From Nymphaea colorata (lineage: Eukaryota; Streptophyta; Magnoliopsida; Nymphaeales; Nymphaeaceae): DNA of 64,000 bases. The translations under genes were made by a program, and so were the position numbers. The notes below the pieces were generated by a model. It was not told the origin of the DNA. It made no database searches and was given only the letters and a program-made list of their open reading frames with translations. Every line of letters starts with the position of its first letter. The first letter of the stretch is position 1. Location of the stretch: the NCBI RefSeq assembly GCF_008831285.2, contig NC_045141.1, positions 22,660,742-22,724,741 of the forward strand. The letters are read 5' to 3'. This document shows, one piece after another, positions 1 to 64,000 of the stretch.

Positions 1-110
1 CGGGCCTGGGTCCAGCCCCGACCTGATATCCCAGGTCTCGGGTCGGGTCCGACCCGGTTCGGCCCGACTCGGTTCGGCCCGTTTGAGCCTTCATTTGACG
101 GCCGCGTTTG
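1..110. repeat. GC-rich dispersed repeat, cut by window edge
   Basis: The first hundred bases are built of short words such as GGGTCGGG, GACCCGG and TTCGGCCCG, much richer in GC than what follows. Similar words occur near 2,440-2,700, 23,100-23,290 and 41,330-41,460, so this is one copy of a dispersed repeat family whose left end lies outside the window. No coding potential is visible. Confidence 0.5.
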
Positions 111-3100
111 TCGAGGGGGAACTGCTGCGAGGTAACAAAATTTCATATTTGGGCTAGAGGTGGAGAAACATGTAGGTTTTGTTTGCACAGACTATTATTC
201 ATGGTCTCTCAAAATTTCTTTATTTGCATATTAACATGTTTTATTATTTGCCCATTTATGTATAGTGGTGCCGTTGAAAGTTCCAACATTTTTTGAATTA
301 GTGCCCTTTGATCCAACGTTTCTGCCTCCATTTGAGCATATGAATGATGTATATGGCCTTTGGGGTGGAACCAAGGTGGGGTCTGCATGAGCTCTGACTT
401 CAACTCAATTTGTTTTTAAATTTACATGTAAATTTAAAAAAAATTCACTTGTTTTATATAAAAAGTTTGAAAAATGATATTTCGTCCCTAATCAAAATTT
501 TAAAACTTTAATTCATCCCCCCTTTATATTTTTTTTTGGTTTTGTTGAATGATTGGCGTAATAAAAAAAATGAGTAGTTGTATCCTTCCACATCCCATTA
601 AATGGTTTGGGTTCATTTAATGTGATTTATTTGTATTTTGTCATTTGTGAAAAGGCAATTCGTGTGGATTTTATGGCGTTTTGTCATTTATGTAAGGGAA
701 GTTACTAGTGAGCAACGACGTAGACTTGTGAGGCTTGATTTTAACGAGTCTGACTAAATCAGATACGGCTAATCTCCGTTCAAATTTAGGGTCCGGAATT
801 CTTAAATTGAAAGGGAATAGAAGCAGTGGCTATTTACACATAAATATTTCATTACTTTTTATATGAGTTCTCTTTAAGGGCCATTTGGTAGTAATGATAT
901 TTTGTGAACGTTTCATAAATCAACTTCAAACATTGGGGTTGATTTATGGAACACGAAAACAAGTGTTATGTGAATCCACCTCAATATGCGTTGCAGATTC
1001 ATGAGACACTCAGAGTGCACTCTTGACGCCAAACGACCCCATAAAATTTAAAATTTAAAGTAACTGTATCCCTCATTCAAAATTTTTTGGCTCCGTCGTG
1101 CAGCAGAACTGAGATAAGATTCAAGATTTACATGTAGTATGATATCCATGTTGGTTTCCCAAACCTGAACTAAACTTGGATCCATAATAACATATAAAAC
1201 CTAGGTCTAATAAATAAAAGGATCCTATTTCCATAACTGAATATTGCTTCACGTGCATGCATGCATGCATGCATGTTATGTGTGTGATGCTCATCACTCA
1301 TGCATGTCTATGGATGAGAAAGACTTCAAGCTTTTCATTTCTTGCTTTTTGTGCCCTAGACTCATAACTCCTAATTATAAAAAGGGAGACTCTAGTACAC
1401 CAAAAGTTTGTGTTGTCAAGGCAGTGATAGTTAATGCTTCTTGGTTTTGCCCAAACCAAAATATCAGATTTGGAAATCTCTGGGAACCAAAGGGAAAGAG
1501 GACAGTATACAAGTATTTTTGGGATCTTGTGAGTACCCACTAGATAATAACAAAGAAAAGCCACCTTCCCTGAGTTCTACAAAAACTAATTAAATACTTT
1601 TTAAAAAAGGCTTATCTTGCTTGGAAAGGAGGAGTACCAAAGCATATGCCAAGTCTTTTTCTTTTTCTTGAAAGGGGAAACTTCTTATTAACATCTACTC
1701 ATGTTGTTAAGGGCACTGTGCCATTAAATATCTCAAAGCTGTGTTTTTGTTGAGGGTGAAGAAGTAAAATTGGGGTTTAAAGTACCATTTTGAAGATTTT
1801 TAAAAGATGTTGGCACAATTATTGAGGTGCACAGGACAGATTTTAGGGTTTCATTGGGCTCAAGGTTTTCTTCGCATTCCGTACCATTTTTTTGGGAATA
1901 AAAAAATAAAAAAAATCAATATTGCGACAATTAATAACAGTTTGAATTTACGTTATTACATAAAACTGAAATTGGATATAATGTGTTTGTGAAAGGAAAA
2001 CTTTGGTTCTTAATTGGACTCATATTTTTACTATAGGAATCTGACTAAACTGATTTTGGATCAGACCAAATACTGCACATCTGATTTTGCATCTTGATCG
2101 CTTTCATCATATGTTTCTAAAGAAGTGGTCTTTTCATTCCTCAAGTTTCGATGTAGTAGCTAGAAAAAGGATGGAAATGGTAGGATTTGGATCAACAAAA
2201 TGCATAAGTCGGACGAGACATAAATATATACGTAATAGAGGGCAAACGGTGTTGCATTGTCTTGGTAGAGGTGAAAGACAATCGGCATCCTATGTGGTAC
2301 AAATTTTCGATAGAAAAAAACGAATATGAGAAGACATAAAGCCATAGAGGAGGGAACTTGAGGTACAGTTTTTTTTTTGTTTAATAAAAGAAACAAATAA
2401 GAGAAAAAACAAAGGCTTCCGATGAACAGACACTAATAGATACTCCCTACCAGGGCCGACTGGGGTCCTACATAGGGAGAAAGCTGACTCGATAAGCTTG
2501 GGTGGGCTTGATATTTGTTTATTATTAATTTTTATATATAAATATAATAATTTATATGAGTAATTACGTATATATATTATTTTATATTAAAAAATATTTT
2601 TTTAATTTAATCGAACCGACTTGAGTCAAGCTCGGGTTTGAATGGTTGGGCTGGCCCAGGTCCGAGTTTCGAGTGTGGAGCCAGCCCGATGCTTAGGTTT
2701 AGGTCCAAGGCTGTTTTCGATGCTTCAGGGTGACGCCATCACAATGCCTTTAACTTACATAAAAAATAGAACTTCAATAGCTAATGAGAGCCATTTTTCC
2801 ACAAGGAAAGAACAAAAAGAAACGTTAGCGCAAATGCATTCTTGTGCCATAGAGCTCAAAGTCGAGAAAAACCATCAAAATTTTAACATTAATTGATATT
2901 CAGAACAAGGTTTCTTATTTTTAAATTTATTACAACTCATGTTTAAGTAGAGAGTTTTATAGCTCGCTTAGGGCCATAAAACCCCGTTGCTGCTGTCCCT
3001 GGCCCATGGCCTATACATTCTTCAGAGAACCAAAGCCCGTAGAGCTTGAACTACAATTACCTCACAGCCAAGTCTCGATTCCACCATGTCAATCTCGTTA

Positions 3101-3839
3101 GGGCCCTATGAACTATTTGATTTTTGAATCGAACATCTTTTTCTGTAAAAGGGTATTTGATTTTTCTGGAATAAAGGGGGTTTGGGCCACTGTAAGCAGC
3201 ATGACTATGTTAAATTAGCATGCAGTTGAAATCTTCAAAAATATTTTTTTTGGCTATGTTTGGACCATTACTTGGTGATTATGAAAAGCTCCAGATCCTT
3301 CTTTGAGCAATTACTAAGTTTAGCATAAAAGGTCTGAGAATTTGAATCCAAACAAGTGTTTGGTACCTTGAGGGAAAGGGTGGGGGCTGCAGCTCTTAGT
3401 CCGACAGTAAGATGAAATATTTCACATGCTCAACCGGAATCCAAACAAATGTTTTGAATCTAAATCTAGTTACATGGGAATAGAAGCTAGATGTGATGCT
3501 AACCATATCAGATTACACTTCAAAAAATACCTTAGATATAAACCCTATTATGTATAATGTTTATATTTATGTCTTCCTTTCAAGTTTATTCACCCCTACA
3601 AACAAAAAAGACCCAAGTTGGGTGGTGTAATTAGGGTTTATAAATGAACTAACACAAACAAATTTGAGATTGTGATACAAATCAAAAGGAACAAGATCTA
3701 TGTGCTTGCCCACATATCACTTATTTTTGAGTGACATGATAACATGTAACCAGCAATCTGTTGTTTCACATGGCGAAACTAGAAAATAGAAGATTAGTTT
3801 TCCATTACTTGCTTCGGCGAAAGATCATGATGCGCGAGT
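111..3839. other. Intergenic; no gene recognised
   Basis: AT-rich sequence with only short chance reading frames. It holds a possible MITE relic at 877-1,040, a run of CATG tetramers near 1,254-1,275 and a degraded GC-word repeat near 2,440-2,700 that is split by a very AT-rich block. Nothing else could be assigned. Confidence 0.5.
877..1040. mobile_element. Possible small TIR element (MITE relic)
   Basis: The left end reads AGGGCCATTTGG and the right end, reverse-complemented, reads GGGGTCGTTTGG, an imperfect terminal inverted repeat of a kind common in plant MITEs. Inside, ATAAATCAAC and GTTGATTTAT form a short hairpin near 917-958. I could not find a clean target-site duplication, so both boundaries and superfamily are uncertain. 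Confidence 0.3.
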
Positions 3840-5708
3840 TCATGAACTCGGAGTTTCGATCCCTTCCAATATCTTCCACAGCTGAGAATCCTCAAAATCT
3901 TTGATCACAAGTGAAGCACCAGCATCCAACAGCTTCTGCTCCGGCTTGCTTGTGGTGAGACCAACAACTGGAAGCCCAGCTGCCACTCCAGCTTTTATCC
4001 CCCACGAAGAATCCTTGGCAAAGAAAAACCCAAATGTAAAATGAGAAAACAACCAAGGCCTTTTGGCTAAGATCAAGTGCAGTATCAGTTCTTAACAAAG
4101 GAATGATTAAGGCAAAGTTTTTCGTCGATTTCCTAACTAAGCTGCTCTTTTAAAAACCACCACAAACTTCGATTAAAACACATTTATGTTTGTAAATAGA
4201 GATGGAAACGGTTTATAATTCAGATCACTGTTAAACGTGCTTTGAATGTCGGGCCAAAATAGTACAAACAAAATACCGGAAATGTGATCTGTTTGCATCC
4301 CTAGTTGATTATTGAACGATATGATATGATTGGTGTCTAGGCTCCTATATTAAAACTCAGCAAGAAATTAGGGTGTGAGTAGCTTTGCATGTGCATAGAC
4401 GAAAGTATGCTCACACGCATATATGAAGGAGTGCAACTATGAGATGCTTTTCTATGTGTTTTTGGACGTGAAAACGTCTAGTTATGAGCTAGAAGCATGG
4501 AACATGTCAAGTGCAGTGTCACACATAAAGAGATTTTTGAAAATCTTGATATTTACAAGAAAATCAAATAAAATGAAAAAAAAGAAAAAAAAAATGCCCA
4601 GAACTGATTTTTATTGTTTTTGAAATTTCTAGAGATTTTATTTATTTTTTTTTAATTTTGAAGTTAAGGACGTTTATGATTTTTTATTGTTTTTTATCTT
4701 TTGAAAAATTGTCGATATTTTTCCTAGTTTTGTCCAAGAGAAACAACTTTGCCGAAAAATATCCGAGAGAGCTCATGAAGATTTTCCTGAAAATGATATT
4801 TGTGACAATGGTAAAAAGAGTATATAAAACACTAACAATTAGCACCGATCAGTAAGCATTAGCTAATAGCTCATACATAGGCTCCATAACAACCAAATCA
4901 TATATAAAATGGATATATAAGATGCTATTAATAATATTGAATCCACTTGTGGCTTGATGAAAGCCAAAGAGGAAAATTTCTTACCTCAAAAACCATTGCT
5001 CTCTTCGCTGGGACACCAAGACATTTTAGAGCTTTCAAGTATGGATCTGGATACGGCTTTCCGCGCTCGCATTCTTCTCCTAAAACAACAAACTCGAAGA
5101 ATTCGGACAACCCAACTGCCGAAATCATGGCTTCAGCATTTGCTCTTGGAGAATTCGTCACCGCAGCACGCCTGATGCCCTTGTCTTCGATCCATTTGCA
5201 GAGATCGTGCAGACCACTCACAGGCACAAGTTTTTCTTTGGCCAACCTGAACAAGAAGTAGAATCAGTTCGGTTTGAAATTTCAATGCGCCCTAACTTGG
5301 TTTTCAGATGAAGGCACCAAGAGAAACTTGCCTCTGGAAATATGCTTCTTTGTCTTCCATGAATTGAAGGGCCTTCCGGCGATCCTCAGGGAAGAGGGCA
5401 TCGTATATAACTTCTAGGCTGCCGCATAGGTTCTTACTGTAGAAGCCATTGTCAATTGGGACACCGCCTTGGAAACCAGCCTGTGGATTCAGGAGTTTAT
5501 GAAAAACAAGTGAGATTGATCATCGCCTTGTGTAGATGAAGCCATTAATGGTCTTACAGGCCAACAATGTACAGAGTACAGTTAAGGAAGGGTTTGGTAA
5601 CAGAGACTGACCTCTTTTAGCAGGTCTCTGAATGCTTCAAAATGGAGAGGGTCTGAATCGCAGAGAGTCCCGTCCACGTCGAACAGCACGGCCTCAAGAG
5701 GCCCAGCC
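3840..5708 (-). CDS. SGPP: HAD-superfamily sugar phosphatase, SGPP-like (5' end unresolved)
   Basis: A phosphatase of the haloacid dehalogenase superfamily, closest from memory to Arabidopsis SGPP (At2g38740), a soluble enzyme that removes phosphate from sugar phosphates. Four minus-strand exons are clear: 5708-5612, 5480-5332, 5246-4985 and 4013-3840 (stop). Exon 1 has the nucleophile motif FDVDGTLCDSD; exon 3 has motif II (AVTNSP) and the motif III lysine (GKPYPDPYLKAL); motif IV (FEDSSWGIKAG) spans the last intron. Phases fit throughout and give about 227 residues, near the family length of about 245. Intron 2 has a GC donor. The start codon is not in exon 1: that frame is closed upstream and the exon seems to begin at an acceptor (CTGCAG, ending 5709), so a short upstream exon is missing. 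The gene could be intact or have lost its start. Confidence 0.85.
5247..5331 (-). other. GC-AG intron (intron 2 of the SGPP-like gene)
   Basis: The 85-base intron begins AG|GCAAGT and ends TTCAG|GTTGG. Only the GC donor keeps the frame: CCAGAG plus G restores an Arg codon and gives YFQRLAKEKLVPV, which aligns without gaps to the Arabidopsis protein as I recall it. The nearest GT, four bases on, gives the wrong frame. AG|GCAAGT is the usual strong form of the rare GC donor class. Confidence 0.8.
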
Positions 5709-7046
5709 CTGCAGAGGCCAAGTTCCCGATGGCGGCGAATTTATCAGAGAAAAAAACTTCGTTTAGTACGTCTTTCCCAAGGGTCAAAAACTGGTTAAAG
5801 GTTATGGGATTTAATTGCAGAATTTTCTGCATGGTTGCATATGCCTTTTTGTTCTTCAATTCATCCATAAGAATGTAATGATCATGTTGAAGGGCCTAAA
5901 ATGCATTCCTAGATCAGTTCTTTTACATGCTTAGAAGAGATTTTATAACTCACAGAATCGGAAAGGTTTGCTTCTGATCCTCAAAAATGCCCACAATTAA
6001 CACATTGAAACGATCTAATCCAAGAGGTGATCTCTAAGTTTCGAGTGGTGATCACATGAGCACGATAGAAATCCAGAAAAGCACTCAAAACAATGTTGTA
6101 TTAAGTATTCCCACATTCTTTGTGCAATAATTGCACCTGTGCTGGTTTCTCTTGACATAAATTGGCGGATCTGCACAATCCCAACTTTGGAATCCAAGAA
6201 ACGCAGTGAGTTTGAGTAAACAACTGCATCCAAGACTATAAAGAACAAAACTTTCAAGCCCCAAGCATTGCCAGGGAAGATTATAATCGGTTAAAGAGGA
6301 TCTTAATTAATGAACACAAGTTTTAAGCAACAAGAGCATCTGAAATGTCACAGCAAACCAAATTAAAAGCTACCACATAAAGGAATAGTCACATCCACGG
6401 CAAGAGTTTTAAACAGCACCTGTTCATGGCTGGGTTGCTAGATCCTCCAGATAATATCTTGAAAAACCAGGCAGTAGATGATCTGAAAGATTGTTACAGG
6501 CACGTTCTAAGGAGAGATTTGACACGACCAAAATGAAGATACCAATGATTGATATATATATATATATATATAATTCTTCGGCGTTGAAGCTACGCTCGCT
6601 AGTCGCTGCCCATAGGAAAACGGATCTGGTGGTGTTCTCCAGCAAGTTGACTGTTTGATATTGGTTCATATGTCCGGTAGTTCGACCTTACGTATAATTC
6701 TGCTCTAATCAAATCAGAAAAACTTTCGCCCAGATCTACAAGTTTGAGATGCTTAATTATCAGTCTCTTCAACCCTTGACCCTGTGTAGAGGTAGGTGAA
6801 TGGCGGGCTTTCGGGTCGAGCGATGAATGGTTAACCTCTAGCTCACATGAAATTAGACTTACTAATCAACGTTACCCTTTGTCTGGTAAACAATTGCGCT
6901 TCATCTTTTCTCTTCTTTTTACCGCTGAAATAATGTATAGTTCTTTTTAATCTCGTTACACTGGTCTTAGTCCTTGAAATTTCCAAATTATGAGAACCAT
7001 ATGGCATAGTGGCTGCAAAATAATTAGAGTGGGGTGAACATGCAAT
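5709..7046. other. Region upstream of the SGPP-like gene
   Basis: This should hold the missing first exon and promoter of the phosphatase gene. An open minus-strand frame from 5868 runs into exon 1, but one base out of the phosphatase frame, and its residues resemble no phosphatase, so I do not join it. A TA microsatellite lies at 6551-6572. No other gene recognised. Confidence 0.4.
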
Positions 7047-7494
7047 TCGGGGTGAAAGAAGAGTTTGAGCTCGACTCGTTAAAGTTTTTCTAGTGAACGA
7101 GTTCGAATCGAGTCATTTGCTTAACAAGTCGAGCTAGAGTTCATGAGTTGACTCGTTCAAATAATCAACTTAAGTTCAAGCTCAACACGTAACTGTCGAG
7201 TCGAGCTCGAGCCTTAAATCAAGTTTGTTGAGTCTTAATCAAAGTTGATATATTCAAACGAGTTTATCGAGCCTTAATTGAGTTGAACTCGAACTCAACA
7301 CGTAACGATGAGTATCAATTTTATTCAAACGAGTTTGTCGAGCCTTAATCGAGTAGACCTCGAGCTCAACATGTAACTGCTAAGTCGAGCTCAAGCTACT
7401 TTCGTCAAAACTATTCTCAAGCTCGAAGTTTCATTAGTCGAGCTGAGTTCAAGGTGATTGAACTTGGGCTCGACTCTACTCGTGTTCACCCCTA
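7047..7494. mobile_element. Non-autonomous hAT-like element (MITE) with 8-bp TSD
   Basis: A 448-bp element with terminal inverted repeats TNGGGGTGAA (left TCGGGGTGAA, right end reverse-complemented TAGGGGTGAA), flanked by an exact 8-bp duplication CATGCAAT at 7039-7046 and 7495-7502. TIR and duplication length are those of the hAT superfamily. The interior repeats words such as GAGCTCGA, GTCGAGC and CAACACGTAAC several times and has no reading frame, so it depends on a transposase made elsewhere. A short relative lies at 27,301-27,381. Confidence 0.75.
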
Positions 7495-7502
7495 CATGCA
7501 AT

Positions 7503-9047
7503 GCATTGCAATGCTACATGTTAACAACACAAGGCAACTGCTTTTATCATTTTGATAGAAAAGAGCAAAATCATACACCAACCCCCAACATCATTATATA
7601 CATATTGATATAGACACACCATAGAAAATAATTGGTAATCTAAAAAAGGATCTTATATGCCAGAGGAGGTAGTGGTGATTATGAATTTAACTCATTTTAC
7701 CCGTGGAACGACCAATCAATTTAGTAAATCATATGGAAGGGTGCATGTCAACATACTTTTTAAATAAATGGCGCTTCCATCATGCTTTCATCAGAAAAAT
7801 GAGTCATGACTTATTTATTATATGAAAGAAAAGTCAGAGTCAGATATATTCCGCCTGTTTCTAGTAAAAGGCGTTGTATTTTTGGATATTGCGGAAAGCA
7901 GGCTGACTAACCTTTCAGGTTAAGGCAAGGACGGACGGGTGGTCCTCATCAAGTCCTAACGAGTTTTTGGTGGGGTCTAATTTTTCTTGGGAGAATAAAT
8001 GCCTCATATCGTGGCCATCCAAGGGAAATGGACAAAATAAGAGAATTTCATTTATGAACTAATTTTATAGTTATAATCTTAAAAACGTCTCATTTTTTTA
8101 TTACTTGATCGACTGTCGTTCCCAAACGTATGAACTAAGTCGAGAGGCAAAGTTTTTATCATATGAATATAGTTGAAAAGCAAAATTTGAACCTTATTTA
8201 GCAAATTAGAAATTTGGGGATCCGTCTCTTTCGAAATTATGTACAATGTGAGGGCCTGAAGTACAAAAAAGCATTTTTCGAAGAAATTGAACAACAATGC
8301 AGGCAAGTGCCCATCGCTATATGTGGAGACCTTTAACGTATGAGCCACACCTCCATAAAGTGAAGGATTCAAAGGCTATGAAATCGACAGCCACTTACAG
8401 AGTCAAGAACTTTCAGCCCGTATCCTCCTTTCTCATCCAAGTCAAGAACAAAAGCGAGTGAACAGCACATTTCTGGCCGGACGGAAAGGACATAGAAACT
8501 TCATGGTGCATATCTTCATCTTCAAATTGAGGCTTCGTGTATACATCTAAGAAGGATAAGCTTCATTGCTTGCCTAGTGCCTACCCATTGGTTGTGGATG
8601 GTGGCCAAACTGGTCCTACGTAGTTTCATTACCTTCACCCAAATGATCATGACAGAAACGCTCCCCTAAGGTTTGGCTGCCTTTGTTTACTTTCAACTCA
8701 AGGCTACCAAACTTTAAAGAATCTGCCATGATCTTTGTGGGGTAAGAAGTTTCTTGGTGTCGTACTTCTATTGTTTTGATCTAAAGTAACAGCAATGGTT
8801 TTGATAGTGTTGATTGTTATAGTCATTCTTCTTCTTCTTCTTCTTCTTTTGATGAAGTAAACGCCTGTGTTGGTGAAGGGAATGAAGCGGTCCTCTGTTT
8901 GTGTGCATGCCAAAAGTTTGGCTTGTTGGTTTTTTTTCTTTTCACTTTCAACTTTTCAAAAAGGTGGTATAAGAAAAAACAAACTCTTCTTTTGCTACTA
9001 TCATTATGTAGTCTATGGACCAACCCACTATACCCTTTGTTGCCTGC
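7503..9047. other. Intergenic, promoter side of the expansin-like gene
   Basis: AT-rich sequence without a recognisable gene. A TTC microsatellite lies at 8825-8849. The last few hundred bases are the likely promoter of the expansin-like gene. Confidence 0.4.
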
Positions 9048-9055
9048 TATAAGTA
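9048..9055 (+). promoter_or_regulatory. Probable TATA box of the expansin-like gene
   Basis: TATAAGTA lies 80 bases before the ATG at 9128. Transcription would start near 9080, leaving a leader of about 50 bases that contains a CT run (about 9091-9114), common in plant 5' leaders. Confidence 0.5.
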
Positions 9056-9127
9056 CCCGACAGCCCTTCTTCCAACATGTTCATCCAGCATCTCTCTCTC
9101 TCTCTCTCTCTCTCTGATCTCAGAGCC

Positions 9128-11868
9128 ATGGCTGTTCCTTTGGTTCTAAAGTTTCTCATATTAGCACTTCAAGTGTTTGCTTCTTCGTTTCTGAGAGTTG
9201 CACATGCTGCTGATGCCTTTGTGTCGTCTAGAGCTGTGTACTATCCAAACTCTGAATCGTCTGGAACAGATGGTTAGACTGTCCTGCATATGTTTCTTTT
9301 TTCTACTTAAACTTTTGTCTTACCTTGTTCTGAGTGTTTGCTTGACTCCGCTGTAGTTGGTGCATGTGGGTTCGGCAAATTTGGTGCAAGCCTCAATGGT
9401 GGTGATGTCTCTGCATCTGCTCAGCTCTACAGAAATGGTGTCGGCTGCGGCGCTTGTTACCAGGTGATGCAAAATTAGCACCACCTGTAATGTATTATAA
9501 GTAACTAGACATACTGGTGTTTTGTGCTGAAAGTTATCTTAATGGAGCAGGTGAAGTGCACTAACACGGACTACTGCTCAGACCAAGGCGTGACAGTGGT
9601 CGTCACTGACTTCGGCGCGAGTGACGGCGCTGACTTTATACTCAGCCAGCATGCCTTCTCAAGGATGGCAGTTAACCAGACCTCGGCCTCTTCTCTCTTA
9701 CAGCTTGGTGTAGTCAATGTCCAATACACAAGGTATACTTCTGTAAAAATGTTACTACAGTCTCATTATTTAGAAGCTCATGCTCCTTAACACAGGCATT
9801 CGGGTGACTGCACGTCAAAGGTAAGTGAGCCAACAAACTTAACAGTGGGAGACATGAGGTCTCTTTGTTCATGGTTCTTGGGGAGCCAAGCCAGGCCTAC
9901 CAGCAACCTTTAATATAAGAGCGCTCTAGTTGTGTTTTTCTCTTTTGTTGAAAAGTGAAAACAATCGGATCATGAAAAAAAAATAGACTTTGTCTTGGAG
10001 TCATGAATGGGAGGAGAGAAAAAGATTCGGGGAAGCTTTAATGGGTCCATAACGACTTGCACATATTCGGTAGAGAAATTTAAATGGAAACTAAGACTTA
10101 CGAGAAGAGTATTTGTTGAACACAAATCCATTTCCACTTTTATCTTTTACTTCACATTAATTCATATTCATTTCCATCTTCATTTCGGTTGTTGCATCCA
10201 TCTGGCGTCTTAGAAGGCTCATTCTTTTAGCTCATTTTGAAATTATAAACGGAGATGGAGACTTAAGTGGTATTTAAAGAGTATGTAATGTCTTCCACCT
10301 ACCACCTTTATTTCTCCCGTTTTGGCTGCAGATATACGAGAACAGGAACATGAATATCTTTACAAGATTCTCAGTATTAATAAACTACTTTGTTCTCCAT
10401 ATCTCATCTTCATTCTTACATCTCAGCTCCTGCTCTCACAACAGAGAGTCTTATCCTCTTTAGTTATTCCTAGAAATTAACTCGTGAGTCTCACTCTTTG
10501 CTTTCTAGAAGGAAAGAAAAGCAAATGGTTGAAGAAAAACTCATATGACCAAATCTGCTGTGATGGCAGGGTTTCTTGCAGGTACCCCAACACCAACATG
10601 AGGTTCAAGATCGATGAAAGCAGCAACTTCCCTCACTACTTGGCGCTCCTCATATGGAACCAACAGGGCACGAAGGACGTAATTGCTGTCCAATTGTGTG
10701 AAGTAAGGGAAATAAAGATCATAGCTGATGTTCTGTTTCGTTAATTTCTTTCTTCCTCTGTTTATTTGTTTGATTGTTAGATCTACAAATAACATATATA
10801 ATCACATCATATATGATGGATAATTATATTTTGAGTTTTATGAGCATCAACTTTATACATAAACTGGTGTTATTCAGGCAATTGGCTAATCTCTCAACCC
10901 AACTGCAGTTTATTTACTTAATTGATTAAAAATGAGTAATAATTAGCTGAGAATCATGACATCCGGAACCTTGTTATCGCTTGGACTATTAATATATTTT
11001 CTTTCAACTTACAATCTTAACCTAAAGTTTAGAAAACAAGTGGGTGAAGCTTTCTTTATCACAACATGTCATTCTTCTTTAGGAAGAAAATAAATAATAA
11101 TGATAAAACCAAGCTCATCTTTTAAAGAATAACAGAACCGCTCTCCTATTTGAATGTTCTGTATTTAGCAACTTCCGTGAAGTTCATACACATAAAATGG
11201 CTGATCAAATCAAAATTGTCTAAACTTGATTTTTCTTCTGCTATTTACTAAAGTTGGGCGTTTCTTCCCGAAAGATTCCAGGAATATGCATTATCGAACA
11301 AAAAACAACATTCACCTTGATATCGACATAAGATTCAAAGTAATGAAAACAAATAAAGAGGGCAATTTGTCCGTCGATTCTCAGATGCACCCACCTTTTT
11401 ACAAGCTGATCACTAGTCTTACGTCAACATATCAGTGCGTATCGGTGGCCGATGCGCATGTACTGCCAACAGGCAGAAAACAATCAAGGAGCTGATACAA
11501 CCATTATTGCTCGATATGGTTACTGTAGGAACCGATACGGCTCGTATCGGGCAAAATAGTTAAAGTAGTAATAATAATAATAAATTTTATTATTATTTTT
11601 TTTTGGGGGAAGTACCAACATGGCTCGATAATTTAGTTAACGTTATGGCGCGACCTTGCAGACTACCAAGTTCCGATGCAAGTTGGTGGACCGAAGCCAT
11701 GGGGCTGTGTGGACAGTGGTGGAGCCACCGACAGGGCCGTTGCTGGTGAGGATGTTGGTGAGCGGTGGGCAGGAGGGGGATGAGACCTGGCTCGTCCCCA
11801 CCAACGTCATACCTCAAGATTGGAAAGCTGGAGATGTCTATGACTCTGGGGTGCAATTACAGGCTTAG
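9128..11868 (+). CDS. Expansin-like B protein (EXLB), five exons
   Basis: A secreted cell-wall protein of the expansin superfamily, expansin-like B branch. Exons 9128-9272, 9357-9463, 9551-9732, 10570-10702 and 11662-11868 total 774 bases, giving 257 residues, the usual EXLB size. A signal peptide (hydrophobic to about residue 28, ending AHA) is followed by the GH45-like domain with [24 protein letters not shown] and VVVTDFG, then the C-terminal beta-sandwich domain ending [15 protein letters not shown]. The HFD motif of true expansins is absent (GADFILS in its place), as in other expansin-like proteins, so wall-loosening activity is doubtful. Junctions are phase-consistent, for example TAC ACA AG|G GTT TCT TGC giving YTRVSC. 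The start is the first ATG of the signal-peptide frame behind the TATA box; an in-frame ATG at 9077 would put an odd tail on the signal peptide. Confidence 0.88.
9796..9820 (+). other. Possible cryptic 25-base exon in expansin-like intron 3
   Basis: Inside intron 3 a 25-base stretch is framed by CACAG before and GTAAGTGAG after, both good splice signals. It is not a multiple of three, so inclusion would shift the frame of exon 4. It could be a poison exon or chance; the coding sequence above does not need it. Confidence 0.25.
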
Positions 11869-13819
11869 GAATTATATTCATATGTTTCTCTTGGGAATTA
11901 TATTCATATGTGTGTCCGTTATTTCTTTTAGGGTTTTGCATTTTCACTTTTCTTACGCATGCAGTTTGAGTCATTACCTTTGTTGGTAGAGTTTGATTCA
12001 TGGCGTAATTTTATAATTGGGGTTTTCCTGTTGGGGCTTCTAATCTTCTTCTCTAAAACTTGGGGCTATGTGTTGGTTGGTGTTTGTAACTTTTTTAAAG
12101 CAAGTTGCTTGGTGATTAAATATGGCAATCTCCTGTCTCTCTCTCTCTCTCTCGATATTGTGGACGGCAACGATTGTGTTGATTAATGTTTGTAGCCTCT
12201 CTTGGGGGCCTTGTGATTTTAGCAATCTATCTTTATATAAAATGTTTGTAATCTTGTTTAAAACATGGGACTTTTTTGCTGATTGGTGATTCTAACCTTC
12301 TTTTGAAGAAAAGGGTTAGTGATTATATCCGTCTCTCTCGACATGTACTGCAGTAATGAACAACTACAGGTTTCGCTTGTTTAAGGTCAGTTTCCAAAAG
12401 GCTGACTTGGTAGTATTAAATTGACAACATGCGTTAAATTAATAAAGATGCAGTTGTGCTGTCAGAAAAGTAAAACCAATCAATAAAATTTCCGGTCGCG
12501 GTTGGTATGCAATTAGATGAAACTATTTGCTATCTTGAGGATCGAATCTAGTGAGCCATATATGCATGATATGATTGCAATGTCCCCCACAAATGCGGCT
12601 GTTTATAAGTGGACTTTCAGCCTGATGACATACATGCTTTTAATTCAAGCATATGTACTTTGAGCGGTTGACAGATTGCGCTAGTGCTTCGTTCAAACAT
12701 TTGAAGGAGAAGAATGAAAGCGTAGACCACAAAATGACTTAGAATTAGAGTTAGCAATGACATGACAGAAAGAGAAAACCAAAGACAGACCATATATGTC
12801 TCTAGGCTTTAAGTTTTGGGTGAACGAAAGCTGCCTGGGCACCGAAGTCTTCCTCCTTCCCTCCACCGGACCACCTACCTGAGTGGACCTACAATAAATC
12901 CAATGTCCTGAGTACATAACATTTCTTGGCTTCGTTCTGTTGAAACGTCGAGTTTGTGATTATTTGCTGTTTTATAATTGATCAAACGACTCCTCCTTGG
13001 AAGCATGTAGCCTTCGAGATACCGGAATCAACTTCAAATCCTAAGAGCCGTGAGTAGAATGTAAACTGCAATCTTCAAATTCTAAGACACGCTCTCAAGA
13101 TTTAAAGGTTAAATTGGAAGTGACGCTCATGACTTTTGGCCCCATTAATATTAAAATGAATGACTCAATGGCTTTTCACATGGTATCCCTTAATTAATAT
13201 AATTCAGCTCTAAATCATGATTTCGGACGAGAACCAACTTTAAATTTGGCTACCTCATCATGGACAAGACCTCCATTAAAATTTTCGAGATTACTTAATT
13301 TGAGAGAGATAGAGTTGTGGGCTATATGTGCATACACAGGGATGAATATGAGATTGGCATCCTCCGGGAAGGGTTAACATCTCTTGAACCATGAGCTTTG
13401 AATTTTATTCTCTCTGCCATAAATAGTTAGGCCAATCAAGTATTCACCCCAAACAAAGGATTGAATCTAATTTCTTCACTACCGGTACACTTTTGCTTAA
13501 ACTCATATTTCTTGACCTGCATAGATTGAACCAAAATTGTCGAAGCAGTTAGGCACGAGCTTCATTTAACTTTTCAACTGCCTAAACCTTAACAACTATT
13601 ACTTTGCAGTGGTGACGTTACTGCTATTGCTGCCGTCTCAGTGAGGATACTAAACAATGAGGAGATAAAGCCCATGGGCTTCTCTAAATCCCACGCTCAT
13701 GCTAACCAGTTAAGGCCATGTTGGGATCCTGACTATTCCTGTCCAAGAATGGATGTAGAATTCTGCAATAGCAAGGCCTGTACATCCTTTCAGTACGGTA
13801 ACCGGGATCACTTGGACAT
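11869..13819. other. Intergenic; no gene recognised
   Basis: Downstream region of the expansin-like gene, with a short CT run near 12,136-12,153. Reading frames here are short and resemble nothing known to me. Confidence 0.45.
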
Positions 13820-14061
13820 CTTTTGCGCTGAGTTCTCTAACCAGTTTAGCAGCAACCGTTGCAGTCATTCCATCATCTGTGTCACGCTGTGGATTGTATT
13901 CCACAACATCAGCAACAGCAACAACATCACCTTGCAGGTTGTGGCTGATGTTCAGTATATCCCTGAACGAGACCACCAGGCTCCACTCCAGGCGCAAATG
14001 CAGGATCCAGGCAGTCAATATCCAATGAGATGTAAACACCCTTTATACCTCCACCAAGTTT
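13820..14061 (-). pseudogene. Arginase (ureohydrolase) last-exon fragment, decayed
   Basis: The minus strand encodes the C-terminal part of plant mitochondrial arginase, the manganese enzyme that cleaves arginine to ornithine and urea. Recognisable blocks are KLGGGIKGVYISLDIDCLDP, AFAPG, EPGGL, SFRDIL, NLQGDVV, DVVEYNPQRDT, DGMTA and VAAKLVREL. The DxD metal motif is present. It is broken: three codons between APGV and EPGG are missing, two bases are lost after EPGGL and shift the frame, one codon is added in DVVAVAD, and the usual C-terminal stop is absent. The left border TTTACAG|AAACTTGG looks like the acceptor of the real last exon, so this is a genomic rather than a retrocopied fragment. 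No other arginase exon was found nearby. Confidence 0.8.
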
Positions 14062-15903
14062 CTGTAAACACGGGGGTGAAAGTTATGTATGCAAGGTTCC
14101 GTTCTTTTCAGTAAGGGTGCAAATTGTGCAAGCATATGATTCAAAGTGAAGTTCTAATGTTAAATATACACTCCATTTGAAACTTTAGAGTGGTGAAATA
14201 CTGGTCTTTGTGACACTAAACAAACTAAATAGCCGTCAGCTGTACCCGGGTTCCTTTTATTGTCTAGTGATGGGGGGAACAAAGTTTTTTGGATGTGGCA
14301 TTGGATAGCGAGATGTTTAGCCTTAGATAACCTTAACCAGAATGGTCTTGGAATCATCCACAAGGCCGAGGATGCATGCCCCAATATTAGCTCTAAATTT
14401 GTACTTGGAGGCTTTAAGCCAGTCAAATTAGGCGTGTAACGACCTAACCCACTCTTTTACTAATGACTCGAGCCCACGAGTGGGTCGAGTTGTTACACAG
14501 GCCCTTGGTTTGAAAAATCCTAACCTGCCCCCCTATTAGTTTTAATTTGAACTCCAAAAAAGCTAAGAACTAAGACAATCAACTACTTTAACAACGTCTT
14601 TTATAAACTCTTAAAGATCCATCAAACTCTTTAACACTCTTTAACACGTGACTAAATTTTTTAGGTATTACAAGACAAACTTGAACATTATTTCTATCAT
14701 TCAGAATTAATGTGACATTCTAAAGCTTTTCCTGCACACAAAAAGGTGTAATCATGAAAAGATCTCCATGAAGGGATTAACATCACAGTCATGCTGTTCT
14801 TCAAAAAGGCAAGGGAGTGCATGCATGGTCTAATATACTCTACCCTGAAATTCCCGCTTGGAAAGTTGTACCAGGCACGTTTAGGCAAACTCTAGTGCAA
14901 AATTCACTCCTCTTTTCCCGAAAAGTTTTGCACCATTGCACGTATGGGGCTCCTCAAGCTTGGATGAATTCTGAGCTTGTCTGTGCTATGACTATATAAG
15001 GGCAGGTTTTTATCTTGCAGTGAGGGGGTCAATGTGTTAAACAGAGAAAGAACTATGTAGAGACATGCTTGTGCGTCACATGAGCATGTTGAACACAGGT
15101 CCATCTCTGTTCGGTTCGTCGATATTTTCAGAAAAGAAACTAAAATGTTTAGAAAAAGAAGGACGGGTTTTTCAATTTCTGATGTTTATATAAAAAACCA
15201 AAAAGTAAAAATTATGTTTTTTTCGATTTTTTTTTCCTAAACGTTGAGAAGTAAACATTCTAAACAATGAATCTTCGCAAAGACATCCTCAACATTTGCT
15301 TGCATAAAAAAAACACGTCTAAACGAAGATTTCTTTCGTTTAAATTGCTGTTTCGTTTGGTGGTATCACAAAAAAATAAATTTTCTTCATGTATCCAATT
15401 CACGGTAGTCGCGTCTCCTTCAGCAACCCGCCGTCTCCTACAGCGCCGAGAGGTGACACTGTGCTCCTCTCTCTCTCTCTCTCTCCGTGCGTGTGAAGGT
15501 TTAGTGGCAGTTTCTGTCTCAATTTTTCCTATGAATGCTTGACACAATGTGCAATACGTTTTCATTTGTTCCTTTTTTTGCCAATAAATGCTTGTGTTTT
15601 GGATTATCTTTGTGTTTGTGAAATCCTCGCGTCCATCTGTGTCTGCCGAATTCCTTTCTGGCCGAACGCCTCCTTTCTCGGCGCCTCCTTTCTCAGCTTC
15701 CTTCTTCAATCTTTTCAAGGTGCTGCCATACCATGTAGTTGCTATAGAATATACCCAACGCTGTAATTACATCCACTGTGCCGCTGGATTCAACCGTGAA
15801 GACCCTAACCGCTGACTATAACTAAAATAAGCATTGCTCCCAATGGTCGTCCATGTACATAGGTTGTGATTTTCTTCTGCGAAAATGTATCGACCAAAAC
15901 TCT
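14062..15903. other. Intergenic; no gene recognised
   Basis: Short unrelated frames only, plus a CT microsatellite near 15,465-15,485. No further arginase sequence was found on the minus strand above 14,061. Confidence 0.4.
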
Positions 15904-16080
15904 GGAAGAAGGAGAAAGAGGGTCCATGCTTGTATTCTGAAAATCTGTGGTCTCCTGCCTAAAGTGAGACTAGGAAGCCTTGTTATCTTCCTCTCGTCTA
16001 CTTGGTGGTCGAATTCATGATCATGTGGTTCAAAGGATGCGCTTAAAGTGTTTGAAGGAATGCATACAAGTGGAATATTT
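15904..16080 (+). pseudogene. Possible PPR-protein gene relic
   Basis: Two neighbouring pieces in different frames read like pentatricopeptide-repeat motifs: RVHACILK followed by LLPKVRLGSLVIFL (about 15,919-15,993), and KDALKVFEGMHTSGI (about 16,033-16,077). This is the order expected of PLS-type PPR proteins, which edit or process organelle RNA. The frame changes between the pieces and stops soon after, so no functional gene remains. The match rests on motif resemblance only. Confidence 0.4.
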
Positions 16081-17388
16081 GCTCGTGGATTGTGATGATG
16101 GCTCCTATGCACAAGGAATCGTGGGATAGGTGGACGCAGTTGGTTTACAGTAAGCGCCAATTGAACTCATTGGAGAAAAATGCTCATTCTGAAATGGAGG
16201 GTAAAGCCTGCCAAGTATTTGATACATAACAATGAAAAACGGTGGCCAGCTCTAGCGGACAACCAACGGCATTTACCGAAGGCCACTGACCCGCTACACC
16301 AAGCTGCGGAAGGCTCTCGGAATTCCCTTTTCTGGGAAGAGTATTCAATTGGTTGTTAGAAGCTAAGTCGTGAAATTTCATATCTTAGAAGCCTGTTGTT
16401 TATAAATTATAATATGGATGTTTTGGTTTGTTACGAGCAATCCAAACAATAACCTTCAGATAACTAGGTTGCTAGATTAGTGCATTTCAGATACCATCCA
16501 AGCAAGAAATATCCATTTTAGGAATCGATAGCTGAGTTTTACTCCAGTCTCCACGTTTTGGGAGAGCAGGATTTTCGAGCTTGTCGTGCACAGAGGTTTT
16601 CATTGCAGTGTTTTTCTTGGGGTCATTTGGGAGGCTGAACATATAAGCTCCCAAGCATTTTCTTTCATCACACAATCAGCACACACTTATTTCACTTGTT
16701 TAGAGTCAATTTTGCATGATCTAACAGAACCCTCCAAGTGGAGAACCAAGTGTTCTATAATGCATTAAAACAACGCATGGTTGTGCTGATTCTCATGAAA
16801 TACACCTCAGAGGGTGCCTGTTGGTATACTTAATTACAGGTCATATTTAGCCAGTTGGTTTGCTTAATTTTTCTTTTAGTTTGTTTGGGTTGCTACACGT
16901 GCTCCACGTTGCTTATAAATACTTCATGATTATGGTATCTTGCTTCCTGTTCATTGGATTTCAAGTGGCCAGAATCGTTTGTGCCAATAAAATTGTCAAA
17001 AGGCAATTCTTGGAACTTGGGTAGAGTAAAATGTTACATCTCAAGTAAACGTTTCCGAATTGTTGGCAGATCTGAATATTGAAGATCTTGGAGAATTTCT
17101 GTGGTAATGAACTGCAGAAAATAAAAAATGCACCATTGTTGTTGTCATTGTTATAAATTGCCTTGCTCAGCTGCAATTGCAATTTCTTCCATTCCAATAC
17201 ATTTCATAAGATCTGTTCTTGTAAAATTTATTTCTGAACCCATTCAAGCTAGGTCCTAATATTGTTGGTCTAATGGTCTGTATCCCATTCCTTTCTTGTA
17301 GATGTGCAGACCCATAAAATATTGAAATACTAGAGCTAGTTGCAGCGGACAATCTGTAAGACATCAATTCAATTGTGGTTATTTAAAG
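16081..17388. other. Upstream region of the LYR gene
   Basis: No coding sequence recognised. It probably carries the promoter and perhaps untranslated leader exons of the LYR-motif gene at 17,389. Confidence 0.35.
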
Positions 17389-17649
17389 ATGGTGAAGGGT
17401 TTGGTTTGGGCAACAGCAGAAGATTTGGCAAGAAATCGACCAGCCATTCTCTCTCTCTACCGGCAGATCCTTCGTTGTCTGAACTCCCCAAAGCTTCCAC
17501 TAACTTTAGCAGCACGGCTAGCTAAAAAGGGAGAGGCAAGGGCCATCTTCTTGCTCGCTTCTGAAGAGCGGTCCCTCCACAACATTGCAGATCTCATGGA
17601 TGCGGGTGAGTACACAATTTCCCTTCTTCAAAAAGGTGAAGTGCCGTGA
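17389..17649 (+). CDS. LYR-motif (Complex1_LYR family) protein, single exon
   Basis: An intact 86-residue protein of the Complex1_LYR family, close from memory to Arabidopsis At2g39725. LYR proteins are small helical mitochondrial factors that bind acyl carrier protein and help Fe-S cluster delivery or respiratory-complex assembly; the partner of this member is unknown to me. Visible features are the signature SLYRQILR with LYR at residues 23-25, the basic stretch AARLAKKGEARAIF with the conserved Phe at residue 54, and a C-terminal helix SEERSLHNIADLMDAGEY. The start MVKGLVWATAEDLARNR matches the plant family start. No cleavable presequence is obvious, as is usual for LYR proteins. No intron interrupts the coding part. 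Confidence 0.85.
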   Translation: MVKGLVWATAEDLARNRPAILSLYRQILRCLNSPKLPLTLAARLAKKGEARAIFLLASEERSLHNIADLMDAGEYTISLLQKGEVP

Positions 17650-19659
17650 AGATGCACCAACTTATGTATTTCTAGATTGCTGCCCAACCTGAGAAACTCA
17701 ATACTACAAGGTTTTATTGTTCATGCTATATGTTCGTTCTATAAGAAACTCATGGCCGTCAAACAGTTAGCCGAACCTGTAACATTTCAATGAGGAACTT
17801 TTGTCTAAATGTGTACTTCGGAACTTTTGTCTAAATGCATAGTCGTTCTTGTATCTCCCTTCTGCCTTTCTTTCCTTTTAATTTCTAATCTGCCTTATAT
17901 CTGAAAAGTGTGTCCAAGGGGCACCTGAGCATTTGAATTTTCATCGTTAATTCCACTTAATGTTCATTCAAACTTGGTTTCAATGGCACCTTTGTAGTTC
18001 AAAATTGATAAGCACATTGAAGCCAATTTTTTCTGTTCTATAGAAGTAACTCGTGAACGTCACACAGTGCAAAAGGATCACTTATTTTTTATCTTTCAGC
18101 CCAATAGCCCAACACACCCTCATTAACTAGTAAATAAAATTTTGGGGCTCTCCATCAATGAATTAGAGAGAGAGAGGGAGAGATGCATGTTTGTTTCATT
18201 TAATATTCGAAATTTCGAAATGCTTAAGCAATAACAAGGATGGTCTTTCCAATAATAAGTTTAGGATAAATAATGAGAATCTGACTTTTTTTACAAAAAA
18301 GGTGTCAACCTTTCAGTGAAATAACAAAATATGCTTATTTTTTTCAAAAATGTATATTTAACCACCTGTTGGTGTAGAATACATAAAGTTTAGGATAAAT
18401 AATGAGAATCTGACTTTTTTTTACAAAAAACATGTCAACCTTTCAGTGAAATAACAAAATATGTTTATTTTTTTCAAAAATGTTTATTTAACCACCTATT
18501 GGTGTAGAATACATATCCTAACTGAAGCCTTGACACGTAAAAAAATTCAAACGCGTTCATGTTTTCGGTTATTCCTTGAGAAGTTAAAAAATGCTTGCTT
18601 CTGTGGAATACTCGATGGCCATTTTCATGGCGTACAAGGAGCTGAGATCTTCCAAGATTTATAACCCAGTAGATGTTTTTATTTCTTTTCTTTCCTTCTT
18701 CTTTCTAAATCATGAATTCGTCAAAAGATCGAGACTGAAAAAAAACCAATTCCCTCAAGAAGAAAGAGCTCCACAAATCCAGCCAAAGAGGGAAATGGTA
18801 GAACCGATCTTGAACGCCGCCAGGGCGGCGGTCAGTCAGTCTTCATTACCTGTCCTCTTCAAGACTCGCCCATTTGTTGGAACTTGTGTTTGTTCTCCAT
18901 GGTGGTGGTGGAGGAACTCTGACGGCATTGAAGTTTCCAAAGGACCTGCACATGGCTTGCTTTCCGCTTTCCTTAACAATCCAAAAGTTGCTTAACAATC
19001 CAAAACTTGCCCTTCGTTGCATGGGAGTGGGGCCAAGATTTTTTCGGGCCAAATGATCCGCGGGTTGAGCCATGGGCCAAAAGAAGCGACCGGTAAGGCC
19101 AAGAAGAGCGACTGGTCGGGCCAAACTAAAAAAAAATTGACTTTTTCAATATAAAAAAAATTTTTCCTTGCGCTCAGGCGAGCCCCCCTCCCTCTGCCCA
19201 AGCCGTCAAAAATATTGATTCACCTCAGAGTTACGGCAACTTGGAGTGACCAATTTTTTTTTCAATCAATAGTAATTTATCGGCTATGAGGGTTGCACAA
19301 AAGAGTCAAACCACTCCAGATGAGCACCCATCCCTAAAATGAGAGAGAGCTGAATGCCCCACCCTCTCATTCAATCATCCCAAGATATTAGACATACTTT
19401 TAAAGCCTCTGTTATGTTTCAACTTGTATGTTAATGCCCTCTTTTTTGCAATACATGAAGTTGATGTCACGTGAACTCGTAATATGAAAACTGTGTATCA
19501 AAGGGTCGAGTAGCCCCATATTGACTTTGTATAAGCTCAGTTCACGGTTGGCTTGTCTTTTAAATGAATTGATTTTGAGCCTAGAGGTGGCTTGCCTATA
19601 GCTGAGTTTGAGTCAGGTCAGCGGCTCGCTTAAACTAACCACCTGTTCGCTTAAACTAA
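17650..19659. other. Intergenic with a tandem duplication
   Basis: Downstream of the LYR gene. It contains the 129-bp tandem duplication at 18,257-18,514. The last 60 bases show a 20-base tandem duplication (GCTTAAACTAACCACCTGTT) abutting the MITE at 19,660. No gene recognised. Confidence 0.4.
18257..18514. repeat. Two-copy tandem repeat, unit about 129 bp
   Basis: A unit starting AAGTTTAGGATAAATAATGA and ending GGTGTAGAATACATA occurs twice head to tail, at about 18,257-18,385 and 18,386-18,514, with only a handful of differences. The closeness suggests a recent local duplication. No coding content. Confidence 0.85.
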
Positions 19660-20339
19660 CCACCTGTTTGGATGGAGAAAAACGAAGAAAACGAAAGGAA
19701 ATGTTAAAAGCAAAGTTTGGATGCTATGGAATGGAAATGAAAAAAGAAAAAAGAGAAGGATTTCTTAATGTATTTTTAATTCCTAAAAAAATGGAGAGGT
19801 TGAAAAGAAAAAAAAAAGTATTACATCTTGCTACGGATATTGCCCTCTAACAATACCATAGTTAGAATCTAAGCTATTCCCTTGCTCTCTCCCTCTCTTT
19901 TTCTCTAGTTTTAGCCGAAGACGATCAAATAACTTTTTAAAATAATTTAACTTCATAATTGGTAAAATTGTTTTTCATGTGGTGATCATGTTTGATATGG
20001 TCTAGCAAACTATAGTGATAAAATATTTAAAAATCATGTCAAAAAAACAAAAATATACAAAAATAAATAACATAAAAATGAAGCTAAATGTAAAATAGTT
20101 CTTTTAGAAATTTGACATGTAGCACGCTTAAATTGGGTCATATAATCGAATAAAAAATACTTTTACTTGGATAATAAGTTCTAGAGTAAACCAACTGAAA
20201 TTTTTTCTTTCTTTTTCTTTATATTCCAATAAGCTTTTATAATTAGCGTTTTCCTTCCTTTTTTTTTCCCCTTTTAGATCCCTTTTTTTTTTTTTTCTTT
20301 CATTCATTTTCCTCCCTTTCCCTCCATCCAAACACGGCC
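19660..20339. mobile_element. Tourist-like (PIF/Harbinger) MITE, nested
   Basis: A 680-bp element with ends CCACCTGTTTGGATGGAG and, reverse-complemented from the right, GGCCGTGTTTGGATGGAG, flanked on both sides by TAA (19,657-19,659 and 20,340-20,342). A three-base TWA duplication and a TIR with TGTTTGG are marks of Tourist-like elements. The interior is purine-rich on one side and pyrimidine-rich on the other and encodes no transposase. It sits inside older repeat-like sequence rich in GCTCG and GACTCGGCTC words, so it is a nested insertion. Confidence 0.65.
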
Positions 20340-20356
20340 TAAGGTGAGGTTGACTC

Positions 20357-20424
20357 GGCTCATTAAATGTTCATATGTATTAAATTGAGCTCCACTTGGC
20401 TCATTAAATGTTCATATGTATTAG
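20357..20424. repeat. Short direct repeat beside the MITE
   Basis: GGCTCATTAAATGTTCATAT followed by GTATTA occurs at 20,357 and again at 20,398, a 41-base period. It belongs to the older repeat that received the Tourist-like element. Confidence 0.7.
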
Positions 20425-21512
20425 CAGCGACGATCTAATGAAGTCCTTAAGTGTTGTATGGAATAAACATTTTTCATCTATCACAATCTTTGAGTAAGAA
20501 ATAATCCGACCGAATCTGTTCCCAAGTATCAGCCAGCATAGCAAAGACTGCAAGATCACATAATAAAAGAGGGGAATGCAATTTGGAACATGACACCTAA
20601 TCCGTTGAGCGCAGTTCAAAAGCTACCCAACTTATTAGAAGCTTATCAAATCCTCATGCTGATGTTTCCGGAGAAAAATAGAAAATTGAAGGAAGATGTA
20701 TAATTTACACCTGAGTTTCTAGCACAGTTAAAAAAGCAATATATGTTTTTGAAGTTTTTCAGATACCAACCATGGATTTTTTGTCTTCAGAAGAAGACCC
20801 AAGGAGCTTTCTAGTGTTGTAGAGTTTACTATTACCCACGGGCTTAGCATCCAGAGTTCGTTCTTGGCATAATCGAGGTAGTTCTCCGCTCATTTTCAGA
20901 TTACAGAATCCAAAAATGAGAGTAGTTACCTCGACAAACTTTTTCCTACAGCCTCGACTTGCGCTCAAAAACTTTTTCATCTTTATCGCCAAAATCAGGC
21001 GGTTTCTCGTTTACCTGCAACCAACCATCAGGTTTCTTTCAGCTAAAAATATCAGTCGGTGGGATGGTGACCGCTGCCCATGACTGCAGAAAATGAGGCC
21101 TTACGGACACCAACAGCCATCAATACAGAAGAGGTATGGTCCATAGTCTTTCAGCTCCTTCTTTGATGAAAGACACAACTGAAATTGGGAACCCTTCTGC
21201 TATCAAAACCTCATGAATGGTTGCCCTTGGAGTCGGGAACTACAGGGAGGAGGTAATGAAGACACGATAGAGAAGGGAGTCGACACTGGTGCTGGCGTAA
21301 GCTCTGTTTGAAGTCAATTCCGGCAGAAATATCATCTGTACAAGGGAAAGGAAAAAAAGATCATCAGTACATAGTCCAGAGTCAGAGAGGGCCTTACAGA
21401 ACCTCATCCTTCTTCTCCCCAACACTCACGCAGACCCGGCACCAACACGTTTGATAAGAAGGCACTCCTCCCTTCTTTGAGGAAAGAAAGAAGAGAGGCG
21501 GTAAGGATTGGA
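20425..21512. other. Promoter side of lipid-transfer-type gene A
   Basis: No coding sequence recognised. Frames here are short and lack family resemblance. Confidence 0.35.
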
Positions 21513-21524
21513 ATGAGAAGGGAG

Positions 21525-23514
21525 ATGGAGGGGGGAGCAGGAGGAAGAACCATGCTGGTGATGATGGTGGTGGCGGCGACGATGGTGGCATCCCACATTG
21601 GAGGGGTCGGAGGGCAGACGCAGGAGGACTGTGCTGCGAAGCTGATCCCCTGCATGGATGCCGTCAACAACACGTCGATGAAGCCGGGGAAAGAATGCTG
21701 TAGCGCCCTCGGCGACGCCATCAAGAACGAGCTGAAGTGCCTCTGTGCTCTCTACAACAGCTCGGGTATCCTAGAGAACTTGAAGGTCAACAAGACTCGG
21801 GCTCTCGAGATCCCCGGGTTGTGTGGACTCTCCAACGACCTCAGTCATTGCAGCTCTGGTATAGTTTCTTTTTTGAGGTTTTATTAGATGAAGATGAAGA
21901 TGAAGATGAACATGCTCTGCTCTCTCTCTACTGAATCTCTGGTGCTCTCGTTTGTCTTTGTAGCGGCATCTGTCCCCTCTCCACTTTCTCCGGAGACGCC
22001 AACTTCATCTCCAGGTTCTCTCTCTCTCTCTCCCTCCCTCTCTCTGTGTGGTGTGGCCTGAAATTTGAGTGGGAACCATGAAAAATGGGGGACAAGTTTC
22101 TGTTTTTTGTTCTTGATTGTCCGACAAATTGAGGGGAGGAGTGACGGTCCCATCACGTTATAAATTGGTCTTGAACTCGTTCTCTTCAGTAAAGCAGCAG
22201 CTGTAGCAGCAGGCCAGCAACCTTCTGCGGATGAGAAGCTTCTGGAACCTCTGGTTTTTCTCAACATTTTAGATCCCAAGAAACCACTCTTATCGATCAA
22301 CCGAAAACAGATAGTGAATGTCAGCGATGATGAAGGCGGTGCTAGCAGGAGACAGCTAAAGCAGTAATGGCTTTAGATTTAATTCTAGGGGCAGAGTAGT
22401 TGGTTATTTCTGTCCAGACTGCAACCATAAATAGCATTCAAAGTCTCTTAATTAATGCGATATGTATCACACGAAATGACTGCCATTGACGTTTTCTCCG
22501 GTAAATAAATAATTACAGTGAAAAAGGTTAGAAGCCCGGAAGCTGCGATCGGCTACTGACCTGTTAAGGAGTAGTAGAGAAGAAGATTGAAGTTCAACCT
22601 CCTACCTGGTTGATCCAAGCTTAACAAGTCTCCAAACCCGCATTGGGACACGAATTATGGGATTGCAGAGTCATTGTTTATGTCATACCAAAAAAAAAAA
22701 AACTTTCTTAGTTTTTTATTGGTGAGGTTTTTCTTGGATATTTTGTGGTAAAATTATTTTTTTTGAAAAAATGTAAGAAAAAAATTCTGAGTTTCTTATT
22801 AGTTAAAAATACAAGAAAGAAAAAACTAATAACTATTATATTGCATTTAGGAGCTCACATTAAATGCATTAAAACAAGAGAAAATACATAAATAAAAAAT
22901 CACTATAAATTGCAATGAATTGATTTTTAACTTTTTTTTTGTTTTCCAAATATGGCAAGGGAAGAAGAAGAGAAGAGGGATTCCTTCTTTACATCATCCC
23001 CATCTGCTAGTCAAGGCTTCTGCAAACCTATCAGTCTTAGTGTGTAGAAAACTGAGCCATCTTTCTTGGCTTCATGTAAAATTGACAATTGCATGTACAG
23101 GTGGGTGACGGGTGCCCGGCTCGATCGGGCCTAGGTTCAGGCTCCAAAAATGGTTCGGGTCGACCTGATAAGTTTTTAATATTTTTTTATTATAACCAGG
23201 CCGAACTGGAACAAGCCCGAGCTCTGGTTTCGGGCAGTAGGCCAGCCCAGGCTCGACTCTTATCGGGCCGAGCCGATGGCCAGACCTATTTGCATGGCCT
23301 TGCAGTTTTAGCGCGATGAGCATTCTTTGGCATGATTTACCTTGTTAATGGCAGCTAAGAAGAACTGCTCTTACCATTTGCTACTGTCACTCTAATGGGG
23401 TTTCTTATTGACACAGGTTCAGGTAAGCAGATCAATGGAGCTTTGAGGATAACATGGTCGTTAAAGCCATTGTGGACGCTTGGTTTTCTCTGGATGTCGC
23501 TCAATATGGCATGA
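21525..23514 (+). CDS. GPI-anchored lipid-transfer-type protein (8-Cys), copy A
   Basis: A non-specific lipid transfer protein of the GPI-anchored type (LTPG/xylogen-like, YLS3 kin), expected on the outer face of the plasma membrane or in the wall, where such proteins bind or move lipids for cuticle and defence. Exons 21525-21858, 21964-22014 and 23417-23514 give 160 residues. After a signal peptide (MLVMMVVAATMVAS) the eight-cysteine pattern is C-6-C-14-CC-12-C-1-C-25-C-8-C. Exon 2 is Ser/Pro-rich (PSPLSPETPTSSP), likely glycosylated; exon 3 ends in a hydrophobic tail (KPLWTLGFLWMSLNMA) fitting GPI-anchor processing. Both introns are phase 1, as in copy B. The ATG at 21,513 is also in frame and would add four residues; 21,525 was chosen as nearer the signal peptide. 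Intron 2 (1.4 kb) holds a repeat. Confidence 0.85.
23096..23288. mobile_element. Possible hAT-like short element in intron 2 of copy A
   Basis: A 193-bp GC-rich block with imperfect inverted ends (left TACAGGTGGGTGACGGG, right reverse-complemented TAGGTCTGGCCATCGG) and an almost exact 8-bp flank, ATTGCATG and TTTGCATG. The interior is made of CCCGG and TCGGGC words like those at positions 1-110. Size and flank suggest a non-autonomous hAT relative; one mismatch in the flank leaves doubt. Confidence 0.45.
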
Positions 23515-25431
23515 GCTGCTAGAATTTCACTTAATAAAAATAATAATCACTCTATTATGGAGTAGCCTTCATCTTTTGAGCTGCTCCACTGTATTATTTT
23601 AGGGCATCTCTTTCTTCCACACAGTCGTTTTATGATTTTACTAGTCGTTCATGTTGACACTAGACTTGCTTTTGGTCGCTTCAATTTGTTATAATACTTG
23701 TCATTTAAGATACTCATTCCATCTATTCCATTCGATCTATTTCATTGCATGTCAAATTTAATTTTTCAAACCGACCGTTTGTCCGTATAAACTATTTTTT
23801 ACTATTTCATGAATGTGTATCACAGATTAGAATATATTAATAGATAACTATTGCCAAGGGATCCCAAAAGATTCTTAGGTACCATCACTAAGGCACACTT
23901 GAATTAAAAACCCAAGTCCATTTTTTGTTTAGAACTACCTTTAGCTGCCCACATAAGGCCCACATATAGCTGCTTAAGGGGAAAGGGTCACTAGTTATTG
24001 TCATCAAATGTGATATTATTTGAAATCTGACTCAAATGTAAGAAGATCACATAAAGTTTGAACATTTGAGGATTGTTAACGACTTTCTTAGTGTTTGCTT
24101 ATATAAGTGCCATTACATAAAATATTATTTTTCAAAATTTTTATATATTACAAGTGAAATTTTTTAAAATTAATTTTCTTTTAAAAAAGTGGTCAAGGTC
24201 TTCGCCGCAGTCCCTTTGTCCATGCCCCACGTCTACATGGGTGGACCGCATTTCCCACTCCATTCTTTTTGTGAAACTTGATGGTGTGACGGCTTTTCAT
24301 GAAAAATACATCCCCCTGAAAAATGCATCCCCCTAGAACGGTTGCTATCATCCTTCCAAACATCCCTCTTTCTAATATAAATAACAAACAAATTGCATCA
24401 TCAAGCAATTATTGCTAGAATTTGATTGATTTATACAATTATATGCAGTAGATGATGAAAAAAATTTAAAACTTCAGAGTTTTTTTTTTTTTTTTTAATT
24501 ATATCACCAAAAGTGGAGCACCTACCTGTAATTTTTTTGCCGCTGAGGGGCCATTTGTCGGCAGTCTTCTTAACAAGGTGCTGGGGCATGATTAAAAGAG
24601 AACAAATGTGCCACCTACTTCAAGCAGCAGCTATTATGACTAAGTAGGACTTTGTTACATAATTTTCATTCAAGTTTTTTTTCTTAATTTCATTCAATTC
24701 CAAAAGGTGCATCCATCTGAAAACATTTTCTATGAGTCCCTAGTTCCACTTACAACAGTAATAGCGGAGCTAGGTGTGGGCAGTTGCCCACATGGACCTA
24801 CATCATTTATTTTCAAAGCCATATAATTCATCTTTCAACTCACGTTTGCCGTTGTTTGTAGTTCAGATGAATAACACATTGGAGCATGAATCAACTACAA
24901 CATTCAAACCTCGAATCCTTTAAGTGTGAGCCGCAGTGTAACATTTTTTAAGAATTTGGGGTTTTTCTTAGACTGAGACTGAACAAAATTATTTTTCATC
25001 ATATGTCCTTTTTGGATTACGTTCCTTTTGATAATTTCACAAATGACCAACATGAGAATTGAACTGTTGACCTTCTTCCACTTGAAAAGGTGCCAAATCC
25101 AAACAGCAACAACTGAGCTCATCTTTGGCGATCTTTAGGAATATGCCATAATAGATGAACTGTAATTAATCGGCCAAAGCAAAAACGAAGTTTAATCTGA
25201 CAAGAAAACAAATTACAATAATGGCGGCCGTGGATTACAATTATGGATGATTATTTATTGGGATCAACCACCAGGTCCGAATGACGCTACTACAGAGCGT
25301 TTTGTATAAACGTATTTGTTTGGTCAATATGAAACAGTCATCCAAACCTTAGTGGTAGATTCATAGAACACATTAAAAAAAGCTCTTTATGAACGTTCTA
25401 CCATAAATTTTGGGGCAAGTTCATGAAAAAG

Positions 25432-25694
25432 ATAGTTGGCAAACTTGCCGTACTAGTTTGAGGATCGCTCAAGTCAGCTCGGCACGCTAAAAAATCTAGC
25501 CACAAGTCAAGGTTGGCCCAACTCGCCCTCGACTTGGCCAGACTTGGCGTGCCTCGGCCTTAACTCGGCCGATTCAGCCGCAGTGATTTACATTCTGGTT
25601 ATTTTCAAACTTGACCGGGTCGACAAGTCTACACACTGACCTGGTGTCCCGATCAACTGCCGATCTGAGTTCGAATTGCAAGCTTGCCAACTAT
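25432..25694. mobile_element. TIR-bounded element (MITE-like), superfamily unclear
   Basis: ATAGTTGGCAAACTTGC at 25,432 is mirrored by GCAAGCTTGCCAACTAT ending at 25,694, a 17-base inverted repeat with one mismatch around a 263-bp block rich in CTCGGC and ACTTGG words. No clear target duplication was found. Probably a non-autonomous DNA element. Confidence 0.45.
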
Positions 25695-27300
25695 TCATAG
25701 AGCATTCAAACAGTTTCACTTTTCAAATGTGCTCTTAGAGATTATTTGATAGTTGAAACACTTTGTGATTATCTATGCTTAAATATTCAACTCAGGTGAC
25801 GTGACAGAATAAAACAGAGTTGAACCAAGCCAAATCAACAAAAAATTGGAGCTAACAATGAACAAATTGATTACGCTATGTCCTATACGAGCTGGACAGC
25901 CTGTACCGATAATAATTGAGCTATGCTTGAACGGGGAGGTCTCTACTGAGCTCTATTCAAGACGATCAGCCCAGAACATTAATGTTCATTCACCCTTTCT
26001 ATTAGCGATGTTTTTTAATATAGGGAATATAAATAACGAGCATTACATTCAAGGATGTCAATGAATCGAATTCATATCAAATATTTCACCTAAATGCTAA
26101 AAACAAATTGGGTATGTGAAAGAATTGAACATGATATTAACAAATCTAATGGGTTCAAATTTAAGGAATGATATCCAAACATATTTGGTTTCAAATAAAC
26201 ATCCGATTAGATTTAGATTTAGTTTCAAATAGTTCTTAACATATTATGATGCAGTTTACATTAGGTTGTATATTTAAAAGCAGAATCCAGGAAGGATTAA
26301 GATTGCCAATTTAAAAATCAGATTTGGATATGATAAAGACATTTCTTCATTTATATTCAAGTCTGAATTTGATCCAAAGGAGGGCAACAAAAACTTCAAA
26401 CTTCGGGGGCTTTTTTTTTTTTAATACAGTCAAAACTCAAACGACTTTTTGTAAAGTTTGATGGTGTGGATGCACGCTGTCAACACGCGGAAACCTTTTC
26501 CTTGTTTGTTCTAGAAAAGAATCTCTAAGCGCCAATTCCAACCCCATGTGGACAACACAAGCCCTTTATGATTATCACGAAGAAATCTGGCAGCCACTTG
26601 TTAGTGATTTCAATGTAAAAGGAAAAGAGAAATCATGGAAAAGAAAGAGATCCTTCCAGATTTGGGTTCTACGCGGCGAGTTTGAAGAACTCTTTAAACA
26701 CAAGGTCCCGTTTGGATGCAGATTCAGAAGTTTAATTTTCTAAGTTTATTGACTTTTCAAACTCTCGCAAGTTCACGGTTTTAACATATTTCAAAAGATT
26801 CTATTGTGTGGTACACATCAAAATCCAGATAGGAAAATTTTCAGATTGTGACTTCTCCTGTGTTTGGCTGTTTCTTCGAAATCACTGACCTCCCTACGCA
26901 GGCCCTAGATGTCATGGGAATACATGATACCCAGGTCCGGGTGAACATACATGGTTTCGGGGATATAAATTTTCCCAGGATATCTGATCCGATCTAGTGT
27001 ACGTGTTCCACTTGGATTATATCAGTTGGGTTTGAGACTAAATCTCTTCACCTCACATAATTCGGGTTTGAATCCATCCATGTATGATTTGGGTTTTAAA
27101 AAAACCCCAGGCCTATTAGAGCCAACGCAAACTGATATTTGGGCTTGATAACTCTTAGTGAATGTCAGAATTCAGTGCTTTGCAAAATTAGGGATGTGGA
27201 TAGATCGGATATATTTTATTACCGAATGAATAAATCATTAAGTCTCTATCCTTCCATAATAAGATTCAATTCGGGGTTAATGAAACTTTCCACTGCTCGG

Positions 27301-27381
27301 TAGGGGCGAATCAACACATAATTGCCGAGTCGAGGTCAAATTGACTGAACTCAAGCTAGACATGGCTCGTATTCACCCCTA
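27301..27381. mobile_element. Short relic of the hAT-like family seen at 7 kb
   Basis: Only 81 bp long, with left end TAGGGGCGAATC and right end, reverse-complemented, TAGGGGTGAATACGAG. The inner words GAGTCGAGG and ACTCAAGC are those of the 7,047-7,494 element, so this looks like an internally deleted member of the same family. No matching 8-bp flanks remain. Confidence 0.5.
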
Positions 27382-29325
27382 AGCTGAAGTTACCACCCAA
27401 CCCCTCATCCCTTATAATACATGGCAATTCACCGTAACAAGCTTTTAGCTCAGAAAAGCGAAAAGTTACCAACAGTCATTTGGTTCATGATAACAATGTG
27501 ACAAACAATCACCCAACTATAGCAAAATTTTCTTTAAAACACAATATAAATTCAATATTTCCTTGCTATATCTGTGACAAGGATCCAATTTAAAAGATCT
27601 TGATCAAAATGATATTATAAATAAATGCCCTCTTATGCATTTAATATTTCTTCGGCTACCTCTCTCATAGTTATGTCATTTTTTTTTACCCTACTCATTA
27701 AGTGGTCTAGTACTATTATTTTCCATGCTCTCGATGGTAAAAGATGAACATTTTGAAGAATGATTTCGTTTTATTTTTTTAGGGCAATTGGTCACCGGGA
27801 CCGATGCCATTGAAATCACTACCAGTGCTCCTGAAATCACTACCAGTGCTCCAACCATCTTATTAATACCAATTTGGGCTCGAGGCTGAATATAATATAC
27901 ATAAAGAACGGAATCCCATAGAATTCTACAAGCGATAATTTTTTTAATGCAGAGAACAACTCGTGCCCTTCGTCTGGACAACTCACGCTCGATGTCACTC
28001 AATTTGAAACCAAGATTACAGTAGAGAAAAGGGGAAAGAGAGAGAGTATAATGAACAGTTGGTTCAGTAATCTTAATTTAAGTTCAACAATGTTGAAGGG
28101 CGTTGGGATGATGAACATCTCAATAAATGAAGGGGGAGAGAGGAGACGGGCGGTGGGCGAGGCCCATGTGGATCCATTAATGCCGTCTGCTTAATAAATC
28201 CGAGGGGGCTGCTGCACTGCACTGCGCTCATGGAAGAAGAGATGAAGGCCTCTCCTCTCATGGCAGCTACGCGGCGACAAAAGATGCCGTCGCTTTGTGT
28301 ATTTTGTCATTTTTATTTATGGAAGAAGATGCATCTAACCGTGGGAAAGTTTTTAATCTTTTCTTGAAGGAAAATCAATGAGAGTTGGGAGTATAGTGTG
28401 AAAACCATCGGTTGGTTGGCCATATTATTTTTTTTCTGAATTCGACGCAACAAACATTTCTTCCTTTTTTTCCAAGTTTGCTTACAAATACAAGCAACCA
28501 TCACCATTAAAATTGTCAGTGAGATTTTGAATCAATTCAATTTAGTGGCGTTCCTCCAATATTTGTAACCCCACAATTAATGGGTTAGGCGTTGATTAAT
28601 AGTATGAACTCCCACTCAGTGGCTTATTAACTCGTTCAATGATTCCACGCTCTCTCCGGAGCATGTGAAAATATCCCAACGCCCATGCATTACAATAAAT
28701 GACGAGATTGGAAGCTAATTTACAACGCTCGTTTAATTATTCCACCTTCATTCTGGAGAACGTGAAATCCCCAACGCCCGTGGATCACATTAAGTGATGA
28801 AAGTAGAAATCGATTTATGATACCAACTTTGAACACTTCTCATGTAATTTTTCACAGCATGTTCAGCTTCGTTGCTTTTTTAAATATCAACGATATTCAA
28901 TTATAGTGAATTTCACAAGAGTTTTCTCCTCCTTTTACTCACTATTTGTTTCTTAAATTGGCCTGATATATTTTTTTTCCGAACATCTTTTTGAAGAACA
29001 GTGCGGAATTCTTCTGGGACAGAAAAAAAGTTTGCCAGGAGAGGGATGTGTGAGATGTGAACGCAAAGCAGGTGGGACAAGCAGAAGGCATGTCTACGAT
29101 GGACCCACCGCCATTTATTTGTGAGAATTCCCATGGCCGGCTGCCAATTACTGGTCATGGCTGGTCAAAATCCACAGCAGGGTTGAATTCGAGGCTGATA
29201 AATTCTGGAAGAAGTGGGCTGCTAGACGGAGGCTTCTTGTTTCCTGCGGAGCTGAGTGCAGAGCGAGAGAAGGAGAGAAGCGGAGATCTGTTATAAGGAA
29301 GAGAGGGCCTGAAGGGTAGGAGGAG

Positions 29326-31541
29326 ATGGGTTCGGTGTGGAGATCGATGGTGGTTCTGACGGTGGTGGCGATGGCGACAGCCATTGGAACGGTCGGCGCT
29401 GACGATCAACAGCTGACGGACTGCATTGGGCAGCTGGCTCCCAGCCTGCAAGGCTGCCTTGAGGCCGTTGGGGACCCGACGAAGAAGCCTTCGAGCGACT
29501 GCTGCAAGGGCGTCAACAACGTAGTGAAGAACCAGTTGAAGTGCCTCTGCACCCTCTACAACAATCCTTCCGCCGTCTCGTCCTACGGCCTCAACATGAC
29601 TCGGGTTCTCGAGATCCCTACCCTCTGCAAAGTCCCCGCTGACGTCTCCCTCTGCAAAACCGGTACCATCTCCACAGCCCCTCACTTTCTCTTTTTTCCT
29701 TCCTTCCTCCCCTCGTGTATGTGTGTGTTTGTGTGTTTTTTCTCTTTCTGGCTGTGGCGGTTTTGCTGCAGAAGATGAAGAGGCTTCTCTCTCTCTCTCT
29801 CTGAATATTATGTTGGTTTTGTTTGTCTCAGGCAACTCATCTACCCCCTCCAGCCACACCCCAGCAAAGTCTGCCCCTTCTCCAGCATCAGCCAGCGTGC
29901 CTGCCCCAACTTCAGGTCTCTCTCTCTCTCTCTATTTATATATCTCTCTCGTTTACATTATTAAGGAGATTTCCTGTGTGGAGTTTTAATAACACAAATC
30001 TTGCGCAATTACATTCTCAGCAGACCTGAACTTGAGTTTGTGGAGGCTGTAGTTTGGAAAGCGTTTGTTTAACCTTGAGATGCTCTGTAGCAATAGAGAC
30101 AGAGCTCTTGCAGACTTCAAGAAAGTTCTCCTAATTTCCTGTTATGTTGCACATTTTGATGCTTCTGAGAAAAGAAAAAAGAGGACCACTTCTTTCCTTA
30201 GTAAAAAAAAAAAAAGAAAATCTCTGCCCATATACGCTGGCTCAAGCCTCTGATCTCCAAGTGGAAACTCTACCACTTTGTAAACTTTGAGTTTATAAAG
30301 CTGCGATGTTTAAGAAGACGGGAAACTTAATCACATTTTCCTTGTTCTAATGCTTGCTATGTCACTAGTAAATAAAGGGGAATATAGAAAAATGGGGTCG
30401 AGAAAGGTTTTGAAAAGATCACATTAACCTAGGCAACGAGATCCTTGAAGCAGGTTTGTATCAGGAAAGAAATGAACAGTGGAAAAGCATACTTTAAAAA
30501 AGGTTGATGGGTTTTTGACAGTTAAAGATGTACAAAGAAGAAGAGGATAGAAGAGGCTCCTCTGTTAGAGTGTTTGGTTGGGGAAGCAAACGGGAATTCT
30601 CTTCATCCATGGATGTGGTTAGACGGATTAACTGCCATTGATGCTTTCTTTTTCCTTCTGTCAGTAATTCATTACGAAGCCTTCTCTTTGAGACTCCTTT
30701 CAGTCTCAGGGATCTCGAATGATCTGATCTGAGAGCTGATGAGCAGGTCACGGAGGCTTCTTCTTGCCTAAGTGACTTGGACGGGCCAGGCACCTTGTTC
30801 ATGAGCCATGTCCAGTCTGGTTTTTGCTTGTGGTCGTTTTACCTCTTAATGGTAGGAAGGTAGAAGGCCTTGTAGCCATGGCTGCTCTGCTTCATATCAG
30901 AATATCGAGCGGATCAAGCGGGTGATGATCTCAATGTGGCACAACGCTGTCTACGCCCACGCCTAATTAATGCTTCCTTAATTGGACGGCAGAAGCCAGC
31001 TGAGGACACACGTATGTGGTTCCTCGTGTGTTTCGTGTTGGGAGGACCACCCACTCCGCTGCCCATCTTCTCCTGTTTTCAAGAATATCATGGAATTCAC
31101 ACAGTAGTATAAAAAAATTCAGGTAGAGCGCCATTTCTGGACCTTAAGTTTTCTTTACTCCCAAAGTTAAAGAAGATCTTACCGTCCCAATTTGATCGAC
31201 AGTTCAAAGCATGACAACTGGCTCTTGGATTATTTTAGTTATATATTTGCCGAAGCTTTTCTGCAATGGATGAAATTTTAGAAATTTCAGACTGTTGAAG
31301 AATCTTACTTGCATTGCGCATCAAAAATAAAAGGGGCAAAAGAATGTGCAAATTAATTTCTAACTGTAATTGAAGAAATATGGACTGCTTCTAGCTTTTA
31401 ACTGGGTTTCTTGAACTCGTGACTGGTTTTACAGGTTCAGACAAGCAGACCAATGGCGCTTTGAGGTTGACATGGTCATTGAAGCCACTGTGGGCACTTG
31501 GTTTGCTGTGGGCATCGCTGTTGTTGAAGCCTTGGGCCTGA
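29326..31541 (+). CDS. GPI-anchored lipid-transfer-type protein (8-Cys), copy B
   Basis: Paralogue of copy A on the same strand 8 kb downstream, with the same expected role as a GPI-anchored lipid-binding protein of the cell surface. Exons 29326-29662, 29832-29915 and 31435-31541 total 528 bases, giving 175 residues. Signal peptide MVVLTVVAMATAIGTVGA, then C-10-C-14-CC-12-C-1-C-25-C-8-C: identical spacing to copy A except in the first loop. Exon 2 is longer and Pro/Ser/Ala-rich (SPASASVPAPTS), typical of arabinogalactan-type glycosylation; the tail KPLWALGLLWASLLLKPWA fits a GPI signal. Both introns are phase 1 at positions matching copy A, so the pair arose by tandem duplication. The start is the only ATG in frame directly before the signal peptide. 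Confidence 0.87.
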
Positions 31542-32800
31542 TGCCATCATCTTTTACATACTGAAATAATCACTCTTCTGGATGGGGTGGCATTTATATT
31601 TCACACTTGTGGTGACTCCTTGTTCGTTTCATTCTTGTAGGCTTTCACTTTTGCTGTGCGCTTATTTCTTCTTTGCTTGTGTTGGTGACTACTTTCATCT
31701 TGGACTCTAATTTGGCTTTTGGTGTTACCTTTGTCGGTCCATGGCACTTGTATAATTTATATCTTGAGAATTGATCATGGGTTCTGAAGCGGTTTTCTTC
31801 TTCTTCTCTCTTGATATCCAGTGTTATTCTTCCCCAAGAACTTAATTACATGCAAAATCCAGAATTGCATTAGAGACAAAGAACATCAATAAGCAATTCA
31901 GATCCGACAGGAGAAATTTAGTTCAAAACCTAATATCTAAGATATGGTTAATCCAACTTGAGAGATTTCTTCAAAAGGGCAGTATACATTTTTGTTTCAT
32001 AAATCATTCATCTTCAACACTTTGGAAGATGTTCACGAGCATGTCAATAAATGCTGAGATGGGTGGGTAAGCCCACGAACGGATACATGCTGGCAATGCA
32101 TTAAATGCTACGTAATATATCAAATGAATTCCTTGGCTCCCCATCATTTTCTCGTTAGAATCCGCCCAAGGTTACGCAGCTAAAAAGCATGGAATTATGT
32201 TGCTTTTCTATTTTGTCAAATCTGAGAACATAGAGCTGCTGGTTCTCGGCTCTTTATTCATTGAAGAGGGTCCCTTCAATGAATTGATTGAAAAATCTTT
32301 TAGCATCTTATCTTTCATTTTGCACCTCAAATCGACGGATATAAGCTTCAAATTCTCTGCACCTGATCTAAAATGCAGTTCACATCTTTCAATATAAATA
32401 TAAGTAATCTTTGAACTATGCCTATATATGTACACAGAAACACGAACACACAGAATGTGGACCTTTGCATTGCAAATTTCACTTTCTTGACAAATAAGAA
32501 CATTACCTAGAGAAAGAAAGATCAGTCGAGATGCATGCTTCTCGATTCATAATTTCATTCGCCAGCTCTACTTAAGCGGGAAATGTATATAATAACAGAG
32601 GCTTCCGTTTTTTTCTAATTTCACGTGAAAATAGTGCCAAAGATTCAATTGGTATACCTGTTATGTACATGGGGCATCTTCAATGTAACTCTTTTCGGTG
32701 AGTTTCTGAATTGATTGGACTTTACGGTTGGCAGTTCAGACCCCACATGGCATCAAGCATTTATATTTTTGAAGCCCTCAATTAATGTCGTAGGCATGAT
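31542..32800. other. Intergenic; no gene recognised
   Basis: 3' flank of copy B. No coding sequence or clear repeat was found before the LINE remnant. Confidence 0.4.
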
Positions 32801-34209
32801 TTGGACGTTCGGCGCACTGATTATTGCTCCTGGTTACGTTACCATCCTTCGATGCATGTAAAAGTAAATAAAGGAGGAAACTACCCCCTCAAGAAATTCG
32901 CCATAGCTGAAGACAAGGCTTGCAGGCCTTACTCCGAGGGCGGAATCGCTCTTATCCGCATAGAGGATTGGGCCCTTGCATGGCTAATCAAATGAGTCTT
33001 ACAGCTATGTCTTCGCGAAGCAAGTTGGTTCGCTTCTGCTTCAAAAGGTCTGTGGAGCCAGGAGCCCTGTGGGTCATTAGGCCGAGTTCTAAACAGACTT
33101 GGTTTTTTAAGCATTCTATGTTGGCGTGGCGTCTGATTAAGCACAAGACAGCTTGGCAAATTAGAAGGGGCGATGCTAAGATATGGTGTGATAATTGGGG
33201 AGGATTAGTTTTAGCAGAATCTGTCTCGACTGTCGAGTGGGTGTTGTTTGAAAGAACTAGCAAGATGTCCATCAACCAATTCTTGAACACAGATGATGGC
33301 TGGTCCCAGAATTTGGACAGATTTTTCAGTGTCTGCAGATGGCTCGCCCACAATTGAGGAACGGTCCAGATGTACTTAGGTTCGAGGGATGCCTGGTTAA
33401 AGGATTGAAAACGAGAGACTTGTGGGAAGCTGCAATAGTGAAACAGACAGAGGAACTGTGGAGAAAATTCATATGGAACAAGGAGGTTCACCCTAGAGGA
33501 AGATGGTTCTTATTTACAGCGGTTTATGACAGGCTTCAGACGCTTGATCCACAGTAGAAAAAGGGCCTGAACCTTGCAAACAGATGTCAGATTTGCTGTG
33601 AGGCAGAATAATCTAGTCATCATCTGTTCTTTAAATGTAAGCTAGTAGTGTGTTTATCTTGGCAGCTAGTGTCCAAAAAGTTTGGCAGGAGGATGGGCAG
33701 TGGGGGTCCCTTATCTGAGTTATTAAAGAGATGATATAATTGTAGTTTTAAGAGGGGCTGGATCATGAGGTGATGGAGAATTTGTTTTGAAGACGTGGTT
33801 GGGTGCATTTGGAAGTGGAGAAATCGATGCTTCCATAAGGACAAGCGGAAGAACATAGTGTGCATGGTAGGACCAATTTGGTTGGAATGTACCAAAGTGC
33901 CTTTTAATCATAGATTGGAAGAGCTGACAGATATAAGATGTTAGACTAGGGGTGGTATTATTCTTGGGAAATGGTCTAAGCTGGGGTGGAATTAAGGAAG
34001 GTTGGTAGGTGGTAAGAGCGAGATGCACGAAGACTTGCAGTCCAAACATTTTGTAGAACACTTATTTCTGGTTTTCCTGAAACAGAGGTGCTGTATTTAG
34101 CTCTGCAAATCTCTGATTTTACTCACTGTTTTTGGGTAGAAATCAGCTCAAACAACAAGAAGTGGTTACATTGGCTTAAAATGAGCATTGAGAGTAGAGG
34201 GTTGAGATG
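32801..34209 (+). mobile_element. LINE (L1-type) 3' remnant: RT tail, zinc-binding domain, RNase H tail
   Basis: A non-LTR retrotransposon remnant that lacks its 5' half. In order it shows the end of the reverse-transcriptase region (CRPYSEGGIALIRIEDW, about 32,925), the linker typical of plant LINEs (AWQIRRGDAKIWCDNW, about 33,150-33,197), the zf-RVT zinc-binding domain (EVHPRGRWFLFTA, about 33,484, then NRCQIC and HHLFFKC to about 33,640) and a weak RNase H-like tail (EVLYLALQISDF, about 34,085). Frames change several times and stops interrupt it; for example a TAG falls in the zf-RVT region just after the first Cys pair. It encodes nothing functional. No poly(A) tail or target duplication was recognised, which suggests age. 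Confidence 0.8.
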
Positions 34210-34346
34210 ACAAGGTGCTTAATTTTATGAATGCCAAACTACCCCTAAGATAACAAGGTGCTTAATTTCCAAATTCAACTTGTTCACTTTGTCATTTGCA
34301 CAAGGAAACGCTTGTGCTCAAAAACTCATTTTTGAGGCAACCTACT

Positions 34347-34350
<4 letters not shown>

Positions 34351-34436
<86 letters not shown>
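34351..34436. repeat. Compound microsatellite (CT)n(TA)n
   Basis: About 17 CT units run directly into about 26 TA units. Confidence 0.95.
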
Positions 34437-34438
<2 letters not shown>

Positions 34439-36430
34439 AGAACCAAAGTTGGCAGGTCACCATTTATCTTTTGTGTCAAACTTCTGAGGGGCGGCTATTC
34501 ACAAGCCATGATATTTTATATTAAGGACATAAAAGGCCGTCTCTTTCTTCATGGAGTGAAGCTAAAAAGTTAATACCAGAAGGCTATGTGTTCTGGCTAC
34601 CACCAACATTGAATCGGATGTTTGGGCACTTAAATGTCTAAAACACCCCCAATAAGAGAATACAAGAATGATAAGCGAAAAAAGACACATTACTTAAAAA
34701 GGTAATTTAGTTTTTAGGGTGTTTGATTGCCTTCCAAAGATTTTCCGGAAAGCATCTTTCTGAAAAAAGCTTTCGAGGAAAAAGTCCGTCCTAAAACAGG
34801 GAACCGGAAAAGACAGCAAAACACACAAGTTTTATCGTTAGATGTTAAAAAGTTTCAAATTGGTACTTCATTGTTTGATTAGTAAGCATAACTTTTTCTA
34901 AAGAATACATTGTCAGAAAAAAGTTTCCACTTTCCAGCCATCAAATAAAATGCGAAAAGCTTTCTTATTAGAGGGAAATTAGTCCCAAGAAGTAAAATAA
35001 ATACAGATTTTCGGGTTTTTTTTTTTTGCAGCAAATAGGAATATAAACCGTTTGAACTCAGGCGGATTCAATCTCTACCGAATTGGCTGAAGGATTATTC
35101 CAAGGCAAACTCAGATTTGGATCTCATTTTTAAACCCAAAACTGAATCTAACATAGGATTCAATTTTATATGCCAACTTGGGCAGTTCTCTGCCAGTTAT
35201 CAGTCAGATATCATTTTCGGGTTTTGATTTTGTTATGGAACTACGTATCAAATCGATATTTATTACTACCCAAAGTTAATTTGTTCACTAGATTCTTCTA
35301 AATAGATTTCAAATGGGGGCGGGATATATCTGGTTCATTTGCATCTCCACCTGCAAAGGTTTTATCAACTACTGGCCTGGTAATTTCTATATTGCAAATG
35401 GCTTTAGTAAAATGTGACTGTATAAGGTGATATACTCAACCCAATGAGATTCAATCCTTGAGTCAATAAACACCACATGCATGCATGTCATGGTACTCGA
35501 AGAATTTTTTTTAAAAAAAAATAAAAGATCAAGAAAATCTTGCATTTGGCTCCCCATGTCCTGGCTTTCAACTACTTCAACGCTTTACTGCCTAACCAAG
35601 CTTCTAATGACAGTTCTTTGTTAGCGACTCCGCATTAATGCACTTCAATAAAAATAATTCTCAACTTCATCCTCAGCAAATGCACAAACTGTATATTTAG
35701 AAATAAAATTGTCTTAACAAACTTACTTTAATGCTTAATCCATCACAAAACAACCACCAGATCACATACATTCGGTTGAATCTGATCCAACCAACATAGG
35801 TAGTCAGATTTTTGAAATGCTTAACATCTGTAGACGAGTATTTATTGAATCCTACTTGCCAACGGAGCAACAAGCAAGAAAGTTGAGATTTTTATACTTG
35901 AAATTGAAGGAGGCTAAGCTGAAAAATATCTTTATACCTTTTGTTCTTTTGAAAGAAAAACCTATCAAATACCTTCCAATGTCTTTGTAAGAAAAAATAT
36001 AAAAATTCACCTTTTCATACTTTTTTTGCCGTTGCATAGACTTATACATATTTTTTTCCTAAGGTTTTCCCAAGAGAAAAACAAAATTAAAAGCAAAAGA
36101 CTCTTCAGGGAACCCCTGCCAGAAGCCAAGAAAAGTATTTGCAACAATGGTTTAAGTAAACCACACATTGAGAACCATAAATAAATCGCAGATTTTATTA
36201 TCAGCAACCATTTTACGGTTTACAACATGAAACGGCATCCTCAACATCACAACGAAAGCCTCAAATACAAATGCACACTTCTACGCTGTTCTTTATATGA
36301 AATGCTTCCATGAAGGGTATAAAATCAGAAAGACTTTTACACCACACCCTATTTCAGCAAGAAGACTCACAACAGCAACAAAAGTTGTAGGATACCGTGT
36401 ACGCAGGAATTCATCTACGCCAAACTTATC
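34437..36430. other. Intergenic, 3' side of the Hip gene
   Basis: AT-rich sequence, no gene recognised. The stretch just below 36,431 is the 3' untranslated region of the Hip gene. Confidence 0.4.
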
Positions 36431-39400
36431 TCACTTGTCTCCTGCAAACTTGCCCATCATCTTGGCAATGACAGGTGCTACCTTGGGGTTTGATTGGTGC
36501 TTGGCTATGTTAGCTGGATTTGACATCACTGCATAAGAACAAGCAAACTTTGTTTGAGCACATCATACTGAAGTGAGATTTCACATTATGCTTATATGCA
36601 GTTTATGACGCAAAAGCCTTTAACAACAGTGAAAAAAAAAACAATGCATCTCGTCCGATTATTCAATTCAATGTTTTCCTACAAATATGAAATAAAAGAG
36701 AAACTGACTTCTCAAGGGAAAAAAAAGGAGAGCGAATAGTCCTACTGATGACCCAATTGTTTTGCCAACACAACATAAAATTCAGTTACGTTTAGCTCCT
36801 TCAGACACCTTTAAAATAAAATGGGGGAGCATGCATGCATCAACCAAGCATCTTTAGACAGCACAATACCAAGATAAATGTCGAATAGAAACTAACCATC
36901 TTGGAGAGCAGCCATGACCTCTGGGTCTTTAAATGCAGCCATCAATTCAGGGTCCTGCATGCAACAATCAACTCTTGGTTAGTGCCTGGCGATCAAATTA
37001 AGTGGTGCAGTTGACAAGATTTTGTGATATAGCACAGAAACAAAACCAAGAACCACCTACATTCAAAATCTTGCTCATGTCAATATTTGGCATTCCTCCA
37101 GGCATAGCACCGGGGAAACCTCCTGGCATTCCTCCAGGCATAGCACCGGGGAAACCTCCAGGCATTCCACCAGGCATCCCTCCAGGCATGCCACCAGGCA
37201 TCCCTCCAGGCATGCCACCAGTTGGCCTTCTAGGAGAGGACTGCTCTTGCTTCTTTGCTTTTTCATATGCAGCCTGGCAACAAAACAGACCACCAAACAC
37301 ATTCTCAGCAAACAACAAAGCAAATCTCTGTTATTGCTTGAAACTTAACAACTTAATCACCTGTGCTTCGGCTCTGCGACGTTGTCTCTCACGTTCTAGT
37401 CTTCTTTCCTCCCTTTCCTTATGTAAGCGCTCATATTTTCTATGATGTTCTTCAATTTTATGAGCATTAGGTTCAACCTGCAAGTGTCATGCCATAACCA
37501 AAGGAAACCAAATAAAAAACGATATTGAGAACTGAATTGACAAAGAAGTTTATGTTCATAATATTTTTCATCCATAGGCTACATCCTAATAGTTCAACTT
37601 TGATGCAACCATGTCTGATCATTAAACATCATACCTTCTTCAGTGTAGCAGCAATTTCCTCATCATAATCCAATCTTGAAGCAACATGAAGATCCTTAGC
37701 TGCTTCTTCCCACTGACCAAGCATTGCACGTGCCATGCCACGAGATTTGTAGCCTTTAGCAGAATCAGGATTTATCTGAGGAATTATGCTTCATAAATCA
37801 AGTGTACCGTCGTGCTGACATGAAACTAGGAGAAGAGACATATTTGAAACAGATTCTTTTCTGAACTTAAAGGCACAAACAATTGCCATAAATTTTACCT
37901 CCAAAGCTGCATTGGCATCTCGAATTGCAGCATTAGGCTTCTTCATTTTAATGTATACACTAGCTGTTCCAAATCATATATGTTAAGAAGTTTGTATCGA
38001 AACCATCAAAATACAGCAAATTACTAAAAGTAAAAGAACTCAAAGTTACATATATCATTGTAGAATCAGAAAGTAGACTGACCTCTAGTTGCATACATTA
38101 TCGCGGACGTGGGGTTTAATACAATAGCATTTGTCAGGTGATCAATGGCTTCTTCAAGGTTACCTGATAACAGTGAAACAAACAGAAAAAAATACGCTGA
38201 AACTGAATGGGACAGAAATAGGAAACAAGCAGAAACCAGATTGGTATATAATTACCTTCAGAAATCGCCTCCATAGCTTTTGCCTTTGAAATTTGGGATG
38301 CATCACGGCTTTCTTCAGTTACCTCAACAGATGGATCTCCCATCTAGAGAGAATGGTAGAATTAAACAAGCTGAGAACCAACAACTTTGAATACACAAGA
38401 TAAAGAAAACCAAAAATATGCATGTGCAACCTTGTAATAATATGTACAGTTTAAATTCTCACAATGAGGAAATTATTACCTTTTGAGGAGGATCATTGTC
38501 TGGCTCTACAGTTTCACCTTCTAGCTCAATATCTGACTCAACTATTTCAGGCTCTTCTTCATTTTCTTGGACATGAATACCCTCTTCTTCAAGGTCTTGC
38601 ATATCTTCATCACCTTCATCAGGCACTTGGCTTTTCTATTGTAACCAATCAAAAGTATAGTCCTCAGGAAAGAACAAAGATGGACTCCTTTGGTCAAGAT
38701 AAAAAATAGACAATGCATGATTATGACTTAAACATCATTCATATCTACATCGGTCCTTCGGAAGCAGTATCCCAGAACAATGTGTTGATATAAGACCAAG
38801 ATCAGCTTCTCTTTTTGGAAACAGAATAAAAAATGGGTTCAGTTTTTTCAGCAACCTAATAAAAAATCAATATACAACTCTGTAAATGCAGGTTGATATC
38901 TCCATCTAAAGAAAATCCTGGAAAAGCTATTTTGAGTTCTAAAAAATTATCATCGATATAAAACTACCATCACCATTGTTACAAGAAACCACAGTCTAAA
39001 GACTCTAAACAGTGGTTGATTTCAATTCTCTGTTTCTCCAATCCTTCATGTACAGGATGAAAGTTTGTATTCTCACTCTATTAATACAGATGCAAGGAGA
39101 AAATCCAAAAAAAATTCCATATGCATGATCTAGACTAAATACTGAACTACATCACATAAATGATAAACCAAAGTGCTTTCCAAGGCCTCACTCCTTCATC
39201 CTGCTGCAGTGAAGACAATGAATCAAATACAATTCAAAAGAACCAGATTACAATGGAGAAAGTTCCCATGGAAGACTAAGCATTGACGAAAATCTTTTTT
39301 CTTCATGACAGCTCAAACGTATCATCATCAGGCCCTTCCAATGACTCAAAGGCTGGGAACTTTAGAACTAGTCGAGCAATGCCAGTCTCTGGCTATGTAA

Positions 39401-40515
39401 ACACACATTTTCAGTGTTTTTTTATTCATGAATCATTAATGATCTAATCTGACCTCAGTTTCTACAAAGCCAGTTTAATAATGTGACATCAATTCACTAG
39501 AAGTGAGGTCAACAGAAATAGGAATAAATCAAGTTACCGGTGGGGCTGTGGTTCCCTGGTTTCACCAGAAAACTCACCTTAGAGAGGATGAGAGAAGTCT
39601 AGATTCATCCACACGAAAGAGTAGAAGAATGAAGCACATTCTACATAACAACGCAACTACTCATCCCACTACGACTAATTTGATAAGACCAAACAACACC
39701 TATTCATCTAGTTAAAACAAAAAATTCTCCATACACAGATCCTCTAACATCACGCCACTTATGCCACCCATGAAGGTAACAAAATGGGTATGTGATGACC
39801 ACCATTAGAACAACACGATGAAAGCCTTACACAGAACTCACCTCTCAGTAAATCATCCGTGATTGACATTTCCTGAAGAACTTCCGAAGTTATTTTACAA
39901 AGAAGACTCGCAATGCTTTCTTAATAAACAAAAATGACCCGAACACATGAACTGAAACAAGAGAAATATACCATATTGATCAAAAGCACAAAATTTCTTC
40001 TAGACAATGCAGTATCTGCAAACAAATCGCTGCCAGTTTACTATTGTCTCCAACAACAATAGTTTACACAGTTGCATTTTGCCATTAATCCAAGCATTTT
40101 TCTTTTCGAAACACCAACTATAACCACATAAAAAAAAAAAAGCTAACAATGACAGATGCAGTTTTGGCCAAAAAGAAAAAGAACTCACTTCACCATGGGA
40201 CTTGGAAGGTTCTTCATGCCCGTAAGCAGCATCAGGGAGCTTAGCGCCTAGGCTGATCAAAAGAACACCATGTTCCGAAGCAAAAACAAAAAGAGAAATG
40301 ACACAAGTAAAACCAAGAATCACCAACCAATAGAGAGAGGCAGAAAGAAGTGAAGAAGAGAAGAGGGAGGAATGGTGGTATTTGGTGACACAGCCAAAAA
40401 TTTACCTCTCAAGGTAATCCCTGAAGAAAGCGATGGAAGGGTCGCTAAGTATGGCAGGATTGGACCTGCACTGCTCTACGAAGAGCTTCAATTGCTTCAC
40501 CTTCGCCGCATCCAT
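36431..40515 (-). CDS. HIP1: Hsp70-interacting protein Hip (FAM10 family), 11 exons
   Basis: Plant Hip, a cytosolic cochaperone that binds the ATPase domain of Hsp70 and slows ADP release; close from memory to Arabidopsis At4g22670. Exons: 40515-40406, 40252-40189, 38635-38480, 38343-38256, 38163-38083, 37963-37899, 37775-37635, 37477-37361, 37273-37061, 36954-36897, 36528-36431. They total 1191 bases, giving 396 residues with all phases consistent. Domains in order: N-terminal dimerisation region ([20 protein letters not shown]), acidic linker (about 59-105), three TPRs (about 120-225, with [18 protein letters not shown] and [13 protein letters not shown]), charged helix ([12 protein letters not shown]), GGMPGG repeats (about 293-335), and a C-terminal STI1/DP domain ([19 protein letters not shown] to MMGKFAGDK). 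Every domain is present and no break was seen, so it is probably functional. The leader carries a GA run. Confidence 0.95.
37087..37220 (-). repeat. Coding minisatellite for GGMPGG repeats in Hip
   Basis: Twelve- to fifteen-base units encoding GGMP and GGFPGAMP repeat through this stretch of exon 9, including two near-identical 36-base blocks. Family members differ in copy number here, so it is a likely length-variable site. Read on the other strand it gives a proline-rich frame without meaning. Confidence 0.8.
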
Positions 40516-41057
40516 CCCTCTCTCTCTCTCTGTCCTTGTGTCTCGCTCTCGCTCTTTAGGTTTTCAGTTCGTGGGGACGGTGCTTCTAGCACCTTCTACT
40601 GCGTTTCAGTCAAAAGGATACCCTAATTCCAGAAAGGCATGCTAACTATCGGTTATTCACGAAAGGGGGCCTAATGTTCGCCCATGTTTCGCTGTTTTGT
40701 GCAAATAGTTTCTTCATTTTTAGGCGTTCTGCACATGACATCACATTTGGATCACGAGTCGGGTCAATGAGACTCAGGTCCGTGAAGGAAATCCAACACC
40801 CGGGCACGATCTCCCCGAACCTATTTGGATATATCTGACAAGCGGACCGACGGGATCAGACACGTCCGTACGAATGGACCCACCGCATCTCATACTCAAA
40901 CCGTGTCATGAGTCGGAGCTGGTAATGATTTGGATATAATTCGGTTGCTCGATTTGGATCTAAATCTAAATCGTCTGATCAGTGAACTCATTTCCAATTG
41001 GTACTTGGATTCTGGATTCGGTATTACTCATGCTGAAATGGATGTAGATGGATCCAT

Positions 41058-41323
41058 GATCTTGCTAGACACCCAAATCTAACTGCATGTAAAAATTTGA
41101 GATCTGATCTTTTAAATTTATATTCCAAGCAAATCACTCCAAAGAACAACATTTAATTACACGTATCCAATATAAACAATAAATTTCCACGATCTTGCTA
41201 GACACCCAAATCTAACTGCATGTAAAAATTTGAGATCTGATCTTTTAAATTTATATTCCAAGCAAATCACTCTCCAAAGAACAACATTTAATTACACGTA
41301 TCGAATATAAACGATAAATTTGA
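41058..41323. repeat. Two-copy tandem repeat, unit 133 bp
   Basis: The unit beginning GATCTTGCTAGACACCCAAA occurs at 41,058 and again at 41,191. The copies are almost identical (a two-base insertion and a few changes), so the duplication is recent. Confidence 0.85.
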
Positions 41324-42766
41324 AAAAGGGTGGGTAATGGGCCTGCTACCCATTGGATAGTTGGGTACTCGGCCCGTGATGGGTCGGGTTTGAGCTGGTT
41401 AAAATCATTGGGTTGAGCTGGCTCGAGTTAAGTACTGTGAGCCCGAATCCACTTGATATATACTTAAGTCTCAGCATGACGTCCTTACCTATATGCATCA
41501 CTAATGATTGCCTTTGAAACCCCTTGTATATTGTCTATGACTCCTTTAAAAGTTTTTGGCCAAAGGTTTTTGAGATATTAAAATATGAAATGTTAAAAGG
41601 GTTTCAAATGCAATGCAGGTTGACATTCGAATTAGGTACCCGAGGACGACGATTAGATCTAGTCTAATGACTAAAAGAGCCAGGCTTGGGCCACCAGCAA
41701 GGGCTTTGAGTCCATCTAAGTCTAGCTTTGTCGAGCCTTGGGACGGCCTGGCCCAATCCAATGCCCAGTCTTAAGTTCCAGTGACCAAACTTTTAAGGGT
41801 AAGAAAAGGTCAGAGCCAATGTCGAAGTGCCAGCAACAATCAACTCCATCATATTTTCTTGTCCATGCAACTCAAGAATAAAAAGTTTTCTTAAAAAACT
41901 TTTTGAAACAAAAGGATTAACTTCTTGACAAGTTATTAAGACCCTTCTCCTTTACTTGTTCATGGATGAAGCAAGCCTTGATCTTTTCCCTCAATGATTT
42001 TGGTCCAAAATTGGCTAAATTTGCTAGCATTAAGAAAACAAAGGAAAGAAAGTCATCATGTACCTCAATCGATAAACGCAGAACCAGAACCACTTTCCAA
42101 CTTCAACATGAAGATTAGGAGGAAGAAAGGTAGGAATGCCAGTGGATGTTTTGAATTCTAAACGGTTTAGCCCAATTTGGTGAAAAAAAAGAGAGAGACA
42201 AGAACCGATTACAGATGAAGTTAGAATTCGGTGTGCAGATTCACGATTGACAGGGACCTACGAAAAAAAAGTAACTTGAACGGATATAAACATGTTAGAT
42301 GTTACGGTAGTCAAGAATCAAATTAAGTTTTGAACAAAATTTGAATTTGAAGTTGGTGAATGACAGGATCCAGTGAAGATTCAACACCATTCCATACAAA
42401 TGTCAGATCTCTCTTTGGTTGAATTCTAATTTGGATTTGAAAAATAGAGTTCGAGCTAAGTCCATGTGAATTTGATCACATATAATTTAATAAAGTTATA
42501 TATATATATAGGAAAAATCAATGCACCTAGACCATGATGGATGGTTGGACCATACTCAACTCACCATAAACCATTGCAAAAATGTTTTTAGCGACAATTT
42601 GTAAAAATTTTAGCATCTAGCAACATCCAACAAGTGGCATGATTGTGCTACTAGCTTGTATATTCTCTTCTCGTATTTTGTATCTATTTTGTGTCTACGG
42701 TTTGTTTTTGTATTTAGGGAACTTCTTATTTCTAAATTTTATTACATATTTCAATTTTTTTCGGCT

Positions 42767-42769
<3 letters not shown>

Positions 42770-42859
<90 letters not shown>
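42770..42859. repeat. Long (AT)n microsatellite
   Basis: About 45 uninterrupted AT units. The apparent IYIYIY reading frames across it are artefacts. Confidence 0.97.
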
Positions 42860-42862
<3 letters not shown>

Positions 42863-43733
42863 CTCACCGAGGCTGGAAAAGATCCACTTACGCCATGTAG
42901 GCGGCGCCAACTTCGACAACGACGCGCTAGAGAAATTTGCCTGAAATAAATTCGATTCGTTGGCTCATGTAGATCATTTTGTCTTGTACGTCGATAAAGG
43001 AGGGAGTCTATCTCCGGGCAAACTTTATCCCTCGGCCAAAAAGAATGTGCCGTTTATTACAAATTTTTTATTATTTCTAAAAAAGGTTAGAATGTCTCTA
43101 ACTTTTAATTATTTTATATGGTTTTATAACTTTTAATTATTTTAAATGGGTTTTAATTTATAAAAATATATAACAATATTCATCAAAACAATTCAGTCCA
43201 ATAGGCAGCCCATCCCATTTGATTCCGTTTTCACCAAATTGGATCTTGTGGAATTCAGAGTCGGATTCGATCTCAGATATGGTAGGATCCGACTGAGGAT
43301 CCAGATTGACATATAGTTAGATTTGGATTGTTATCAAATTTTAGAATCAGTCCGTGTAAGGATCCAGTCACACATTGAAAACGGTTTATCAGATTCTATA
43401 CTTGATCGGATTTTATTTTCTTTGCCGCAACTGCCTAATCCATTCAGTATTCCGGCCAATAACTAGCAAAATCCGGCCGGTGGACGTTCCCGGAACAGCC
43501 ACCTCCTCTCCCAAATGACCCACACACATCATTCGAAATCACTATCGGAAAATGCATACGACTTCAGTTTAGCAACGGCTCTATCTTGTCTCCTAGAAAC
43601 AGATATCCAATTTCTACTTGAATTATCTTGGCATATCAATTTTTACTTGAATTCTCCTGATCTGCTTCTATGATGCATGTTTGCGCCAAGTTGATGCACA
43701 AACTCTGGTTCTACCTTTATCCACAAGTCAGAC

Positions 43734-43740
43734 TATAAAA
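43734..43740 (+). promoter_or_regulatory. TATA box of the PMEI-type gene
   Basis: TATAAAA lies 46 bases before the annotated ATG. Transcription would start near 43,765, so the leader is unusually short, about 20 bases. Confidence 0.6.
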
Positions 43741-43785
43741 GCCCAACTTGGCACGAAGTTGCCCAAAAAGATTTCTTAACAAGAT

Positions 43786-44391
43786 ATGGCTTCCTTGTGC
43801 ACATCCACACAGTTCTTCTCCCTCATCTTCTTAGCCACACTCGTTTGCTCTTCTGCTTCCACACACAGAAATCTCTTCCAAGTTGCCACAAACAAATTCA
43901 TTCTTAGCTCTTGCCGGGCGACGCGCTTTCCGGCTGCGTGCTACCGCTCACTTGGGTGCCATGCCAGAGAGGTCCAGCGCAGCCCAAGGAGGTTGGCCCA
44001 TGCCGCGCTCTCGGTGAGCCTAGACCAAGCCTTGTCTACATGTGCCCTGATATCTAAGCTGAAAGTGATGAACAAGGGATCAATGACTCATTGGGAGATT
44101 GGAGCCATGGGAGACTGCATTGAGAATGTGGGTGAGTCCATATATCTGACGAAGCAGTCACTCAAGGAGATGGAGGACCTGGGCAGCACCAACTGGGGGA
44201 TGCTGATGAGCGACCTCCAGACTTGGGTAAGCGCCGCCGACACATGTATGGACGGATTTGCTGGCGGCACCATGAATGGCCTTCTGAAGCAGGACATAAG
44301 GTCTAGTATTGAAGGGCTGGCTCAGATGACCAGCAATGCCTTGGACTTCATTAACAGATTATCTAACACTAGACAGGGCACCCTACCATGA
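43786..44391 (+). CDS. Pectin methylesterase / invertase inhibitor family protein
   Basis: A secreted four-helix-bundle inhibitor of the PMEI/C-VIF family, which binds either pectin methylesterases or acid invertases in the wall; the sequence does not tell which. Single exon, 201 residues, normal family size. A signal peptide (FFSLIFLATLVCSSAS) precedes the mature domain. The conserved cysteine pairs are visible: Cys43 and Cys52 (the usual eight-residue gap) in the N-terminal hairpin, and Cys111 and Cys154 joining helices. Further cysteines lie at 58 and 86. Family blocks include ALSTC, ALGDC-like GAMGDC, LQTWVSAADTCMDGF and the final helix ending LTSNALDF-like MTSNALDFINRL. The start codon directly follows the TATA box and begins the signal peptide. 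It is close to the group annotated as 21 kDa protein. Intact. Confidence 0.9.
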   Translation: MASLCTSTQFFSLIFLATLVCSSASTHRNLFQVATNKFILSSCRATRFPAACYRSLGCHAREVQRSPRRLAHAALSVSLDQALSTCALISKLKVMNKGSMTHWEIGAMGDCIENVGESIYLTKQSLKEMEDLGSTNWGMLMSDLQTWVSAADTCMDGFAGGTMNGLLKQDIRSSIEGLAQMTSNALDFINRLSNTRQGTLP

Positions 44392-47300
44392 ATAGTGATT
44401 TGGCTATAGATATACAGATATTGGACTTTGGCTACTGCATAGATTGTTTATTTATATCTTATGTGTCTTTCTTTGATATTGTTGTGCAAATATTGATATC
44501 CTGTGAGGCTTGTACAAGGTTAAGAACTGGGAAGCTCAATTAGATGGGTTTGGAAACTGAATTTAGGGTTTCCCTTTACTTTCTTTCATTTACCAGCTCT
44601 GTTGATGCTTCATATATGCAAAGGATGAACACGGGCTAAGATTATGCGACAAACACAAGGAGTATTTAATTTTCGTTTCTTAATCATTGTCTTAATATGC
44701 CAAATCTGTTATGCCTAATTACTATTAAAATTTGATTAAACAATTTTAGAAAAAAAAGTTACGGACCCATGAAAGATGCTGGAGATGACGTTTATCAGTA
44801 AGTAAGCGAGAGACTTTTGTTTGAGTCCTAGGTCCCGAAGCAGCCCTAGACTTTAGAACAAGAGAAAGGGGGATTTTTCACTATCACAGAAAAATCCAAA
44901 AAATACGAGGAATTGCCTCCTCGTGGAATTAAGGCAAACCTGTAAATGGCAAAATTACATAAATGCTCTTACAAAAGATTAGAAAGCCCAAAAATAAGAG
45001 AAGGCTATTAGCATAGATCAGGTTTTACACTCCAACACTTTTAAGTCGACAAGGAGTCAGGCCCAAGGGAGTAGGTGTAGTTTAACCCGGTTACAGAAAT
45101 TTGCCATAGAAACATATAGTTAGTAGACAGCTTTGGATAAGAAGAAAAAGCTCCTTGCATCTTAAAAAACGAATTGGTAGGGGGCTCCTTGCATGTCATA
45201 TATAAGAACTTCATGATTTGGGTTGAGGCCACCTACTTTGGACAAAGCCCTATAACTTGTCATAAGTGCCTGTTTATTATAGCCCATCACTGTTTCTCCT
45301 CTCTTTTCAAACCAAATATTGAAAATGACATGGCATCATAATTAGGTAGCCTCACTACAAAAGCCTAGAAATGCAGAAACCATATCGATCTGGACCGCGC
45401 AACCTTAGATATAACTTTTCACGAAGTAATGAAAACTGCCAGTGTGAATATGAAGCTTGTGTGCATGCAGCAGCTTGTACATTAGTTCAGTTATCTCCTC
45501 TATCAATCTCTTAAAGTCGGTTCCGGCCTTCCCCCCTTCTTCCCCACAAGACTGCTTCCCAATAGCATGGTAGTTCAAAGGCGGAGGTAGAAATATTTTG
45601 TTGCAGATCAAGCTATAATTTCAAATGCGAGGGATTGGACATTGGCCCCTGCCAGTAACCCCTTGCATCCACCAATGTGGTAGTTGTTGCATCAAGTGCA
45701 GAGAGGACACTTCCTCACCTATGTTCGACTTAGCCTGGATCCAAGCCCATCTAGCGAATCTCACACCTCCGGACCTCATAGAGTATGGCTAGGCTCACAG
45801 AGTTCAACAACTCCCTTACACAAACTCTACGTTGTTTAATTAATATCAAGCATCAATGCTAGATTAGAAAAGGTAAAGTAAACCTTGTGTAAACCAGCAA
45901 TTTAAATTATATTTTTCATCATTCATAAATATCCCTTTGGTATGATATCCCTATTCTGCAATAACGAATTTTGTTCGTATAGGCATTTTGCGCCCCACTG
46001 TTTCCATAGCGGGCTACGGTTTCTGATACTCCACCCAACAAAGCAACATGGCTAAGACAAATGATTTAAATTAAATTCATATATAAAATTTAATTCATGC
46101 TTGATCATCATTCATGATTCTTGTTTAAGTTCCGAACGTATATTTCTGGACATGATCGTTAGTTAGATTTATCATGAGATCAAGCGACCTCAAAGTACGA
46201 AAAGATTTAGAACGCCGGGATGCCCTGATCAAATAGGTGGTTTGATCTAGGAATTAATATAAGAACAAGATACAAAAGAATAACATGTGTGTGTGTGTGC
46301 ATATGAGACAATAAACGAGGATTCTGATATTACGTACACGAAGGGATTACTTTGTATAAAACTCATGTGTTTCACGCATTAATTGTCGCACTTCGATTTT
46401 TTTATTTTGTTCTTGGCCAAATACATGATTGACTTATATTCGATTGACGCATTTGGTCACACCTTATTCTGAACATTGACAAATCTATAGTTCATATTCG
46501 ACTATTAGGACGAATCAATCTTTTTATGTTACTTTAGTCATAGTTATCGATTTACTATAGTTAGGGACTAAATAAAACGAGTTTAGGTTATGTAAGGATT
46601 ATCTGTATAACTTGCTACCAATTCATTCATCGTTCATTTTTTAAAGCTCGGATTAGGTCACTACTGTGGAAGAAAATGTTTTTTTAGTTGTCAGATTTGT
46701 CCCTAAATATCAATTTGGAGCAATTAAAGTTGAAGTTAGGGATAAATTAGTTAATGGAAATATGGCAGAGATGAATGTCAATCGACTAAAGAAACGAAAA
46801 ACGAAATTAACTAGAAAAGACCCTGCAGCAGTTCTGATTCATCGCTGCACTGGATATTTTTGATCCGTTTTTGCCCAGATCAAATCAAGATTCTTAAGCG
46901 CAATGTATCTTTCGTAGGCTTTTGAGGGAACTTGCCCCACATAGAGGGTACGCATTAACCGTTTCATGGAGTATTAGTACTTTCTTGCATTACGATATGA
47001 TGAGCATGCTTCAGTTTTTTTAGGCAAGGTCGAATACATTGATTTGATCCAATTTACCATCTGGATGATGCACCATTTTGACATCCAACTTAAGATGGAC
47101 GGCTGCAAAATTAGATAGTAAATCCAAAATGTCCTAACCATATCCATCCATATTAAAACGGCAGTTTCATAAATAATTCCTAAATTTTCAAGCATTCATT
47201 ACAGTTATTTAATTTTCATCCATCATAATAGCAACTTGCTCAAATAAATTTGGCTAATTGAAATAAAATTTTTATTTTCGGATTCCTCGGTTTGTAGATG

Positions 47301-47639
47301 TGTGTAGATGGATGTAGTACATGCGAAGTTAGTTTTTATTTTGATTATTAAATTGTTTTGCTTATTAAAGGGTATTTCTTTTGGCCGGATTCTCTTTCAT
47401 ATAAATTTTAGTTTACCAAAAAACCCCAAATGACGTGGAAAAATTCGGCGAAGGGTAAAGCGTCAGTGAAGATTCACTAAGGCGACAGAAAACGTAAGTG
47501 AAAGTAGATGAACCGGAAGGATTACTAACGAAATTAACGTGCATCCATCAAGGAAAGCCTATTACTGACGTGTAAGACCCATCAACGAAGACCAACCATG
47601 ACTGACAGGGAAACCGCATAAGACCATGCTATGAACACA

Positions 47640-47689
<50 letters not shown>

Positions 47690-48305
47690 TGTGTTGTAAA
47701 AAAAAGACCCTATTTGGAAAATACGTTGCCCTAAATCTGTAAGTCCCTAGAAAGGAAAAGACACACACACTCTTACCAGGCTGCCAATGTTTGCCTATGT
47801 CGCTGGATGTCGCCGGCTGTCGGCTATGGTAGCTGCCGCCTGCTATTGCAATGGGGAAGCTGTAGGAGCGCAGTGGAAAGCCTAGCGGAAGGTCGACCAT
47901 TAGACTCTTAACTATAGCGTTTAACATTTAAACATATTTCATATCTGACATGAAGGAAGGAACCATACTGAATGAAAGAGCCTACCAGCTTCTAGAGAAA
48001 TAGCCGACATAGGAGGACCATGGAATCGCTGTACCGCCCTTTCTATCACAAAAAAAGGTGAATCTCCAGTGTATTATTTGATACGCGCACACTAATGAAA
48101 TTCATGATAGACTGCCAACATTTTAATAATTTTCTCAATAACCCATGTTCGACTTGAGCCTTTACCTGAATATACACATGAAAATACTGTTTCCTGGTTG
48201 CTATAATTCTTATCATCAGTTATAACTATCGAGACCCGCTATAGAGGCAGAACCCATAGTATTTCAGCTAGATTGCACAAAAACAGGCAGTACTATATAA
48301 TTTAC
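44392..48305. other. Intergenic; no gene recognised
   Basis: Nearly 4 kb of AT-rich sequence. A perfect palindromic AT microsatellite lies at 47,634-47,695. None of the frames resembles a known protein. Confidence 0.45.
47634..47695. repeat. 62-bp palindrome around an (AT)n core
   Basis: AACACATG and CATGTGTT flank the AT run as a perfect inverted repeat, so the whole 62 bases can fold back into one hairpin or cruciform. Confidence 0.9.
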
Positions 48306-49626
48306 CTTCTGCTTGAGGCACAGAAAATGGCTTACCCCCAACAACGTACTTGTTTGCAGTACTAACTGGACCCTGGCTACAGCAATTTGTGTGAAAAGTA
48401 AAATCTGTCAACAAAAGCCATGAGAATGTCATTTGAAGGAATCAGGTATTGGAAGAACAATTCCAAATTTGGGCTTGAAAGAAAAACCAGGAGAATAACC
48501 TCACATTACTGCATCAATAGGTAAAACAAAAATGTTAATACAAGTAGTAGACCAGCTGCTTGTTCATTCTGAAAAAATTTCTATTGTTAAAAGTCCAAAA
48601 TGCAAAGAACGAAGCTTACTCTTTTTCCTGTGCCTTCACACTTTTTAACTAGATTGCTGAAGAATGGTAATGGTGATTGTCAGCGACAATGAGGAACATA
48701 ATGGACGAAAACAATCTGAAAAACACGAAACTGTATGGGGGCTCTCACAGGCTTTGTTGCACGCAAGAAGTTGCTGCATTAGAAGACATGTTTGTGAAGC
48801 TATTGTATGACAAGTCCCTGCATGGTAATGCCACTATGAATGTGAAAATCACCTAGGCATAAATGCAAGTCACCTCATCTAAGCCCTTTACACTTGGGGC
48901 CTGCAAACTGAGATAACTTGAAGCAGGAATGATAGTGAAGTTAAATGTTTCAATGCAACACGATTTCCATTACCTAGTGTAAATAATTAAGTTTTTTTAC
49001 TACAAGAAAATTAATTGCAGATCCTGAGTCCCCAACGGCAGCTAGTGAAATTAATCTGCAGATTCAATATGAAGGGTGTACTACTTATATATAACTTCAG
49101 ATATGGCATTCTCCCGTGTTTATGACGTTATGTGTGTGCACATGAATACTTATTTTGACAAGCAAGTTCGAGTGGATATCCTGAGAAGAGGAATTACTTT
49201 CATTTTCAAGTGCATGCAAATGTATTTCAAGAAAAATAATCACCATTCAATTGATTATTGTGATTCAAACTCAAAACAAAGGACCATTCAATGTTTATAT
49301 AAGTCTACCCAACCAACTCCTTGTAGACATAATGCATGGCAGTACAACCTGCCCATGAATCAGAATCAGAACAAGCAAACTATAAACCTAGCAGTGGACA
49401 GAAAATTACAAAAGAAATGAAGCTGTATAGGAAACAACACTTTCATCATCAACGCTAGAACATTTGACTCTGGAAGGATAAAGCACATTTATTAAGGAGA
49501 AACATACCCTTTAAGTGTATCTTTTCTTGTCAATTCTGCATACTGAATGGGGCCAGCAAGGTTGTTGTTTGTCAAAACCCTACACCAAACGTATACTTGT
49601 AACATTCTTTACAGGATAACTGCTAG

Positions 49627-49772
49627 CCGTAATCTAAAAACATACACCCTTACAAGAACCTTTAACTTTGTCACTTCTCCTAAAGGTTTAGGCACCTTAC
49701 CGTAATCTAAAAACATACACCCTTACAAGAACCTTTAAATTTGTCACTTCTCCTAAAGGTTTAGGCACCTTA
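49627..49772. repeat. 73-bp tandem duplication containing an LRR-like exon end
   Basis: Two head-to-tail copies, 49,627-49,699 and 49,700-49,772, differ at one base or so. Each carries, on the minus strand, the VPKPLGEVT..LKVL coding piece followed by its GTAAGG donor, so the exon end and its splice site were both duplicated. Confidence 0.85.
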
Positions 49773-49849
49773 CCTGTCAGGTTCTTAAAGCTTAGGTTGC
49801 AGCAGGAAAAAAGAAAACATAAGCAGTTACTTGATAAACACCCATTGTC

Positions 49850-50138
49850 CTTAGAGGGGATAATCCAACAAGCATTTTTCAGTTCAATGTTTGCATATTA
49901 GTTACTAACTTACAATACTTTTAAGCTTTTGACCAACACATTCAACCTTGGAGGGGTAATACAACGAGCATTTTTCAGATCAATGTATACCTATTAGTTA
50001 CGAACTTACAGTACTTTCAAGCTTTTGACCAACACATTCAGTCTTAGAGGGGATAATCCAACGAGCATTTTTCAGTTCAATGTTTACATATTAGTTACTA
50101 ACTTACAGTACTTTTAAGCTTTTGACCAACACATTCAG
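49850..50138. repeat. Three-copy tandem repeat, unit 95-98 bp
   Basis: GCATTTTTCAG recurs at 49,872, 49,970 and 50,065 within units of 95-98 bp. Each unit carries, on the minus strand, the coding end ECVGQKLKST (or a variant) and a GTAAGT-like donor, so an exon-intron boundary is present three times. Copies differ by several bases and are older than the neighbouring 73-bp duplication. Confidence 0.85.
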
Positions 50139-50206
50139 GAAGTTGACCAGATGGCGTACAGTCCAGCAATACCTTTACCACAAGATTATAGTTCATAACA
50201 AACATC

Positions 50207-51118
50207 CTACGCATTGAGAAACACAAAGTCAGAGGAAAACAATGTAGCATCAGCAGAAAGTTCAGAAATACATTCTTTTTTACCCATTAATAACAAAAGC
50301 AACAGATATTACTGTAAGAACGTATGTGAGCTCTTATATATTTGTATATCTTGTCGCACATAACTATTTCCATACAGCTGTGTTCATAACTTCATGTAGA
50401 TATAAAGTGATCAGTATTTGTATGATTTGCATATATGGATATTTCTTGGCATAGGTTCTCACGCAATTTTTTATTTCTTTTTTCCTGTCCTCCTCTTCCT
50501 ACTTCTCTGCTCCTGCAGATGCTGCTGTGAGCTTCTTCTTTTCTTTCTTCACTTGCAGCAATTGCAGCTTCTCTTTTTCTTTTTTTCTTTTACTCCCACG
50601 TACTCTCTCTCCTCTCTACCTCACTTCCTTCTGTCTGCTGGTCTCCTCTGACTTGCTCAGCCTCTCAATCTCCCTCTGCCTCGTTCTGTCAGTAAGCCCC
50701 CCATCTCTCATCTCTCGATGTTTTTATTTTGGAAGAGACATGAGAGGTGGTGAGTGGGGTTGAGTTGATCTTGACCTTTGGGTCAAACCCAACTCCCCTC
50801 CCTCATCTCCATCATGTGTATAGATGTTAGAAATATACATAAACATATATTATTATTCTTTTCCAATAATACCTCTTTGCTATAAGTAAACAACACTTGA
50901 AAAACTCTCAAATGAAAGAATATATCGATCTTTTCAAGTTTCAAGAAAAAGTTTAACTTAAAATGAAATGCAAGAATAATAAAATTTAGGAAAACTTTCA
51001 TGAAGCCTAAATCAAAGAATGTATGAAGGAAAAGTTTGCTTGAAATTGAAATGCAAGGGTCTTGTAAAATTAGAAAAACTGGCATCAGCCGACATAAATT
51101 TCAAAGAATGAAGAACGT
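50207..51118. other. Intergenic; pyrimidine-rich tract
   Basis: A long C/T-rich tract lies at about 50,460-50,720 on the plus strand. The frames it opens (strings of Phe, Ser, Leu) are low-complexity artefacts. No gene recognised. Confidence 0.4.
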
Positions 51119-53117
51119 GTTAAACTATAAATCCTCCACCAGCACGTTGAAAGAGGAGTCTCTTAAGATTCCACATCCTTGTAAAATGTGTTAAGATATT
51201 TAATGTCCTTGTAACATTGAAGAGTCTCTTAGGATTCTATGTTCTAGTTAATATCCTTGTAATATGTGAAGCCTCCTAGGATTCAATATTGTAGTTAATA
51301 TCCTTGTAATATGTGAAGTCTCCCAGGATTCTATGATGTAATTAATGTCCTAGGATTCTACGATTGGAGACTGTTAGAATTCTGGAAATGGGATTATAAA
51401 TAGAGGCCGTGCAAACCATTTTGGCTATGACTTCTTCTCCTCAGCTTCTTCTTGTTTTCATTTTCCCTCTCTCTCTCTCTCTCTCTCTATCTTTCTGCGT
51501 GAGTGCTATTTTCTGGTTACAGATATTGGTGCTAGATTTCTATCATGGTATCAAAGCGCCAGGTTACGTTATCTCTACCTAACGAAATGCCAAAACAGGT
51601 ATGATCTGGTTAGAACTCTTTTCTCATCTTATCTCTATCCTGAATTTACTTTTCTCTTGCGTAATTCTTGCTCCTTTTTTTTCTTCTTGCTTACCTAAGA
51701 ACACATCTTGTTATATCGTCTCTTCTTTCCCTCTCATCTTCTACCTGTATACCCTTCCTTTCTGCTGTCATGGAAAACCTTTCGCATTCTGGCATGTCAT
51801 CAAGTTTTCTTCCTCACCTTATTACCGAAAAACTCAACCATGAGAATTTTCTGATCTGGAAAAGGCAAATCATGCCTTTCATAAGAAGTCAAGGCCTCTT
51901 TGGACATCTCGATGGTTCAACAAAGGCTCCACCAATATCCGTTTTGCAGGAAATAAAAAATGAGGCACGAGAAGTTATTGCCGTTCATGAAGACAACAAC
52001 CCTGAACATGCTGTGTGGATGAGACGTGACCAAAGTCTGGTTGCGTATATTTTGTCTACTCTATCTCAACAAGTGTTACTTTCAGTTTCTGATGACTGTA
52101 CTACAGAAGAATAATGGGAAACCCTTGCTGATACCTTTTCCCAAATATCAGAAGCTCGAATTATGTACTTAAAAAAAGAATTTTAGAATTTGAGCAAAGG
52201 TTCAACGTCTATCATGGATTATTTGGGGCGTATTAAAGTCGTCGCAGACCAACTTGATGCCTCAAGGAATAACATTTTTGATAAGGAAAAGGTGCAACAA
52301 ACCTTGAATGGACTTGGACATGATTATCATGCTTTTATTACAGCTCTTGAGGTCCTTTCTGTTCTGCCTTCCTTCAACGAACTACAAGGTAAACTTCTCC
52401 AACATGAAATGAATATGAAAAGAGTCATTGAAAGGACTGATCATGGGAACTCCCAAAATGTGTTGGCTATGAATGTAAAGTTTGGTAAGAGCTATGGGAA
52501 CTCCAATCATGGTGGTCATGGCATTCTACCAACATCAACATAACCAAGGTATGTCTCCTTTGGATACTTCAAGAAAAATATCAATTTGTTTTCAATGCAA
52601 CAAGAAAGGACACATGAAGGCACAGTGTTGGTTTAATCCTCAAAATAAAAACAAAGGGGTAAGACATGATTATAAACAAGGAGGACAAAGTTCTAAATCC
52701 ACCGCCGAAGATATGCAGCATCTATTGATGACCACATTCTCAAAAATGACTATAAAGCAAAATGAGCAGAGAGAATGGTTCTTGGATTCATGTGCAGCTA
52801 CCCATGTGACAGGAAATGCAGGTAAATTGACTAGATTGCTGAATGATGGAAAATCTCATCACATTATACATATTGGAAATGCACATATTCCATTGTCATC
52901 CTCATCTTTATCACTGTCTAATGTTGTTCTTGCTCTCAATATCAAAAAGCCATTTCTAAACTCATTGATGATACAAGCTCTTCTGTTGAATTCACACCTT
53001 CTTCTGTCTATGTCAAGGACCTCCAAACAAAGAAAATGTTCGCTAGAGGGGAGCGTCAAGGGAATATGTACGTCCTCAAGGAATGTCTACCCAAGGATTC
53101 ATCCACTTTTGATATAG
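51119..53117 (+). mobile_element. Truncated Ty1/copia LTR retrotransposon (fossil)
   Basis: A copia-type fossil that keeps only its 5' part. A probable LTR (about 51,119-51,545, starting TG, ending CA, with a TATAAATA element near 51,395) is followed by a primer-binding site of the initiator-Met tRNA type (TGGTATCAAAGCG), a gag region (about 51,770-52,650) with a CCHC zinc knuckle (CFQCNKKGHMKAQCW) and the start of the aspartic protease region (FLDSCAATHVTG). Integrase, reverse transcriptase, RNase H and the right LTR are absent; satellite sequence begins where they should be. Reading is interrupted at a few points. Not closely related to the second copia element, whose LTR and gag differ. 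Age cannot be taken from LTR comparison because only one LTR remains. Confidence 0.8.
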
Positions 53118-53139
53118 GATTGAAGGCATTTTCTCTTTC

Positions 53140-55497
53140 TCATAATGCGTCATCAGTGCATCACTTTTGATATATGGATGCATCAAGTTGGCCATGCATT
53201 TGTTGTGTCAATCAGTCAGCCATTTATTTCAATTTCAAACAATTGAAATTTTTAACTTCATGGAGGGTACGTTGCTTCATCAAGATCCTTGAGAAGTTTC
53301 CAAGTCTCACAAGACTGTTTCCCCTCTTGTTGTAGAGGGTTCATCGCAACTTTTGCGCACATAATGAGATGGTCACACATAAACTCCTAAAACTGACAAT
53401 TATACCGACGCATCAAGTTGGCCATGCATTGGTATTGCCAAACTCTAATTGACAATTTTCACTTGATAGGGGGGACGTTTTCCAACAAGATCCTTTTTGT
53501 GATCTTAGGTCCGACGGGAATGTTTCCCCTTTGGTTGTAAAGGGTTCATCGGATCTTTTGCGCTCACAATGAAACGATCATACATAACCTCTAAAAGTTG
53601 ACCATTATACCGATGCATCAAGTTGGCCATGCATTGGTTGTGTCATTCAGTCAGTCATTAATTTCTATTTCATCTAATTGAAATTTTTAACTTGATGGAA
53701 GGTACGTCGTATAATCAAGATCCTTCAACAGTTCCCAGGTCTCACGGGACTGTTTCCCCTCTTATTGTAGAAGGTTCATCGCATCTTATTCTATCATAAT
53801 GAGATCATCACACATAAACTCCTAAAACTGACCATTACACCAATGCATCAGGTTGGCCATGCATTCGTTATGTCTTTCAATCAACTAATCAATTCAATTA
53901 CATCAAATTAACATTTTTAACTTGATGGAGAGGACGTTGATTCATCAAGATCCTTGATCAATTCCCAGGTCTCGCGGGACTGTTTTCCCTTTTGTTGTAC
54001 GGAGCTCATCGCAACAAAACGATCATACATAACCTCTAAAAGTTAAAATTTTTTAACTTGATGGAAGATACGTCACATAATCAAGATCCTTCAACAGTTC
54101 CCAGGTCTCACGGGACTGTTTCCCCTTTTATTGTAGAGGGTTAATCGCATCTTTTTCGATCATAATGAGATCATCACACATAAACTCCAAAAGCTGACCA
54201 TTACACCAATGCATCAGGTTGGCCATGCATTCGTTATGTCTTTCAATCAGCTATTCAATTCAATTGCAACAAATTAACATTTTTAACTTGATGGAGAGGA
54301 CGTTGTTTCATCAAGTTCCTTGATCAATTCCCAGGTCTCGCGGGACTGTTTTCCCTTTTGTTGTACGGGGCTCATTGCAATGAAACGATCATACATAGCA
54401 TCTAGAAGTTAATTTTTTAACATGATCGAAGGTAAGTCGCATAATCAAGATCCTTCAACAGTTCCCAGGTCTCACGGGACTGTTTCCCCTCTTATTGTAG
54501 AGGGTTCATCGCATCTTTTTCGATCATAATGAGATCATCACACATAAACTCCTAAAACTGACCATTACACCAATGCATCAGGTTGGCCATGCATTCGTTA
54601 TGTCTTTCACTCAGCTATTCATTTCAATTGCATCAAATTAACATTTTTAACTTGATGGAGAGGACGTTGATTCATCAAGATCCTTGATCAATTCCCAGGT
54701 CTCGCGGGACTGTTTTCCCTTTTGTTGTACGGGGCTCATCGCAACGAAACGATCATACATAACCTCTAAAAGTTAAAATTTTTTAACTTGATGGAAGATA
54801 CGTCACATAATCAAGATCCTTCAACAGTTCGCAGGTCTCACGGGACTGTTTCCCCTTTTATTGTAGAGGGTTAATCGCATCTTTTTCGATCATAATGAGA
54901 TCATCACACATAAACTCCAAAAGCTGACCATTACACCAATGCATCAGGTTGGCCATGCATTCGTTATGTCTTTCAATCAGCTATTCAATTCAATTGCAAC
55001 AAATTAACATTTTTAACTTGATGGAGAGGACGTTGTTTCATCAAGTTCCTTGATCAATTCCCAGGTCTCGCGGGACTGTTTTCCCTTTTGTTGTACGGGG
55101 CTCATCGCAATGAAACGATCATACATAACCTCTAAAAGTTAAAAATTTTTAACTTGATGGAAGATACGTCGCATAATCAAGATCCTTCAACAGTTCCCAG
55201 GTCTCACGGGACTGTTTCCCCTTTCATTGTAGAGGGTTCATCGCATCTTTTGCACTCATCATTAGATGATCACAACTAAACTCCTAAATCTGACCATTAT
55301 GCCAATGCATCAGGTTGGCCATGCATTGGTTATGTCTTTCACTCAGCTATTCATTTCAATTGCATCAAATTAACATTTTTAACTTGATGGAGAGGATGTT
55401 GTTTCATTTACATCCTTGATCAATTCACTGGCCTCGCGGAACTGTTTCCCCTTTCGTTGTACAAGGTTCATCGCATCTTTTGCGCTGATAATGAGAC
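53140..55497. repeat. Satellite array, left block (366-bp higher-order repeat)
   Basis: Tandem array anchored by GGTTGGCCATGCATTCG and CCAGGTCTC. The first anchors (53,185; 53,415; 53,621; 53,851) are 206-230 bp apart; from 53,851 they are spaced 366, 364, 366 and 366 bp. CCAGGTCTC alternates between CCAGGTCTCGCGGG and CCAGGTCTCACGGG at steps of 136 or 134 and 230 bp, so the 366-bp unit is one full monomer of about 230 bp plus one shortened monomer of about 136 bp that lacks the GTTGGCCATGCATT segment. No coding frames. The left edge abuts the truncated copia fossil; the right edge is the insertion point of the second copia element. Confidence 0.93.
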
Positions 55498-55781
55498 TGT
55501 TAAAATAGATGTAATGGGGAACCGGGTCCATTTCTGGATCGGGTCCCATGGGGCACGGGTACCGAGGCCAGCTCGGTACCCTAGGCGGCATTCTTCTCTC
55601 CCTCCTATATAATCTTCACTTAAGTGTAATTGTGTGATTAAGTGAATATAATTTTTCTCTCTCCTAGGGTTGCGGTGTGCACCTAGGTCAGAGCTTCCCG
55701 TGGTTTTTTCCTCTTTCTGAGGTTTTTCCACGTATATCGTGTGTTCCTCTCTTCTTCTTTCGTGTGTTGCATGTTTCTACA
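55498..55781 (+). repeat. Left LTR of the copia element
   Basis: 284 bp, begins TGTTAAAATAG and ends TTTCTACA. A TATATAA element near 55,607 is the likely promoter core. Confidence 0.95.
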
Positions 55782-58700
55782 TGGTATCAGCCATGAGATC
55801 GTTCGGCTTCGTCTCGTATTTTCGTAGTCGCCCTTGCACCGCTGCCGCCTGCGCCGTTAGGGTTTCCCGCGCCGCCGCCATTGGGATCTTCTGCGCCGCC
55901 GCCGTCAGACGATCCAGCGCCGCCGCCTGTTGCCGCTTGTGACTTCCGCTGCCGTGGGTGTCTCCTTTTCCGCCGTCAGACGATCCAGCGCCATCCCATC
56001 TTTCCGCTGCCGTGGGTGTCCAGCGCCGTCACGCCTCTGCGTCGCCGCCGTCGGGCGATCCAGCGCCGTCGCCGACACCTAAGGTTCCGTGTGGTGCTGG
56101 TGTTTCAGCCGCCGCCGTGCTGTCTTGTTGCTGCCTGGTGTTGTGTCTGACTTGACTGCTTGTGATGGCGGAAGAGATTGCACCTAAAAGTGATATGGCC
56201 TTTGACGCGGGCAGCGCTCCCAAGAGCGAGATCTTGCCGGTTCAGGTCACGCCCATTCGTCTGACTAAAGACAATTATCTCTCTTGGTCTGCTGCTCTCG
56301 AGATTGGGATAACGAGCCGTGGTCGTCTTTCCTATATCACAGGCGACAAACCGGCGCCCAGCAAAACTGATCCTCAATGGGCGACGTGGGTGTTGGAAGA
56401 CAGTCAGGTTAAGGTGTGGATCATCAGCTCTGTGTCCGCTGATATTCAGCCTCTTATTCTGCAGAAGCCGACTTCGTTTGATATGTGAACTGTGCTTGCA
56501 AGGATGTATGGTCGCAAGAAAAGGGTTCTGCGTACGTATCAGATTAAACGCAGTATTTATTCTCTGAAACAGGGTGACCTGTCTGTTGCCTCCTTCTATG
56601 CAGCCCTGAAAACTAAGTGGGAGGAACTTGATTATCATGTGAATGATAACTGGGACTGTGGTTCTGATCATGCTCGGTACTGGGAAAAGGAATGGATGGA
56701 CCGGACGTTCCTCTTCCTTGGAGGCTTGCGTGATGAGTTTGAATCCATTCGGAGTCAAATTCTCAACTGTGATGAGATTCCTGGAATAGAAGATGTTTAT
56801 GCCAGAGTGGAATCCGAGGAACAAAGGCGTCAAGTGATGCAAATTGACCCCAGTCACGGGACTGGTCCCTCGGCCTTTGTTAGCCGTTCTTCTGTGTCTG
56901 GACCGCGCCCTGTTAGGCGATGTACACATTGTCACAAATCAGGACATTCTGTTGACTTCTGTTGGGATCTTCACCCTGAGAAGAGACTTGTTCGTGGTCG
57001 CCCTCCGTCTAGTCGGCGAGGTCCTCTTGTGCAGGACTCAACTCAGAGTGGTTCTTCAAGTGGTGAAAAATCGAGGCTTTTCCCTGATCAAATCAAGGAA
57101 CTACAAGCTTACATCAGTCGCCTTTCTACTACGTCAGAGGACACATCTACGTCTGATGGAGCTAAATTAGCTCAGGCTCTTGTTGCTACAAGTGATCAAG
57201 GTAATTCCTCTCCCGGTGATTGGATTGTTGACAGTGGGGCTACTCATCATATGACCGGGGACCCTAAGATGTTTCAAGAATACAAGTTGACTTCTGGGCA
57301 GCAGCGCGTTTCTATGGCTGATGGTTCTTCTATTTCTGTGGCTGGAAAAGGGAGTTTATCATTACTGAACAAATATTGTCTTCATAATGCCCTGCATGTT
57401 CCTAATATTCCCGTGAATTTGTTATCTGTCAGCAGTATTACCAAAGAGCTAAACTGTAATCTAATATTCTCTGCTGATCGTTGTTTACTGCAGGACTTGG
57501 GGACGGGGCAGAAGATTGGGATTGGTTCGGCTATTGATGGTCTCTACAGAATGCCAGTACAGGTTGCCTCTGCTTTGATTTCAGCCACCAGTGGACAGTT
57601 ATCTGACGTGGAGGACAGATCCGCTATTATGCGCTGGCACGAGAGACTTGGTCATCTTCCTTTTCAGTTGATTAAACAATTGTTTCCTAAGATGTTTCGG
57701 TCTGTTTCTTTGGACACCTTCGCCTGTGAAGTGTGTCAGTTGTCTAAGCATGTTAGGGCCTCGTACCCTATTTCGTTCAATAAAACCAGCCGTCCTTTTG
57801 CTTTGGTTCACTTTGATGTTTGGGGTCCTTCGGGAGTGCCCACCGGTCGTGGTTTTCATTATTTCATGACTCTTATCGATGACTACTCTCGTTGTACGTT
57901 CGTGTACTTGTTGAAAGAACGTAGTGAGGTTCCCGGCATTGTCAAAAACTTCGTTGCATTTGTTGAAACTCAATTCCAAACCCCTGTTCAGACCCTTCGT
58001 ACTGACAATGCTCGAGAGTATGTCTCCCTATCCCTTGATGACTTCTTGCGAAGCAAGGGTATTATACATGAAACATCCTGTAGCTACACACCTCCTCAGA
58101 ATGGCGTGGCTGAAAGGAAGAACCGTCATTTGTTAAATGTCACCCGGGCCATTATGTTTCAACGTCATGTCCCTAAGCGGTACTGGGGTGATGCACTTCT
58201 CACTAGTGCTCATCTCATTAACCGTATGCCTACTCGTGTGTTGAATGGTCATTCCCCTTATTCTGTTTTGTGGCCTAATCAGAGTCCCTAGCCTTTGACC
58301 CCTCGGGTGTTTGGGTGTGTTTGCTTTGTCCATGATCATAGTCCCACTCTCAAGAAACTTGATCCTCGGTCCATCAAAGCGGTCTTTTTGGGGTATTCCT
58401 CCACTCAGAAGGGATACAAGTGTGTTGACCCTAGCACTTCCAGAGTCTATGTCTCCAGGGATGTTACCTTTCATGAACACGAGGCATACTTTCCTGCGAA
58501 TCCTCTTCAGGGGGAGTGTTTAGGTGAGAGAGTGGACGAGTATTCTTCGCATCAGTTGATTCAGTTCACAGATTTCTTGGATTACACGGCTAGTTCTCCG
58601 AGTGTGAGTGTGGTTGACACAGTCAGTGAGGACAGAGACAGTCAGATGGAAGGGGGCCCTGTGGAAGAACAGTCCCGTGATCATTTGTTTGGTCAGGTAT

Positions 58701-60460
58701 ACAACAGGAAGAAGAATGATGTGATGGAGGTTGTTGATGTTACCAATCCCGATCTTGTGAGCTCCCCGGATGATCCAAGTCCAATGAATGAAGATCTTCC
58801 CATAGCCCTACGCAAAGGCACCAGGTCATGTACTTCTCACCCTATTCAGAGATTTATCTCGTATGCTAAACTCAGTAAAGACTACAAGTGCTTTATTACC
58901 TCTTTATCTATGGCTGTTATTCCCAGGTCAGTGGAGGATGCCAGGGAGGATCCCAAATGGCTACAGGCCATGACAGAGGAGATGGACGCCCTGGCAAAGA
59001 ACAATACGTGGGAGGTTGTTGATATTCCTAATGGAACTCACTTAGTTGGTTCCAAGTGGGTGTTTACTGTGAAGTACAAACCTGATGGCACTGTAGAACG
59101 CTATAAAGCTCGTCTTGTTGCAAAGGGGTTTAGCCAGAAATATGGGATTGACTATCTTGAGACGTTCGCTCCCGTTGCTAAACTGAAGACAGTAAGGGTC
59201 ATCTTAGCTCTGGCAGTACAAAAGAAGTGGAGCATGGACCAACTTGATGTCAAGAACGCCTTCTTGAATGGTCACCTTGAGGAAGAAGTCTATATGAGCA
59301 TGCCGCCTGGATATGCGCAGAAATGAAAGTGTTGTTATCTCAAGAAAGCATTGTATGGCCTCAAGCAGTCCCCTAGAGCGTGGTTTGAAAGACTAAGGGT
59401 TGTGATGAAGACTAATGGATATAAACAGGGAAATGGTGATCACACCCTCTTCATCAAGCAGAGAAATGGTCTGGTGAGCCTCCTACTAGTATATGTTGAT
59501 GATATGATTGTCACAGGTGATGACGAAGAAGAAAAAAGGAAGATGAAAGAAACGTTAGCTGCTGAATTTGACCTCAAAGATTTGGGTAAACTGAGGTATT
59601 TTTTGGGAATTGAGATTGCTAGATCTGAGACTGGTCTTGTTATGAGCCAAAGGAAATACACTTTGGACCTTCTAAAAGAGACAGGTAAACTGGGATGCAG
59701 GCCCTTTCTTACTCCAATGGAGTCTGGCACAAGGATAAGTATCAAAACTGGGACGATCTTGGATGAGGAAGGAAAAGGGAGGTATCAGCGGCTGGTTGGT
59801 AAACTCATTTATCTCACCCTTACTCGCCCGGATATTACGTATGCTGTGGGTGTGTTAAGTCAGTTTATGCATGCCCCTACTGATTGTCATTGGAAAAGTG
59901 CTGAAAGAGTATTGGGATACTTAAAGAATGACCCAGGGAAAGGACTGCTCTATACTCGACAAAGTCAACTCAGTATTGAAGGATACTCTGACGCCGACTG
60001 AGCAGGTTGCACAGATACTAGAAGGTCTACCACAGGATACTGCATCTTTCTTGGAGGTAACCTGGTGGTATGGAGAAGTAAAAGACAAGAAGTTTGTTCC
60101 AGGTCCAGTGCTGAGGCTGAATACAGGGCGGTTGCCATGGGGGTTACAGAAATGTTATGGCTCAAAATTCTGTTAGCAGATATTGGGGTGAAAATGGAAG
60201 AGAAGATGAGGATGTATTGTGACAACAAGTCGGCTATTAACTTGGCAAACAATCCAGTCTTGCACGACAGAACCAAACATGTGGAGATCGATCGCCATTT
60301 CATACGGGAACGCATAGATTCTAAGGAGTTGATCCTGCCCTACATGAAGTCTGAAGATCAAGTTGCTGATGTTTTAACTAAGTCTTTATGTACATCTCAA
60401 TTTGAGAAAAATGTTAGCAAGCTTGGCATGTTTGACATGTATGCCAAGCTTGAGGGGGAG

Positions 60461-60744
60461 TGTTAAAATAGATGTAATGGGGAACCGGGTCCATTTATGG
60501 ATCCGGTCCCATGGGGCACGGGTACCGAGGTCAGCTCGGTACCCTAGGCGGCATTCTTCTCTCCCTCCTATATAATCTTCACTTAAGTGTAATTGTGTGA
60601 TTAAGTGAATATAATTTTTCTCTCTCCTAGGGTTGCGGTGTGCACCTAGGTCAGAGCTTCCCGTGGTTTTTTCCTCTTTCTGAGGTTTTTCCACGTATAT
60701 CGTGTGTTCCTCTCTTCTTCTTTCGTGTGTTGCATGTTTCTACA
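60461..60744 (+). repeat. Right LTR of the copia element
   Basis: 284 bp, same ends as the left LTR and differing from it at three sites by eye. It follows a purine tract and is followed by the GAGAC duplication. Confidence 0.95.
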
Positions 60745-63700
60745 GAGACGAACACGAATAACCTCTTAAAACTGACAATTATACCGATGCATCAAGTTAG
60801 CCATGCAAAGGTAGTGTCAAACTCTAATTGACAATTTTAACATATGATGGAGGGAATGTTGCCTCATCAAGATCCTTCTGCATATCTCAGGTCTAACAGG
60901 ACTGTTTCTCCTCATGTTGTAAAGGGTTCATCGCATCCTTTACGTTCACAATGAAATGGTCATCACACATAACATCTTAAAACTCACCATTATATGGATG
61001 CATCAAGTTGGCCATGCATTTGTTGTGTCAATCAATCAGTCATTTACTTCAATTTCATCCAACTGAAATTTTTAACTTGATCAAGGGTACGTTTGCTTCA
61101 TCAAGATCCTTGAGCAGTTCCCAAGTCTCACTGGACTTTTTCCCATCCTGTTAAACTGACAATTATACCAACGCATCAAGTTGGCCATGCATTGGTATTG
61201 CCAAACTCTAATTGACAATTTTCACTTGATGGGGGGGGGACGTTTTCCATCAAGATCCTTTTTGTGATCTTAGGTCCGACGGGATTGTTTCCCCTTTGGT
61301 TGTAAAGGGTTCATCGGATCTTTTGCGCTCACAATGAAACGATCATACATAACCTCTAAAAGTTGACCATTATACCGACGCATCAAGTTGGCCATGCATT
61401 GGTTGTGTCATTCAGTCAGTCATTAATTTCTATTTCATTCAATTGAAATTTTTAACTTGATGGAAGGTACGTCGCATAATCAAGATCCTTCAACCGTTCC
61501 CAGGTCTCACGGGACTGTTTCCCCTCCTATTGTAGAGGGTTCGTCGCATTTTTTTCTATCATAATGAGATCATCACACATAAACTCCTAAAACTGACCAT
61601 TACACCAATGCATCAGGTTGGCCATGCATTCGTTATGTCTTTCAATCAGCTATTCAATTCAATTGCATCAAATTAACATTTTTAACTTGATGGAGAAGAC
61701 GTTGTTTCATCAAGTTCCTTGATCAATTCCCAGGTCTCGCGGGACTGTTTTCCCTTTTGTTGTACGGAGCTCATCGCAACGAAACGATCATACATAACCT
61801 CTAAAAGTTAAAATTTTTTAACTTGATGGAAGATACGTCACATAATCAAGATCCTTCAACAGTTCCCAGGTCTCACGGGACTGTTTCCCCTTTTATTGTA
61901 GAGGGTTAATCGCATCTTTTTCGATCATAATGAGATCATCACACATAAACTCCAAAAGCAGACCATTACACCAATGCATCAGGTTGGCCATGCATTCGTT
62001 ATGTCTTTCAATCAGCTATTCAATTCAATTGCAACAAATTAACATTTTTAACTTGATGGAGAGGACGTTGTTTCATCAAGTTCATTGATCAATTCCCAGG
62101 TCTCGCGGGACTGTTTTCCCTTTTGTTGTACGGGGCTCATTGCAATGAAACGATCATACATAGCATCTAGAAGTTAATTTTTTAACATGATCGAAGGTAA
62201 GTCGCATAATCAAGATCCTTCAACAGTTCCCAGGTCTCACGGGACTGTTTCCCCTCTTATTGTAGAGGGTTCATCGCATCTTTTTCGATCATAATGAGAA
62301 GATCACACATAAACTCCTAAAACTGACCATTACACCAATGCATCAGGTTGGCCACGCATTCGTTATGTCTTTCACTCAGCTATTCATTTCAATTGCATCA
62401 AATTAACATTTTTAACTTGATGGAGAGGACGTTGATTCATCAAGATCCTTGATCAATTCCCAGGTCTCGCGGGACTGTTTTCCCTTTTGTTGTACGGGGC
62501 TCATCGCAACGAAACGATCATACATAACCTCTAAAAGTTAAAATTTTTTAACTTGATGGAAGATACGTCACATAATCAAGATCCTTCAACAGTTCCCAGG
62601 TCTCACGGGACTGTTTCCCCTTTTATTATAGAGGGTTCATCGCATCTTTTTCGATGATAATGAGATCATCACACATAAACTCCTAAAACTGACCATTACA
62701 CCAATGCATCAGGTTGGCCATGCATTCGTTATGTCTTTTACTCAGCTATTCATTTCAATTGCATCAAATTAACATTTTTAACTTGATGGAGAGGACGTTG
62801 TTTCATCAAGTTCCTTGATCAATTCCCAGGTCTTGCGGGACTGTTTTCCCTTTTATTGTACGGGGCTCATCGCAATGAAACGATCATCCATAACCTCTAA
62901 AAGTTAAAAATTTTTAACTTGATGGAAGATACGTCGCATAATCAAGATCCTTCAACAGTTCTCAGGTCTCGCGGGAGTGTTTCCCCTCTTATTGTAGAGG
63001 GTTCATCACATCTTTTTCGATCATAATGAGATCATCACACATAAACTCCTAAAGCTGACCATTGCACCAATGCATCAGGTTGGCCATGCATTCGTTATGT
63101 CTTTCAATCAACTATTCAATTCAATTGCATCAAATTAACATTTTTAACTTGATGGAGAGGACGTTGATTCATCAAGATCCTTGATCAATTCCCAGGTCTC
63201 GCGGGACTGTTTTCCCTTTTGTTGTACGGGGCTCATCGCAACGAAACGATCATACATAACCTCTAAAAGTTAAAATTTTTTAACTTAATGGAAGATACGT
63301 CACATAATCAAGATCCTTCAACAGTTCTCAGGTCTCACGGGACTATTTCCCCTTTTATTATAGAGGGTTCATCGCATCTTTTTCGATCATAATGAGATCA
63401 TCACACATAAACTCCAAAAGTTGACCATTACACCAATGCATCAGGTTGGCCATGCATTCGTTATGTCTTTCAATCAGCTATTCAATTCAATTGCATCAAA
63501 TTAACATTTTTAACTTGATGGAGAGGACGTTGTTTCATCAAGTTCCTTGATCAATTCCCAAGTCTCGCGGGACTGTTTTCCCTTTTGTTGTATGGGGCTC
63601 ATCGCAATGAAACGATCATACAAAACCTCTAAAAGTTAAAAATTTTTAACTTGATGGAAGATACGTCGCATAATCAAGATCCTTCAACAGTTCCCAGGTC

Positions 63701-64000
63701 TCACGGGACTGTTTCCCCTCTTATTGTTGAGGGTTCATCGCATCTTTTTCGATCATAATGAGATCATCACACATAAACTCCAAAAGCTGACCATTACACC
63801 AATGCATCAGGTTGGCCATGCATTCGTTATATCTTTCAATCAGCTATTCAATTCAATTGCATCAAATTAACATTTTTAACTTGATGGAGAGGACGTTGTT
63901 TAACCAAGTTCCATGATCAATTCCCAGGTCTTGCGGGACTGTTTTCCCTTTTATTGTACGGGGCTCATCGCAATGAAACGATCATACATAACCTCTAAAA
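60745..64000. repeat. Satellite array, right block, continues past window end
   Basis: The same satellite resumes inside the monomer that the copia element split. Anchors at 60,794, 61,005, 61,179, 61,385 and 61,615 are short-spaced older monomers (174-230 bp); from 61,615 the 366-bp unit runs at 61,982, 62,345, 62,712, 63,079, 63,444 and 63,810. The last three short-spaced anchors and the start of the 366-bp run repeat the left block with a constant offset of 7,764 bp. At least six 366-bp units are present and the array is cut by the window. Confidence 0.93.

Follow-up and report, generated by a model that had tools for sequence, protein, structure and literature searches.

A satellite array of Nymphaea colorata contains a 366-bp higher-order repeat (HOR), whose unit consists of a full monomer of 230 bp and a short monomer of 134-136 bp, and the alignment showed that unshortened relatives of the short monomer are present in the same array. 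Judging from the sequences, the derivation of the body and tail of the short monomer from one type of these relatives, found at positions 53,505 and 61,270, is well supported. The short monomer as a whole is probably a mosaic, in which a 48-bp head, with weak support, resembles other monomers. The analyzed stretch of DNA (the window) is 64,000 nt long and corresponds to positions 22,660,742-22,724,741 of NC_045141.1 (GCF_008831285.2, forward strand). The features of the array, in the coordinates of the window, are given below; monomers and units are called by their first position in the following text.

53,171-53,734, + strand: left flank of diverged monomers (BLAST of the monomers on the window, alignment and tree), comprising a partial monomer (53,171-53,299), a monomer of 205 bp (53,300-53,504) and a monomer of 230 bp (53,505-53,734), the nearest relative of the body and tail of the short monomer.
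53,735-55,196, + strand: left HOR run with four complete units of 364-366 bp, starting at 53,735, 54,101, 54,465 and 54,831 (TRF, spacing and unit alignment).
55,197-55,497, + strand: diverged full monomer (55,197-55,426) and the first 71 bp of a split unshortened monomer.
55,498-60,744, + strand: Ty1/copia LTR retrotransposon of 5,247 bp within the array (LTRs, GAGAC copies, Pfam domains and stops).
60,745-61,499, + strand: second target-site copy (60,745-60,749), remainder of the split monomer (60,750-60,886) and the flank monomers of the right block, 60,887-61,120 (234 bp), 61,121-61,269 (149 bp) and 61,270-61,499 (230 bp).
61,500-64,000, + strand: right HOR run with six complete units, starting at 61,500, 61,866, 62,230, 62,596, 62,962 and 63,328, and a seventh unit from 63,694 cut by the window end (TRF, spacing and unit alignment).

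Without the copia element, the satellite runs uninterrupted for about 5.6 kb; it starts near 53,171 and is truncated by the end of the window. A first-pass annotation of this DNA had taken the interval 53,851-64,000 as one array. This interval cannot be kept, because 5,247 of its 10,150 bp (55,498-60,744) are the copia element, and its left border was placed too far inside, as the HOR starts at 53,735 and BLAST recognizes related monomers from about 53,171. In a search for the origin of the monomers elsewhere in the window, three monomer queries gave no match outside the array at E 0.001. Among the seven flank monomers (one of them partial), 18 of the 21 pairs are 69.5-84.5% identical, and there are three pairs of twins, namely 53,505 and 61,270 (97.4%), 53,300 and 61,121 (91.8%), and 53,171 and 60,887 (91.5%). 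No match to Rfam and no ARAGORN gene was obtained; gene-like frames with LTP (LTP_2), PMEI and HAD domains in Pfam are present in the same window.

The period, the spacing and the tree all indicate that the 366-bp HOR of one full and one shortened monomer, as first annotated, is real. TRF found a period of 366 at 53,684-55,475 (4.9 copies, 93% matches) and at 61,449-64,000 (7.0 copies, 94% matches). The window contains 19 copies of the motif CCAGGTCTC, of which 17 lie in the array; 0.32 were expected, and none of 100 shuffles reached 19. When one mismatch was allowed, its spacing alternated between 230 and 134-136 bp in 21 of the 21 intervals that lie inside the two HOR runs (8 left and 13 right). 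The ten complete units, which are mutually 92.6-99.5% identical in the unit alignment, are far more alike than the two monomers within a unit, for which BLAST gave about 84% matches in the head and 74-76% in the tail, and many units stand head-to-tail (four complete units in the left run, six plus a truncated seventh in the right run), both being characteristics of a satellite HOR. The full monomer at 55,197, the last of the left run, is more diverged, with 90.9% identity to the full consensus, which was built without it. An alternation of units with a period of 732 bp was also considered and is weak, as 4 of 24 left orders and 250 of 5,040 right orders do equally well.

Sequence variants previously described as diagnostic of the two monomer classes hold for most of the monomers but not as invariant markers. 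CTCACGGG is present in 11 of the 12 full monomers (the exception, 62,962, carries CTCGCGGG) and TTGTAGAGGG in 8 of the 12. Among the 11 short monomers, nine have CTCGCGGG (the exceptions, 62,826 and 63,924, carry CTTGCGGG) and eight have TTGTACGGGGC. These counts include the short monomer 63,924, cut by the window end, which is absent from the monomer alignment, the trees and the consensus.

In the alignment with the full monomers, the short monomer has two gaps, one of 15 bp and one of 79 bp, the latter extending to 81 bp in both copies of 134 bp. Both gaps are present in all ten complete short copies, and the cut eleventh copy has the 15-bp gap. The loss of about 94 bp proposed in the first-pass annotation is therefore correct in its total but not as a single stretch. 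We reconstructed trees of the monomers without the partial monomer 53,171-53,299. With the 134 columns kept by the short monomer, the ten complete short monomers formed one branch (support 96/92) and the 12 full monomers another (88/81, below the starred level of the tool), and the short monomers were joined with 53,505 and 61,270 at 99/98. Mixing of full and short monomers, which had been named beforehand as evidence against the HOR, was not seen on these columns. The two classes were separate groups on the 134 columns but not in either half alone: the full monomers were not one branch with the first 48 columns, and the short monomers were not separated from the flank monomers 53,505 and 61,270 with the remaining 86 columns. 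In this body and tail tree (86 columns), the short monomers, 53,505 and 61,270 formed one branch with 100/99 support, and grouping of the short monomers with the split monomer was rejected (AU; P = 0.019). In the head tree, which is weak, grouping of the short monomers with 53,505 and 61,270 was just short of rejection (AU; P = 0.0506; difference in likelihood, 1.10), and the value for grouping with the split monomer was higher (AU; P = 0.416).

Site counts along the monomer showed that the affinity of the short monomer switches in the segment from column 48 to column 69, in which the 15-bp gap is located too. There are eight sites at which the short consensus matches, among the flank monomers and 55,197, only 53,505 and 61,270; no full monomer varies at five of these, and some full monomers vary at the other three. 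At the sites where the split monomer differs from 53,505, the short consensus sides with the split monomer against 53,505 by 7:4 within the head, two further sites matching neither, and by 1:21 over the remainder (Fisher; P = 0.0005). At the sites where the full consensus differs from 53,505, the corresponding counts are 7:2 within the head (one site matching neither) and 0:19 over the remainder (Fisher; P = 0.00003). These P values are rough because the compared sites are few and neighbouring. The comparison of the full consensus with the split monomer gave no contrast between head and rest for the short consensus (6:4 and 9:8). In the 48-column short head, the full consensus is identical at 41, the split monomer at 39 and 53,505 at 36 columns. 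At no more than two columns of the head (10 and 36) is the split monomer the sole flank monomer that agrees with the short monomer, and one of these, column 10, is also variable within the full class. It is because of the separate trees and these site counts that we regard the origin of the body as well supported, the mosaic as probable and any assignment of a donor to the head as tentative.

The HOR block with its flanks is present twice in tandem, with a period of 2,511 bp before the insertion of the copia element. The region 53,390-55,475 aligned with 61,153-63,240 with 96.3% identity over 2,088 bp. Colinear pairing of the units gave a mean difference of 2.05%, and only 3 of 840 assignments, counting the observed one, did at least as well. 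The pairing is imperfect, as the 54,831 unit has 13 differences from its partner 62,596 but only 9 from 63,328. Differences between the blocks climb steeply past 55,190. A counterpart of 55,197 may lie past the window end, because units are more numerous in the right run. The duplication or the order of the units could in principle be an error of assembly, for which the near identity of some units between the blocks would speak (54,101 and 61,866 differ at two sites, and 54,465 and 62,230 at three). However, 95 unevenly spread differences separate the two blocks over 2,110 aligned columns, the paired flank monomers differ by a deletion (205 compared with 149 bp), and the insertion between the blocks has matching target-site copies. 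We therefore consider an assembly error to be highly improbable.

The element inserted between the blocks has LTRs of 284 bp (55,498-55,781 and 60,461-60,744) with three differences, is flanked on both sides by target-site copies of GAGAC and has split one satellite monomer into 55,427-55,497 and 60,750-60,886. Its frames contain the Pfam domains Pol_BBD, gag_pre-integrs, rve, an SH3-like domain and RVT_2; a gag model is just below the Pfam cut-off (23.7 compared with 24.1 bits), the last frame matched no Pfam family, and the main frame has four in-frame stops. The direct LTRs, the target-site duplication and the position of the integrase ahead of the reverse transcriptase are those of a Ty1/copia element. 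We take TGGTATCAGC, directly after the 5' LTR, to resemble a primer-binding site. Judging from the sequences, the insertion appears to be recent relative to the HOR, because the LTRs differ at 3 of 284 positions, compared with up to 7.4% between HOR units.

The history that we favour, with moderate confidence, consists of an out-of-register exchange that generated a pair of full and hybrid monomers, a deletion that trimmed the hybrid, amplification by unequal exchange, duplication of the block and a later copia insertion. The exchange would have involved the two diverged neighbours of a full monomer, the one that follows it contributing the head of the hybrid and the one that precedes it the body. 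The joint would be the 15-bp gap, and the product would be, by arithmetic, a tandem full and hybrid pair of 445 bp. A 79-bp deletion would then have trimmed the hybrid before amplification (by arithmetic, from 445 to 366 bp); both gaps are likely to predate the amplification, because 10 of 10 complete short copies carry both. Unequal homologous exchange would have multiplied the pair, a larger exchange would have duplicated about 2.5 kb, and the copia element would have been inserted last. The order on the left side (53,505, the full monomers and the split monomer) fits the order predicted by the exchange. The number and order of these events are inferred from one locus, at which the repeat copies are not independent. 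The first-pass annotation had suggested that one copy of a full monomer suffered a deletion and that the pair was then amplified. The unshortened relatives in the array and the branches of the two classes agree with that outline, but a single deletion followed by amplification does not accommodate the two gaps, the probable mosaic, the parent-like monomer in two copies and the duplication of the block.

In a plainer history, a full-length monomer of the 53,505 type would have lost bases in two steps, with no hybrid, and would have been amplified together with a full neighbour. The fit of the body and tail to 53,505 is what this history would give, the grouping of the head with 53,505 was not firmly rejected (P = 0.0506), and the differences in the head could be mutations which predate the amplification. 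We nevertheless think it unlikely, as the short head sides with the full consensus by 7:2 and with the split monomer by 7:4 against 53,505, compared with 0:19 and 1:21 in the rest. Somewhat less likely still is that the mosaic is real but arose after the pair existed, by gene conversion of the head by a neighbouring full monomer. The full consensus is the most similar sequence to the short head (41/48), and the full monomer 62,962 bears the short-class CTCGCGGG, pointing to parallel mutation or to exchange between the two classes. Columns 10 and 36 of the head, however, favour the split monomer over the full class, and gene conversion leaves the coincidence of the affinity switch with the 15-bp gap unexplained. 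As for the present state of the array, passive satellite turnover is the most likely. Spread of the 366-bp unit through a candidate function, for example as the length of two nucleosomes (2 x 183 bp) in centromeric chromatin, seems very unlikely to us: the points in its favour are only the arithmetic of 366 and the formation of HORs by centromeric satellites of other plants, as described in passages of PMC4053949, whereas the visible array is a few kb long and lies in the same window as the gene-like frames with LTP, PMEI and HAD domains.

Under the favoured history with an exchange, the presence of a parent-type full-length monomer directly before the HOR run, twice, would make the likely order of events readable from one locus. 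The origin of a HOR is usually erased by homogenization. We also propose, only tentatively and with some doubt, that the birth of a HOR is recorded almost completely at this locus, the pair having been made, and its amplification set off, by a single illegitimate exchange at the 15-bp gap. If this is true, about 6 kb of satellite still contain the parent-type monomer and its partner as well as the hybrid and the products of amplification, and each step could be timed by comparing relatives at this locus. The relatives would also allow the likely order of events given above to be tested.

The class of repeat is already known. According to the passages on HORs in Melters et al. 2013 (PMC4053949), clear HORs were found in 76 of 171 species with Sanger data, and the HORs of switchgrass, located at centromeres by FISH, contain truncated monomers, with units of four B1 monomers and a truncated one (792 bp) or of six B1 monomers and a 53-bp remnant (1,131 bp). 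These are a direct precedent: as in switchgrass, complete and truncated monomers jointly form the unit of a plant satellite, the truncated monomer here lacking 15 and 79 bp. A known satellite of the same structure, which the first-pass annotation had named as a refuting finding, thus exists in kind, the likeness drawn here being one of structure. The unit here differs in having one full and one short monomer (366 bp), and the switchgrass passages of PMC4053949 describe neither a surviving undeleted parent nor a mosaic. The Sorghum HOR, described there as an AB dimer of exactly twice the monomer length, shares with the present one two alternating monomer classes, separate in the monomer tree, whose pair is the unit; here, in contrast, the second monomer is 94-96 bp shorter. 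In the passages of PMC2543021, circular DNA is discussed as an intermediate of satellite amplification, and plant HOR satellites give circles of unit multiples; homologous recombination that multiplies units of HOR length is likewise a candidate route of amplification for the present array.

Five monomer pieces of 17-18 bases had no match in the searched paper texts, which is weak evidence because a satellite consensus is often given in a figure or supplement, and it does not show that the satellite is undescribed. In addition, a perfect palindrome, GTTAAAAATTTTTAAC, is located at the 79-bp gap in 3 of the 10 short copies, and we claim no role for it.

The left edge of the satellite array may have formed at or in a truncated copia-like gag element (51,665-53,117), and satellite monomers become recognisable from 53,171 onwards, about 50 bp past the end of this region. 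The region is the second copia-like gag region here, separate from the Ty1/copia LTR retrotransposon inserted in the array at 55,498-60,744, and its match to Retrotran_gag_3 in Pfam scored 24.3 bits (cut-off, 24.1 bits). The inserted element has near-identical LTRs (3 differences in 284) and yet contains four in-frame stops, and it may therefore have been mobilised by the proteins of other copies or have decayed rapidly.

Within the array, a perfect 16-bp palindrome, GTTAAAAATTTTTAAC, is situated at the 79-bp gap, one of the two gaps in the short monomer of the 366-bp unit, and it is present in three of the ten complete short monomers:

55,061-55,196, short monomer with the palindrome
62,826-62,961, short monomer with the palindrome
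63,558-63,693, short monomer with the palindrome

The window also contains other tandem repeats and gene-like frames:

21,375-21,884, lipid-transfer-protein-like frame (resemblance judged by eye only)
29,320-29,775, lipid-transfer-protein-like frame (LTP_2 match in Pfam)
37,089-37,221, tandem repeat of 12/24/36 bp, a Gly-Gly-Met-Pro run when read on the minus strand
43,780-44,388, plant invertase/pectin methylesterase inhibitor (PMEI) domain (Pfam)
49,849-50,138, separate tandem repeat of 97 bp (3.0 copies, 89% matches)

The Gly-Gly-Met-Pro run is, we presume, reminiscent of the HIP/ST13 co-chaperone.
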